Below, in pieces: positions 1-43,869 of a stretch of DNA of 43,869 bases. The DNA comes from Lentisphaeria bacterium (GTDB taxonomy: Bacteria > Verrucomicrobiota > Lentisphaeria > Victivallales > Victivallaceae), in contig JAFVYP010000077.1 in NCBI GenBank assembly GCA_017508555.1, positions 1-43,869 on the forward strand, written 5' to 3'. The position numbers and the translations under genes are program-made. The notes under the pieces are model-generated. The model had not been told where the DNA came from, searched no databases, and was given only the letters and a program-made list of their open reading frames with translations. The stretch's first letter is position 1; each line of letters opens with the position of its first letter.

Positions 1-134
1 CTAAAAATACTTCGCTTTTCTCGAAAAGGGGTGGGGTGTGGGGAGGGGAAAAACCTCTTTTCCCGCGAAAAGAAAGATAACGGAGCCGACGTTCGGCCCC
101 CTCCCCGCGATACCATCGACCCTTGTCGGGAACA
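1..134 (+). repeat. Palindrome-rich 134-bp intergenic repeat, copy A
   Basis: This stretch recurs almost unchanged, in inverted orientation, at 35847-35980. I count one substitution and two one-base length changes in A-runs. It carries three small hairpins: CTTTTC-tc-GAAAAG (15-28), CTTTTC-ccgc-GAAAAG (57-72, same arms) and GCCGA-cgt-TCGGC (85-97). The window begins where the shared core begins, so any further part of the element is cut off. It ends just upstream of the ribosome site of the following secreted-protein gene. After the TAA at 2-4 one frame is open throughout and is in phase with that gene. This looks like an intergenic dispersed repeat, not a gene. Confidence 0.85.
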
Positions 135-160
135 GCGCGTTCAAAAAAAGAGGAAAACCC

Positions 161-2281
161 ATGATGAAACATTTTTTCTTTCTGCTCTTTTCTTTTGTGC
201 TTCCGCTTCTTGCCGCTGCCCGTGAGATCATCATTGATCCCGCCTGGGGCAGAGAAACAGAACTGGGCAGCGCCCAGACACATCTGATCCCCTCCCTGCC
301 GCCGCGCTTTACCATCCGTTTTTTCAAAGAGCATTTTACTGTCAGGATCACCTCGCCCCTTTCCCCCGGCGAAAAACCCCGTTCTGCCGGAAGCCGCAAC
401 GATGAGGAATTTATGTTCACTCAGGACGCGGCGGAGTTTTTTATCTGCACCGATCCCGGAAAACGCATCTATTATCATATTGCCGTCAACCCGGCGGGAC
501 TGCGCTACACGGCCAAAAAACGGGATATCACCTGGAACCCGGCTGTCAGGACCGCCGTTTTGAAAGGAAAAAACAGCTGGACGGCAGTCATGGAGATCCC
601 TTACAAGGCTGTCGATACCGTCTTTCCCGCTCCCGGCCATGTCTGGCGGGTCAACTTTGCGGCCAAAGTCCCCATGGGCAACGGGGCCAGAAACTCCGCC
701 AACTGGAGCGGAGCAAAGGACTTCCATAATCCCGGAGATCTGGGCATCATCCGTTTCGGCAAGGGACAGCTGCCCCGTCTGCTTTCATGGCAGGCCAAAG
801 ACAATCTGCTCCATGCCGTCCTCTGCGTTCCCGTCAAATATGCGTCTGCCAAAGCTCTCTGCGAGATCGACGGCAAAAAATATCCCGGCAGAAGAGCGGG
901 CAGTCACTATCTCTGGAAAGTGCCGCTTTTCGGCAGATATGTTTATCCCAAACTGTTTGCAAAGGTCAAAATCTCTCTTACAGATAAAAACGGCAAAGAG
1001 ATCTTTTCCCGTTCCGCGCAGGCGGAGCCGGAGATCGCCCATCAATTTGATCTCAAAGGTTTCTACTGTCCGCCGCAGATGAAGGAACTGGCCTACACCC
1101 ACACGTTCCCCCGGCCCGCCCGGATGACACTAAGAAATGACAGCGGCAAGATCCTGCGGCGCTTCAACGCGCCCGCTGTGGGGAAGTTTTCCCTCACAGA
1201 GCTTGCTCCCGGACGCTATACCGCAGAACTTGAAACAGCATCCCACATCACAAGCAGAGTCTTTTTCATCACGGACATCACCCCGTCGCAGGTGAAGGAA
1301 ACAGACCGCTTCGAGATCAGAAACGGCCTCTTCCATCTGGGGGAGAAAGCGGTCTTTCTCGTCGGCGGCAGTGCCACGCCCAAAGCCCATCTGCAAACAG
1401 AAAACGTCTTCAACTTGAGGACCGGCAACAGCGGTCACATGAAAAATGCCGTTCTTTTTCGGGGAACAGTTCCCTACCGTTACTCCCGCACGCCCTTTTC
1501 CCATTACCATCTGCATCCGGATGCGGTCCGGCTCGCCGAACGGGCCGCGGCGGTTTCCTCCCCGGGCAACCGCCTCGTCCATCGGCTGGCTTACGAGGCG
1601 CAGATCCAGCTGACAACGGGCAAAAAAGAGGCTCCCGTCAAAATTGATACGCCCAGATTTTACGCGGAACTTTACAAAAAACTGAAGGCCAAATATCCGG
1701 CAAAATATTTCTCTCTTGAGATCGACCGCCCGGAGCGGATCGACGATTTTGTCCGCAGCTGCGATATTTTTGAATTTGCCTGTTACAACTCCACCTATGC
1801 CGTCAACATGATGCCGAATCTGCCGGAGGATATGAAAATGGTCAGAAAAAAAGCCGGAAAACGTCCTGTGATCTTCTGGCTGGGCGGCTCCATCCCCAAT
1901 CCTGTCTGCCGGACGGCGGAGGAGCTGCGGGCCGCCGTCTTCTGCGCCGCGGCTCTGGATATCAACGGCGTCATCATCCATCTGGGCCACGGCGGATTGG
2001 CAAGCCCCCGCGCCCGCCTCTGGAGCCTGATATCCGGCATCAACCGGGAGATCAACAGCTTCTACGCCGACTTTGCCTCCGGGATCAAAACACCCGGATT
2101 CATCAAGGAACTCAAAGGCGATTTTCTTGTTTCCGCAAGAAAATGCGGCCCCAAAACCCTCGTCCTTGTGGTCAGTCTTTCCGCAGGAGAACAGACCATG
2201 CTGCTTAAAACACAGGCCGGAGAGATCCGTAAAAAACTGACCCCCTATGAACCTCTGCTCCTGACATTTCCCGGTAAATGA
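161..2281 (+). CDS. Secreted protein with N-terminal CBM9/DOMON-like domain
   Basis: The product is 706 aa. I chose the ATG at 161 because AGAGGA lies at a good distance upstream and the protein then starts with a classic signal peptide (MMKH, a run of F/L, then LLAAA before R). The same frame is open back to position 5, but that part is repeat DNA. Residues about 20-200 look like the sugar-binding CBM9-like/DOMON beta-sandwich found in many secreted bacterial glycan-degrading proteins, with a 'W.AVMEIPY' stretch typical of them. The C-terminal 300 residues have a TIM-barrel feel (VIFWLGGSIPNP; NGVIIHLGHGG; LWSLISGIN), but I cannot name a hydrolase family or catalytic pair. A role in extracellular polysaccharide handling is inference. 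Confidence 0.8.
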   Translation: MMKHFFFLLFSFVLPLLAAAREIIIDPAWGRETELGSAQTHLIPSLPPRFTIRFFKEHFTVRITSPLSPGEKPRSAGSRNDEEFMFTQDAAEFFICTDPGKRIYYHIAVNPAGLRYTAKKRDITWNPAVRTAVLKGKNSWTAVMEIPYKAVDTVFPAPGHVWRVNFAAKVPMGNGARNSANWSGAKDFHNPGDLGIIRFGKGQLPRLLSWQAKDNLLHAVLCVPVKYASAKALCEIDGKKYPGRRAGSHYLWKVPLFGRYVYPKLFAKVKISLTDKNGKEIFSRSAQAEPEIAHQFDLKGFYCPPQMKELAYTHTFPRPARMTLRNDSGKILRRFNAPAVGKFSLTELAPGRYTAELETASHITSRVFFITDITPSQVKETDRFEIRNGLFHLGEKAVFLVGGSATPKAHLQTENVFNLRTGNSGHMKNAVLFRGTVPYRYSRTPFSHYHLHPDAVRLAERAAAVSSPGNRLVHRLAYEAQIQLTTGKKEAPVKIDTPRFYAELYKKLKAKYPAKYFSLEIDRPERIDDFVRSCDIFEFACYNSTYAVNMMPNLPEDMKMVRKKAGKRPVIFWLGGSIPNPVCRTAEELRAAVFCAAALDINGVIIHLGHGGLASPRARLWSLISGINREINSFYADFASGIKTPGFIKELKGDFLVSARKCGPKTLVLVVSLSAGEQTMLLKTQAGEIRKKLTPYEPLLLTFPGK

Positions 2282-2301
2282 GGAAAGTCCTGAAAACAGC
2301 T

Positions 2302-2330
2302 TTGAATTTTTGCCGCAGAGGGAGTATATT
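2302..2330 (+). promoter_or_regulatory. Sigma-70-type promoter of hisE-hisG
   Basis: TTGAAT (2302-2307), a 17-bp spacer and TATATT (2325-2330) lie in the gap between the secreted-protein gene and hisE. The same pattern occurs upstream of several other genes in the window, which supports it. Confidence 0.7.
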
Positions 2331-2382
2331 ATAAAGTGAACGTCTGTTTTTTTAATTTTCACGATCGGAGTTGAATTTGAAT

Positions 2383-2646
2383 ATGAAAACATTTGAAGAA
2401 TTGTTTGCGGAACTTTCCGCAAAAGCAGCGAAAAACGATCCTGATTCCGGAACCGTCAAGGAACTGGCCAAAGGAACCCATTTCATCGGCAAAAAAATCG
2501 TCGAAGAGGCCGGAGAGATCTGGATCGCCGCAGAATACGAAGGCAAAGAACGGACTGCTGAGGAGATCTCCCAGCTGCTCTATCACCTGCAGGTGATGAT
2601 GATCGACCGCGGTCTCAAACTTGAGGATATTTACAAGTACTTATGA
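2383..2646 (+). CDS. hisE: Phosphoribosyl-ATP pyrophosphatase (HisE)
   Basis: HisE hydrolyses phosphoribosyl-ATP to phosphoribosyl-AMP, step 2 of histidine synthesis. The 87-aa product is the family's usual size. It is an all-alpha MazG-like fold with the metal-binding pattern visible as 'KIVEEAGE' followed by '[14 protein letters not shown]'. The ATG at 2383 is preferred over a TTG at 2371, because CGGAG at 2366-2370 directly abuts the TTG but sits 12 bp from the ATG. The stop overlaps the hisG start by 4 bp (ATGA), so the two are translationally coupled. hisI is not fused to it and is not in the window. Confidence 0.93.
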
Positions 2647-3509
2647 TGAACAGCACACAAGCCCTTAAAATCGCGATTCCCAACAAAGGCGCTCTTTCCG
2701 AAGGCGTTGTCAAACTCCTTCTGGCCGCCGGATACCGCTGCGGACGCAGCGGACGGGAATTGATCGTCCACGATACTGACAACAATATCGAATTTGTCTT
2801 TCTCCGTCCCCGGGATATCGCCCTCTATGTGGGCAAAGGCATCATCGACGCCGGTATCACCGGCAGAGATCTGGCCACCGACAGCGGCGCGGAAACGGCA
2901 GAACTGATGAAACTGGGGATCGGCAGATCCCGTTTCTGCTTTGCCGCCCCCAAGGGAACTGTCAAATCCATTGAGGAACTCAACGGCAAACGCATTGCCA
3001 CAAGTTATCCTGAACTGCTGCGCCGCAATCTGGCCGAACGGAACATGACCTGCCCCATCGTCAAACTGGACGGCGCTGTGGAGATCTCCGTCGAGCTGGG
3101 CGTGGCCGATGCCATTGCTGACGTGGTGGAGTCCGGTTCAACGCTCCGCGAAGCCGGATTGGAGATCATCGGTGATCCCATGCTCCACTCGGAAGCCATC
3201 CTGATCGGCGGCAGTGAAAAGATCGCCTCCCATCCCGATATCGAAAGACTGATGGGACGTATCAACGGTATCCTGGTCGCTTCAAGCTATGTCATCATCG
3301 AATACGATATCGAACGCAGCAAACTGGAAGCCGGATGCAAAATCACTCCCGGACTGGAAGCGCCCACCATCTCTCCCCTGGCCAACCCCGACTGGGTCGC
3401 CGTCAAAGCCATGGCCTCCAAGAGAGATTACAACCGCATCATGGATGAACTGCATGAGCTGGGCGCCAGAGCCGTTATCGTTACGGAGATCTGCTCCTGC
3501 CGTCTGTAA
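2643..3509 (+). CDS. hisG: ATP phosphoribosyltransferase, long form (HisG)
   Basis: HisG condenses ATP and PRPP, the first committed and feedback-regulated step of histidine synthesis. At 288 aa this is the long, hexameric form. It has two periplasmic-binding-protein-like lobes (about 1-210; start '[19 protein letters not shown]', then '[10 protein letters not shown]') and a C-terminal ACT-like regulatory domain (about 215-288). It therefore should not need the HisZ partner of short-form enzymes. It overlaps hisE by ATGA. No other his gene follows, so the pathway genes are dispersed in this genome. Confidence 0.95.
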
Positions 3510-3533
3510 TTTTTTCACAAGGGAGATATACTG

Positions 3534-4511
3534 ATGCAAAAGACGATCCTTGAACGCGCAAGAGAGGTCTTTGACATTGAGATCAACGGTGTTCAGGCCC
3601 TCCGGGATAATCTGGGCGAACACTTTGAAATGCTGGTCAAAAGCTGCGCTTCCACCATCGAAAAAGGCGGCAAGCTGGTCATTACCGGTATCGGCAAATC
3701 CGGATATATCGGCAAAAAAATGGCCGCGACCCTTTCCAGCGTGGGCAGTCCCGCCGTGTTCATGCACCCGGTGGAGGCCCGTCACGGCGATCTGGGAATC
3801 ATCCAGAAAAACGATCTGCTTATTGCCTTGAGTTACAGCGGAGAAACGGAAGAGCTTCTGGTCGTCCTGACACCTGCCAAACGGCTGGGCGTCGAACTGG
3901 TGGCCATTACCGGAAATCCGGATTCAACCCTGGCCAAAATGAGCGATCTTGTGGTCGAAATGCCTGTTCCCCGGGAAGCCTGTCCCTTCAATCTGGCTCC
4001 CACGACGACCACCACGGCGCTTCTGGTGCTGGGGGATGCACTGGCCCTCGTTCTGCTGGACATGCACGGATTTTCCAAATCCGACTACGGCCGTCTCCAT
4101 CCCGGCGGGGCCATCGGACGCATGGTCACCACCCGGGCGGCGGATATTATGCGCAAACTGGAAAACTCCGCTATCGTCAAACCCTCAAGCACCGTCAGGG
4201 AAACGATTTACGCTATGAGTCACGCCCGCTGCGGCTCCGCCATCATCGCCGATAAAAACGGACGGCTGCTGGGGATTTTCACCGACGGAGATTTCCGCCG
4301 TCTGGCTGAAAAAGAGGAAAAGGTCCTGGAGCTGGTCATGGAAAATGTCATGACCCGCAACCCCGTATCCATCACAGCCGATGCGCTGGCAGTGGAGGTC
4401 CTCAAGATCCTCGAACAGCGCCGCATCGACGATATCGTCGTCACCGACGGCAACGGACTGGTCCAGGGCTTCATCGACGTGCAGGACCTGCCCGGACTGA
4501 AAATCATGTAA
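3534..4511 (+). CDS. kdsD: D-arabinose-5-phosphate isomerase (KdsD/KpsF)
   Basis: It converts ribulose-5-phosphate to arabinose-5-phosphate, the precursor of Kdo in LPS. The 325-aa protein has the family layout: an N-terminal SIS sugar-isomerase domain (about 35-175, with 'GIGKSGYIGKKMAATLSS' and 'ARHGDLG') and two C-terminal CBS domains (about 205-325). A GGGAG site precedes the ATG by 8-9 bp. The gene lies 24 bp after hisG and 20 bp before a BamD-like gene, so it probably heads or belongs to an envelope-biogenesis operon. KpsF and GutQ paralogues share this architecture, so the symbol is by function only. Confidence 0.93.
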   Translation: MQKTILERAREVFDIEINGVQALRDNLGEHFEMLVKSCASTIEKGGKLVITGIGKSGYIGKKMAATLSSVGSPAVFMHPVEARHGDLGIIQKNDLLIALSYSGETEELLVVLTPAKRLGVELVAITGNPDSTLAKMSDLVVEMPVPREACPFNLAPTTTTTALLVLGDALALVLLDMHGFSKSDYGRLHPGGAIGRMVTTRAADIMRKLENSAIVKPSSTVRETIYAMSHARCGSAIIADKNGRLLGIFTDGDFRRLAEKEEKVLELVMENVMTRNPVSITADALAVEVLKILEQRRIDDIVVTDGNGLVQGFIDVQDLPGLKIM

Positions 4512-4531
4512 CCGGCAAGGGAGCTGATCTT

Positions 4532-5599
4532 GTGAAAAAACTTCTTCTTCCCCTTCTGCTGTGTACCTGCGCGCTCCTCTTTGCCAATAAAGACGCAGAA
4601 GCGACAAAGGTCTATGAGGAAGGCTACAAGGCTTATCAGGATAAAAAATACTACAAAGCCGCCAATCTCTTTGAAGAATCCCGTATTCTGGCTTCCAGTC
4701 CCACCATCAAGGCCAACAGCCTGCGGGCCCAGGTGGGCGCGTGGCGCATGTGCGAGATGCCCTACCGGGAATACAAAGCCATTGAGGCCCTGCTGACAGG
4801 ATATCCGGAGTTCGCCAACTTCAAGGAGCTGGTCTCCCGGGAGTATGAGATCGGAACAGCCTATTACAAAGGGACCCGGGAACCGGCCTACTGGCATCTG
4901 CGCTGGGTCCCCTGGCTGGTGGATGACAACAAGTGTGCCGAGATCTATCAGAAGGCTCTGTCACGGGCTCCCTTTTCGCCGCAGGCGCCCTCCGCAAGGC
5001 TCCGTCTGGCCCACCTGATGGATGAGGAGGGCAAAACCCGGGAGTCTCTGGAGCAGTACCGGATCATCATCCGCGACTTCCCCAACGCCAAAGAGTACCG
5101 CTACGCGCTGCTGGCTCTGGCCAACGGCCTTTTCATTCTGGCGGAGAGGGGCGACGGAGACGGCAAATTCATTCAGGAAGCCCATGAGGTCCTTCAGCTG
5201 TTCATCCGCAAATATCCCGAAGCCTCCGAAAAACCCTGGGTCAAACGGCACCTGGCCATCTACAAGGATATTCAGGGAAAACGCTATTACGATATGGCCT
5301 GTTACTACGAAAAGAACGGCAAAAGCGATGCGGCCCGCAGATATCTGGCACTGGTTTTGCGGGATTATCCCGACAGTCTTTCCGCGCCCGAAGCGGAAAA
5401 GCTGCTGGTCAAGCTGGATAAGACTTTTATTCCCGGCGACTTTGTTCAGCCGGCAGGTTCCCGTTTGCCTCAGCTCCGCAGTTATGCCATTCCGGATGAG
5501 GCTGAGAAGATCCTGATCCGTCCCGGAAAAGGCAACCATTATCTGGTTCCTGTACCTAATCTCTTCCCGGGAAGAAAAGAGACCCCCAAGGAGAAATGA
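4532..5599 (+). CDS. BamD-like secreted TPR protein
   Basis: The 355-aa product starts at a GTG with GGGAG upstream. It has a signal peptide (KKLLLPLLLCTCALLFA) followed by TPR-type helical pairs ('EEGYKAYQDKKYYKAANLFEES', 'YRIIIRDFPNAKEYRYALLALA', 'LALVLRDYPDSLSAPEAEKLL'), the layout of BamD/YfiO-like outer-membrane assembly factors. A strict lipobox is not present: cysteines in the signal region are preceded by L or T, not by G/A/S. Lipidation is therefore doubtful. It overlaps the following LptE-like gene by 4 bp and follows kdsD, so the context is outer-membrane biogenesis. The BamD role is inference from fold and neighbours. Confidence 0.75.
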   Translation: MKKLLLPLLLCTCALLFANKDAEATKVYEEGYKAYQDKKYYKAANLFEESRILASSPTIKANSLRAQVGAWRMCEMPYREYKAIEALLTGYPEFANFKELVSREYEIGTAYYKGTREPAYWHLRWVPWLVDDNKCAEIYQKALSRAPFSPQAPSARLRLAHLMDEEGKTRESLEQYRIIIRDFPNAKEYRYALLALANGLFILAERGDGDGKFIQEAHEVLQLFIRKYPEASEKPWVKRHLAIYKDIQGKRYYDMACYYEKNGKSDAARRYLALVLRDYPDSLSAPEAEKLLVKLDKTFIPGDFVQPAGSRLPQLRSYAIPDEAEKILIRPGKGNHYLVPVPNLFPGRKETPKEK

Positions 5600-6120
5600 T
5601 GATGAAAAACCTCTTTTTCCGCTCCCTGCTTTGCCTTTTCTTTGCCGCAGTCCTTTCCGGCTGCGGTTACCGGCTGGGCAATCTGGGACATCCCCAGCTC
5701 AAAAGTGTCGCCATTGCCCCCGTTGTCAATGATACCCTGGGTTACAATGCCGCCGCCATCATGCGCAGTCTGCTTGCGGAAACGTTCCAGACGGACGGCA
5801 CCATGAAACTGACTGGCATGAGCAAAGCCGACTGTATCGTCTATGCCCGTATCACCTCCATCACCTTTCAGGCGATCTCCTGGAGTACCAACAAGAACGA
5901 TGACTCTTATCTGCCCAATCAGTGGCGGGTAAATCTGACGGCGGAATATTCCGTTGTCCTGCCGGGAAAAGCGGCACCTCTTATCAAATCTCGCACCGCC
6001 GCCGGAAAAGCGGAATTCATGAGCGGGCCGGATGTGGAGATCAGCCGTAATTATGCGGTCAGACAGGCTGCCTTTGTGGCCGCTAAAGATATCGTTTCCC
6101 AGGTGACGGAGTCCTGGTGA
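5596..6120 (+). CDS. LptE-like outer-membrane lipoprotein
   Basis: The product is 174 aa (up to 2 fewer if a later ATG of the ATGATGATG run is used). It has a lipoprotein signal peptide with lipobox LSGC, so the mature protein begins 'CGYRLG', a start typical of LptE, which plugs the LptD channel that inserts LPS in the outer membrane. The following 'LKSVAIAPVVNDT' and a Leu/Ala-rich helix fit the LptE/LptB-associated fold. The start overlaps the preceding stop (ATGA). Together with kdsD and the BamD-like gene it makes an LPS and outer-membrane module. Confidence 0.82.
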   Translation: MMMKNLFFRSLLCLFFAAVLSGCGYRLGNLGHPQLKSVAIAPVVNDTLGYNAAAIMRSLLAETFQTDGTMKLTGMSKADCIVYARITSITFQAISWSTNKNDDSYLPNQWRVNLTAEYSVVLPGKAAPLIKSRTAAGKAEFMSGPDVEISRNYAVRQAAFVAAKDIVSQVTESW

Positions 6121-6155
6121 TCTTTCCCGGATAAAAAAGAAAGGATGGCTGCGGG

Positions 6156-7460
6156 ATGCTGCTGAGTATTGCAAAAAAGGGACAATCCCTGCTTCTGCTT
6201 TCCTTTGCCATGCTTATTCTGACAGGAACGCTCCTGCTGAAATTTTTCGGCACGCCGGGGGATAAAATCAGCTGGGTGGATTCTCTTTTCATGTCCACCA
6301 GTGCCGTCTGTGTCACCGGATTGGCCAGCGTTCCCGTCTCTTCTCTCAACTGGTTCGGACAGCTGACCCTGCTGCTGCTTATCCAGGCTGGCGGCGTCGG
6401 CATCATGACTTTGAGCGCCTCGATCCTGCTCTCTCTGGGCAAAGGTCTTTCTTTCAGCAACACACTTCTGATCTCCTCTTTGAATGACGATTTTTCCCTG
6501 CGGGGCACAGAGGGACTGACCCTCACCGTTATCCGCTACACCGTCATCACGGAGGCCGTCGGCATGGTCTTTATCTATCTGGGAAATGTCCTCAACGGCT
6601 CCCACTGGGGCAGCGCCGTCTGGGAGGCCGCCTTTGTGGCTGTTTCCAGTTTCTGCAACGCGGGCTTCACCCCCTGTGACGACAGTATGGCCTCGCAGCA
6701 TATCCTCAGCAAAGCCGCCTGTTCCCTTTTGACCGTTCTGGGCGGATTGGGCGTGTATGTGATCTATGACCTGCTTCAAGTCATCAAAAAAAAGCAGCAG
6801 AAACTGCGCCTTCACTCCAAAGTGGTCGTGGGAACGACTCTGCTGCTGCTCCTGGCCGGAACACTGATCTTCAAATTCACCGGATTGCAGAACGGCGGAA
6901 AAATCAACTGGCTGGATGCGGCATTCCTTTCTGTCTCATGCAGAACGTCGGGATTTTCCACCTTCGATCCGGGGACACTCTCTGATGCGGGACTTCTGAC
7001 AGCCATGGTCCTCATGCTCATCGGCGCCTCTCCCGGCTCCACCGGCGGCGGCATGAAAACCAGCACGGTGGCCGTTGCCTGCGCCGCCATCTGGAACACC
7101 TTTCAGGGAAACACACAAGTCCTGATGTTCAAAAGGATGATCCCGGCATCCAATGTATTGAGGGCATTTTCCATTATCGTCATCTTTCTTCTCATCACCT
7201 ATACCGGGGTCATGACCATGCAGGCGCTCTCTCCTGAAACGGAAATGACAGCAGTCCTGTTTGAGTCCATATCGGCCCTGACGACCACGGGGTTATCCAT
7301 CAACGGAACAACCGGGGCATTTCATACACCGGCCAAACTGACACTGGCCCTTTTTATGTTCATCGGCAGAATGGGTCCCTTTACCATCATGCTGTTTCTG
7401 CTGTCCCGGGAAAAGCCCGGACAGCTCAAATATCCACAAGAACGTATCATCATAGGTTAA
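6156..7460 (+). CDS. ktrB: TrkH/KtrB-type potassium uptake subunit
   Basis: This is an integral membrane K+ translocating subunit, 434 aa, close to KtrB length. All four pore-loop signatures are visible, each with a conserved Gly: 'AVCVTGLAS', 'SSFCNAGFT', 'SCRTSGFST' and 'ALTTTGLSI'. The 'GGGMKTSTV' loop after the third pore is the gating-loop region of the family. The ktrA-like gene follows after 4 bp, as expected for a two-gene uptake system. TrkH is an alternative name; the modest length and the single-RCK partner favour KtrB. Confidence 0.93.
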   Translation: MLLSIAKKGQSLLLLSFAMLILTGTLLLKFFGTPGDKISWVDSLFMSTSAVCVTGLASVPVSSLNWFGQLTLLLLIQAGGVGIMTLSASILLSLGKGLSFSNTLLISSLNDDFSLRGTEGLTLTVIRYTVITEAVGMVFIYLGNVLNGSHWGSAVWEAAFVAVSSFCNAGFTPCDDSMASQHILSKAACSLLTVLGGLGVYVIYDLLQVIKKKQQKLRLHSKVVVGTTLLLLLAGTLIFKFTGLQNGGKINWLDAAFLSVSCRTSGFSTFDPGTLSDAGLLTAMVLMLIGASPGSTGGGMKTSTVAVACAAIWNTFQGNTQVLMFKRMIPASNVLRAFSIIVIFLLITYTGVMTMQALSPETEMTAVLFESISALTTTGLSINGTTGAFHTPAKLTLALFMFIGRMGPFTIMLFLLSREKPGQLKYPQERIIIG

Positions 7461-7464
7461 TATC

Positions 7465-8121
7465 ATGGCAAGAAACAGTTACGCTATTTTCGGACTCGGT
7501 TCCTTCGGTTCAAAACTGGCTCTTGAGCTGAGCCGGGCAGGCAACACCGTTCTCGTCTGCGACCTCAATCCCCAGCGGGTGGATGACCTTAAAGACAAGG
7601 TCACTCAAGCCGTTATCGCCGATGTCAGCAACGAAGAGGCTGTCAAAGAACTCAATGTTTCCAAATTCGACGCCGTCATTCTGAGCATGAGTTCCTACTT
7701 TGAAAAACAGGTGCTGGCCCTGACCCTGCTCAAGCAGGAGGGGGTCAGACGGGTGCTGGCCAAAGCCAACACCAATATCCAGGAAAAGATCCTTTACCGG
7801 CTGGGAGCGGATGAAGTCATCCAGCCGGAACAGGATGTCGCTTTCCGTCTTTCACGCAGACTTTCTCTTTCAAACATCGCGGATATGTTTGATTTCAAAG
7901 GTTCCGCCATCGCGGAGGTCATCGTTCCGGGACATCTGGGCGGACGGACTCTCAAAGAGCTGGATCTGCGCAATAAACATCAGGTTACAGTCCTTCTGCT
8001 GCGCAAACCCGGCAGCACGGAGGAACGGCCAACAGGTCCGGCTACTCTCATCGAACGGGGAGATATGCTGACCGTTTTCGGTAATCAACAGTCGATCATA
8101 GAATTGTTCAAGGAGGATTAA
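7465..8121 (+). CDS. ktrA: KtrA-type RCK regulatory subunit of potassium uptake
   Basis: This is the cytoplasmic NAD(H)/ATP-binding gating ring of the K+ uptake system. The 218-aa protein has one RCK_N Rossmann domain ('YAIFGLGSFGSKLA', acidic residue in 'VLVCDLNPQ') and one RCK_C domain (from about residue 135, 'AIAEVIVPGHLGGRTLKELDL'). That is half of the duplicated TrkA, so KtrA fits better. It starts 4 bp after the transporter gene, with a weak ribosome site. The HIT gene follows within 3 bp. Confidence 0.93.
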   Translation: MARNSYAIFGLGSFGSKLALELSRAGNTVLVCDLNPQRVDDLKDKVTQAVIADVSNEEAVKELNVSKFDAVILSMSSYFEKQVLALTLLKQEGVRRVLAKANTNIQEKILYRLGADEVIQPEQDVAFRLSRRLSLSNIADMFDFKGSAIAEVIVPGHLGGRTLKELDLRNKHQVTVLLLRKPGSTEERPTGPATLIERGDMLTVFGNQQSIIELFKED

Positions 8122-8124
8122 ATC

Positions 8125-8559
8125 ATGAGCAGCTGTATTTTTTGCAAAATCATTTCCGGAGAGATCCCTGCCGCCAAAATTTATGAAGATGATCTGGTGC
8201 TGGCTTTTCTCGATATCGGTCCCATCAATTTCGGTCACACGCTGGTGATCCCCAAGGAGCATCACGAATCCAGCTCCACGATCCCCGAAGCCGTTGCCGG
8301 CAGAATGTTCCACGTGGGCAGCCGCATCGGTATCGCGCTCAAGCGCAAGTTTGAATACGACGCCTTCAATCTCCATCTGGCGGATGGAACCGCGGCGGGC
8401 CAGGTGGTCATGCACGCTCATCTGCACGTGGTTCCCCGGGGCGTTGAGGATGGTTTCCGCTGGAACTGGCGGCAGCTGGCCTACAAGGAGGGAGAACTGC
8501 CCGCCTTCGCGGAAGAACTGGCCGCCAAAGTCGCTGCGGATCTGGCCAAAGGAGAATAA
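8125..8559 (+). CDS. HIT-family nucleotide hydrolase (Hint-like)
   Basis: The product is 144 aa. It begins 'SSCIFCKIISGEIPAAKIYEDD', the zinc-ligand start of Hint/HIT proteins, and contains the histidine triad as 'VVMHAHLHVVPR' near residue 95. Members cleave nucleoside phosphoramidates or dinucleoside polyphosphates. AAGGAGG upstream is the strongest ribosome site of the region and lies within the end of ktrA. The C-terminal acidic/alanine helix is longer than in the shortest Hint proteins. The substrate cannot be told from sequence. Confidence 0.93.
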   Translation: MSSCIFCKIISGEIPAAKIYEDDLVLAFLDIGPINFGHTLVIPKEHHESSSTIPEAVAGRMFHVGSRIGIALKRKFEYDAFNLHLADGTAAGQVVMHAHLHVVPRGVEDGFRWNWRQLAYKEGELPAFAEELAAKVAADLAKGE

Positions 8560-8563
8560 AATT

Positions 8564-9181
8564 ATGAAACTTTTCAAAAAACTGTTTCTGCTCCTTTGTC
8601 TCTTTTCCGGTCTCCTTCTCCGGGCCGATGAACTGCTGGATATCTCACGGGAACTGGACTTTTTTGAAAATGCTTTTGTAACGGCCGCAGGAGAACCTGT
8701 GACGTCGGAAAATCACCGTCAGGTGGAAAAACGTCTCCGGGATTTTCATTCCCGACTGGTCCAGTTTCAGCGGAAACTCCAGAAACAGCGCGTTCCCCGT
8801 ATTCCCAATTTCGTCGCCTACTCCATGGAGCTCAAGCGTGTTTTCGGCAATTTCGGGATCCTCAACAAGAAAAAGGGCAAACTCCCCTATCTGAAACAAA
8901 CCGGCATGAAGGATTACACCCGGATCTTTCTCAGAACTGTCCGTCAGCAGGCCCGGGAAAAAGGCCAGCCCCGCCCCCGCACTGCCACGCTCAAAAATGT
9001 CAATGTGCAAGCCTATTGCGCATGGCTGGATGATGTGGCGCAGGCAAACATTGCCCTCATCAGCAAGAAAAAATTTATCAAAGCCGCCACGCGGAACGCC
9101 CTTGAGTCCTATATCCTCAATATAGTCGGTCTGCGCAAGTGCGTTGTCGTACTTGCTCAAAACAAATTCTATAAACCCTGA
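8564..9181 (+). CDS. Secreted protein of unknown function
   Basis: The product is 205 aa. The ATG at 8564 has GGAG 8-9 bp upstream and gives a clear signal peptide (MKLFKKLFLLLCLFSGLLLRA). The open frame extends further upstream only as a shadow of the HIT gene. The mature part is basic and mostly alpha-helical ('RQVEKRLRDFHSRLVQFQRKL', 'RTVRQQAREKGQPRPR'), with no motif I recognise. It sits between the HIT gene and folD with short gaps and is probably co-transcribed. Confidence 0.7.
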   Translation: MKLFKKLFLLLCLFSGLLLRADELLDISRELDFFENAFVTAAGEPVTSENHRQVEKRLRDFHSRLVQFQRKLQKQRVPRIPNFVAYSMELKRVFGNFGILNKKKGKLPYLKQTGMKDYTRIFLRTVRQQAREKGQPRPRTATLKNVNVQAYCAWLDDVAQANIALISKKKFIKAATRNALESYILNIVGLRKCVVVLAQNKFYKP

Positions 9182-9200
9182 TACAAGGATGGATTTCAAT

Positions 9201-10091
9201 ATGTCAGCCAAAATTATCGACGGCAAAGCGATTGCCGCACAGATCAATGAAGAGACCAAAGCGATCATTTCCTCTCTGAAAGCCGAAGGAAAAGAGACGG
9301 CTCTGGCCGTGATCCTGGTGGGAGACGATCCCGCCTCCCAAGTCTATGTCCGCAACAAAGTGCGCACCTGTGAAGAGCTGGGGATCCGCAGCATCCACAA
9401 GGTCATGCCCGCAACTGCAACGACGGAAGAGGTGCTGGCGGTCATTGATGAACTCAACAACGATCCCGCCGTGGACGGTATCCTCGTCCAGTCCCCCCCG
9501 CCGCCGCAGGTGGATGAGGCCAAAGTCATTGAAGCGATCTCCCCCGACAAGGATGTGGACTGCTTCTCTGAACGCAATGTGGGCAGAGTCCTGATCAGCA
9601 ACAATGCCGTTCTCAAACCCTGGACCCCCTGGGGCGTCATCGAACTGCTCAAACGTTCCGGCGTGGAAACAAAAGGCAAACATGCCGTTGTCATCGGACG
9701 CTCCAACATCGTGGGAAAACCTCTGGCCGCCATGCTCATGCAGAAGGCTGAAGGCGCCAATGCCACTGTGACGGTCGTCCACTCCGGCACGAAGGATATC
9801 GAAAATTTCACCCGCAGCGCGGATATCCTCATCGCCGCCATCGGCAAACCGGAATTTGTCAAAGGCAATATGATCAAAGCCGGCGCCGCTGTGATCGACG
9901 TGGGCATCAACCGCATCTTTGATGAAAAACTCAACAAAAACCGTCTGGTGGGAGACGTGGACTTTGCCGCCGCAGCTGAGGTCGCCGGAGCCATCACCCC
10001 TGTTCCCGGCGGCGTGGGTCCCATGACGATCGCCATGCTTATGCGCAACGCGGCTTCAGCTTCTGCTTATTTCCATAAAAAGAACAAATGA
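9201..10091 (+). CDS. folD: Methylene-THF dehydrogenase/cyclohydrolase (FolD)
   Basis: It interconverts 5,10-methylene-, methenyl- and 10-formyl-tetrahydrofolate in one-carbon metabolism. The ATG at 9201 gives 296 aa; the ATG at 9189 is an alternative that adds 4 residues. The catalytic Lys motif 'YVRNK' is near residue 53, and the second signature 'PVPGGVGPMTIAML' is near 278. The usual 'VQLPLP' loop reads 'ILVQSPPPPQ' here, a mild variation. The Rossmann part has 'VVIGRSNIVGKP'. The stop overlaps queH by ATGA. Confidence 0.95.
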   Translation: MSAKIIDGKAIAAQINEETKAIISSLKAEGKETALAVILVGDDPASQVYVRNKVRTCEELGIRSIHKVMPATATTEEVLAVIDELNNDPAVDGILVQSPPPPQVDEAKVIEAISPDKDVDCFSERNVGRVLISNNAVLKPWTPWGVIELLKRSGVETKGKHAVVIGRSNIVGKPLAAMLMQKAEGANATVTVVHSGTKDIENFTRSADILIAAIGKPEFVKGNMIKAGAAVIDVGINRIFDEKLNKNRLVGDVDFAAAAEVAGAITPVPGGVGPMTIAMLMRNAASASAYFHKKNK

Positions 10092-10633
10092 GCTGCGAGG
10101 GATTCCTGCTTCATATCTGCTGCGCCCCCTGCGGAGGCGGATGTGTGGAACGGTTGAAACGGGAGGAAAACATCACCCCCCTCCTCTACTATTCCAACTC
10201 CAATTTGTGCAGCAAAGAGGAGTTTGACCGCCGTCTTGAGTCGGTCAGACTTCTGGCAGATTTCTACGGCTTGCGTCTGGAAGTCGATCCCTACGATCAT
10301 CAGGCCTGGCTCCAGGCCGTTGCCGGACTGGAGCAGGAACCTGAACGGGGCGCCAGATGCGCCAGGTGTTTTGCATGGAATCTTGCCCGCGCCTGCCAAA
10401 AGGCAAAAGAGCTGGGTGCGCATTTTGCCACGACACTGACGGTCAGTCCCATGAAAAACTCAAAGACCATCTTTGCCGCGGCAGAGGGAATGGAAAATTT
10501 CACGCCCTGGGACTTCAAGAAAAAAGAGGGATACAAACTATCCTGTGATATCGCTGCCCGGCTGGGATTTTACCGGCAGAATTTCTGCGGATGCGAATTT
10601 TCAAAACCGGCGGAAGAGAAAACAAAACAATAA
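10088..10633 (+). CDS. queH: Epoxyqueuosine reductase QueH
   Basis: QueH reduces epoxyqueuosine to queuosine in tRNA anticodons and is a non-homologous replacement for QueG. The 181-aa protein shows the family's cysteine pattern: 'HICCAPCGGGC' at the N-terminus, 'ARCARCF' in the middle and 'NFCGCEFS' near the end. These ligate the Fe-S cluster and metal. It is translationally coupled to folD (ATGA overlap), although the two act in different pathways. Confidence 0.92.
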   Translation: MSCEGFLLHICCAPCGGGCVERLKREENITPLLYYSNSNLCSKEEFDRRLESVRLLADFYGLRLEVDPYDHQAWLQAVAGLEQEPERGARCARCFAWNLARACQKAKELGAHFATTLTVSPMKNSKTIFAAAEGMENFTPWDFKKKEGYKLSCDIAARLGFYRQNFCGCEFSKPAEEKTKQ

Positions 10634-10657
10634 CATGGTATATGAAAGGATAACAAA

Positions 10658-11746
10658 ATGAAACATGATCTTCAAACGATTTCCGGTCTGTTCCGGATAC
10701 CGGGATTGTTTATTTCCGGTGAGCCTTACGGCACGGGACATATCAACGATACCTACAAAGTGACCTTCGACCAGAGCGGCACACGGGTCAACTACATCTT
10801 CCAGCGGATCAATCACAACGTTTTCAAACAGCCTGCCGCCGTGATGGAAAATATGTCGCGGGTCTGCACCCATCTGGGCCAGAAAAGCCGCGCCTGCGGT
10901 GACGCCCGGGGCGCCATTACCCTGATGACCTCTCAGAACGGCTCCTTTTACGCCAACGACCAGGAGGGCAATTTCTGGAGAGCCTACTGCTTTATCGAAA
11001 ATGCCCGCACCTTCGATATCATCGAATCTGCTGAACAGGCCCGTCTGGCCGCACAGGCTTTCGGACGTTTCCAGTGCGATCTGGTGGATATCCCCGGCGG
11101 ACGTCTCAACGATACCATCCCCAATTTCCACAACACCCCCTGGCGCATCGAAAATCTGGAAAAAGCCATCGCCGAAGATAAAATGGGACGCCTCAAAGAG
11201 GTGAAAAAAGAGGTGGATTTCATCCTTGAACGCAAAGAGGAATGCGGTATCCTTCTTGCCCTTAATGCCAAAGGGGAGATCCCTGAACGGATCACCCACA
11301 ACGATACCAAACTCAACAATGTTCTGCTGGATTCCGATACAGGCAAAGCCGTCTGCGTCATCGACCTGGATACCGTCATGCCCGGTCTGGTCCACAACGA
11401 CTTCGGCGATATGATCCGCACCAGCACCAGTCCCGCTCTTGAGGACGAAAAGGATCTTTCCAAAGTCTATATGCAGTTTGAGATGTTTGAAGCGCTTCTG
11501 CGGGGCTATCTGGAAAGTGCCGCGTCCTTCCTCACCCCTGCGGAAAAACATTACCTGCCCTTCAGCGGCAAGCTCATCACCCTTGAGATCGGCACAAGGT
11601 TCCTCACCGATTATCTGGAAGGCGATGTTTATTTCAAGGTCCACCGTGAAGGCCACAATCTTGACCGCTGCCGCACACAGATCAAACTGGTCCAGTCCAT
11701 TGAAGAGCAGTTTGACAAAATGATGAAACTTCTGGAAACCATTTAA
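10658..11746 (+). CDS. N-acetylhexosamine 1-kinase-like protein (NahK family)
   Basis: The 362-aa protein belongs to the aminoglycoside-phosphotransferase-like kinase fold and resembles bifidobacterial NahK along its whole length. Shared blocks are 'EPYGTGHINDTY' near the start, the catalytic loop 'THNDTKLNNVLLD', the metal-binding 'VIDLDTVMPG', then 'ALEDEKDLSKV' and 'FLTDYLEGDVYF'. NahK phosphorylates GlcNAc/GalNAc at C1 using ATP. The next gene, a UDP-hexose 4-epimerase, fits entry of amino sugars into the UDP-sugar pool. AAAGGA precedes the ATG. Substrate is inferred from remembered similarity. Confidence 0.8.
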   Translation: MKHDLQTISGLFRIPGLFISGEPYGTGHINDTYKVTFDQSGTRVNYIFQRINHNVFKQPAAVMENMSRVCTHLGQKSRACGDARGAITLMTSQNGSFYANDQEGNFWRAYCFIENARTFDIIESAEQARLAAQAFGRFQCDLVDIPGGRLNDTIPNFHNTPWRIENLEKAIAEDKMGRLKEVKKEVDFILERKEECGILLALNAKGEIPERITHNDTKLNNVLLDSDTGKAVCVIDLDTVMPGLVHNDFGDMIRTSTSPALEDEKDLSKVYMQFEMFEALLRGYLESAASFLTPAEKHYLPFSGKLITLEIGTRFLTDYLEGDVYFKVHREGHNLDRCRTQIKLVQSIEEQFDKMMKLLETI

Positions 11747-11761
11747 TCAAGGAGAACAAAA

Positions 11762-12676
11762 ATGCGTATTCTCGTTACCGGCGGTGCCGGCTTTATCGGC
11801 AGTCATCTGGTGGAGTATTTTCAGGGCAAAGCGGAGATCCGCGTTCTGGACAGCTTGAGGACCGGATATATGAAAAATCTGGATGGCTTTGATGTGGAAT
11901 TCATCAAGGGCGATATCCGCGACCGTGAGGTTGTCCGCAAAGCCATGGAGGGCGTGGACTACGTCTTCCACTTCGCCGCGCTCATCAGTGTTCCCGAATC
12001 CATGGAAAAGATTCAGGAGTGTGTGGATATCAATGTTAACGGCCTTCTGGTCGTTCTGGAAGAGGCCGCTGCCGCCGGTGTCAAAAAGCTCTGTTTCAGC
12101 ACCAGCGCCGCCATTTACGGCGACAATCCTGAAGTGCCCAAACGGGAGACCATGTATCCCGAACCCAAAAGTCCCTACGCCATCACCAAACTGGACGGCG
12201 AATACTACTGCGATATGTTCACCAAGACCGGCAGACTCCAGACTGCCTGTCTGCGTTATTTCAATGTGTTCGGTCCCCGTCAGGATCCCAAGAGCGCCTA
12301 TGCCGCCGCCGTTCCCATTTTCACAGCCAAAGCCGTTGCCGGTGAACCGCTCACCATCTACGGCGACGGCGAACAGACCCGGGATTTCATCTATGTCAAG
12401 GACATTGTGGCCGCCAACGTCTTTATGGCCATGAATGACTTCACCGGCGTCTATAACATCGCTTACGGCAAACGCATCACCATCAATGATCTGGTGAAAC
12501 TCATCAAAAACGTGACCAATTCCAGCTCCGAGATCGTCTATCTGCCTGAACGTGCCGGAGACGTGAAACACTCCATGGCCGCCGTTGATAAACTCAATGC
12601 CACTGGTTTCAAACCCGGTTTTGACTTTGATGCCGGTATGAAGGCCACTGTGGAATTTTTCAAATCCCGGAAGTGA
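11762..12676 (+). CDS. UDP-glucose/UDP-GlcNAc 4-epimerase-like SDR
   Basis: The 304-aa protein is an extended short-chain dehydrogenase that inverts C4 of a UDP-hexose. It has the NAD motif 'TGGAGFIGS' at residue 7, the catalytic Ser in 'FSTSAAIYG' and the Y-x3-K in 'SPYAITK'. The segment 'RYFNVFGPRQDPKSAYAA' is of the type seen in UDP-N-acetylhexosamine epimerases (WbpP-like), so UDP-GlcNAc/UDP-GalNAc is likely alongside UDP-Glc/Gal. AAGGAG precedes the ATG. It is paired with the NahK-like kinase 15 bp upstream, and its stop overlaps the next gene (GTGA). Confidence 0.88.
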   Translation: MRILVTGGAGFIGSHLVEYFQGKAEIRVLDSLRTGYMKNLDGFDVEFIKGDIRDREVVRKAMEGVDYVFHFAALISVPESMEKIQECVDINVNGLLVVLEEAAAAGVKKLCFSTSAAIYGDNPEVPKRETMYPEPKSPYAITKLDGEYYCDMFTKTGRLQTACLRYFNVFGPRQDPKSAYAAAVPIFTAKAVAGEPLTIYGDGEQTRDFIYVKDIVAANVFMAMNDFTGVYNIAYGKRITINDLVKLIKNVTNSSSEIVYLPERAGDVKHSMAAVDKLNATGFKPGFDFDAGMKATVEFFKSRK

Positions 12677-13920
12677 TCAAAAACTATCACACCATCATCT
12701 GCGGTTCAGGTCCGGCGGGCCTGGCCGCAGCTTTCAGTTCCGTCCATGCCGGAAGAAGGACCCTTCTTGTTGAAAAGGCCCCTTTTCCGGGAGGGAAACT
12801 GCCTGTTTCCGGCAGCGGAAAATGCAACTTTTCCAACACACTCCCGGAGGAGCTTTTCATGGCCTCTTTCGGCAGGAACGGACGCTTTATGACAGAGGCC
12901 TTGCGCCTGTTCGGAAGAGAACAGCTTCTGGAACATCTTTCCCGCAGAAAAGTCCCGCAGATCATCGTGGATGACCTCTATTACTTCCCCGCCTCTCTCA
13001 AGGCTTCGGATATCCGTGATGCCTTTCTCACCCCCGCACTGGAACAGGGGCTTATCCTCAAAACAGGAACGGAAATAGCGCATCTTGATCTGGAAAACGG
13101 CCGTATCCGGGGTGTTGTGCTGACCGGCGGCACCCGCCTTGCCTGCGAAAAATTCATTCTCTGTTCCGGCGGTACTGCCATGCTCCCCCGGGGAACGGCG
13201 GCCAACGGCCTCGCTCTCGTCCGGGAGGCCGGACATAAGATCACGCCCCCCCTGCCCGCCATGGCGCCCCTTTTTCTGGCGCAGGAGGGCCTCAAACAGC
13301 TGGCAGGTCTCTCTCTGCCTGAAGCGGTCATATCCCTTGTCTGCGGCAACATTTCCCTCCAGAGCAGAGGGACGCTGCTGTTTACCCATGACGGCCTCTC
13401 GGGCATGGCGGCACTCAACTGTTCCGATACAGCTTACCGCTGTTTTGAAAACAAACCTGAAAAGCTGAAAATAACCGTCAATTTTGCTCCGGATATGACA
13501 TTTTCAGATTACTGCGCTTTTCTGGAGCAGATCAGAAAACAAGAGCCTGAAAAACTTCTGAAAACAGCTTTGTCGGCCCTCTTTCCCCGGGCGCTGGCAG
13601 CGGAGCTGTGTGCCGCAGGCGGCCTTACGGAAACAAAGGCAAAAGAGCTGAAAAATAATCAGAAAGAGCCTTTTGCCAAACTGTTGAGCGCCTTTCCTCT
13701 GGTTCTGGAAAAACTTTCTCCCATGGAAAAAGCCATGGCCATGTCCGGCGGCGTCAGTTTGAAGGAGACAGATCCCTGCACCATGCAGAGCCGTCTGGTC
13801 AAGGGGCTGTTTTTTGCCGGAGAGATCCTGGATCTCACCGGTCCCTGCGGCGGCTTCAATATCCAGTTCGCCCTCTCTTCAGGCTATCTGGCGGGCTTCA
13901 GTCCAAACACGGCAGAGTAA
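12673..13920 (+). CDS. HI0933/YhiN-family flavoprotein
   Basis: The 415-aa protein is a predicted FAD-dependent oxidoreductase. It has an N-terminal dinucleotide motif 'TIICGSGPAGLAAAFSSVHAG', followed by 'GKLPVSGSGKCNFSN', the hallmark of the HI0933 family. A second conserved block lies near the C-terminus ('GLFFAGEILDLTGPCGGFNIQFALSSGYLAG'). The physiological substrate of the family is unknown. Translation starts at a GTG overlapping the epimerase stop. The 3' end overlaps the convergent CocE-like gene by 23 bp, with no terminator visible between them. Confidence 0.9.
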   Translation: MIKNYHTIICGSGPAGLAAAFSSVHAGRRTLLVEKAPFPGGKLPVSGSGKCNFSNTLPEELFMASFGRNGRFMTEALRLFGREQLLEHLSRRKVPQIIVDDLYYFPASLKASDIRDAFLTPALEQGLILKTGTEIAHLDLENGRIRGVVLTGGTRLACEKFILCSGGTAMLPRGTAANGLALVREAGHKITPPLPAMAPLFLAQEGLKQLAGLSLPEAVISLVCGNISLQSRGTLLFTHDGLSGMAALNCSDTAYRCFENKPEKLKITVNFAPDMTFSDYCAFLEQIRKQEPEKLLKTALSALFPRALAAELCAAGGLTETKAKELKNNQKEPFAKLLSAFPLVLEKLSPMEKAMAMSGGVSLKETDPCTMQSRLVKGLFFAGEILDLTGPCGGFNIQFALSSGYLAGFSPNTAE

Positions 13921-15595
13921 GATATGCCGGGTGTTCCCCGTCGTGATAAACGGTGTGACGCGAAACAAACAGCTTCGTATCTTCAAAAAGCATCTTGCCG
14001 GAGTTGGCATTCCGGTCAAAGGCGGGAAAATGCTGTCCGCTGATCTCAAGCCGCAGAGCGCAGCCCGGAACGATCTTGAAGGCCGTGGGAGAAAAACAAA
14101 TTTCAAAATCATATTTTTTCCCCGGTTCCAGCATCTCCACCTGAGGCATATTCCTGAAGCGCGCCCGCAGCATGCCTCTGGCAAGCAGCATGGCTTTGCC
14201 TTCGGGCGTCACCCATGACAGCACCGCGGCAAAATCCGTATCAGGCGTGGAAACCTCTGCTGTAAAGGCAAGTTTGATATGGCCGGCAACGGTCAGGGGA
14301 GAGGTCAGAATCTGCGTCGTATAGACCAGCACATCACTGCGTTTCTGCTGGGGGGTCCTGTCGTAACAGCCGAGACTGATGTTATCCCCTCCATCGCTCA
14401 AAACGGGAGCGGCGGGATCGCTCACATAAACATCGCACAGCTCTTTCTGCGGCGGGATCTCCGACAAGATCCCGCTGCCGGAACAGCTGTTGGCATCACC
14501 GCCGCTGTGAAGATAAAGTCTGCGTTCTCTTGTTCCCGCAGGCGGCCATACTTCCGACGCATACCATTTATTTTCACAGAGCATATAATATCTGACCGCA
14601 GGTTCCGCCGGCAGAGGATCTTTTTCCGGCGCTTTGAGCTGGTTGAAAATAAACCGTTCGCGCCATCTGTTGATATGGCGGTAATCGCAGGTCTTGCCGA
14701 AAAGATCCGGATTGAGCAATCCGGCATGTCCCCAGGGACCGATAACCATGCGGGTAAACTGGCGGGCCGCTGCGCTCTTGGCCGCGCTTTTCATCAGCAG
14801 AAAACTTTCAACGCTCTCACTGATAAAGGGATCGAACCATCCGCCGGTGATATAGGCAGGGGCGGTAAAAGATTTGAATTTTTCCTGATACCGGCAAAGA
14901 TTTTTCCAGGGTTCCCGTCCGGTCAGAAGAAATTTCCGGAAGGGGGAAAGCACCGGATATCCGGCAGATCTATCCGCCTCCACCGGCGGCAGATGATACG
15001 CCGTTTTCATGGCATTGTAATCCGGAGCGCCGCTGTAACCGTACTTTCTTCTGTGGTGCATGGAAAGCATCCAGTTGACGGAAAATCCCAAACTGGCGGC
15101 ACCGCCAGGACGGGAACTGCCGATACAGCTGTAAATGGGAGCCACATGAGGCGTCACAGCGGTCAGCAGCCCCTCGCCGGCCATCTGGGCGCACCACTGG
15201 ACAAAACCCGGATAACTGCCCCCTGTCATGGCGCATCTGCCGTTGTACCAGGGCTGTTTTTTGAGCCAGAGGAGGGTATCGCAAGCGTCATTGATCTCAT
15301 ATTCTCCGTCAGCGGGATCGAAAACGCCTTCACTCCATCCGGTTCCCCGGCAGGCCTGTATGATAAAGATGATCCCCCGCTTGAGGGCGGGCGCATAGGG
15401 ATACCCCATTTCCGTTGTCCGGGTATAGGGGGTGCGGAGCAGCAGCACACTCCTCTTCCCTTTCAATTCAGGCGGAAAGTAAATGATCGTCTGCAATTTC
15501 ACCCCGTCCCGCATCGGCAGACGTAAAATTTTGATATCGCTGGTGGTGTCGCAAGGCTCTGCCAGATCGGTCACATGATAGGGGTCTTTGCTCAT
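13898..15595 (-). CDS. CocE/NonD-family serine hydrolase
   Basis: The 565-aa protein is an alpha/beta hydrolase of the X-prolyl dipeptidyl-peptidase/cocaine-esterase family. Triad parts are visible: nucleophile in 'TGGSYPGFVQW', acid in 'GGWFDPF' and His in 'GPWGHAG'. A C-terminal jelly-roll domain follows (about 370-565). No signal peptide is seen. The ATG at 15595 overlaps the waaP stop (ATGA), so translation is coupled to the LPS-core genes; an acyl ester or peptide target there is speculation. The 3' end overlaps the opposite-strand flavoprotein gene. Confidence 0.88.
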   Translation of the reverse strand: MSKDPYHVTDLAEPCDTTSDIKILRLPMRDGVKLQTIIYFPPELKGKRSVLLLRTPYTRTTEMGYPYAPALKRGIIFIIQACRGTGWSEGVFDPADGEYEINDACDTLLWLKKQPWYNGRCAMTGGSYPGFVQWCAQMAGEGLLTAVTPHVAPIYSCIGSSRPGGAASLGFSVNWMLSMHHRRKYGYSGAPDYNAMKTAYHLPPVEADRSAGYPVLSPFRKFLLTGREPWKNLCRYQEKFKSFTAPAYITGGWFDPFISESVESFLLMKSAAKSAAARQFTRMVIGPWGHAGLLNPDLFGKTCDYRHINRWRERFIFNQLKAPEKDPLPAEPAVRYYMLCENKWYASEVWPPAGTRERRLYLHSGGDANSCSGSGILSEIPPQKELCDVYVSDPAAPVLSDGGDNISLGCYDRTPQQKRSDVLVYTTQILTSPLTVAGHIKLAFTAEVSTPDTDFAAVLSWVTPEGKAMLLARGMLRARFRNMPQVEMLEPGKKYDFEICFSPTAFKIVPGCALRLEISGQHFPAFDRNANSGKMLFEDTKLFVSRHTVYHDGEHPAYLTLPCLD

Positions 15596-16392
15596 TTTTG
15601 ATCCTTCTGATATGCCGGAATCCGGCCGAATTCTTTGATATAAAGTTTTCTTGCTGTGCGCTCCACGTCGCGCCAGAAATGCGGCATGCCGCAGCACTCA
15701 GGACAAACCCGCCTGTAAACAGCCATGAACCGCAGTCTGTCCCGCCGGGAAAGTCCCGCATCCATGCTGGAAAAGAAAAGACCTGCCGTATCTTTGATAT
15801 GGTAATGGTAAGGCACTTTTTTACGCTGACGGGCCCGATGCAGGTCGATCACATAAACGGCCGGATCATTTTCCAAAGTATTTTTATCCGCCAGATAGTG
15901 GCAGATGTAGCAGTCACAGTGATTGATGCCGATATGGTGCATCCTGCCTGCGCTTTCAGCAATACGGGCAATCAGTTTGCGCCGGAGCTGCGGAGAGACG
16001 CCTGAAGCGGCCAGCTCCTCGCAGCTTATCATATTTTCCAGTTCGCAGGTGATGAGAAAAGATTCCTGTCTGGCCGGATTTTTCCCTCTGCGTCCGAAGG
16101 CGGCAGGCGTCATAGTGGGTATTCCCGCCGCATGCAGCGCCCTCAGCGCATCAAATTCATTGGCAGCTCCCAGAACAGGCCGTTTGAACTGAAAAAGATT
16201 TTTCAGGATCTCCCGCCAGCCGACGCCCCGGTGGATCTTGCAGAAAAATCCCCGCCCTTCCGCTTCAAAACGGAAGGTCTTTCTTGTTTTCACATGACGG
16301 AACAACTCCCCTTCGATCTTGTTGACCTCCTCAAAGGGATCGCGTCCCTGCCAGAGAGCCTGAAAAAAGGGGTCCAGTTCGATTTGCGTCAT
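15592..16392 (-). CDS. waaP: LPS core heptose(I) kinase (WaaP/RfaP)
   Basis: WaaP phosphorylates heptose I of the inner LPS core on the cytoplasmic side. The 266-aa product keeps the family blocks: 'KIHRGVGWREILKNL' (ATP-binding Lys region), 'KRPVLGAANEFDAL', catalytic 'INHCDCYICHYL' and 'VIDLHRARQRKKVP' (metal-binding DLH). Where enteric WaaP has HRD, this one has HCD; the catalytic Asp is kept. It starts in a 4-bp overlap with the waaG-like gene, and the pair is a typical LPS core unit. Confidence 0.93.
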   Translation of the reverse strand: MTQIELDPFFQALWQGRDPFEEVNKIEGELFRHVKTRKTFRFEAEGRGFFCKIHRGVGWREILKNLFQFKRPVLGAANEFDALRALHAAGIPTMTPAAFGRRGKNPARQESFLITCELENMISCEELAASGVSPQLRRKLIARIAESAGRMHHIGINHCDCYICHYLADKNTLENDPAVYVIDLHRARQRKKVPYHYHIKDTAGLFFSSMDAGLSRRDRLRFMAVYRRVCPECCGMPHFWRDVERTARKLYIKEFGRIPAYQKDQK

Positions 16393-17513
16393 TTGGAATG
16401 TTTCCCTGTAATGATATCAGCGGCCACTTCAAAGCGGCGTTCAACATCCATTTCCGTACCGATGGCAATAGCCTCGCGGGTCATTTCCTCCAGCTTGGAG
16501 GGGGTTGACAGCAAAAGACGCAGAGCCCGGTTGAACGTCACCTGACGGAAGGGGGCGGGGATCAGCATGCTGTCTGCTTCAACGATCTCTCTGGCCCAGC
16601 CGCCGGAGGAGGAAGCAAGGACCGGAACACCGGCATAAAGGGCTTCCAGCGGCGCCGTTCCGGCGGCCTCTCCGCGGGCGGGATGCAGCAGAAGATCAGA
16701 GCCGAGGATCAGATCATTGAGTTCATTGTCGATCAGGGTAAAGCGCACTCTGTCTTTGACGCCCGCCCAGTCAGCCAGACGGCGCATGGCACTGACATTG
16801 CCGCTGCCGGCAAGAACCAGCTGGGTCCGTTCCTGAAGTTCCGGCGGCAGCGAGGCCAGCGCAGCGATTGCGCGGTCCGCTCCGGCGATCCGGAAATTGC
16901 CGATCACAAGAAGAAGGATATCCTTTTCCGTCAATTCAAGTTCTTCCCTGATACGGGCGCGGCGTTCAGGGGCATCTGCAGGCCGGCCGCAGCCGGAGGG
17001 AATATCAGGAGGCAGTTTGAAAAAACGTTTGTCAGGCGTCCCGTAAGAGGCCTGATACTCCTTTTTCTGCGAAGCGGAAATGTAGAGGATACAGGTCTTG
17101 GCTTTGGGACGGAACACCCGTTTTTCCAAAGCCAGATTAAAACGGTAACGGGGCGTAAGACGGCGCAGAAAGGCCAGACCGGAAATCGGTGTCGCGGCAA
17201 TGCAACGGGTCGTCGCATAATAAAAATCCGCACCGGGAATACGGTTGAAGGCCACAAGAATATCCGGCTTATCCACCTTGAGGGCCTCATGGAGCGTTCT
17301 GACAAATTTACCGGCCCGCCGCGCATTGCCCCAGTGGGCTCCCGGCAGGACTTTCACCTGAATGTAATCCGGCAGCGTGGAACCTGCGGCAATCACACGG
17401 CAGTAAAGCGTGATCCGGTGCCCCCGGGCATGCAATTCTTCGGCCAGCAGAACGACATCCTGCGGAAATGTTTTGGCGGAACTGTATTTGAAACAGGCTA
17501 AAGCAATATTCAT
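16389..17513 (-). CDS. waaG: WaaG-like LPS core glycosyltransferase (GT4)
   Basis: The 374-aa retaining glycosyltransferase of family GT4 most resembles WaaG, which adds the first outer-core hexose to heptose II. It starts 'MNIALACFKYS' and has 'GNFRIAGADRAIAALASLP', matching the WaaG motif with KG replaced by AG. The donor-binding E-x7-E is in 'HPARGEAAGTAPLEALYAGVPVLAS'. The ATG at 17513 is used; a TTG at 17531 would add six residues, and neither has a strong ribosome site. It heads a waaG-waaP-CocE unit. Confidence 0.88.
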   Translation of the reverse strand: MNIALACFKYSSAKTFPQDVVLLAEELHARGHRITLYCRVIAAGSTLPDYIQVKVLPGAHWGNARRAGKFVRTLHEALKVDKPDILVAFNRIPGADFYYATTRCIAATPISGLAFLRRLTPRYRFNLALEKRVFRPKAKTCILYISASQKKEYQASYGTPDKRFFKLPPDIPSGCGRPADAPERRARIREELELTEKDILLLVIGNFRIAGADRAIAALASLPPELQERTQLVLAGSGNVSAMRRLADWAGVKDRVRFTLIDNELNDLILGSDLLLHPARGEAAGTAPLEALYAGVPVLASSSGGWAREIVEADSMLIPAPFRQVTFNRALRLLLSTPSKLEEMTREAIAIGTEMDVERRFEVAADIITGKHSK

Positions 17514-17579
17514 AGTCGGCAGAAGGATCAAAAAATACGGATAAAGGTTTGAAAAAATTTCAGCGGCAAAGAATACGGA

Positions 17580-17613
17580 CGGAGCAGACGGAAAATTTTT
17601 TCCATCTGCTCCG
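17580..17613. terminator. Long inverted repeat between purC and waaG
   Basis: The arms 17580-17595 and 17598-17613 pair over 16 bp with one mismatch and a 2-nt loop. The core of the arms is CGGAGCAGA / TCTGCTCCG, joined by an A/T-rich centre GGAAAA-tt-TTTTCC. It lies about 50 bp beyond the purC stop and 67 bp before the waaG start. It could end rplU-purC transcription or bind a regulator; a clean U-run directly after the stem is lacking. Confidence 0.5.
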
Positions 17614-17663
17614 GCATTTCACAACTGATCGGTATTGTCATGACCTTTACCGTGTTGTATCGC

Positions 17664-18560
17664 TCACAGATCTTTGCCTGCGAGCATACGGTAGGCATCC
17701 AGGTACTTCTGAGCGGTTTTTTCAGCCACATCTGCGGGCAGCTCAGGACCGGGAGCGGTCTTATCCCAATCAAGGGTCTCCAGGTAGTCACGGACAAACT
17801 GTTTATCCAGACTGGCGGGACTGGTTCCCTCCTGATACTCATCCGCCAGCCAGAAACGGCTGGAATCGGGCGTCAGCACTTCATCAGCCAGAATGATCCG
17901 GCCGTCCAGTTCACCGAACTCAAATTTGGTATCAGCAAGGATTATGCCCCTGCTCCGGGCATAATCTCCGGCCCGGGTGTAGATATCAAGGGCAAGATCA
18001 CGGATCTTCGCGGCCTTTTCATCACCGATCGTGCGGCAGACGCCTGCAAAATCGATCGCCTCATCGTGTTCGCCGACAGCGGCTTTCGTGGAGGGCGTGA
18101 AAAGCGCTTCGTCAAGCTTGGAAGCCTGACGGTATCCGGGACGCAACGCAATGCCGGAAACACTGGATGTTTTCTGATAATCTTTCCAGCCGCTGCCGAC
18201 AAGATAACCGCGCACGATGCACTCAATGGGGAAAATACTGACTTTCCGCACGATCATGGAGCGTCCGGCCAGATCCTTTGCATAGGAAACCAGTTCGGGA
18301 CGGGTGGTCACATCATCTGTGATGAGGTGATTTTCAACATCAGAGAAAAATCCGAACCAGAACTTGGAGATCTGGGTCAGCACCTTTCCCTTATCCGGAA
18401 TTCCGGTGGGAAGAACCACATCGAACGCGCTCAGGCGGTCGGTGGCCACGAACAGCAGGGCATCCCCCAGATCGTAAACATCACGGACCTTGCCGCGGTT
18501 CACAAGGGGAATTCCCGGGATCGCTGTCTCGATCAACGCTCCATTGGCATCGTAACGCAT
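17664..18560 (-). CDS. purC: SAICAR synthetase (PurC)
   Basis: PurC ligates aspartate to CAIR with ATP in purine synthesis. The 298-aa product has '[13 protein letters not shown]' (ATP-binding start), '[18 protein letters not shown]', '[14 protein letters not shown]' and '[10 protein letters not shown]', as in the long eukaryote-like and many bacterial enzymes. GAGGT lies 8 bp before the ATG. It follows rplU by 11 bp and probably shares its promoter. Placing a purine gene behind a ribosomal protein gene is unusual but fits a growth-linked unit. Confidence 0.96.
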
Positions 18561-18571
18561 GGCGATCTACC

Positions 18572-18886
18572 TCAGCCCTTGATCTCGCCAATCTCGACGC
18601 GGGTCAGGCTCTGACGGTGACCGTAGGTGCGGCGATAGCCCTTGCGGCGCTTCATCTTGAAAACGATGAGCTTCTTGGCGCGGAACTGATCCAGCACTTT
18701 GGCAGTAACTTGGGCGCCTTCGACACGGGGAGTCCCCGCATTGAGTTTGCCGTCATCGGTACCGATGGCAAGAACTTCGGTAAAAACGACTTCCTGACCG
18801 ATTTCGCTGGCCAGCTTTTCGACTTCGATGATGTCTCCGGGCTTGACGGTAAACTGCTTACCGCCGGTCTGAATGATAGCGTACAT
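18572..18886 (-). CDS. rplU: 50S ribosomal protein L21
   Basis: The 104-aa protein starts 'MYAIIQTGGKQFTVKPGD' and ends in the basic 'KRRKGYRRTYGHRQSLTRVEI' typical of L21, which binds 23S rRNA. In most bacteria rpmA (L27) follows directly; here purC follows and no rpmA is present in the window. An AGGAG site and an identifiable promoter lie upstream. Confidence 0.97.
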   Translation of the reverse strand: MYAIIQTGGKQFTVKPGDIIEVEKLASEIGQEVVFTEVLAIGTDDGKLNAGTPRVEGAQVTAKVLDQFRAKKLIVFKMKRRKGYRRTYGHRQSLTRVEIGEIKG

Positions 18887-18942
18887 GTTTCATTCTCCTG
18901 TTTCTATTTGAAAAGTTAAAAAGTTTCACGTTACAGTCGGAT

Positions 18943-18971
18943 AATATATCACAACTTCTTTCTTTTTGCAA
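18943..18971 (-). promoter_or_regulatory. Promoter of rplU-purC
   Basis: On the minus strand TTGCAA (18966-18971), a 17-bp spacer and TATATT (18943-18948) lie about 57-85 bp before the rplU start. The -35 box and spacer overlap the last codons of the upstream glycosyltransferase gene. The TTGCAA/TATATT pair is the same as before rpsO. Confidence 0.75.
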
Positions 18972-19683
18972 ATAAAATCCTTGAAAGATTTTTCATAACT
19001 TTCAGAACGAACACGCCGTATGCAATAAAAATGTTCTGTCCGTAGCGGATTTTGACACGTAATTCGTCCAAAAGACAGCGGTAAATGAACCTGTCAGACA
19101 GGCCGCCTTCCCGGTAAAAGGCGATCAGTTCCGGCACATAAAGAGGCGTGACCCCGGCCACATTCACAGCCCGGTACATGAAATCGTAATCGCCCAGCAG
19201 GCGGAAACTTTCATCATAAAGACCGATCTCTTCATACACCTGCCGGGGAACGAACATGGAGGGATGCGGCGCAAAAGCGCCGATCCGCAGTTTGTTTTTG
19301 CGGAAGCCCTTCACCCGACCCAGAAACTCATACGCCACATCGCCCCAGAAGATCCTGCGCCCCGGCTCCGGCCCGAAAGAGGCGGCCACAAGGGAAAAAG
19401 CGCCTGGAAAATAACTGTCTCCGGAGTTGATAAGACCGATCACATCCCCCGTCGCCAGACGGATGCCCTTGTTCATGGCGTTATAGATCCCTGTATCCGG
19501 CTCACTGACAAAAGCAGCCAGACGGTCCCGGTATTTTTCAATGATCTCCACAGTCCCGTCGGTGGAAGCGCCGTCGATGATGATGTATTCCACATCGGGA
19601 TAGTCCTGTCCGAGAACAGACTGGATCGTCTCTTCGATCTCCGCAGCATTATTGCGGACAGCGGTCACAATAGATATTTTCAC
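18949..19683 (-). CDS. Family 2 glycosyltransferase
   Basis: The 244-aa cytoplasmic GT-A enzyme transfers a sugar from a nucleotide donor. It has the N-terminal 'ISIVTAVRNNAAEIEETIQSVLGQ', the nucleotide-binding 'IIIDGASTDGT' and a DxD-like site in 'GLINSGDSYF', plus 'GDYDFMYRA' further on. It begins at a GTG without a good ribosome site. It stands alone between the hairpin repeats and rplU and may serve LPS or another surface glycan; donor and acceptor are unknown. Confidence 0.9.
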   Translation of the reverse strand: MKISIVTAVRNNAAEIEETIQSVLGQDYPDVEYIIIDGASTDGTVEIIEKYRDRLAAFVSEPDTGIYNAMNKGIRLATGDVIGLINSGDSYFPGAFSLVAASFGPEPGRRIFWGDVAYEFLGRVKGFRKNKLRIGAFAPHPSMFVPRQVYEEIGLYDESFRLLGDYDFMYRAVNVAGVTPLYVPELIAFYREGGLSDRFIYRCLLDELRVKIRYGQNIFIAYGVFVLKVMKNLSRILFAKRKKL

Positions 19684-19767
19684 TTTTTCTGTACTCTGTA
19701 AAAACTGATTTTTTCAACGCTCTTGTTACAGGCGCCCTGCGTTCCCCGGCCGACTCCTCAGGCGGAT

Positions 19768-19960
19768 GCCGCCGGCTCTTTTTGCCGGGCATCGCTCACG
19801 GCAAGCGGTATCGCCGCAAGCGGCGATGTTAATAGCGTTCCGCGTCCCGCGGAACTTACCTTCCGCCGCTTGGAGAGCGGCGGCCAGCGTTCCGCCGCTG
19901 GATCACGTCCGGGTAGCACCCGGGGGCGAATATTTTTTATTTTTTTGTTTGGTTCCCTCC
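19768..19960. repeat. Hairpin-array repeat, copy 1 (193 bp)
   Basis: This is the first of two direct copies 228 bp apart. I see only two substitutions between them. Each copy contains a run of small perfect inverted repeats, one after another (listed under copy 2). It lies in the 481-bp gap between the GT2 gene and the peptide-binding protein gene, which holds no convincing gene. A frame is open across both copies on each strand, but it is made of repeat DNA and is rich in Pro, Arg and Ser. Confidence 0.9.
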
Positions 19961-19995
19961 GGCGAGTGCCTCCGCTCAACGCCCGGCAAAAATTC

Positions 19996-20188
19996 GCCGC
20001 CGGCTCTTTTTGCCGGGCATCGCTCACGGCAAGCGGTATCGCCGCAAGCGGCGATGTTAATAGCGTTCCGCGTCCCGCGGAACTTACTTTCCGCCGCTTG
20101 GAGAGCGGCGGCCAGCGTTCCGCCGCTGGATCACGTCCGGGTAGCACCCGGGGGCGGATATTTTTTATTTTTTTGTTTGGTTCCCTCC
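19996..20188. repeat. Hairpin-array repeat, copy 2 (193 bp)
   Basis: Perfect stems in order: TTGCCG/CGGCAA (20010-20032), ATCGCCGC/GCGGCGAT (20038-20055), GTTCCGCG/CGCGGAAC (20065-20083), CCGCCGCT/AGCGGCGG (20091-20111), CCAGCG/CGCTGG (20112-20129) and CCGGGT/ACCCGG (20137-20151). At the junction with copy 1 a further 12-bp stem (19981-19992 with 20007-20018) forms. The right end carries a T-rich tail and overlaps the last codons of the convergent-reading binding-protein gene. Confidence 0.9.
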
Positions 20189-21961
20189 TCCAAAGTTCAA
20201 TTCAGAAAGCCCCACCGGCCTGAAACTCTTTTTCAGCCTCTCCCGCAGCCGGGTGTTGACCGAAAGATATTTCCAGCGCGCAAAACCGAAATCATGGGGC
20301 GTAAAGTTTTCAAGCCAGGCATGATTGAGCTGGTAACTCACGGGAAAACCCTCGTAGATCCAAACACAATGTCCGGCAAGATAACGCACCATACGGCGGT
20401 ATTTTTCCGTCCGTTCAGGCGTATCGGACATACCGAGGATCTCCTCGTACATCCGGTCAAACACCGGATCGGAAAAACCTGTCCGGTTGCAGCCGCCGAT
20501 GTTCCCGGAGTAAAAAAGCTGAAAAAAATTTTCCGCATCCGGATAATCGCCGATCCATGAAAGCCTGAACAGCTGCATCTTGTTCTGCCGCAGCTTCTCA
20601 TAAAAACGGGGATTGTTGTTGAGGATCGGTTTGATCTCTATGCCCAGCGCGGCAAACTCCGCCTGCGTCAGCTCTCCCACCTGCCTGTGGGAAGAGGTGT
20701 TCCCCGTCTGGTCGAAAGTAAACGCCAGTCTTTTGCCCGTTCGGGGATCTATCCCCCCGGGATATCCCGCCTCTGCCAGCAGTTGTTTCGCTTTTTCAAG
20801 ATCGTGAGCCATCCACGGATTGCGGAACTTTTCATCATATCCCGCAACACCGGGCGGCACCGGCCCCGAGGCCGCAAGAAGCTGATTCCCCGCATGCTCG
20901 ATCCGGCGGGCACTGTCAAAGGCAAGGCTCATGGCCTGCCGCAGTTTGAGATTTTTCCCCAAAAGGGGATCCGAAAAATTAAATCCGGTATAGCGGATCT
21001 CAAACTCCGGAACACGCCACAGGCGGATACCCCGTTTGACCAGCACAGGAGGCAGCTCTCCGCCGCCGGCAAGATCTGCATTGTCCTTATCCAAAGCCTG
21101 ATAATCCAGATGCCCCTGCAAAAACAGCATCCACCCTGTCATGGACTGCTTCACCAGTTTGATGATGATTTTATCCGCAAGAGGCAGGGGACGCGTTCTA
21201 TCCTCTGCTGAAGCGGCTCCGGCATAATACTCCTGCCGGAAAGCCGGATTGCGTTCCAGTACGATCCGGCAGTCATTGATCCACTCTTTGAGGATAAACG
21301 GTCCGGACCCCACCGGATGACGGGCGAAAGACTCCCCGTAATGCACCACTGCCTCACGGGAAACAATGCCGCAGTTGGGCATGGCAAGCGTGTAGAGAAA
21401 ACGGGGATCCGGACGCGTCAGGCGGATCGTAAACGTCTTTTCCGTATGGATGACAAATCCAGTGATCCCCCTGTCATAGAGACGCAGCTCCCCCTTTTTT
21501 TCCGCGCGGCTCGCCCGGTGAAAAACGTCGATCCCGGCCACGCGCCCACGGAAAAGCCAGAACAACGGACTGTGGTTCCGGGCATCGGCAATGCGCAGAA
21601 TGGAAAAAAGCACATCCTGTGAAGTGATTTTCCGCTGTCTGCCCCCGAAAACGGGATCTGCGGCGAAAAAGAGATCATCCCTCAACTCAAAAAAGTAACT
21701 TTTGAAATCTTCTGACGGCCGGGGCATGCTTTTGAGCATGCCCGGTTTGAGCTTGTAGGGACGGGCATCGTAATCGTATTCCAGAAGCGTATCGTAAACA
21801 GCACCCAGCAGATTGCGACTGGCAAGATCATCGGCAAAAACAGGATCGAGCGTTCGCACTCTGCCTCCTGCCGACGTATTGATGACCCGCAAAGGAGCGG
21901 CAAAAGACACTGCCGCCCACAGCAGGAGCAGCAGTGCCGTTACTGTTCTGATACTTTTCAC
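20165..21961 (-). CDS. Family 5 extracellular solute-binding protein (peptide type)
   Basis: The 598-aa product has a signal peptide ('KSIRTVTALLLLLWAAVSFA') and the SBP_bac_5 fold of OppA/DppA-like receptors that feed ABC transporters. Marks include 'LRDDLFFAADPVFGG', 'VGSGPFILKEW', 'KQLLAEAGYPGG' and 'LFRLSWIGDYPDAENFFQLFYSGNIGG'. No permease or ATPase genes are adjacent, so this is an orphan receptor here. The last eight codons and the stop are supplied by the hairpin repeat (up to 20188), so the natural C-terminus may have been altered. Confidence 0.9.
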   Translation of the reverse strand: MKSIRTVTALLLLLWAAVSFAAPLRVINTSAGGRVRTLDPVFADDLASRNLLGAVYDTLLEYDYDARPYKLKPGMLKSMPRPSEDFKSYFFELRDDLFFAADPVFGGRQRKITSQDVLFSILRIADARNHSPLFWLFRGRVAGIDVFHRASRAEKKGELRLYDRGITGFVIHTEKTFTIRLTRPDPRFLYTLAMPNCGIVSREAVVHYGESFARHPVGSGPFILKEWINDCRIVLERNPAFRQEYYAGAASAEDRTRPLPLADKIIIKLVKQSMTGWMLFLQGHLDYQALDKDNADLAGGGELPPVLVKRGIRLWRVPEFEIRYTGFNFSDPLLGKNLKLRQAMSLAFDSARRIEHAGNQLLAASGPVPPGVAGYDEKFRNPWMAHDLEKAKQLLAEAGYPGGIDPRTGKRLAFTFDQTGNTSSHRQVGELTQAEFAALGIEIKPILNNNPRFYEKLRQNKMQLFRLSWIGDYPDAENFFQLFYSGNIGGCNRTGFSDPVFDRMYEEILGMSDTPERTEKYRRMVRYLAGHCVWIYEGFPVSYQLNHAWLENFTPHDFGFARWKYLSVNTRLRERLKKSFRPVGLSELNFGGGNQTKK

Positions 21962-21964
21962 GCG

Positions 21965-23439
21965 TCAGGCCGTGATCTTTGCAAAAGCCGGAGCGATCTT
22001 TCTGAACATCGCTGTCGAAGCCGCATCAGGCGTATAAGTCACAAGATCAAAGGACTTGCGGACAGTTTCACGGGCCTCTTCAAGATCCTTGAAAACGCCG
22101 CAGGCGATCCCCTGCGCAAGAATGTTTCCGGTGGCCGTCGCCTCCACAGGACCGGAGATCACGGGAATATCCATGGCATCAGAGATCAGCTGCATGAGGA
22201 AACCGTCTTTTGTGCCGCCGCCGACAACGTTGAAGGCACCGTATTTGACGCCCAGAACCTTTTCCAGGCCCGCCAGTTTATTGGCGGTGTAAAGAGCCAG
22301 GGAGTCGTAGATGGCACGGACGACCTGAGCATCGGACATCTCATCTCCCTGTCCGGAGGAACGGCAGAAATCACGGATACGCTGCGGCATATCTCCGGGC
22401 GTGAAAAATTCAGGGTTGTTGGGGTTGACGAGGAAACGTCCGGCTTCTGCCGTTCTGGCCATGTTTTCCATATCGGCAAAACTGAGATTTTTGCCGGCTT
22501 CGTTCCAGACCCGGCGGGTTTCCTGAAAGAGCCAGGATCCCATGATATTGGTCAGAAAACGGATCCTGTTATCCAAACCGCCCTCATTGGTGAAACCGGC
22601 CTCCCGGGAAACATCGTTCACGGAGGGCTGGGACAGCTCAGCTCCCAGCAGAGCCCAGGTGCCGGCACTCAGATAGGCCCACTCGCCGGAAACAGGCGCG
22701 GGAACTGCCGCAACGGCACTGGCCGTGTCGTGGGAACCGACTTTGTAAATGGGAATGGCTTTGCAGTTGAACTTTTTCTGAAGCGCTTCGCTCAGAACGC
22801 CCGCCTGCGTGCAGGGCGCAACGATCCCGGGGAAAATTTCACGGGGCAGACCCAGTTTGCCGATCAAGTCCCAGTGCCAGCTGCGCGTGGCGGGGTCCAG
22901 CAGGTCGCTGGTGGAGGCAATGGTGTATTCCGCCGTAAAATCGCCGCCCAGCGAAAAGGCCAGCGCATCAGGCATGGGCAGGAAAACCGCATTTTCCAGA
23001 TCTTCCGGATGCTCGTCCTTATGGGCGCAGAGCTGATAAAGGGTATTGAGGGTCATCTTCTGGATGCCGGTCATGCCGTAGATCTCTGCCGGAGAGATCT
23101 TTTCCCACACTTTCACGCTGGAACGGTTGGTCCGTTCGTCCCGGTAGTTGAAAGGCAGACGTTTGGGCTGCTTCGTCTCTTTGTCAAAAGAACATAATCC
23201 ACGCCCCAGGTATCAATACCGATACCGGTGATGTCGCTGTCAAAAGCCAGCGCCTTTCCCAGTCCCGTAACAAGCTCTTCACAAAGCCGGGGATAATCCC
23301 AGGTGAGATCGCCGTTTTTTTCAACGGGGGCATTGGGAAAACGATGGATCTCGGTCAGTTCCAGTTTGCCGTTTTCAATTTTTCCTGCGATTGCGCGACC
23401 GCTGGACGCGCCCAGATCAAATGCGAGAAAACTGCTCAT
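21965..23439 (-). pseudogene. rhaB: Rhamnulokinase (RhaB), split by a frameshift
   Basis: Two frames together give a full-length FGGY kinase of about 491 aa. The 5' part (23439 down to about 23190) starts 'FLAFDLGASSGRAIAG' and reaches 'GIDTWGVDYVLL'. After that the RhaB sequence continues in another frame as 'DKETKQPKRLPFNYRDERTN', then the 3' part has 'VGSHDTASAVAA', 'NEGG' and 'NVVGGGTKDGFLMQL'. One base is missing in the A-run at 23186-23189 (T-run in the gene); restoring it would rejoin the frames. The short frames read alone would lose the substrate-loop segment. A true mutation, an assembly error or slippage are all possible. L-rhamnulose is the expected substrate. Confidence 0.88.
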
Positions 23440-23474
23440 TTGCCATCCTTCTGATTTTTATATTGAAAAATAAA

Positions 23475-24536
23475 TTAAAATCTTGCTTTTTTGACGGTTT
23501 CCCAGGTCTTGAGGATCAATTCTTCCGTCTCTTCCCAGCCGATACAGCCGTCCGTGATGGATATTTCAGGATCCGGCTCCACGCCGGCAACGACCTTCTG
23601 ACTGCCGGGTTTGAGATTGCTTTCAAGCATGACGCCGCGGATGGCGTCCTCACCCTCTGCGATCTGTCCGAGGATACCGTCCAGCGCCACATGCTGTTTC
23701 CGGTAATCTTTGCCGGAGTTGGCATGACTGCAGTCGATGACGATCCCCGTGGGCAGTCCGGCACGCTGAAGCACGACGCGGAGATAGGCCACATATTCCG
23801 GTCCGTAGTTGGTATGATTGTTCCCGCCGCGCATGACGATATGCGCATAGGGGTTGCCCTTGGTCCTGAAAACGCCCACAGAGCCGTCTTCCAGCACGCC
23901 GATAAAGCTGTGATGGCTTCTGGCGGCCAGAACCGCGTCGATCGCCGTCTGGGTGGCGCCGTCTGTGGCGTTTTTGAATCCGACCGGCATGGAAAGACCG
24001 CTGGCAAGCTGACGGTGGGTCTGAGCCTCCGTGGTGCGGGCCCCGATGGCCGTCCAGGTGATGCAGTCGGCAATGTACTGCGCCAGAACAGGATCAAGGA
24101 TCTCCGTGGCCACAGGCAGTCCCACCTCAACGACCCGCGTCAGAATATCCCGTGAAAGACGGATGCCGCGGGCGATATCGCAGGAATCATCCAGACCGGG
24201 ATCTGAAAGCAGTCCCTTCCAGCCCACGGTGGTGCGGGGCTTTTCAAAATAACAGCGCATCAGAATCATCAGGTGATCGGACACCCTGTCCGAAAGCGCC
24301 TTGAGTTTTTCGGCGTATCTGATGGCGGAAGCAGGATTGTGGATCGAACAGGGACCGGCAATGACCATCAGACGGCGGGAGCGGCCGTCAAGGATATCCA
24401 TCGCCTCCTGCCGGGAGGCGACCACCCGGGCGCCGGCGTCGATGGAAAGCTGGTGTTCCAAACGGATCTCTTCCGGACTGGGCAAAGCCGCCACACTTTT
24501 GATATTGATATTGTTAAGCTGATTGAACGTACTCAC
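23475..24536 (-). CDS. 3-deoxy-7-phosphoheptulonate synthase, AroFGH type
   Basis: DAHP synthase condenses PEP and erythrose-4-phosphate, the first shikimate-pathway step. The 353-aa class I enzyme shows 'MVIAGPCSIHNPASAIRYA', 'RCYFEKPRTTVGWKGL' (PEP binding), 'TAIGARTTEAQTHR', 'GFKNATDG' and 'DCSHANSGKDY' (metal ligands). Length and the N-terminal extension match the feedback-inhibited E. coli-type isozymes, but which amino acid inhibits it cannot be read off. It begins at a GTG and has its own promoter. Confidence 0.95.
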   Translation of the reverse strand: MSTFNQLNNINIKSVAALPSPEEIRLEHQLSIDAGARVVASRQEAMDILDGRSRRLMVIAGPCSIHNPASAIRYAEKLKALSDRVSDHLMILMRCYFEKPRTTVGWKGLLSDPGLDDSCDIARGIRLSRDILTRVVEVGLPVATEILDPVLAQYIADCITWTAIGARTTEAQTHRQLASGLSMPVGFKNATDGATQTAIDAVLAARSHHSFIGVLEDGSVGVFRTKGNPYAHIVMRGGNNHTNYGPEYVAYLRVVLQRAGLPTGIVIDCSHANSGKDYRKQHVALDGILGQIAEGEDAIRGVMLESNLKPGSQKVVAGVEPDPEISITDGCIGWEETEELILKTWETVKKARF

Positions 24537-24584
24537 AGGATCACTGACCTTTCAAAAAACGGTTGCACTTTGATATACGGAAAT

Positions 24585-24612
24585 AATATACCATAAAATC
24601 ACCTCTTTGCAA
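24585..24612 (-). promoter_or_regulatory. Promoter of the DAHP synthase gene
   Basis: On the minus strand TTGCAA (24607-24612), a 16-bp spacer and TATATT (24585-24590). It sits back to back with a promoter for the gene on the other strand, whose -35 box is only 21 bp away. Confidence 0.7.
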
Positions 24613-24633
24613 GGAACTCCCCGGGGTTCTTCC

Positions 24634-24662
24634 TTGAAAAATGCACAGTTTCAGAGTATCTT
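24634..24662 (+). promoter_or_regulatory. Promoter of the COG2509-like gene
   Basis: TTGAAA (24634-24639), a 17-bp spacer and TATCTT (24657-24662). Transcription would start near 24669, before the chosen ATG at 24696. This also argues against the earlier in-frame ATG at 24663. Confidence 0.65.
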
Positions 24663-24695
24663 ATGCCGTGTTATCAAGATATGCAAGGAATCAAA

Positions 24696-26252
24696 ATGAA
24701 AGAAGTACTCGTTTCCGGGATCAGGATCTCCGCAGGCAGTACCGCTTCGGGACTGGATAAACGTCTCCGCGCCAAAGCGGCAGGCCTCCTTGAACTTCCC
24801 GAAAAGGAACTGGGGCGGATCACCGTCATCAGCCAAAGCATCGACTCCCGGGGCCGCGCCCCCGTGCTGGTATTCAAAGCGGCAGTGGAGGTCCCGGAAA
24901 GCGCCCCCTTCCCCCCCTTTGAAAGAAAAAGACCCCAACCGCCGGAACTGGCTGACAACAGCATCCTGAAAAACCCTGTCATCGTGGGAACAGGTCCCGC
25001 CGGGATCTTCTGCGCTCTGGCGCTGGCCATGGCCGGATGCGATCCCCTGATCGTTGACAAAGGCCCCTGTGTGGAAGAGCGCTGCCGGGGTGTTGACAAT
25101 TTCCTCAAGACCCGCACGCTGGATGAAAACTGCAATCTCCTTGTGGGCGAAGGCGGCGCCGGAACTTTCTCTGACGGAAAACTCTACACGGGAACACACG
25201 ACAAAACAGCGGCATTCGTTCTGCAGACCCTGGCTGATGCCGGTGCGCCGGAAGAGATCTTATATCTTTCACGCCCCCACGTCGGTACGGATCATCTCAA
25301 AACAGCCGCGGCCGGTCTCAGAGAAAAGATCATCGCCCTCGGCGGAAAATTCCTCTTCAATACCTCCGTTGCCGATATCGTCCAAAAAGAGGGCCGCTGT
25401 ACGGGGATCATTTGTGCTGACGGATCGGTCATTTCCGCTCCCTGCGTCATCATCGCCTGCGGTCTGGGCGGCAGAGAGCTGGCCCGCTCCCTGGCGGAAA
25501 AAATCAGCTTTGAACTCAAACCCTTTCAAATGGGCTGCCGCATAGAACATCCGCAGGAATTTATCGACTTCCGCCAATATCACGGAAAACGTCCGGAACT
25601 TCTGGGCGCGGCGGAATATCATCTGGTCTCCCGTCCGGCGGGGAGCATCCTGCCGGTCAGCAGCTTCTGCATGTGTCCCGGCGGAACGGTCGTCAACGCC
25701 TCCGCCTGGCAGAACCGCTGCGCCACCAACGGCATGAGCGATTTTGCACGGAACGGCAAATTTGCCAATGCCTGTCTGATATCCACGTTGAAACAGGGAT
25801 TTTTTTCCTCTCCCGCAGAGGCCTTTGAACTGATTGAAAAAATCGAGTCCTCCCTCTTTGTCATGGGAGGAAAAGATTACTCTTTCCCCGCACAGGACGC
25901 CGCGGCTTTTCTGCGGGATGAAAAGAAATTGACATTCAAAGAAAGCGCCTGCCACACGGGGATCACCCCGGGCAATATCCGCCGTCTGCTGCCCCGTCCC
26001 ACACAGGAAGCCCTGTGCGCAGCGCTGAAATTTTTTGACAGACAGCTGCCGGGATTTATTAAAAACGGCAAATTCATCGGTGCGGAACCCTGCGTTTCCT
26101 CCCCCCTGCGTTTTCTGCGGCAGGAAAACGGCATGTCCTCCATGGAAAATCTCTTTCTTTCCGGCGAAGGAGCCGGTGCAGCTGGCGGGATCGTTTCCGC
26201 AGCCTGCGACGGCTTGAGAACGGCTCAGGCTGTTCTACGCACAGTCCGTTAA
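24696..26252 (+). CDS. FAD-dependent dehydrogenase of the COG2509 type
   Basis: The 518-aa protein has an N-terminal RNA-binding-like alpha/beta domain (about 1-90: 'LVSGIRISAG', 'RITVISQSIDSRGRAPVLVFKA') followed by an FAD-binding oxidoreductase ('NPVIVGTGPAGIFCALALAMAG', 'NLLVGEGGAGTFSDGKLYT', 'FLSGEGAGAAGGIVSAACDG'). This layout is that of uncharacterised FAD-dependent dehydrogenases grouped as COG2509. AAGGAA lies 5 bp before the ATG at 24696. The TAA shares bases with the stop of the convergent dus gene. Function unknown. Confidence 0.88.
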   Translation: MKEVLVSGIRISAGSTASGLDKRLRAKAAGLLELPEKELGRITVISQSIDSRGRAPVLVFKAAVEVPESAPFPPFERKRPQPPELADNSILKNPVIVGTGPAGIFCALALAMAGCDPLIVDKGPCVEERCRGVDNFLKTRTLDENCNLLVGEGGAGTFSDGKLYTGTHDKTAAFVLQTLADAGAPEEILYLSRPHVGTDHLKTAAAGLREKIIALGGKFLFNTSVADIVQKEGRCTGIICADGSVISAPCVIIACGLGGRELARSLAEKISFELKPFQMGCRIEHPQEFIDFRQYHGKRPELLGAAEYHLVSRPAGSILPVSSFCMCPGGTVVNASAWQNRCATNGMSDFARNGKFANACLISTLKQGFFSSPAEAFELIEKIESSLFVMGGKDYSFPAQDAAAFLRDEKKLTFKESACHTGITPGNIRRLLPRPTQEALCAALKFFDRQLPGFIKNGKFIGAEPCVSSPLRFLRQENGMSSMENLFLSGEGAGAAGGIVSAACDGLRTAQAVLRTVR

Positions 26253-27247
26253 TCCGCCGGATCAATAATGCTCCGCCCGGAAGGACTGCGGCTGACAGCA
26301 GGTTTGGCGATATCCAGCAGATCATCCAGATCTTTCAGCGCGGCAAGCGCAGAGGCCTGCGCCCGCAGACAAGAGGGAAAACCGCGCCCTTTGAGATAGT
26401 CATGGACGATCTTGCGGGCACAGCGCATGGCACTCTCTTCTCCGTAAAGAGAGATCATATCGCAAATGTGGCTGCGGACAAGGGCTTTCCACGCCTCCAA
26501 TCCCGGATCATCCCCCGTTCCGTCGATCCTGCCGAAAAGCCAGGGATTGCCCATGGCGCCCTGGGCCAGCATCAGCCGGGAACAGCCGGTTTTTTCACGC
26601 ATTTCACGGGCCGTTTCCGGAGAAACGATACCGCCGTTGGCAATGACAGGGGTCCCGGGAACCGCTTCACGAACAGCCCGGATGATCTCAAAATTCACCT
26701 CGCCCGTATAAAACATCTCCCGTGTTCTGCCGTGGATGGTAATGGCCCGAGCGCCCCGTTCCACCAGTTTTGTGACCAGATCCACCGTGGGAGCCGGGTC
26801 CTGTGCGTGAACGATCCGCAGCTTGGCTGTCAGGGGAAATCGGCTTTTTTCCGCAAGGGCCTCAAAACAGCGCAGAGCAAGTTCCGGATTTCTGCCCAGT
26901 GCCGCTCCTGCCCCCTTGTTCCAGACTTTGGGGACAGGACATCCCAGATTGAGATCCAGAAGAGAAAAATCCCGGTCATTGAGCTTTTCAGCGGCAATGG
27001 CAAGATGTTCCGGGATCGCCCCGACGAGCTGAACGCCGAGAAAATCCTCATCGTCATCCCGCCGGAGCATCAATGCGCTCCGGTCAGAGGCATAAACCAG
27101 ACTGGAACAATCCACCATTTCTGTAAAACAGAAACGGCAGCCGCAGCGGCGCGCGGCGCGGCGGTAGGCAACATCTGTATAGCCTGACAGAGGGGCCAGG
27201 ATCAGAGCGTTTTCCGGATAGATCATATTTTCAGGGAGCTGTTTCAT
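26249..27247 (-). CDS. tRNA-dihydrouridine synthase (DusB-like)
   Basis: Dus enzymes are FMN- and NADPH-dependent and reduce specific uridines in tRNA. The 332-aa product shows 'ILAPLSGYTDVAYRRA', 'TEMVDCSSLVY', the catalytic Cys in 'LDLNLGCPVPKVWNKGAGAAL', 'ITIHGRTREMFYTG', 'PVIANGGI' and 'LAQGAMGNPWLF'. The ATG at 27247 lies inside the end of the sigma-factor gene (17-bp overlap). An ATG at 27226 is possible, and neither has a strong ribosome site. The exact tRNA position is not predictable. Confidence 0.93.
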   Translation of the reverse strand: MKQLPENMIYPENALILAPLSGYTDVAYRRAARRCGCRFCFTEMVDCSSLVYASDRSALMLRRDDDEDFLGVQLVGAIPEHLAIAAEKLNDRDFSLLDLNLGCPVPKVWNKGAGAALGRNPELALRCFEALAEKSRFPLTAKLRIVHAQDPAPTVDLVTKLVERGARAITIHGRTREMFYTGEVNFEIIRAVREAVPGTPVIANGGIVSPETAREMREKTGCSRLMLAQGAMGNPWLFGRIDGTGDDPGLEAWKALVRSHICDMISLYGEESAMRCARKIVHDYLKGRGFPSCLRAQASALAALKDLDDLLDIAKPAVSRSPSGRSIIDPAD

Positions 27248-28007
27248 CCTGTTTACTGTTGTTGTTTTCACTGAGCATCTGATCGTGCAGTTTCTGAAGA
27301 GCCTGATTCTGTATCTGGCGCACCCGCTCATTGGTGCAGTTGAGTTTCCGTCCCACCTCTTCAAGCGTCAGGACCGTCTCGCCGTCCAGACCGAAACGCA
27401 GGCGCAGGACCTGTCTTTCCCGCTCAGTGAGCGTATCCAGCAGAGCCAGAAGCTGTTCGATATCCTCCAGCTTGCGCAGGACCTGATCCGGAGGCGGCGT
27501 CACTTCATCAGCAAAAAAATCCTGCAGTTCGGTACCGTCCTGATCCTTGCCGGAAACAAGCTCGTTGAGCGACTGCATATCCGCCTGGCGCTTGTTGCGC
27601 AGACGCTGGACCGTCACAAGAGGCAGCTTGGCGGCCAATGCGATCTCTTCATCCGCAGGCTCACGCCCGAGAGAGTTTTCCAGCTCCCGGGCCCACCGCT
27701 GGATACGCTTGGCGTTCTGCTGCGTCCCCATGGGAACACGGACTGCTTTGGCCTGATCCGCGATCGCCTGATGGATCGCCTGTTTGATCCAGTAGGCACT
27801 GTATGTGCTGAACTTGGCGCCCCGTTCCGGATTGTAACGGCGGGCCGCTGTTATCAAGCCGCGGTTGCCTTCTGATACAAGATCATCCCAGGGCAGACCG
27901 CGCCCGAGAAAATCGTTGGCGATTTTGAGTACCAAACGCAAATTACTTTCAATCAGTGCGTCAGTGTCACGGAACTCCTCGTTTTCCAATGTCTTGTCCA
28001 CGCCCAT
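27231..28007 (-). CDS. Short sigma-70 family factor (RpoD/RpoS-like)
   Basis: The 258-aa protein has complete regions 2, 3 and 4 of a group 2/3 sigma-70 factor. Region 2 is at about 15-85 ('LIESNLRLVLKIANDFLGRGLPWDDL', then 'GAKFSTYSAYWIKQAI', the -10 recognition part), region 3 at about 90-165 and region 4 at about 190-250 ('TERERQVLRLRFGLDG', 'TLEEVGRKLNCTNERVRQI'). Region 1.1 is absent and 1.2 is nearly absent: only 14 residues precede region 2. AGAGGAGA lies before the ATG. It is likely an alternative sigma factor that reads a housekeeping-like -10 box. It overlaps dus by 17 bp. Confidence 0.92.
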   Translation of the reverse strand: MGVDKTLENEEFRDTDALIESNLRLVLKIANDFLGRGLPWDDLVSEGNRGLITAARRYNPERGAKFSTYSAYWIKQAIHQAIADQAKAVRVPMGTQQNAKRIQRWARELENSLGREPADEEIALAAKLPLVTVQRLRNKRQADMQSLNELVSGKDQDGTELQDFFADEVTPPPDQVLRKLEDIEQLLALLDTLTERERQVLRLRFGLDGETVLTLEEVGRKLNCTNERVRQIQNQALQKLHDQMLSENNNSKQDETAP

Positions 28008-28110
28008 TCTCCTCTATATGGGGTTAAATGGGAAAAGCCTGCTGCCGCAACGCGCAGCCGCATCTTTTCCCTGTATTTTTCAGTTTTCCCCACACTGATT
28101 GCTTGTCAAA

Positions 28111-28150
28111 CCGGAGCTGCCGCCTTACCCATTTGCGGCCGCAGCTCCGG
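28111..28150 (-). terminator. Hairpin between purSL and the sigma-factor gene
   Basis: CCGGAGCTGC (28111-28120) and GCAGCTCCGG (28141-28150) form a perfect 10-bp stem right after the purSL stop. The U-run that follows on the minus strand is short (TTTG), so termination may be partial. Confidence 0.55.
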
Positions 28151-28161
28151 CAAAAGAGCCG

Positions 28162-31140
28162 TCAGACCCGGTCAAGGGTCTCTTTGTAGCTCTTGATGAT
28201 CCTGTCAAGGCAGACAGTGGTCGTGCCGCTGTCTTTGCCCGTAAAGACCAGTGTATTTCCGGCAGTGACCGTTCCCACTCTGGCAAAGGTGCATCCGGCA
28301 AGAGCCGCCTCGAAAGCGGCAGCCTTGGCAGGATTGACCGTGGCCACGAAACGGCCGTTGGATTCGGAGTAAAGTTTTTCCGCATCACTGCAAAGCTCAC
28401 TGGCAGGAACAGCGTCCAGATTGATCTCCATGCCCAGACGTCCGGCCATGGCCGCCTTGGCCAGAGCCATGCCCAGTCCGCCGGGACCGGGAGCGGCAAG
28501 AGATGCGGCCAGATCTTTTTTGACCAGACCGATGACTTTATCATAGAGCGCCAGATTCTTCTGCGCATCCACTTTGGGCACGTTGTTGCCGGTGAAGCCC
28601 AGCATGTTGTAGTATTCACTGCCGCCCAGTTCAGGCTTGGTATCGCCGATGACATAGACGATATCACCCGGATTCTTGGCATCCAGCGTCACCGCATGGG
28701 CGATATCCGGACACTTGGCGATCACGCTGAACAGCAGAGAGGGCGGTATGGAGATCTTGCGGCCGCCGCGGGTACTGTCGTTTTTCATGGAGTCTTTGCC
28801 GGAAATACAGGGGCAGAGATAAGCCATGGTGTAATCCGCCAGCGCCTGATTGGCACGGACAAGCTGAGCCAGTTTGTACTCGCCGTCGGGCGTCTTTTCA
28901 CTCTGGACGGGATCCGGCCAGCAGAAGTTATCCAGCACAGCGATCTTTTCCATATCGCCGCCCACGGAAATGGCACGGCGGACGGCCAGGTCAAGGGTGG
29001 ATGCTGTCATGTGATAAGTATCAATATCGCCGTAATGCGGCAGAATGGCAGAACTCAGAACCACGCCTTCGCTGCTCAGAGGCTCGATCATGGTCACGGT
29101 GGCATCGGCCGCCACGTCACGGCATTTGCCGCCGTAGGGCTTGACCACACTCAGACCCTTCACCTCGTGGTCATACTGACGGGCTTTGTACTCGCAGGAG
29201 CAGAGATTCAGTTCTCCGGCCAGTTTCACCAGATCTTCGCCGATGTTGCGGCCGGAAAAATCCGGTTCGGGGAAACTGGGGGCTTTCCAGCGGGCTTTGA
29301 GTTCCATCTTGGGCAGACCGCCGTGCATAAACTCAATATCCAGATAGGCGACGGTATCGTCTCCGTAGAGGATATGGAACTTGCCGTTGTCGGTAAATTC
29401 ACCCATGACGGTCACTTCCACATCACGCTTGGCGGCCAGCGCCTTGAACTCGTCGATCTTTTCCGGAGGAACGGCAAAACTCATGCGCTCCTGAGCCTCG
29501 GAGACCAGGATCTCCCAGGGCTGAAGGCCGGCATACTTGATGGGAGCCTTTTTCAGATCCATCTTACAGCCGTTGCAAAGTTCAGCCATCTCGCCCACGC
29601 TGGAAGAGAGTCCGCCGGCACCGTTGTCGGTAATGAAGCGGTAGAGACCTCTGTCGCGGGCTTCGCGGATGAAGTCGGAAAGTTTCTTCTGCGTAATGGG
29701 GTCGCCGATCTGAACGGCCTGAGCGGGACTGTCCTTATGCAGCTCTTCGCTGGAGAAGGTGGCGCCGTGGATACCGTCTTTACCGATACGGCCGCCGCCC
29801 ATGACGATCAGGTCTCCGGCCTTGATGCTCTTGGAGGCACCGGGAACGCCGTTGACGCTCTTGGGCAGCTTGCCTACGGTTCCGCAGTAAACAAGAGGTT
29901 TGCCGATGTAGCGGTCATCAAAGAACTCCCAGCCGTTGCCGTAGGGGATACCGCTCTGGTTGCCGCCGTCGATAACGCCCTTGTGGACACCGTCACGCAG
30001 ACGGCGGGGATGCAACAGACCTTCGGGAACAAGCTCAGGATCGGTGAAGGGAGAACCGAAGCAGTAGCCCCAGACGTTGATGAGCAGATCAGCGCCCTGA
30101 CCCGTTCCCATGGGGTCGCGGTTGACGCCGACGATACCGGTCATGGCACCGCCGTAGGGATCCAGCGCGGAGGGACTGTTGTGGGTCTCGACTTTGTAAA
30201 CCACATCACATTTGTCGTTGAAGTCGATCACACCGGCATTGTCGCTGAAAACGGAAACAAGATAATCCACTTTCTGCTGGATCTCGCGGGTCGTCTTCTG
30301 AATGAAGGTCTTGTAGCAGGATTTGATCTGCTGTTTTTCGCCCGTTTCGCAGTTTTCATAATCAATATTGGCGCTGAAGATCTTGTGCTTGCAGTGTTCG
30401 CTCCAGGTCTGGGCCAGCACTTCCAGCTCCACATCGGTGGGACATTTTTTCAAATTGAACTTTTCACGTCCTTCGGCGGAACGGAAATAGTTCTGGATCG
30501 CCTTCATCTCCTCAAGGGTCAGAGCCAGCGTGCCTTTTTTGCTCAGATCCATCAGGGCTTCATCGGAGATCTCAAGATCATACTCTCTCACCTGAACCAG
30601 CCCCTCGCCGGAAACTTTGGGCAAATTCAGCGGAATGCCCCCTTTGGCCTCTTCAGCAGAAAGCACGCGAACGCTCTGGATCAATTCATTGGCCAGCAGT
30701 TTTTTGCCGACGTTTTCCATCTGTTCGCGGGAAAGTCCGTCGCCGTAAACCAGGTATTCCGCGCTGGAGGCAACAAATTCATCTTCACGGAGTTTGCGGC
30801 CAAGAATATCGGAGGCGGCAGCACTGAAGGTACGGGCCACGTTATCCGTCACACCGGGACGGAATCCGACGACGATGATGTAATCACAAGCAGGAAGCTC
30901 AACAAAGTTGGCGGATCTTGTACCGCCCACCTGCCAGCCCTGAAGCACAGGATTGTAAAGCAGTTCGGCCAGTTTTTCAGCCTCTTCTGAAGTTATATCC
31001 GCAGAAACAGTGTAAACGTCACGGACGCGGACATCACGCACCTTGAAGGAAAAAAGCTGTTCGATCTGTCCGGCAACGCCGGTTCCGCGCGCATCACGCC
31101 ATTTGGGAAGCGGGGAGATCTCGATCCGGTAATTTGTCAT
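28162..31140 (-). CDS. purL: FGAM synthase with fused PurS-like domain (PurSL)
   Basis: FGAM synthase uses ATP and ammonia to convert FGAR to FGAM in purine synthesis. The 992-aa protein is intermediate between small PurL (about 740) and large PurL (about 1,250-1,300). Residues 1-160 form two PurS-like halves ('YRIEISPLPKWRDARG', 'YIIVVGFRPGVTDNVA'). The linker and the two synthetase halves follow ('LAQTWSEHCKHKIF' with the active-site His, 'KVETHNSPSALDPYGGA', 'SGKDSMKND', 'GDTKPELGGSEYYN'). No glutaminase domain follows, so a separate PurQ must supply ammonia; it is not in the window. Confidence 0.94.
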   Translation of the reverse strand: MTNYRIEISPLPKWRDARGTGVAGQIEQLFSFKVRDVRVRDVYTVSADITSEEAEKLAELLYNPVLQGWQVGGTRSANFVELPACDYIIVVGFRPGVTDNVARTFSAAASDILGRKLREDEFVASSAEYLVYGDGLSREQMENVGKKLLANELIQSVRVLSAEEAKGGIPLNLPKVSGEGLVQVREYDLEISDEALMDLSKKGTLALTLEEMKAIQNYFRSAEGREKFNLKKCPTDVELEVLAQTWSEHCKHKIFSANIDYENCETGEKQQIKSCYKTFIQKTTREIQQKVDYLVSVFSDNAGVIDFNDKCDVVYKVETHNSPSALDPYGGAMTGIVGVNRDPMGTGQGADLLINVWGYCFGSPFTDPELVPEGLLHPRRLRDGVHKGVIDGGNQSGIPYGNGWEFFDDRYIGKPLVYCGTVGKLPKSVNGVPGASKSIKAGDLIVMGGGRIGKDGIHGATFSSEELHKDSPAQAVQIGDPITQKKLSDFIREARDRGLYRFITDNGAGGLSSSVGEMAELCNGCKMDLKKAPIKYAGLQPWEILVSEAQERMSFAVPPEKIDEFKALAAKRDVEVTVMGEFTDNGKFHILYGDDTVAYLDIEFMHGGLPKMELKARWKAPSFPEPDFSGRNIGEDLVKLAGELNLCSCEYKARQYDHEVKGLSVVKPYGGKCRDVAADATVTMIEPLSSEGVVLSSAILPHYGDIDTYHMTASTLDLAVRRAISVGGDMEKIAVLDNFCWPDPVQSEKTPDGEYKLAQLVRANQALADYTMAYLCPCISGKDSMKNDSTRGGRKISIPPSLLFSVIAKCPDIAHAVTLDAKNPGDIVYVIGDTKPELGGSEYYNMLGFTGNNVPKVDAQKNLALYDKVIGLVKKDLAASLAAPGPGGLGMALAKAAMAGRLGMEINLDAVPASELCSDAEKLYSESNGRFVATVNPAKAAAFEAALAGCTFARVGTVTAGNTLVFTGKDSGTTTVCLDRIIKSYKETLDRV

Positions 31141-31185
31141 TTTGCTGAACCCTTATCTTATATTGATAAATGAATTGTATTGAAC

Positions 31186-31860
31186 TTAAAAATCTTTCCG
31201 TCCGTAAACATCCAGGTAACTCTTGTAGGCAAGAGAATACTTTTCGGCATACACCGGACTGAAACTTCTGGCCGCATACTCACGGTAACGGGCCAGACGG
31301 GGACGGGTGATATCAAAAAATCCGCGGAGACGGTTGACCAGATTGATCTCCGTCCCCGTAAAAACCTTTTCGTTTTCCGCCTGCTGCGCGGCGGAAAGCG
31401 TTCCGGCAAACTCACGGACCGTATCCTGATTGTCCGTCAGAAAAAGATCTTCCAGCGCAGCCAGATCACGGATCGTCACCACAGTGGCATGGATCATGGA
31501 AATAAATGCCCGCTGAAGCGTCTCGCGTTTGATGGTATCCTGACTGGAAAGACCTGAAATGATCGCGCTGCAGTCATCCAGCGCCAGCTCAAGCAGACGG
31601 ACGATCTTATCATAAGCTGCAAGACGCATGCTGTCATTGAGTGTAAAAAGATCGGAACCGATCAGAGATGCCGCCTGATCGACAGCGGCATCTCTCCGCC
31701 CCATCAACGGGGCAAGGTTGAGTTTCAAAACAGGGGAGATCCGGCGCGTATCAGGGCGGACATCGGCTGGAGAACGTCTGAAATCAAACGTTCTCCTCAC
31801 CCGGTCAAAAAAACCGCCATGCCGGTTCAAATTCAATGCATCCCCCTCTTTTTTCATCAC
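31186..31860 (-). CDS. Uncharacterised alpha-helical protein
   Basis: The product is up to 224 aa. The ATGATG at 31860 has no ribosome site; a TTG 24 bp further in is preceded by AGAGGGGG and may be the true start (about 216 aa). The N-terminus is basic and Pro-rich, then long helices follow ('MRLAAYDKIVRLLELALDDCSAI', 'RAFISMIHATVVTIRDLAALEDLF', 'YSLAYKSYLDVYG'). No signal peptide or known motif is seen. It lies 15 bp after serA and 45 bp before purSL, so it is probably transcribed with serA. Confidence 0.75.
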   Translation of the reverse strand: MMKKEGDALNLNRHGGFFDRVRRTFDFRRSPADVRPDTRRISPVLKLNLAPLMGRRDAAVDQAASLIGSDLFTLNDSMRLAAYDKIVRLLELALDDCSAIISGLSSQDTIKRETLQRAFISMIHATVVTIRDLAALEDLFLTDNQDTVREFAGTLSAAQQAENEKVFTGTEINLVNRLRGFFDITRPRLARYREYAARSFSPVYAEKYSLAYKSYLDVYGRKDF

Positions 31861-31875
31861 GGAAAGCTGAAGAGG

Positions 31876-32808
31876 TTACTTATTGACGACGCAGCGGGTA
31901 TCCCCCTGCTCAAAGTAAGCGATCGTCTGTTCCGCAGATTTTCTGGCAGCATTCAAATTGGCCTCGACCGTATTGGCGCCCAGGTGGGGCAGCATCAGGT
32001 CGGCAATATCCGCAACGCTCTTGGCGCCGGCGGCATCCTTGGCATAAACATCGTTGCAGAAAACGATCTTTTTCTCAGCCTTGGCCGCACGCAGATCATC
32101 CTCGTTGATGATACCGGCACGGGCGCAGTTGATGAGGGCCGCACCGGGCTTCATCATATCAAAGAGACGGCGGTTGAACATACCGCGGGTCTCGTCATTT
32201 TCGGGAATGTGCAGCGTAATGAAATCCGCTTCGGTGAAAATCGTTTCGATGGAAGCCATTTCAACCCCCAGAGCCGCCGCCCGCTCGGGAGCGAGGAAGG
32301 GATCATAGGCCAGGAATTTCATCTCAAATCCGGCCAGACGCTTCACCACCAGCTGACCGATATGGCCCAGACCGATGATACCGATGGTCTTACCGGTCAG
32401 TTCGCGGCCCATGAACTTGCTCTTTTCCCACTCTCCGGCACGGGTGGAGATATCGGCGGGAACGACGAAACGGCTGGAAGCCAGCGCCATGGCGACCACC
32501 TCTTCAGCAACGGCATTGGAGTTGGCGCCGGGGGTGTTCATCACATCCACATTGCGCTGACGGGCATATTTGGTATCAATGGTGTTGTAACCGGCACCGG
32601 CACGGACGACCAGTTTCAGCTGCGGCAGAGCATCAATGATCCCGGCCGTCACTTTTTCACTGCGGACGATCAGCACTTCAGTATCGGCATGAGCCTTGAC
32701 CAGCTCTTCCATGGGGGTCGCAGCATCCAGGATAACGGTGTATCCGCGATCGCTGAGCATATCGGCGGCAAATTTATCCAACTTCGTAGGAATAAGAACT
32801 TTATGCAT
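31876..32808 (-). CDS. serA: D-3-phosphoglycerate dehydrogenase-like 2-hydroxyacid dehydrogenase
   Basis: The product is 310 aa and starts at an ATG with GGAGA upstream. This is the short D-isomer-specific dehydrogenase layout: substrate domain, NAD domain ('GIIGLGHIGQLVVKRLAG' near 145) and no C-terminal ACT domain. The catalytic Arg is in 'NCARAGIINEDDL' and the His in 'LMLPHLGANTVEAN'. The segment 'VRAGAGYNTIDTKYA' is typical of SerA. Serine synthesis is the likely role, but without the ACT domain serine feedback is not expected. Other hydroxyacid dehydrogenases cannot be fully excluded. Confidence 0.88.
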   Translation of the reverse strand: MHKVLIPTKLDKFAADMLSDRGYTVILDAATPMEELVKAHADTEVLIVRSEKVTAGIIDALPQLKLVVRAGAGYNTIDTKYARQRNVDVMNTPGANSNAVAEEVVAMALASSRFVVPADISTRAGEWEKSKFMGRELTGKTIGIIGLGHIGQLVVKRLAGFEMKFLAYDPFLAPERAAALGVEMASIETIFTEADFITLHIPENDETRGMFNRRLFDMMKPGAALINCARAGIINEDDLRAAKAEKKIVFCNDVYAKDAAGAKSVADIADLMLPHLGANTVEANLNAARKSAEQTIAYFEQGDTRCVVNK

Positions 32809-32884
32809 GATGTCTTCTCCAATCTCTTTTAGTTGCCCGGAGCCTTTGACCTGTCCCCGGAAGTTATACTTCTTTAATCTGAGT

Positions 32885-32913
32885 AATATACACCCATTCC
32901 CCTCTTTTTTCAA
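32885..32913 (-). promoter_or_regulatory. Promoter of serA
   Basis: TTGAAA (32908-32913), a 17-bp spacer and TATATT (32885-32890) on the minus strand. It leaves a leader of about 70 nt before the serA ATG. Confidence 0.8.
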
Positions 32914-32955
32914 CCGCTTTTTTCAGAGAGTTGTGTAAACAGCAGCTTCAAACAG

Positions 32956-32992
32956 AAAAACTCCGGTCTGTTCGAGACAAACCGGAGTTTTT
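32956..32992 (-). terminator. Intrinsic terminator after rpsO
   Basis: AAAAACTCCGGT (32956-32967) and ACCGGAGTTTTT (32981-32992) pair perfectly over 12 bp. T-runs on both sides make it potentially bidirectional. It lies 22 bp beyond the rpsO stop and ahead of the serA promoter. Confidence 0.92.
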
Positions 32993-33013
32993 GCAGCTTC
33001 TTTGAAGAAGATC

Positions 33014-33283
33014 TTACTTGGCGCGACGGATGTTCAGAGCGTCAGTGATCTCCATGTATTTGGCACGGTTTTCAGTCAGCAGGTAAGCCAGCAGCTTCTT
33101 GCGGAGCGCAACCATGGCCAGCAGACCGCGGCGGGTGCTGTGATCCTTGGGGTTGGCCTTCAGGTGTTCGGTCAGCTCGAGGATACGGCCGCTCAGAAGA
33201 GCGATCTGGACCTCGGGACTTCCGGTATCTCCGGGTTTGCGGGCGAACTTGGCGATGATTTCAGTGCGTTTGGCTTTGTCCAT
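33014..33283 (-). CDS. rpsO: 30S ribosomal protein S15
   Basis: The 89-aa protein begins 'MDKAKRTEIIAKFARKPGDTGSPEVQIALL' in two overlapping stretches and contains 'HSTRRGLLAMVALRKKLLAYL', the 16S rRNA-binding core of S15. It is monocistronic: its own promoter lies upstream and a strong terminator downstream, with no pnp gene next to it. The roughly 90-nt leader could host autoregulation, as known for S15 in other bacteria, but I see no clear pseudoknot. Confidence 0.97.
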   Translation of the reverse strand: MDKAKRTEIIAKFARKPGDTGSPEVQIALLSGRILELTEHLKANPKDHSTRRGLLAMVALRKKLLAYLLTENRAKYMEITDALNIRRAK

Positions 33284-33379
33284 GATTCCTAATCTCCATA
33301 TTTTATTGTTTACCGAATCCGCCAGCCGCTGCCCCGGACAAACAGGACAAAACGACCGGAACGGACCGTCGATTTTGTT

Positions 33380-33408
33380 AATATACACCCCCCCGGTCTT
33401 TTTTGCAA
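33380..33408 (-). promoter_or_regulatory. Promoter of rpsO
   Basis: TTGCAA (33403-33408), a 17-bp spacer with seven G in a row and TATATT (33380-33385) on the minus strand, preceded by TG as in an extended -10. Confidence 0.82.
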
Positions 33409-33447
33409 GTCTTTTCCGAAAAAAAGATGGTGCGCTAACGGGATTGG

Positions 33448-33488
33448 AGAAAAAAAAGTGTGTTCCAGCCTCAGCCGGACACGCTGGA
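33448..33488 (-). terminator. Terminator of the DMT/SGNH operon
   Basis: On the minus strand a 6-bp stem TCCAGC/GCTGGA (33464-33469 with 33483-33488) is followed a few bases later by a run of T (A-run at 33450-33457 on the plus strand). It starts directly after the stop of the SGNH-like gene. Confidence 0.7.
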
Positions 33489-33492
33489 GAAA

Positions 33493-34899
33493 CTACTGCT
33501 TTTCCCCGGCCATAAAGCGCAAAATCTGCAAGGCCGTAAATTCTTCTCCACGGGGAGAGAAAATCATTTTGCCGGGAACAAAAAAAGATCGGACCTCTTT
33601 TTCTTTTTTCATAAGAGAATAGAGATCAAGGATCTCAACTTGTTCAGCAGCGGCTGTTTTTTTCAAAATTTCCGCATATTGTTCAAGTCTCCCGGGTTCT
33701 CCGTAAACGAAACGGGGAAGCGCTTGATTTGCAGGAGAGGGAACCAGCGGTGCGGGGGTCATCAAAACGATCCGCGCGCCGGTATGTTTTTTAAGAAAGC
33801 GCAGGGTCTCCTGCCACAGATGCGGCAGCCTCTCCGGCGGAACAGTCTGCGCGATCCTGTCTCTACCGTAATAACAGCGGGTATCGTTGCGGCCGAGAAA
33901 AATAAAAATCACGTCAACAGCCCCGGCCGGAAGTCTGCGCAACGCCTTCCGTTGAAAAGTGAATCCCTTTCCGGTCAGACTGTCGTGCAGCAGCCGGATC
34001 GTCTCCCCCGGCAGCGCGGCATTGATGCAATGGCCCCGTCCCGGCGCGCACCGGTTGAGCCAGAAGGAGAACATATCAATATAGTTTCTGTTCCGGCGGG
34101 TATCGGAAAGTTCATCTCCGAAAAAAAGAATACGCAAAGGACGCTTGAGAGAGATGCTGCCGGAAACATCCTCAAACTCTTTCCAGCGTTCCGCCGGAAC
34201 GGGATGGATATACGTGTAAGCAAACCGGCCGGAACCCGTATCCCGCAAACCTGTCCGGATACCCTCGGCCGGTGCCTTGACGGCAATTTCCAGGGTTCCG
34301 GAAATCTTTTTTTCCTTTTCCCGCAGACCATCGAAAAACTGCACGCGTTCCAGGCCCGGCGCGGAAAAATGCAGCCGGAACTCTTTCCCGGGAACCGTCA
34401 TCAGGAAGGGAGCGCTTGAACGGATGCCGCCGCCGGCGGGAGAAAGTCTGACAAACCGGTCATTGGCCAGACGGAAATGATCTTTCTCTCCTTCAAGAAC
34501 ATATTCCAGCAGGAGCGTCCGATCCGTCTCCGGCAGAAGGGAGACGAATGAAACGGAAAGATCCTGCCATTTTTCCGTCAGAGGAATCCGGGCGGCGAAC
34601 TGCCGTTTTTTTCCTTCCGGAAGACGCAGAAACAGTTTCAGCACCCCCTGGCCGCAGATTTGGAAAACATATTTGTATTTTACACCGAAAAGATCCGTTT
34701 CCCCCTTCAGCTCTTTCACACCGACATACTTTTTTCCGGCACTCCTGCCCTCGAAACAAATTCTGGCAGAAGCGGAAGTCCGGTGAAGCATGCGGCCTCT
34801 CCCCTCCCGGGTCCTCATCGCACCGGCCCGCAGTCCGGCATGGCCCCCCCCCGGAAGAAGAGCGGGAAAAATCAGCAGAAGAAACAGAACCCTTCTCAT
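33493..34899 (-). CDS. Secreted SGNH/GDSL-fold protein with altered catalytic blocks
   Basis: The 468-aa product has a signal peptide (RRVLFLLLIFPALLPGGGHA), a beta-rich N-terminal part (about 30-250) and a C-terminal SGNH-like domain (about 253-468). Block I reads GDELSD (261-266), where the nucleophile Ser of GDS is replaced by Glu. The block III motif GRND (336-339) is kept. At block V, where D-x-x-H is expected, KMIF (444-447) stands before 'SPRGEEF'. The fold is thus recognisable but the Ser-Asp-His triad is not. It follows a DMT permease gene by 6 bp and ends in a terminator. Confidence 0.8.
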   Translation of the reverse strand: MRRVLFLLLIFPALLPGGGHAGLRAGAMRTREGRGRMLHRTSASARICFEGRSAGKKYVGVKELKGETDLFGVKYKYVFQICGQGVLKLFLRLPEGKKRQFAARIPLTEKWQDLSVSFVSLLPETDRTLLLEYVLEGEKDHFRLANDRFVRLSPAGGGIRSSAPFLMTVPGKEFRLHFSAPGLERVQFFDGLREKEKKISGTLEIAVKAPAEGIRTGLRDTGSGRFAYTYIHPVPAERWKEFEDVSGSISLKRPLRILFFGDELSDTRRNRNYIDMFSFWLNRCAPGRGHCINAALPGETIRLLHDSLTGKGFTFQRKALRRLPAGAVDVIFIFLGRNDTRCYYGRDRIAQTVPPERLPHLWQETLRFLKKHTGARIVLMTPAPLVPSPANQALPRFVYGEPGRLEQYAEILKKTAAAEQVEILDLYSLMKKEKEVRSFFVPGKMIFSPRGEEFTALQILRFMAGEKQ

Positions 34900-34905
34900 A
34901 ACACC

Positions 34906-35748
34906 TTACAAACTCATCAGCAAGATGGCTGCAATACCGCAGATCATACCGACAATCTTTTTCGCAGAAAGTTTCTCTTTGAGAAAAATCACACTCAAAA
35001 CCAATGTCCCGAGAAAACTCATCTGGGCAATGGTCAGCACCACACTGGCGTCGCCATATTTGAGCGCAGAATTCATAAAAAAGACGATCCCCGCCACAAA
35101 AAGCCCGGAAATCACCCCCGTCAGGAGCATAGGTCCTTTGAAAGAGGCCCGGAAGGGTTCTTTGCGCAGCAGACAGTACAGTGCGCCGCCGCCGATCCAG
35201 AAAAAACTCATCATCAAACTGATGGCATTGGGATCAGCGCCCCGCATGATCCCGTATTTGCAGCTCAGGCCCAATCCGGCGCGCAGGAGAGAGGCCGTCA
35301 GAGCCAGAAACAATCCCAGTCGGGCTTTGGCAAAAGCGCCGCTTTTGTCAAAATCAAAAAAACAGATAACTGCGCCGACGGCAGCGGCCACACCGATCCA
35401 GCGGTGAAAATCAAGATGCTCCCCCAGCAGACAAGCTGCGCCGATGACGACCCCCACCAGATTCAGCCGGTAGATGGTGGAACAGACCCCCGCGCTCTGG
35501 TATTTCATGGATTCGATCAGCAGCAGATTGCCCACAAGAGAAAACAACCCGCTGACGATCCCCCAGAAAAGCGTTGTCTGCCAATTTCTGCTGAAATCCG
35601 CAGGAAGCAGGCACAGGGCGGCAAACCAGATCACGCCCACGATGGAAACAAATATGCCGACAGAACTTTTTTTGCCGGAAAACACTTTGAAAAGAAAATC
35701 ATTCAGTGCAGAACACACCAGACTGCAGACAGCAAGTAAAATCCCCAT
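34906..35748 (-). CDS. EamA/DMT-superfamily permease
   Basis: The 280-aa membrane protein has about ten transmembrane helices arranged as two EamA repeats (1-140 and 145-280), the usual layout of drug/metabolite transporters. The second half ends 'SFLGTLVLSVIFLKEKLSAKKIVGMICGIAAILLM', the typical last helices with a charged break. Substrate unknown. It is the first gene of a two-gene unit with the SGNH-like protein and has its own promoter. Confidence 0.88.
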   Translation of the reverse strand: MGILLAVCSLVCSALNDFLFKVFSGKKSSVGIFVSIVGVIWFAALCLLPADFSRNWQTTLFWGIVSGLFSLVGNLLLIESMKYQSAGVCSTIYRLNLVGVVIGAACLLGEHLDFHRWIGVAAAVGAVICFFDFDKSGAFAKARLGLFLALTASLLRAGLGLSCKYGIMRGADPNAISLMMSFFWIGGGALYCLLRKEPFRASFKGPMLLTGVISGLFVAGIVFFMNSALKYGDASVVLTIAQMSFLGTLVLSVIFLKEKLSAKKIVGMICGIAAILLMSL

Positions 35749-35788
35749 AACGGTCTCTCTTTTTTGAAAACTTTTTTGTCGGAACTAT

Positions 35789-35817
35789 AAAATACTCCAC
35801 AACGGGAAACAATTCAA
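35789..35817 (-). promoter_or_regulatory. Promoter of the DMT permease operon
   Basis: TTGAAT (35812-35817), a 17-bp spacer and TATTTT (35789-35794) on the minus strand, 41 bp before the start codon. Confidence 0.65.
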
Positions 35818-35846
35818 CCATCCCGCCGGCTCTATTCAGAATGCTT

Positions 35847-36012
35847 TGTTCCCGACAAGGGTCGATGGTATCGCGGGGAGGGGGCCGAACGTCGGCTCCG
35901 TTATCTTTCTTTTCGCGGGAAAAGAGGTTTTCCCCTCCCCGCACCCCACCCCTTTTCGAGAAAAGCGAAGTATTTTTTAGTTTTTATCATTTATCTACCC
36001 GTATCGGGAACA
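35847..36012 (-). repeat. 166-bp MITE-like element containing repeat copy B
   Basis: The 134-bp core (35847-35980) is the inverted copy of 1-134. Its outer end TGTTCCCGACAAGGGT (35847-35862) is matched in inverse by ACCCGTATCGGGAACA (35997-36012), 13 of 16 positions pairing. The whole thus looks like a short element with terminal inverted repeats. The 10-bp word CTATTCAGAA occurs on both sides (35832-35841 and 36016-36025), a possible target-site duplication, though not flush with the ends. It lies between the 3' end of the TadE-like gene and the DMT promoter and encodes no protein of note. Confidence 0.7.
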
Positions 36013-36015
36013 GAA

Positions 36016-36684
36016 CTATTCAGAAAAAACGGGCATATAAACAACGTTTCCGGGGGCATCCTCAAGCATTCGGGGGGTGATCCGCACGCCGAAGAGCCGC
36101 TGAAAAGTCCTGTAAAGGGCATTGACAGTCCCAGCCCGGTGATGAAGGCTGTTGAGGGTCGTGACATTGTTGATATTCTTCGCCCGTCCGGCCACCAGGT
36201 CGGCAGCGCCCCGGGCATTCAAGTTGGCAAGCCCTGTGACAAAATCAGCCTTGAACACCTGAGGATCCGCATTGCGCATATCCTTCCACTCTTCCAGCTT
36301 GGCCTGAACAAAATAATCATTGGAAAATGTGCCGGGTTCGGAAACAGCACCATTGGTAAAAGCCGGGGGGAAAGAACCGATCGTATTGCCCTGAACATAC
36401 CCGGTCCGGTCCATCGGAGAAAAATCAAGATAATCGCTGTCTTTGTAAATATCCGGTTTGAAGCGTTTGACCACCCCGAACTCCGCCAGCCGGGGCGGTG
36501 TGCCTTCTCTGGTATCGGATGCTGTCAGCTCTGCATCATTTCTGGCCTGGGTGAATGCATAAAGATCCGCATCCGAAAGGCCGCTGATAAAGACCAGTCC
36601 GAGAAAGACGATGGTGAATCCGAAAAGCAGCATGACCAGTTCAATGATCGCCTGCCCCTGTTCGCTGTGCCGGTTGTTTTTCAT
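36016..36684 (-). CDS. TadE-like membrane-anchored pseudopilin
   Basis: The 222-aa product begins 'KNNRHSEQGQAIIELVMLLFGFTIVFLGLVFISG'-like, given here in pieces: a short polar head with 'EQGQAIIE' and one transmembrane helix, the TadE/TadG signature of minor Flp pilus components. The exported part has no motif I know. Its start overlaps the preceding gene by ATGA and it is last of three. Its stop codon lies in one of the two CTATTCAGAA words flanking the repeat element. Confidence 0.8.
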   Translation of the reverse strand: MKNNRHSEQGQAIIELVMLLFGFTIVFLGLVFISGLSDADLYAFTQARNDAELTASDTREGTPPRLAEFGVVKRFKPDIYKDSDYLDFSPMDRTGYVQGNTIGSFPPAFTNGAVSEPGTFSNDYFVQAKLEEWKDMRNADPQVFKADFVTGLANLNARGAADLVAGRAKNINNVTTLNSLHHRAGTVNALYRTFQRLFGVRITPRMLEDAPGNVVYMPVFSE

Positions 36685-38693
36685 AATCTGACGGGTCCTT
36701 TATCCAGATCGGGCGTATCGCGATGATGGCCGAACCCCTCTTCCGTTCCGGGACCGGAGGGGTATCCCGCCCCATAGCGGATTGTGGGATCCACGTCATC
36801 ATTGGTAACCAAACGTCCTTTGGAATCAATAACATAGTACTCTCCGGAATCGTAAGAGATGTAGATGCGTTTGGCTATTCCTCCATTGATAAGGTCCGGC
36901 ACCTCGACGATCTGTTCTCTGCGGGATTTGTATTTATCCTCCGGATCCCGGCAGACCCGGGGCTCCTGAAGCCAGCCCATGCCTTTTTTATTTTTTTTGC
37001 AATAGACATACTTTTCCCGGATACGATCCCATTTTTTCAGCATATTTTCATCGACCCTGACATTGCAGTCGGGATTGAATCCGTAATTGAGAAAATCATC
37101 CCGTTCGATCAGATGTTTGAGGGCCTCCAGATAATGCTCACATCCGGGCGGCAGGGGATTTTTGCTGTTTCTGAGGGAGTCCTGGGGAGCCAGCCACTCC
37201 AGAAATTTTTCCAGATTGGATTCATATATGCGCAATACGCTGAACCCGTAAGGGATCGGCATGTATGTCGGCATGATGACGACCTTATCAAAAACAGGCA
37301 TGACCAGCGGAATGGCGATGGGCGGATTGTTGTCAGAAAGTTCTCCCAGGGTCTTGGCAATGGAACCGGGACGGTAATCCGTGGCATACGATTCGCTTTC
37401 TGTCGAGGCAAGATGTTTGGGACCGACCAGCGTGGAATTGACGCCGACACCGGTCAGGATGCCGCCCCGGCGGTTGCGGTTCACACGCTGACGGACGACC
37501 CTGTCCAAATTGACATCGCAGCTTTCCATATAGGCGGCAGGCCCCTCAAAGCGGTACTGCTTTTTCACTTTTTTACGCAGGACCTGCTTGTTGAACCAGT
37601 AATTATAGTGGTACTGGTCATAATCCTCCTCCACGGAACGGTAGTATTCCGGATACCAGCTTTCATCGTAACAGAACCATTTCATATCCACATTGTCAGG
37701 CAGTTCCTTCATGGACTTGTAAACACTGTCCCTGACATCCGCAGAGGCTTTATCCAGCGCGCGGAGAAGATGATTGCTGATATTGAAATTGCGGTCATCG
37801 AATGTTGAGTAACCGCTGAACGGCGAAAACAGATTCCGGACTCCCAGGGTCAGGATCTCACTCTCGTTGGGAAATTTATTCAGCGAAAAATCAATATTCC
37901 ACCACTTGCTGTATAAATACGGCTGACTCCACTTTCTGTAATCTTTGGCAAATTTGTAAAGGGAATCATGCCACGATGACTGACGCGGCGGATCTTCCGC
38001 TTCGATCTCACGGACATGGTTCATGATCGTTTTGTAAAATCCCTCATCCGCAAGCTCAGGAGGAGACACGACCGGTCCCCGGGCCGTTCTCACATTGGGA
38101 TAAACAGCAAGGCCTCTTGCGCCGATTTCCTGAAGCAGGGAAATATAGGGTTCTCGCCAGCGGTAGTTGTTGATGACGTCATCCGCACCGCCCAATTCGG
38201 ATCTGTACCGGTAACTGGTGCTGACACGTTCCAGATAATTGATCATGGCTTTGCTGTCAGCCGCAGGCAGTCCGTTGGCTTTTGCCGACTGCTGAGCGGC
38301 CGCAAATCCGATCAGGGGACCGATAAAAGCAACACGGGTCTGCATTTCCGTCAGCAGATCGACTCTTCCCTGAAGGGCCTGACGGCGTTTTTCGATCTGC
38401 TCATTATCCTCCGGTGTAACGGGGTTTTCAGGGACTTGCGGCAGAGGCACATTCCAGTTATCCTCACCTTCAAGAAGCGCCGAGCAGGCTTTGAAAAGGT
38501 TGATCTCTCCGATCAGGTTCAGAGAGTTGCGCTGCCAGACAGCCCCGGTCAGAGCGGAAGACTGCAACCCCGTTTCCACCTTGAGTTTTGCCCGGATGAC
38601 ATTGTGGATGTCAAAGATATAGAGGACAGCAAGAAAAAGCAGCGTGATCATAATCACGCCGGAAACAAGAACCTGACCGGATTGCTTTTTCAT
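36681..38693 (-). CDS. Large TadG-like envelope protein
   Basis: The 670-aa product starts 'MKKQSGQVLVSGVIMITLL', a TadG-type head (S-G-Q then a transmembrane helix, about 8-27), followed by a long extracytoplasmic region. The next stretch, 'NVIRAKLKVETGLQSSALTGAVWQ', matches the region after the helix in TadG proteins, where methyl-accepting or alanine-rich helices occur. The rest is rich in Tyr, Trp and Asn with no von Willebrand domain seen. It is the middle gene of the operon, 9 bp after the first and 4 bp overlapping the third. Confidence 0.78.
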   Translation of the reverse strand: MKKQSGQVLVSGVIMITLLFLAVLYIFDIHNVIRAKLKVETGLQSSALTGAVWQRNSLNLIGEINLFKACSALLEGEDNWNVPLPQVPENPVTPEDNEQIEKRRQALQGRVDLLTEMQTRVAFIGPLIGFAAAQQSAKANGLPAADSKAMINYLERVSTSYRYRSELGGADDVINNYRWREPYISLLQEIGARGLAVYPNVRTARGPVVSPPELADEGFYKTIMNHVREIEAEDPPRQSSWHDSLYKFAKDYRKWSQPYLYSKWWNIDFSLNKFPNESEILTLGVRNLFSPFSGYSTFDDRNFNISNHLLRALDKASADVRDSVYKSMKELPDNVDMKWFCYDESWYPEYYRSVEEDYDQYHYNYWFNKQVLRKKVKKQYRFEGPAAYMESCDVNLDRVVRQRVNRNRRGGILTGVGVNSTLVGPKHLASTESESYATDYRPGSIAKTLGELSDNNPPIAIPLVMPVFDKVVIMPTYMPIPYGFSVLRIYESNLEKFLEWLAPQDSLRNSKNPLPPGCEHYLEALKHLIERDDFLNYGFNPDCNVRVDENMLKKWDRIREKYVYCKKNKKGMGWLQEPRVCRDPEDKYKSRREQIVEVPDLINGGIAKRIYISYDSGEYYVIDSKGRLVTNDDVDPTIRYGAGYPSGPGTEEGFGHHRDTPDLDKGPVRL

Positions 38694-38702
38694 AAAACGG
38701 CA

Positions 38703-39260
38703 CTACTCCAGATAAACAGAAGAATAATTGTAAAAGGTACTCTTACCCGATGGACTGGGCGTTCTGGAGATCCCCATGAGCTTCCCCAGCTGCTCTGCGA
38801 TCAGAGGCGCATTGCGCAAAGTCACACTTGCCTCGACATTGTCGGCATCTGCTCTGCCGCTGAGCCTGATCTCCGGCTGGGTTTCCCGCTGGGGATACCA
38901 GTATTTGTACCAGACCCCGCTCTTGTCGCCGTCAACCATGTAGTTCTGGGCATCAGACAATTCGTTGCCGCTGCGGAACCCCAGGGAGGGCCCGGAGACC
39001 GGCAGGGCAGCCACGCGGACAGCCCGGTTGGTGAAATTATCCTTGTAACCGAGCGCCCGGCCCTTGGCGCCGAAATAGGAGGCGTAACGGCAGAAGAGTT
39101 TTGCATTGCACCACTGATAGATCTGAAGCAGAGCAAAAAAGAGGAAACACATGAAACAGAGAGCGACCATGGCCTCAAAAATAGAAGCTCCCCGTTCACG
39201 CTTCCTGCTGCCAGAGAGTTTTTTCCCTCCTGCGGTTCCTGTTATGATGTGTTTTTGCAT
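38703..39260 (-). CDS. TadE-like minor pilin protein
   Basis: The 185-aa product has a basic, cytoplasmic head of about 25 residues, then 'RERGASIFEAMVALCFMCFLFFALLQIYQW', split here only by eye into the 'RGAS.FE' processing-type motif and one helix. That is the TadE pattern in which a conserved Glu follows the G. A soluble exported domain follows. It is the first gene of a three-gene unit with its own promoter. No TadA ATPase, TadB/C or CpaC-like secretin is in the window, so the machinery must lie elsewhere. Confidence 0.8.
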   Translation of the reverse strand: MQKHIITGTAGGKKLSGSRKRERGASIFEAMVALCFMCFLFFALLQIYQWCNAKLFCRYASYFGAKGRALGYKDNFTNRAVRVAALPVSGPSLGFRSGNELSDAQNYMVDGDKSGVWYKYWYPQRETQPEIRLSGRADADNVEASVTLRNAPLIAEQLGKLMGISRTPSPSGKSTFYNYSSVYLE

Positions 39261-39284
39261 AGTTACAGAAGCATCTCCGGAACA

Positions 39285-39313
39285 AAGATAATACCGCGTG
39301 CGGATATTTTCAA
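39285..39313 (-). promoter_or_regulatory. Promoter of the TadE/TadG-like operon
   Basis: TTGAAA (39308-39313), a 17-bp spacer and TATCTT (39285-39290) on the minus strand, 25 bp before the first start codon. Confidence 0.75.
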
Positions 39314-39405
39314 CCGCAAACAGAAAAAAAACGTTATTTTGAGCAAAAAAATTGTTTTTTTCTGCAAAAAAGTGAAAAAAATATAAAAAAAAGCTGTTTC
39401 AAGGC
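39314..39405. promoter_or_regulatory. A-tract-rich region between divergent promoters
   Basis: This 92-bp stretch holds at least six runs of five to eight A or T, spaced roughly by a helical turn. It includes an inverted repeat CAG-A8-C / G-T7-CTG (39321-39332 with 39354-39364). It lies directly upstream of the -35 boxes on both sides. Such DNA is usually curved and may act as an UP element for either promoter. Confidence 0.55.
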
Positions 39406-39434
39406 TTGACTAATGCCGGAAAGTTGAGTATAAT
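39406..39434 (+). promoter_or_regulatory. Strong promoter of the 61-aa protein gene
   Basis: TTGACT (39406-39411), a 17-bp spacer and a perfect TATAAT (39429-39434). It is the closest match to the sigma-70 consensus in the window and is preceded by A-tracts. Confidence 0.85.
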
Positions 39435-39487
39435 TAAACAGTGACAGGCAGAAAGCTGCCGCAAAACAACCTCAAAAGGAGAGAAAA

Positions 39488-39673
39488 ATGGATTACAAGT
39501 TCTACGATGTGAAGAAAAAAACCTCCGTCACCACCGCGATCACCGAATGCAAGGTTTATGGTGAAGGGACCCGTGTCCGTTATGCCGTTTGCGGCAAAAC
39601 TTCTGATGGCCGCAACCTGTTGGTTTTCGTCAACAAGGAAACTTACGACAAGGCTGTCAAGGCTGTCAAGTAA
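39488..39673 (+). CDS. Small conserved-looking protein of unknown function
   Basis: The product is 61 aa: a lysine-rich, beta-rich small protein ('YKFYDVKKKTSVTTAITE', 'RVRYAVCGKTSDGRNLLVF') ending in a short basic helix. There is no signal peptide. An AAGGAG site lies 8 bp before the ATG, and the best promoter of the window lies upstream, so expression is probably high. I do not recognise the family. Downstream there is an imperfect terminator, then two lipoprotein genes. Confidence 0.8.
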   Translation: MDYKFYDVKKKTSVTTAITECKVYGEGTRVRYAVCGKTSDGRNLLVFVNKETYDKAVKAVK

Positions 39674-39697
39674 GAACGATTTTCCGGTTATCATTGG

Positions 39698-39733
39698 AAA
39701 AAAAGCATCCGTAAAAAAGGTTGCGTTTTTTTT
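39698..39733 (+). terminator. Imperfect terminator after the 61-aa gene
   Basis: AAAAAAAGCATCC and GGTTGC-G-TTTTTTTT pair with one mismatch and one bulge, ending in eight T. It lies 24 bp after the stop codon. A second hairpin, TCCGGGG/CCCCGGA (39783-39801) followed by GATTTTT, stands between it and the next gene and may terminate or attenuate read-through. Confidence 0.65.
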
Positions 39734-39865
39734 GAAAGTAAAAAATCATTCGTTTCAGATTGCAGCAGGGAAACAGTTTGGATCCGGGGAAGTGCCCCGG
39801 AGATTTTTCAAACAGTTTTTTGCCACAGTCTGGAGTAACAACAACAACATATAAGGTAAAAGATC

Positions 39866-40246
39866 ATGAAACGTCTTTTCATTCTGTCTGTTGCCGCCGC
39901 GGCGGCAGTGGTCCTCACCGGCTGCTCCGCGCTGGAAGTCGCCAAGCAGTCTGACTTCGGCGCCTGCCGTCCCACGACCAGCGGCAAGACCGTCGGTCAC
40001 GTCAGCGTCACCGCCCACGGTCTCTATCTGCTGTGGATCCCCCTCATCACCGGTTCTGTCGATCAGTACGGCACTCCCTGTTTCCTGACCGATACGGCCA
40101 ATCCCAGCACCCTTGCCTGCGCTGTTACCAAGAAGGGTAAGGAACTCGGCGGCCGCAAGGCTATCGACCTGGTCACCACCGGCGCTTCCAAGGGCTTCCT
40201 CTTCTACTACAAGACTGCCAGTGCTTCCGCAACTGTCATTAAGTAA
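39866..40246 (+). CDS. Small lipoprotein, paralogue 1
   Basis: The product is 126 aa with a lipoprotein signal peptide and lipobox LTGC at residues 17-20. The mature protein is small and beta-rich, with the hydrophobic stretch 'HGLYLLWIPLITGSV' in its first half. The gene downstream encodes a protein of identical length with the matching stretch 'WGIYLFMIPLITGD', so the two arose by tandem duplication. I see no consensus promoter directly upstream; transcription may continue from the 61-aa gene. Function unknown. Confidence 0.85.
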   Translation: MKRLFILSVAAAAAVVLTGCSALEVAKQSDFGACRPTTSGKTVGHVSVTAHGLYLLWIPLITGSVDQYGTPCFLTDTANPSTLACAVTKKGKELGGRKAIDLVTTGASKGFLFYYKTASASATVIK

Positions 40247-40270
40247 GTTACTCAAAAAGGAGTCAAGAAT

Positions 40271-40651
40271 ATGAAAAAAGCATTGCTTTTCGTTATGATG
40301 GCCGTTGCGGCTGCAGTCTTCACCGGCTGTGCTTCCGTTAATGTTGCCAGTGCTGCAAAACTCAATGGCGAGCAGCTTTCTTACAGCGGCCAGGCTGTTT
40401 CTCACATCCAGGCCGAAAACTGGGGCATCTACCTGTTCATGATCCCGCTGATTACCGGTGACACCGCCAACCCCGGCAAGACCGTGTTCCTGCAGGATAC
40501 CGTCACGGTTCCCCAGGTCGTCAAGCTGGTGGCTGCTGAAGCCAAAAAGCAGGGCGCCAAATACACCCTGAACGTTGTCAGCGCTCCTGCGACCAATCCC
40601 TTCTTCTTCGGAATCAAAGAGGTCCATGTCTCTGCCAACTTCGTCAAGTAA
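40271..40651 (+). CDS. Small lipoprotein, paralogue 2
   Basis: The product is 126 aa with signal peptide and lipobox FTGC at residues 17-20. The layout is the same as in the neighbour 24 bp upstream: 'GQAVSHIQAENWGIYLFMIPLITGD' (shown in two overlapping parts by eye) aligns with 'GKTVGHVSVTAHGLYLLWIPLITGS'. Both end in a short beta-strand and a terminal Lys. AAGGAG precedes the ATG. A strong terminator follows. Function unknown. Confidence 0.85.
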   Translation: MKKALLFVMMAVAAAVFTGCASVNVASAAKLNGEQLSYSGQAVSHIQAENWGIYLFMIPLITGDTANPGKTVFLQDTVTVPQVVKLVAAEAKKQGAKYTLNVVSAPATNPFFFGIKEVHVSANFVK

Positions 40652-40674
40652 TCGCCTGATTATTTGAAAATTCA

Positions 40675-40716
40675 AAAAGACTGCCGCACTCTTGTTCAAA
40701 GGTGCGGCAGTCTTTT
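40675..40716 (+). terminator. Strong terminator after the lipoprotein pair
   Basis: A perfect 15-bp stem, AAAAGACTGCCGCAC (40675-40689) with GTGCGGCAGTCTTTT (40702-40716), is followed by more T. It is the best terminator in the window. Confidence 0.95.
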
Positions 40717-41039
40717 TTGTCTCTTCAATGCGTTGTCACACAAATTAACCGATCTTTGCAGACGCGTATCCCCTGTTCGTCCGTTTGCTCCCGTGGCAGT
40801 TTGCGGTTCGTATGCCCGCAACTTGCGCCCGGGGCCGTTTGCGTTTTGTCCCACTTCAGGCAGCCGCGCTCTCATTTGTCACATGGATCTTTCTCCGTAT
40901 CATCGGCACAGAGGGCGTTTACCGCGGTCAATACGCTGAAGCATGCAGGCGCCGGAAAAGGCAGCTCCTCTGCCCCACCGGCAATGCAGCCGGCAAACGG
41001 AACAGAGGAGCAAACGTCAAATGAGCCTGTGCAGAAAGA
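40717..41039. other. Intergenic stretch without a convincing gene
   Basis: About 320 bp lie between the lipoprotein terminator and the convergent symporter gene. Open frames on the plus strand are Arg/Ser/Cys-rich and have no ribosome site, so I leave them out. Near its right end GCTCCTCTG (40964-40972) and CAGAGGAGC (41003-41011) form a 9-bp stem with an inner GCCGG hairpin. On the minus strand this is followed by TGCCTTTT and could terminate the symporter transcript. Confidence 0.5.
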
Positions 41040-43337
41040 TCACTTTCCTGCGTTTTCGATTTTTTCCATCTTCTCCTTGTCAGCGAGAGAAACATGTCCA
41101 TCGACCCGGCCATCATCCAGAGGATTAGCAACGCGCAGCTTCAGATCACGGAAGAGTCTGACAAGATCGACAGCGCCTCCGATGCCGAACCAGAAGCATG
41201 AGAAGAAGGCCACGATCCCGGGAACGACCAGCGCGGTATAGAAGAAATAAGTACCCCACCAGTGATTTTTCCAGGGAGAAAACAGGTTCCAGATGATTAC
41301 CAGCATCACGGTAAAGATGAAACGGTAAACAAAGGTATAGGTAAAGAATCCCCATGCGATCGCTTTATCGCCGCGGGTATATTCCGGCGTGATGCCGATC
41401 AGTTTCAGCCACAGAGTACGCCAGGACCACTGGACAACAGCTTTTTTCTCTCCATCCACATTCCAGACGCCGCGGTGGAGCATGCGGTCCAGATTGAAGG
41501 GTTCCTTGAAGGTTGCCCAGGAGACAACGCAGTAAAGAACCAGCGTGATCATAATGGTGATAAAGTAGAACTCATAACTGTTGATGGGACACTTGACCGG
41601 GTTCATTTCCCAGACGACCCAGGGCGCCAGAGGAGCGGACAACGATGCAAGAATATTACCGACAGTATCGACCCATCCCTGTTTTTCCAGGAAGGGATAG
41701 AAAAAGTTGGCCCAGTTGCGCTGAAGAACGATACTGAACAATGCCAGGAACATACCGCTCAGCAGAGAGGTCCATGCGCCGATGGTGTTGCCGAAACGGC
41801 TGTAAAGTCCGAAGATCATCACCGGTCCGCAGCCGCCCATCCACATCATGGTGACGATGGTGACGAACAGATTGATATAATCCAGCTGGGACATGAAAAG
41901 ACTGCCGAAAAAGAAGAATACGCCGACACCGATGGAAACAAAGCGGATCATCCACACATGCTCTTTCGGCGTAAAAGGTTTCTTTTTAAGCGGCAGGATC
42001 ACATCTTGTGCGATGGTCAGTGCGGCGCTGTAAATGCGCGTATCGTCGGTGGAGATCATCGCCAGAACCAGGAGCAGACAGAAAAGTCCCAGCAACCCTG
42101 CCGGCAGCAGGCTCCGCATGGAAAAAGCCAGTTTCAACTGATGATAAAGAGTTCTGAACTGCTGATAAACGGCATTGGCGTTTTCGACTTTATTTTCCTT
42201 GAGAACGCCGTGGACAGCATCCAGATAAGTCGTATCCAGATTCTTTTTATCAGAAAGAGGCGCATCAATGCCGATGCGGTGACGCTGCGCAGGAATAGAA
42301 GTGACCTTTTCAGAAATACGCGCTCTGACGGCGGCATCCGGGATCAGTTCCTGCGCGATCTTATTGGAAATATCCGTACGGATGGTCTTGGCCTGATCGG
42401 CAAAATTCTGATGATTGAGCAATGCCAGAATGGAAACGGAGATCAGAATACAAAAGAGGCTGCCGAAGGAATTACGCCAGGTACCCAGCAGTCCGGCCAT
42501 TTTCTGTTCGTGAGGAGATTTGGCGGCGCTGGAATTGCCGGCGCCGATCCAGCTGGCACGGTGAAGAAACATTCCCACCAATCCGATGGCCACTGAAAAC
42601 ATGTTGAAATCCCGCAGTTTGGAAACATCGTAGGGATTGAGAAAACTTTCGCCGGGAGCACGGTCGGCCATAACAGGAATGATCTCTTTTGTCCACGAAA
42701 ATTTCCATAAAATAAAGATGATGAAAAGAACCATCAGCGGATAACAGAAAAATCCCTGGATCGTATCAGTGATGACAAGAGCCAGCGTTCCTCCCATACA
42801 GATGATGGAAACCGCCAGAATAAGAACGATCATCATAAGCAGCATGAATGTCTCGATCCTGAACCCGCAGATATCCACATGATGGGGCAAACCGAGAAAA
42901 TAGATGAAAAAACGTGCCGCGATGGCAGGCATGATCATATTGGCAAGGATCTCAGACAGGGACCTCAAGGCCGCAGCAAAAATACGGAATTTCCGGCTGT
43001 ACCGCATTTCAAGAAACTGTCCCAGACTCATGGCGCGCGTTTCGCGGAAACGGTAGGTACAGTAACCTGTCAATCCCAATATCATACTGATCGGCATAAG
43101 AAAATTGCCCCACAGGGCCAGAGCAAATCCCGTTTTGTAGTGGACCTCCACATAAGCCACGATCCCCACGATGGATATGCCGTTGGCAATATCTGCCACG
43201 CTGATGACATACCTGCCGCAGAGCCGTCCGGCGGAAAGGTAATCAGAAACATCCCGGATGTATCTGCGCGAATAGAATCCCATCCACAAAACAAATATAA
43301 CGGGAACAATAACAATGAGCCAGTCGATCCATGACAT
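41040..43337 (-). CDS. Large sodium:solute symporter family protein
   Basis: The 765-aa membrane protein is of the SSS family (LeuT-like fold). Helix marks are 'YLSAGRLCGRYVISVADIANG', split by the usual broken first core helix, then 'AMSLGQFLEMRYSRKFRIF' and 'LAMISTDDTRIYSAALTIAQDV', the family's conserved region around helix 8. It is longer than typical members (500-550 aa), with a hydrophilic insert of about 90 residues near 320-405 and an extended C-terminal part with three or four more helices. Its start has GGAG upstream. The substrate cannot be predicted. Confidence 0.88.
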   Translation of the reverse strand: MSWIDWLIVIVPVIFVLWMGFYSRRYIRDVSDYLSAGRLCGRYVISVADIANGISIVGIVAYVEVHYKTGFALALWGNFLMPISMILGLTGYCTYRFRETRAMSLGQFLEMRYSRKFRIFAAALRSLSEILANMIMPAIAARFFIYFLGLPHHVDICGFRIETFMLLMMIVLILAVSIICMGGTLALVITDTIQGFFCYPLMVLFIIFILWKFSWTKEIIPVMADRAPGESFLNPYDVSKLRDFNMFSVAIGLVGMFLHRASWIGAGNSSAAKSPHEQKMAGLLGTWRNSFGSLFCILISVSILALLNHQNFADQAKTIRTDISNKIAQELIPDAAVRARISEKVTSIPAQRHRIGIDAPLSDKKNLDTTYLDAVHGVLKENKVENANAVYQQFRTLYHQLKLAFSMRSLLPAGLLGLFCLLLVLAMISTDDTRIYSAALTIAQDVILPLKKKPFTPKEHVWMIRFVSIGVGVFFFFGSLFMSQLDYINLFVTIVTMMWMGGCGPVMIFGLYSRFGNTIGAWTSLLSGMFLALFSIVLQRNWANFFYPFLEKQGWVDTVGNILASLSAPLAPWVVWEMNPVKCPINSYEFYFITIMITLVLYCVVSWATFKEPFNLDRMLHRGVWNVDGEKKAVVQWSWRTLWLKLIGITPEYTRGDKAIAWGFFTYTFVYRFIFTVMLVIIWNLFSPWKNHWWGTYFFYTALVVPGIVAFFSCFWFGIGGAVDLVRLFRDLKLRVANPLDDGRVDGHVSLADKEKMEKIENAGK

Positions 43338-43534
43338 GATGTACTCTCCTTAATAAAGATGAAAAACAAAGGCCCCTGACCTTAATATAGTCCTCAAATG
43401 AGAATAAAAAAATAAAAGGCTGTCCCAAAAACATTGAATGGCGTTCCAAAGATTTTGTTCAAAAACGCCGGAGCCCCTCAGGAAAGAAGTATTTTTCAAG
43501 TAAAAAAAAACAGCCGGATACTTGAAAAAAACAG

Positions 43535-43601
43535 TTTGAGACAATATCAAATGTTTTTGAGACGATGATCTCTTTTCATTTGAAGACATTCAGACTATAA
43601 T
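43535..43601 (+). promoter_or_regulatory. Paired operator-like repeats and -10 box before the terminal ORF
   Basis: TTTGAGACAATATC (43535-43548) and TTTGAGACGATGATC (43556-43570) repeat at 21 bp, two helical turns, just upstream of a TATAAT at 43596-43601. The -35 position holds only TTTTCA, so activator-dependent transcription is possible. The rest of the 311-bp gap from 43338 is A/T-rich and contains a 10-bp inverted repeat TTTTTCAAGT / ACTTGAAAAA (about 43493-43529). Confidence 0.45.
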
Positions 43602-43648
43602 ATTCCCGAACCAAGTCAAGTTCATCCAGAATCACAAGGGTATTAAAA

Positions 43649-43869
43649 ATGAAAACACAGAATGATCGTATCTTTCATTTCAATCCGGCCGCCTGTACTG
43701 TACCATCCCAAGATACCCCGCTTTTTTTGAAAGAAAAGGGGGGCGCGTTAAAAACGGACAAAAACGGACAAAAACGGACAAAAACGGATATCGGTGCGCC
43801 GCAGAATACGGCTGGTTTCGCCCAACAACAAAATACCCCGCTTTTTTTGAAAGAAAAGGGGAGCGCGAG
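43649..43869 (+). CDS. Partial ORF with in-frame repeats, runs off the window
   Basis: From the ATG at 43649 (AAGGG 8 bp upstream) the frame stays open to the window end, 73 codons. It begins 'MKTQNDRIFHFNPAACTVPS' and contains 'DTPLFLKEKGGAL' and, 40 codons later, 'NTPLFLKEKGSA'. Between them is a Lys/Asp/Gly-rich stretch made by four 10-bp units. There is no signal peptide so far. I recall similar leaders before prepilin-type N-methylation motifs (FTLIELLVVIAI) in Lentisphaerota, so a pseudopilin is my guess; the decisive part is outside the window. Confidence 0.5.
   Translation, partial: MKTQNDRIFHFNPAACTVPSQDTPLFLKEKGGALKTDKNGQKRTKTDIGAPQNTAGFAQQQNTPLFLKEKGSA
43713..43747 (+). repeat. 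35-bp repeat, copy 1, inside the terminal ORF
   Basis: ATACCCCGCTTTTTTTGAAA followed by GAAAAGGGGGGCGCG recurs at 43833-43867 with one substitution, 120 bp later and thus in the same reading frame. The words AAATAC, CGCTTTT and AAAAGGGG in the same order also occur at 6-31 and in its inverted copy near 35950-35975. Confidence 0.85.
43750..43789 (+). repeat. Tandem 10-bp repeat, four units
   Basis: AAAAACGGAC occurs three times followed by AAAAACGGAT, without gaps. As the unit is not a multiple of three, gain or loss of one unit would shift the frame of the terminal ORF. Confidence 0.95.
43833..43867 (+). repeat. 35-bp repeat, copy 2, inside the terminal ORF
   Basis: This is the second copy of the 35-bp repeat, encoding TPLFLKEKG again in frame. 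It ends 2 bp before the window end, so its continuation is unseen. Confidence 0.85.

Follow-up and report, generated by a model that had tools for sequence, protein, structure and literature searches.

Among the closest described systems, ERIC elements have an effect on mRNA that depends on their orientation (PMC2229807), and the pneumococcal SPRITE resembles a Rho-independent terminator (PMC10969869). The REP palindromes are defined by their tags: GTAG REPs have a palindrome with the GTAG tetranucleotide at its foot, and CGTC REPs combine an unpaired CGTC tag with a stem of 8–9 bp beginning with A-T pairs and with a CCA tail (PMC3733652). This study analyzed a window of 43,869 nucleotides from a Lentisphaeria bacterium (contig JAFVYP010000077.1), in which a hairpin array was identified as belonging to a new family, whose unusual feature is its polarity at gene ends. 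A relevant description of such repeats in Lentisphaerae or Victivallales was not found in PubMed Central, the coverage of which is incomplete, and Rfam 15 yielded no family above the gathering score, the best match reaching 23.2 bits against a cut-off of 45.

The array consists of two direct copies of 193 nt (19768–19960 and 19996–20188), which lie 228 bp apart and are 99% identical, with exactly two mismatches (19860 C versus 20088 T, and 19929 A versus 20157 G) and six perfect stems per copy; on these points, the recomputed alignment and stem coordinates confirmed the original prediction. The predicted folding of the array exceeded that of all 100 dinucleotide shuffles on either strand (z of -4.5 and -4.7). 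The two copies occupy the gap between two minus-strand genes, namely the neighboring gene for a family 5 solute-binding protein (PF00496, 20165–21961) and, next downstream, the gene for a family 2 glycosyltransferase (PF00535, 18949–19668), and the TAA stop of the former falls within the T-rich tail of copy 2. Neither terminal repeats nor a target duplication were recognizable around the window copies.

Read on the plus strand, copy 1 (19768–19960) is truncated at its 5' side, with a core of 93.8 bits in the covariance model at 19862–19942. Copy 2 is the more complete element, spanning 19962–20188 with the 5' domain included, as revealed by end-to-end alignment with complete elements of other species; the alignment with full-length elements from two genera runs end to end over positions 19962–20169, and the core scored 94.2 bits at 20090–20170. 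A 12-bp stem at 19981–20018, in which 19981–19992 pairs with 20007–20018, had been described as forming only at the junction of the copies. This stem exists, but it is not a product of the duplication, as relatives have the same hairpin in the same position (for example, GCCCCGATAAAA..TTTTATCGGGGC in the sister genus G127); therefore, this is the full element's first hairpin, hereafter hairpin A, and copy 1 is without its 5' arm. The remaining plus-strand features are given for copy 2, with copy 1 in brackets. A TTGCC..GGCAA stem lies at 20010–20032 (19782–19804), and hairpin B, with covarying pairs of alignment columns 78–83 with 94–99, at 20038–20055 (19810–19827). Hairpin C, longer in the window than in most relatives, occupies 20065–20083 (19837–19855), hairpin D 20091–20111 (19863–19883), and hairpin E, with the loop TTCCGC, 20112–20129 (19884–19901). 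Hairpin F, in which five of six pairs are changed on both sides among relatives, lies at 20137–20151 (19909–19923), and the T-rich tail, which in relatives is the start of the transposon right end, at 20161–20175 (19933–19947).

Covariance modeling across copies bore out the idea of a structured repeat. Among 37 copies, 98.7% of the pair cells of the core stems were paired, and 10 of the 19 core pairs were changed on both sides, compared with 4.0 in shuffles; none of 500 shuffles was as good, and slid controls collapsed. In the full-length alignment, RNAalifold found compensatory change in 15 of 32 pairs, and hairpin A showed 20 distinct arm pairs among 24 full-length elements. The pairing that RNAalifold suggested for the conserved AYCACGTC linker rests on one-sided changes, and the GU and AC counts in the stems (47 versus 28) do not settle the strand of function. 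In columns 54–68 of alignment A1, we observed that the loop of hairpin F co-varies with the bases after it (AGCA with GGCAGA, ACGA with GCGA), with no pairing that fits all cases.

In the host assembly (229 contigs, approximately 77% complete), the complete 193-bp unit was found only at the window locus, and the core family was represented by one locus plus weak matches. Uniqueness, which would leave a mere local duplication, holds solely for this complete unit within the host assembly, as the core is dispersed, multicopy, and covarying in relatives. Unit positions of approximately 94–183 matched many loci in the same genus, G008, G010, G012, and G015 each having between 20 and 26, and in the search with the core covariance model, copy numbers reached 49 in G010 and 40 in G012. 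At E ≤ 1e-7, this model detected the core in 46 of 137 genomes of the order, representing 18 of 48 genera; many relatives are draft genomes, in which copies close to contig ends are under-represented. The family is multicopy, structured, and intergenic in relatives. No members were found in the viral contigs searched. The exact pattern of stem C had six scattered matches in public genomes of unrelated organisms, which were taken as chance.

Intact copies in relatives measure 230–260 bp and are bounded by GGCTSTGTAC terminal inverted repeats, with target duplications of 8 bp. The single-cargo copies of G010 comprise 232–260 bp between GGCTCTGTACTAAAAG-like terminal repeats, which places them within the 70–300 bp of MITEs, and they have no coding capacity; the 8-bp target duplications in this genome are perfect in L041 (TTCCCAAA) and L142 and have one mismatch in L045, L053, and L139. 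Terminal inverted repeats also occur in G017, where the duplication of L182 is perfect (AAAACATT), and in G127, the copies of which are a young family with perfect 8-bp duplications (AAAAATAT, AAATTTAA, and AATTTTTT in L224, L228, and L242). Multiple dispersed copies, a further property of MITEs, are likewise present in relatives. Only a left-end remnant was found in G001, and most copies of G012 and G015, like those of the window, are without terminal repeats.

The relative G010 also contains an ISL3 transposase gene (PF01610, E = 3.5e-68), the TGA stop of which is followed by AGATGCTTTTTTTATTTTTCAGTTCTCTTTTAGGACACGGCC, matching the MITE right end AGATTTCTTTTTTTATTTTTCAGTTCTCTTTTCGTACAGAGCC (0 of 5000 shuffles as good). 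The T-rich stretch and terminus come directly after this gene, which stands where the hairpins sit in the MITE; the copy runs off the contig end, and the match covers the right end, the left end lying beyond the contig. As this ISL3 gene ends in the same right terminus, the simplest reading of the sequences is that the family is a MITE from an ISL3-type insertion sequence, with the hairpin array replacing the transposase. The 8-bp target duplications and the terminal repeats starting with GG fit ISL3. IS1595 is another family with 8-bp duplications; it was considered as the parent and was absent from the genus genomes searched. The ISL3 copy of G127 (L244) did not have these terminal repeats. 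The clustered REP-like repeat initially suggested held as a multicopy, structured, intergenic family with compensatory stem changes, but, owing to the terminal repeats, 8-bp duplications, and ISL3-type right end of intact relatives, it is a MITE derivative and not a REP. Judged from these comparisons, the window copies are decayed, doubled relics of a small non-coding mobile element, both termini of which are lost.

At an orthologous operon, only a few bases separate the stop codon and the next ATG in G008, an insert containing the core is present in G004 and G020, G015 has an outer repeat with a different cargo, and other relatives have neither insert nor outer repeat. This presence and absence indicates that the elements come and go between species. 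The inserts of G004 and G020 are approximately 97–98% identical, compared with roughly 70–85% for the flanking genes, a difference that suggests recent transfer, conversion, or strong constraint. Several rearranged forms were also observed. The outer repeat, with CCCCGAACCCC..GGGGTTCGGGG arms, encloses cargo that differs between species (L090/L094 and L209, L212, L216). In G010, a second cargo lies inside the same terminal repeats (L139, L142, L147, L151), where TTGGTTACTTTC..GAAAGTAAC and CTTACTTCTTTTC..GAAAAGAAGTAAG hairpins are joined to the shared 3' end, which suggests an exchange of internal modules; at about 16200 of contig C10 of this genome, two terminal repeats stand almost back to back near an apparent tRNA gene (GGCTCTGTACTGAAAGAAGACAGAGCC, L143), probably as a deletion remnant. 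Unrelated repeated segments, several in tandem, replace the middle of the element between conserved ends in G015 (L067, L068) and G012 (L073, L076, L078), and in G008 (L081–L084), perfect hairpins of very small size (GTGCCTTGCGGCAC, GCCGCCTGCGGCGGC, CGCCTTCGGCG) are arranged in tandem fields, in which family cores are embedded.

Using gene calls from a home-made hexamer-based gene finder, the T-rich end was found to face the 3' end of a gene at 78 of 86 loci of the genus (p = 1.5e-15; 49 of 54 without G010), compared with 28 of 84 for the opposite side of the element, and at 16 of 20 loci in G127. For about half of the faced stop codons in the genus, the distance to the core is no more than 30 nt, the codon often falling in the A/T-rich tract, which is also the case in the window, and several elements sit just past an intrinsic terminator. 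Family f2, the copies of which are mostly without the tail, showed no orientation bias (12 of 21).

We consider it probable that an ISL3-derived MITE spread in trans and that its copies were retained in one orientation by a directional block of transcription. The ISL3 transposase would have acted in trans to spread the element, and the hairpin array followed by the T-run would obstruct transcription in a terminator-like manner and one way only, from the hairpins to the T-rich end. A copy whose blocked direction leads into the 5' side of a gene would switch this gene off and be lost, and a copy pointing against a gene 3' end would be tolerated and persist; with such a one-way block, only copies oriented against the neighboring gene would survive. 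As a secondary effect, retained copies may protect the end of the gene against antisense transcripts, and the A-rich stretch after the stop codon would keep the first hairpin at least approximately 10 nt from the terminating ribosome. Under a looser rule, a hairpin plus T-run was found on the plus strand in 69 of 90 elements and on the opposite strand in 2, an asymmetry that is partly built in because the T-run is on one side only; on the gene strand, an A-rich leader precedes the hairpins and no T-run comes after them. A strict terminator scan (stem with a T-run within 0–2 nt) did not flag hairpin F, the spacer of which to the T-run is mostly 6–7 nt, and its two matches equaled the shuffle expectation. 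A sigma-70 promoter in the left end of the element was not above shuffles. A further-reaching interpretation, which we put forward tentatively, is that of a gene-end module that is portable and works one way: an insertion sequence may have swapped its transposase for a hairpin array, and bacteria of this order may have adopted it repeatedly after stop codons, where it would serve as a functional 3' untranslated region or insulate against antisense transcription, with its stems under selection across genera.

The orientation data bear on two possible alternatives. The elements might be kept for a positive role as portable 3' untranslated regions: transcripts arriving from the gene would fold into hairpins directly after the stop, which would hold up 3'-to-5' exonucleases and determine how stable the mRNA is, an effect reported for REP and ERIC; their fixed position behind stop codons and the compensatory changes that maintain the stems agree with this, as do the action of ERIC on upstream transcripts in an orientation-dependent manner (PMC2229807) and a bias that is nearly complete (61:4, genus pooled with G127) in copies without the right terminal repeat. 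Nevertheless, a symmetric hairpin barrier needs no fixed orientation, the insertions are species-specific, and eight examined relatives lack the core at the orthologous operon; we consider this explanation conceivable, though not likely. Somewhat more doubtful is the idea that orientation is set at insertion by an ISL3-type transposase that targets gene ends or terminators in a defined direction. Copies whose right terminal repeat is intact already show the bias (33:8 in the same pooled set), several copies lie just beyond intrinsic terminators, and the right end of the G010 ISL3 copy is also directed toward the host gene end; however, the bias looks weaker in copies with than in those without this repeat (Fisher p = 0.056), which suggests later sorting, and the target duplications are A/T-rich with no obvious polarity.

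Other explanations concern the origin of the array. Clustered palindromes downstream of genes, in many copies per genome, would be expected of a REP/BIME cluster mobilized by a RAYT (Y1 tyrosine transposase), but the RAYT link raised by the original prediction did not hold up, as no Y1 transposase was found in six carriers including the host (G000, G010, G012, G015, G018, G020), and terminal repeats with 8-bp duplications are foreign to the RAYT mechanism. GTAG is confined to a variable loop, and, although CGTC is invariant in A1, the six-pair stem includes the last C of the tag and starts with G-C pairs, with no CCA tail (PMC3733652); this origin is thus very improbable. Even less credence is given to a retroelement or an integron attC-type recombination site behind stop codons: the conserved 3' end with a variable T-rich tail, the frequent loss of the 5' part, and the position right behind genes are reminiscent of one, but a reverse transcriptase domain was not found in G000, G008, G010, G012, G017, and G020, the copies are dispersed rather than in one cassette array, and the target duplications have a fixed length of 8 bp. 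Equally hard to credit is a mere local tandem duplication of ordinary intergenic sequence, which the restriction of the complete unit to one place in the host assembly would favor, and which is refuted as a full explanation by homologous elements, matching end to end, in many species and genera; the tandem duplication at the window locus is local and secondary.

The family links gene 3' ends with MITEs and with clustered palindromes, three things that are usually separate. An operon that carries the insert in some genomes and lacks it in others, together with the many insertion orientations, provides a natural experiment on whether directional transcription control acts as a filter on small mobile elements or is a task for which they are recruited. 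Concerning known systems, the REP/BIME repeats of the GTAG and CGTC families (PMC3733652) likewise consist of clustered palindromes, which are mainly located downstream of genes and in spacers flanked by convergent or unidirectional genes, but the family described here has no RAYT link, a much longer unit, and terminal repeats in relatives, and does not follow the tag and stem rules. BOX and SPRITE of pneumococcus (PMC10969869) are similarly modular, nested, and hairpin-rich, but they differ in organism and sequence, and the present family has an ISL3 end and no boxA/B/C modules. The ERIC, RUP, Correia (NEMIS), and YPAL MITEs (PMC2229807, PMC10969869) share the size of 100–300 bp, the non-coding, intergenic character, the RNA hairpins, the terminal repeats, and the target duplications, and in ERIC orientation matters as well; in contrast, our family is unrelated to them in sequence and has five to seven separate hairpins, a near-exclusive polarity to gene 3' ends, and an ISL3 right end. 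Finally, ISL3 insertion sequences and derived MITEs have in common with this family the 8-bp duplications and, in a relative, a PF01610 transposase with the same right end, but here a hairpin array stands in place of the transposase, the window copies are without both termini, and of the putative parent the right end is the part that the contig covers.
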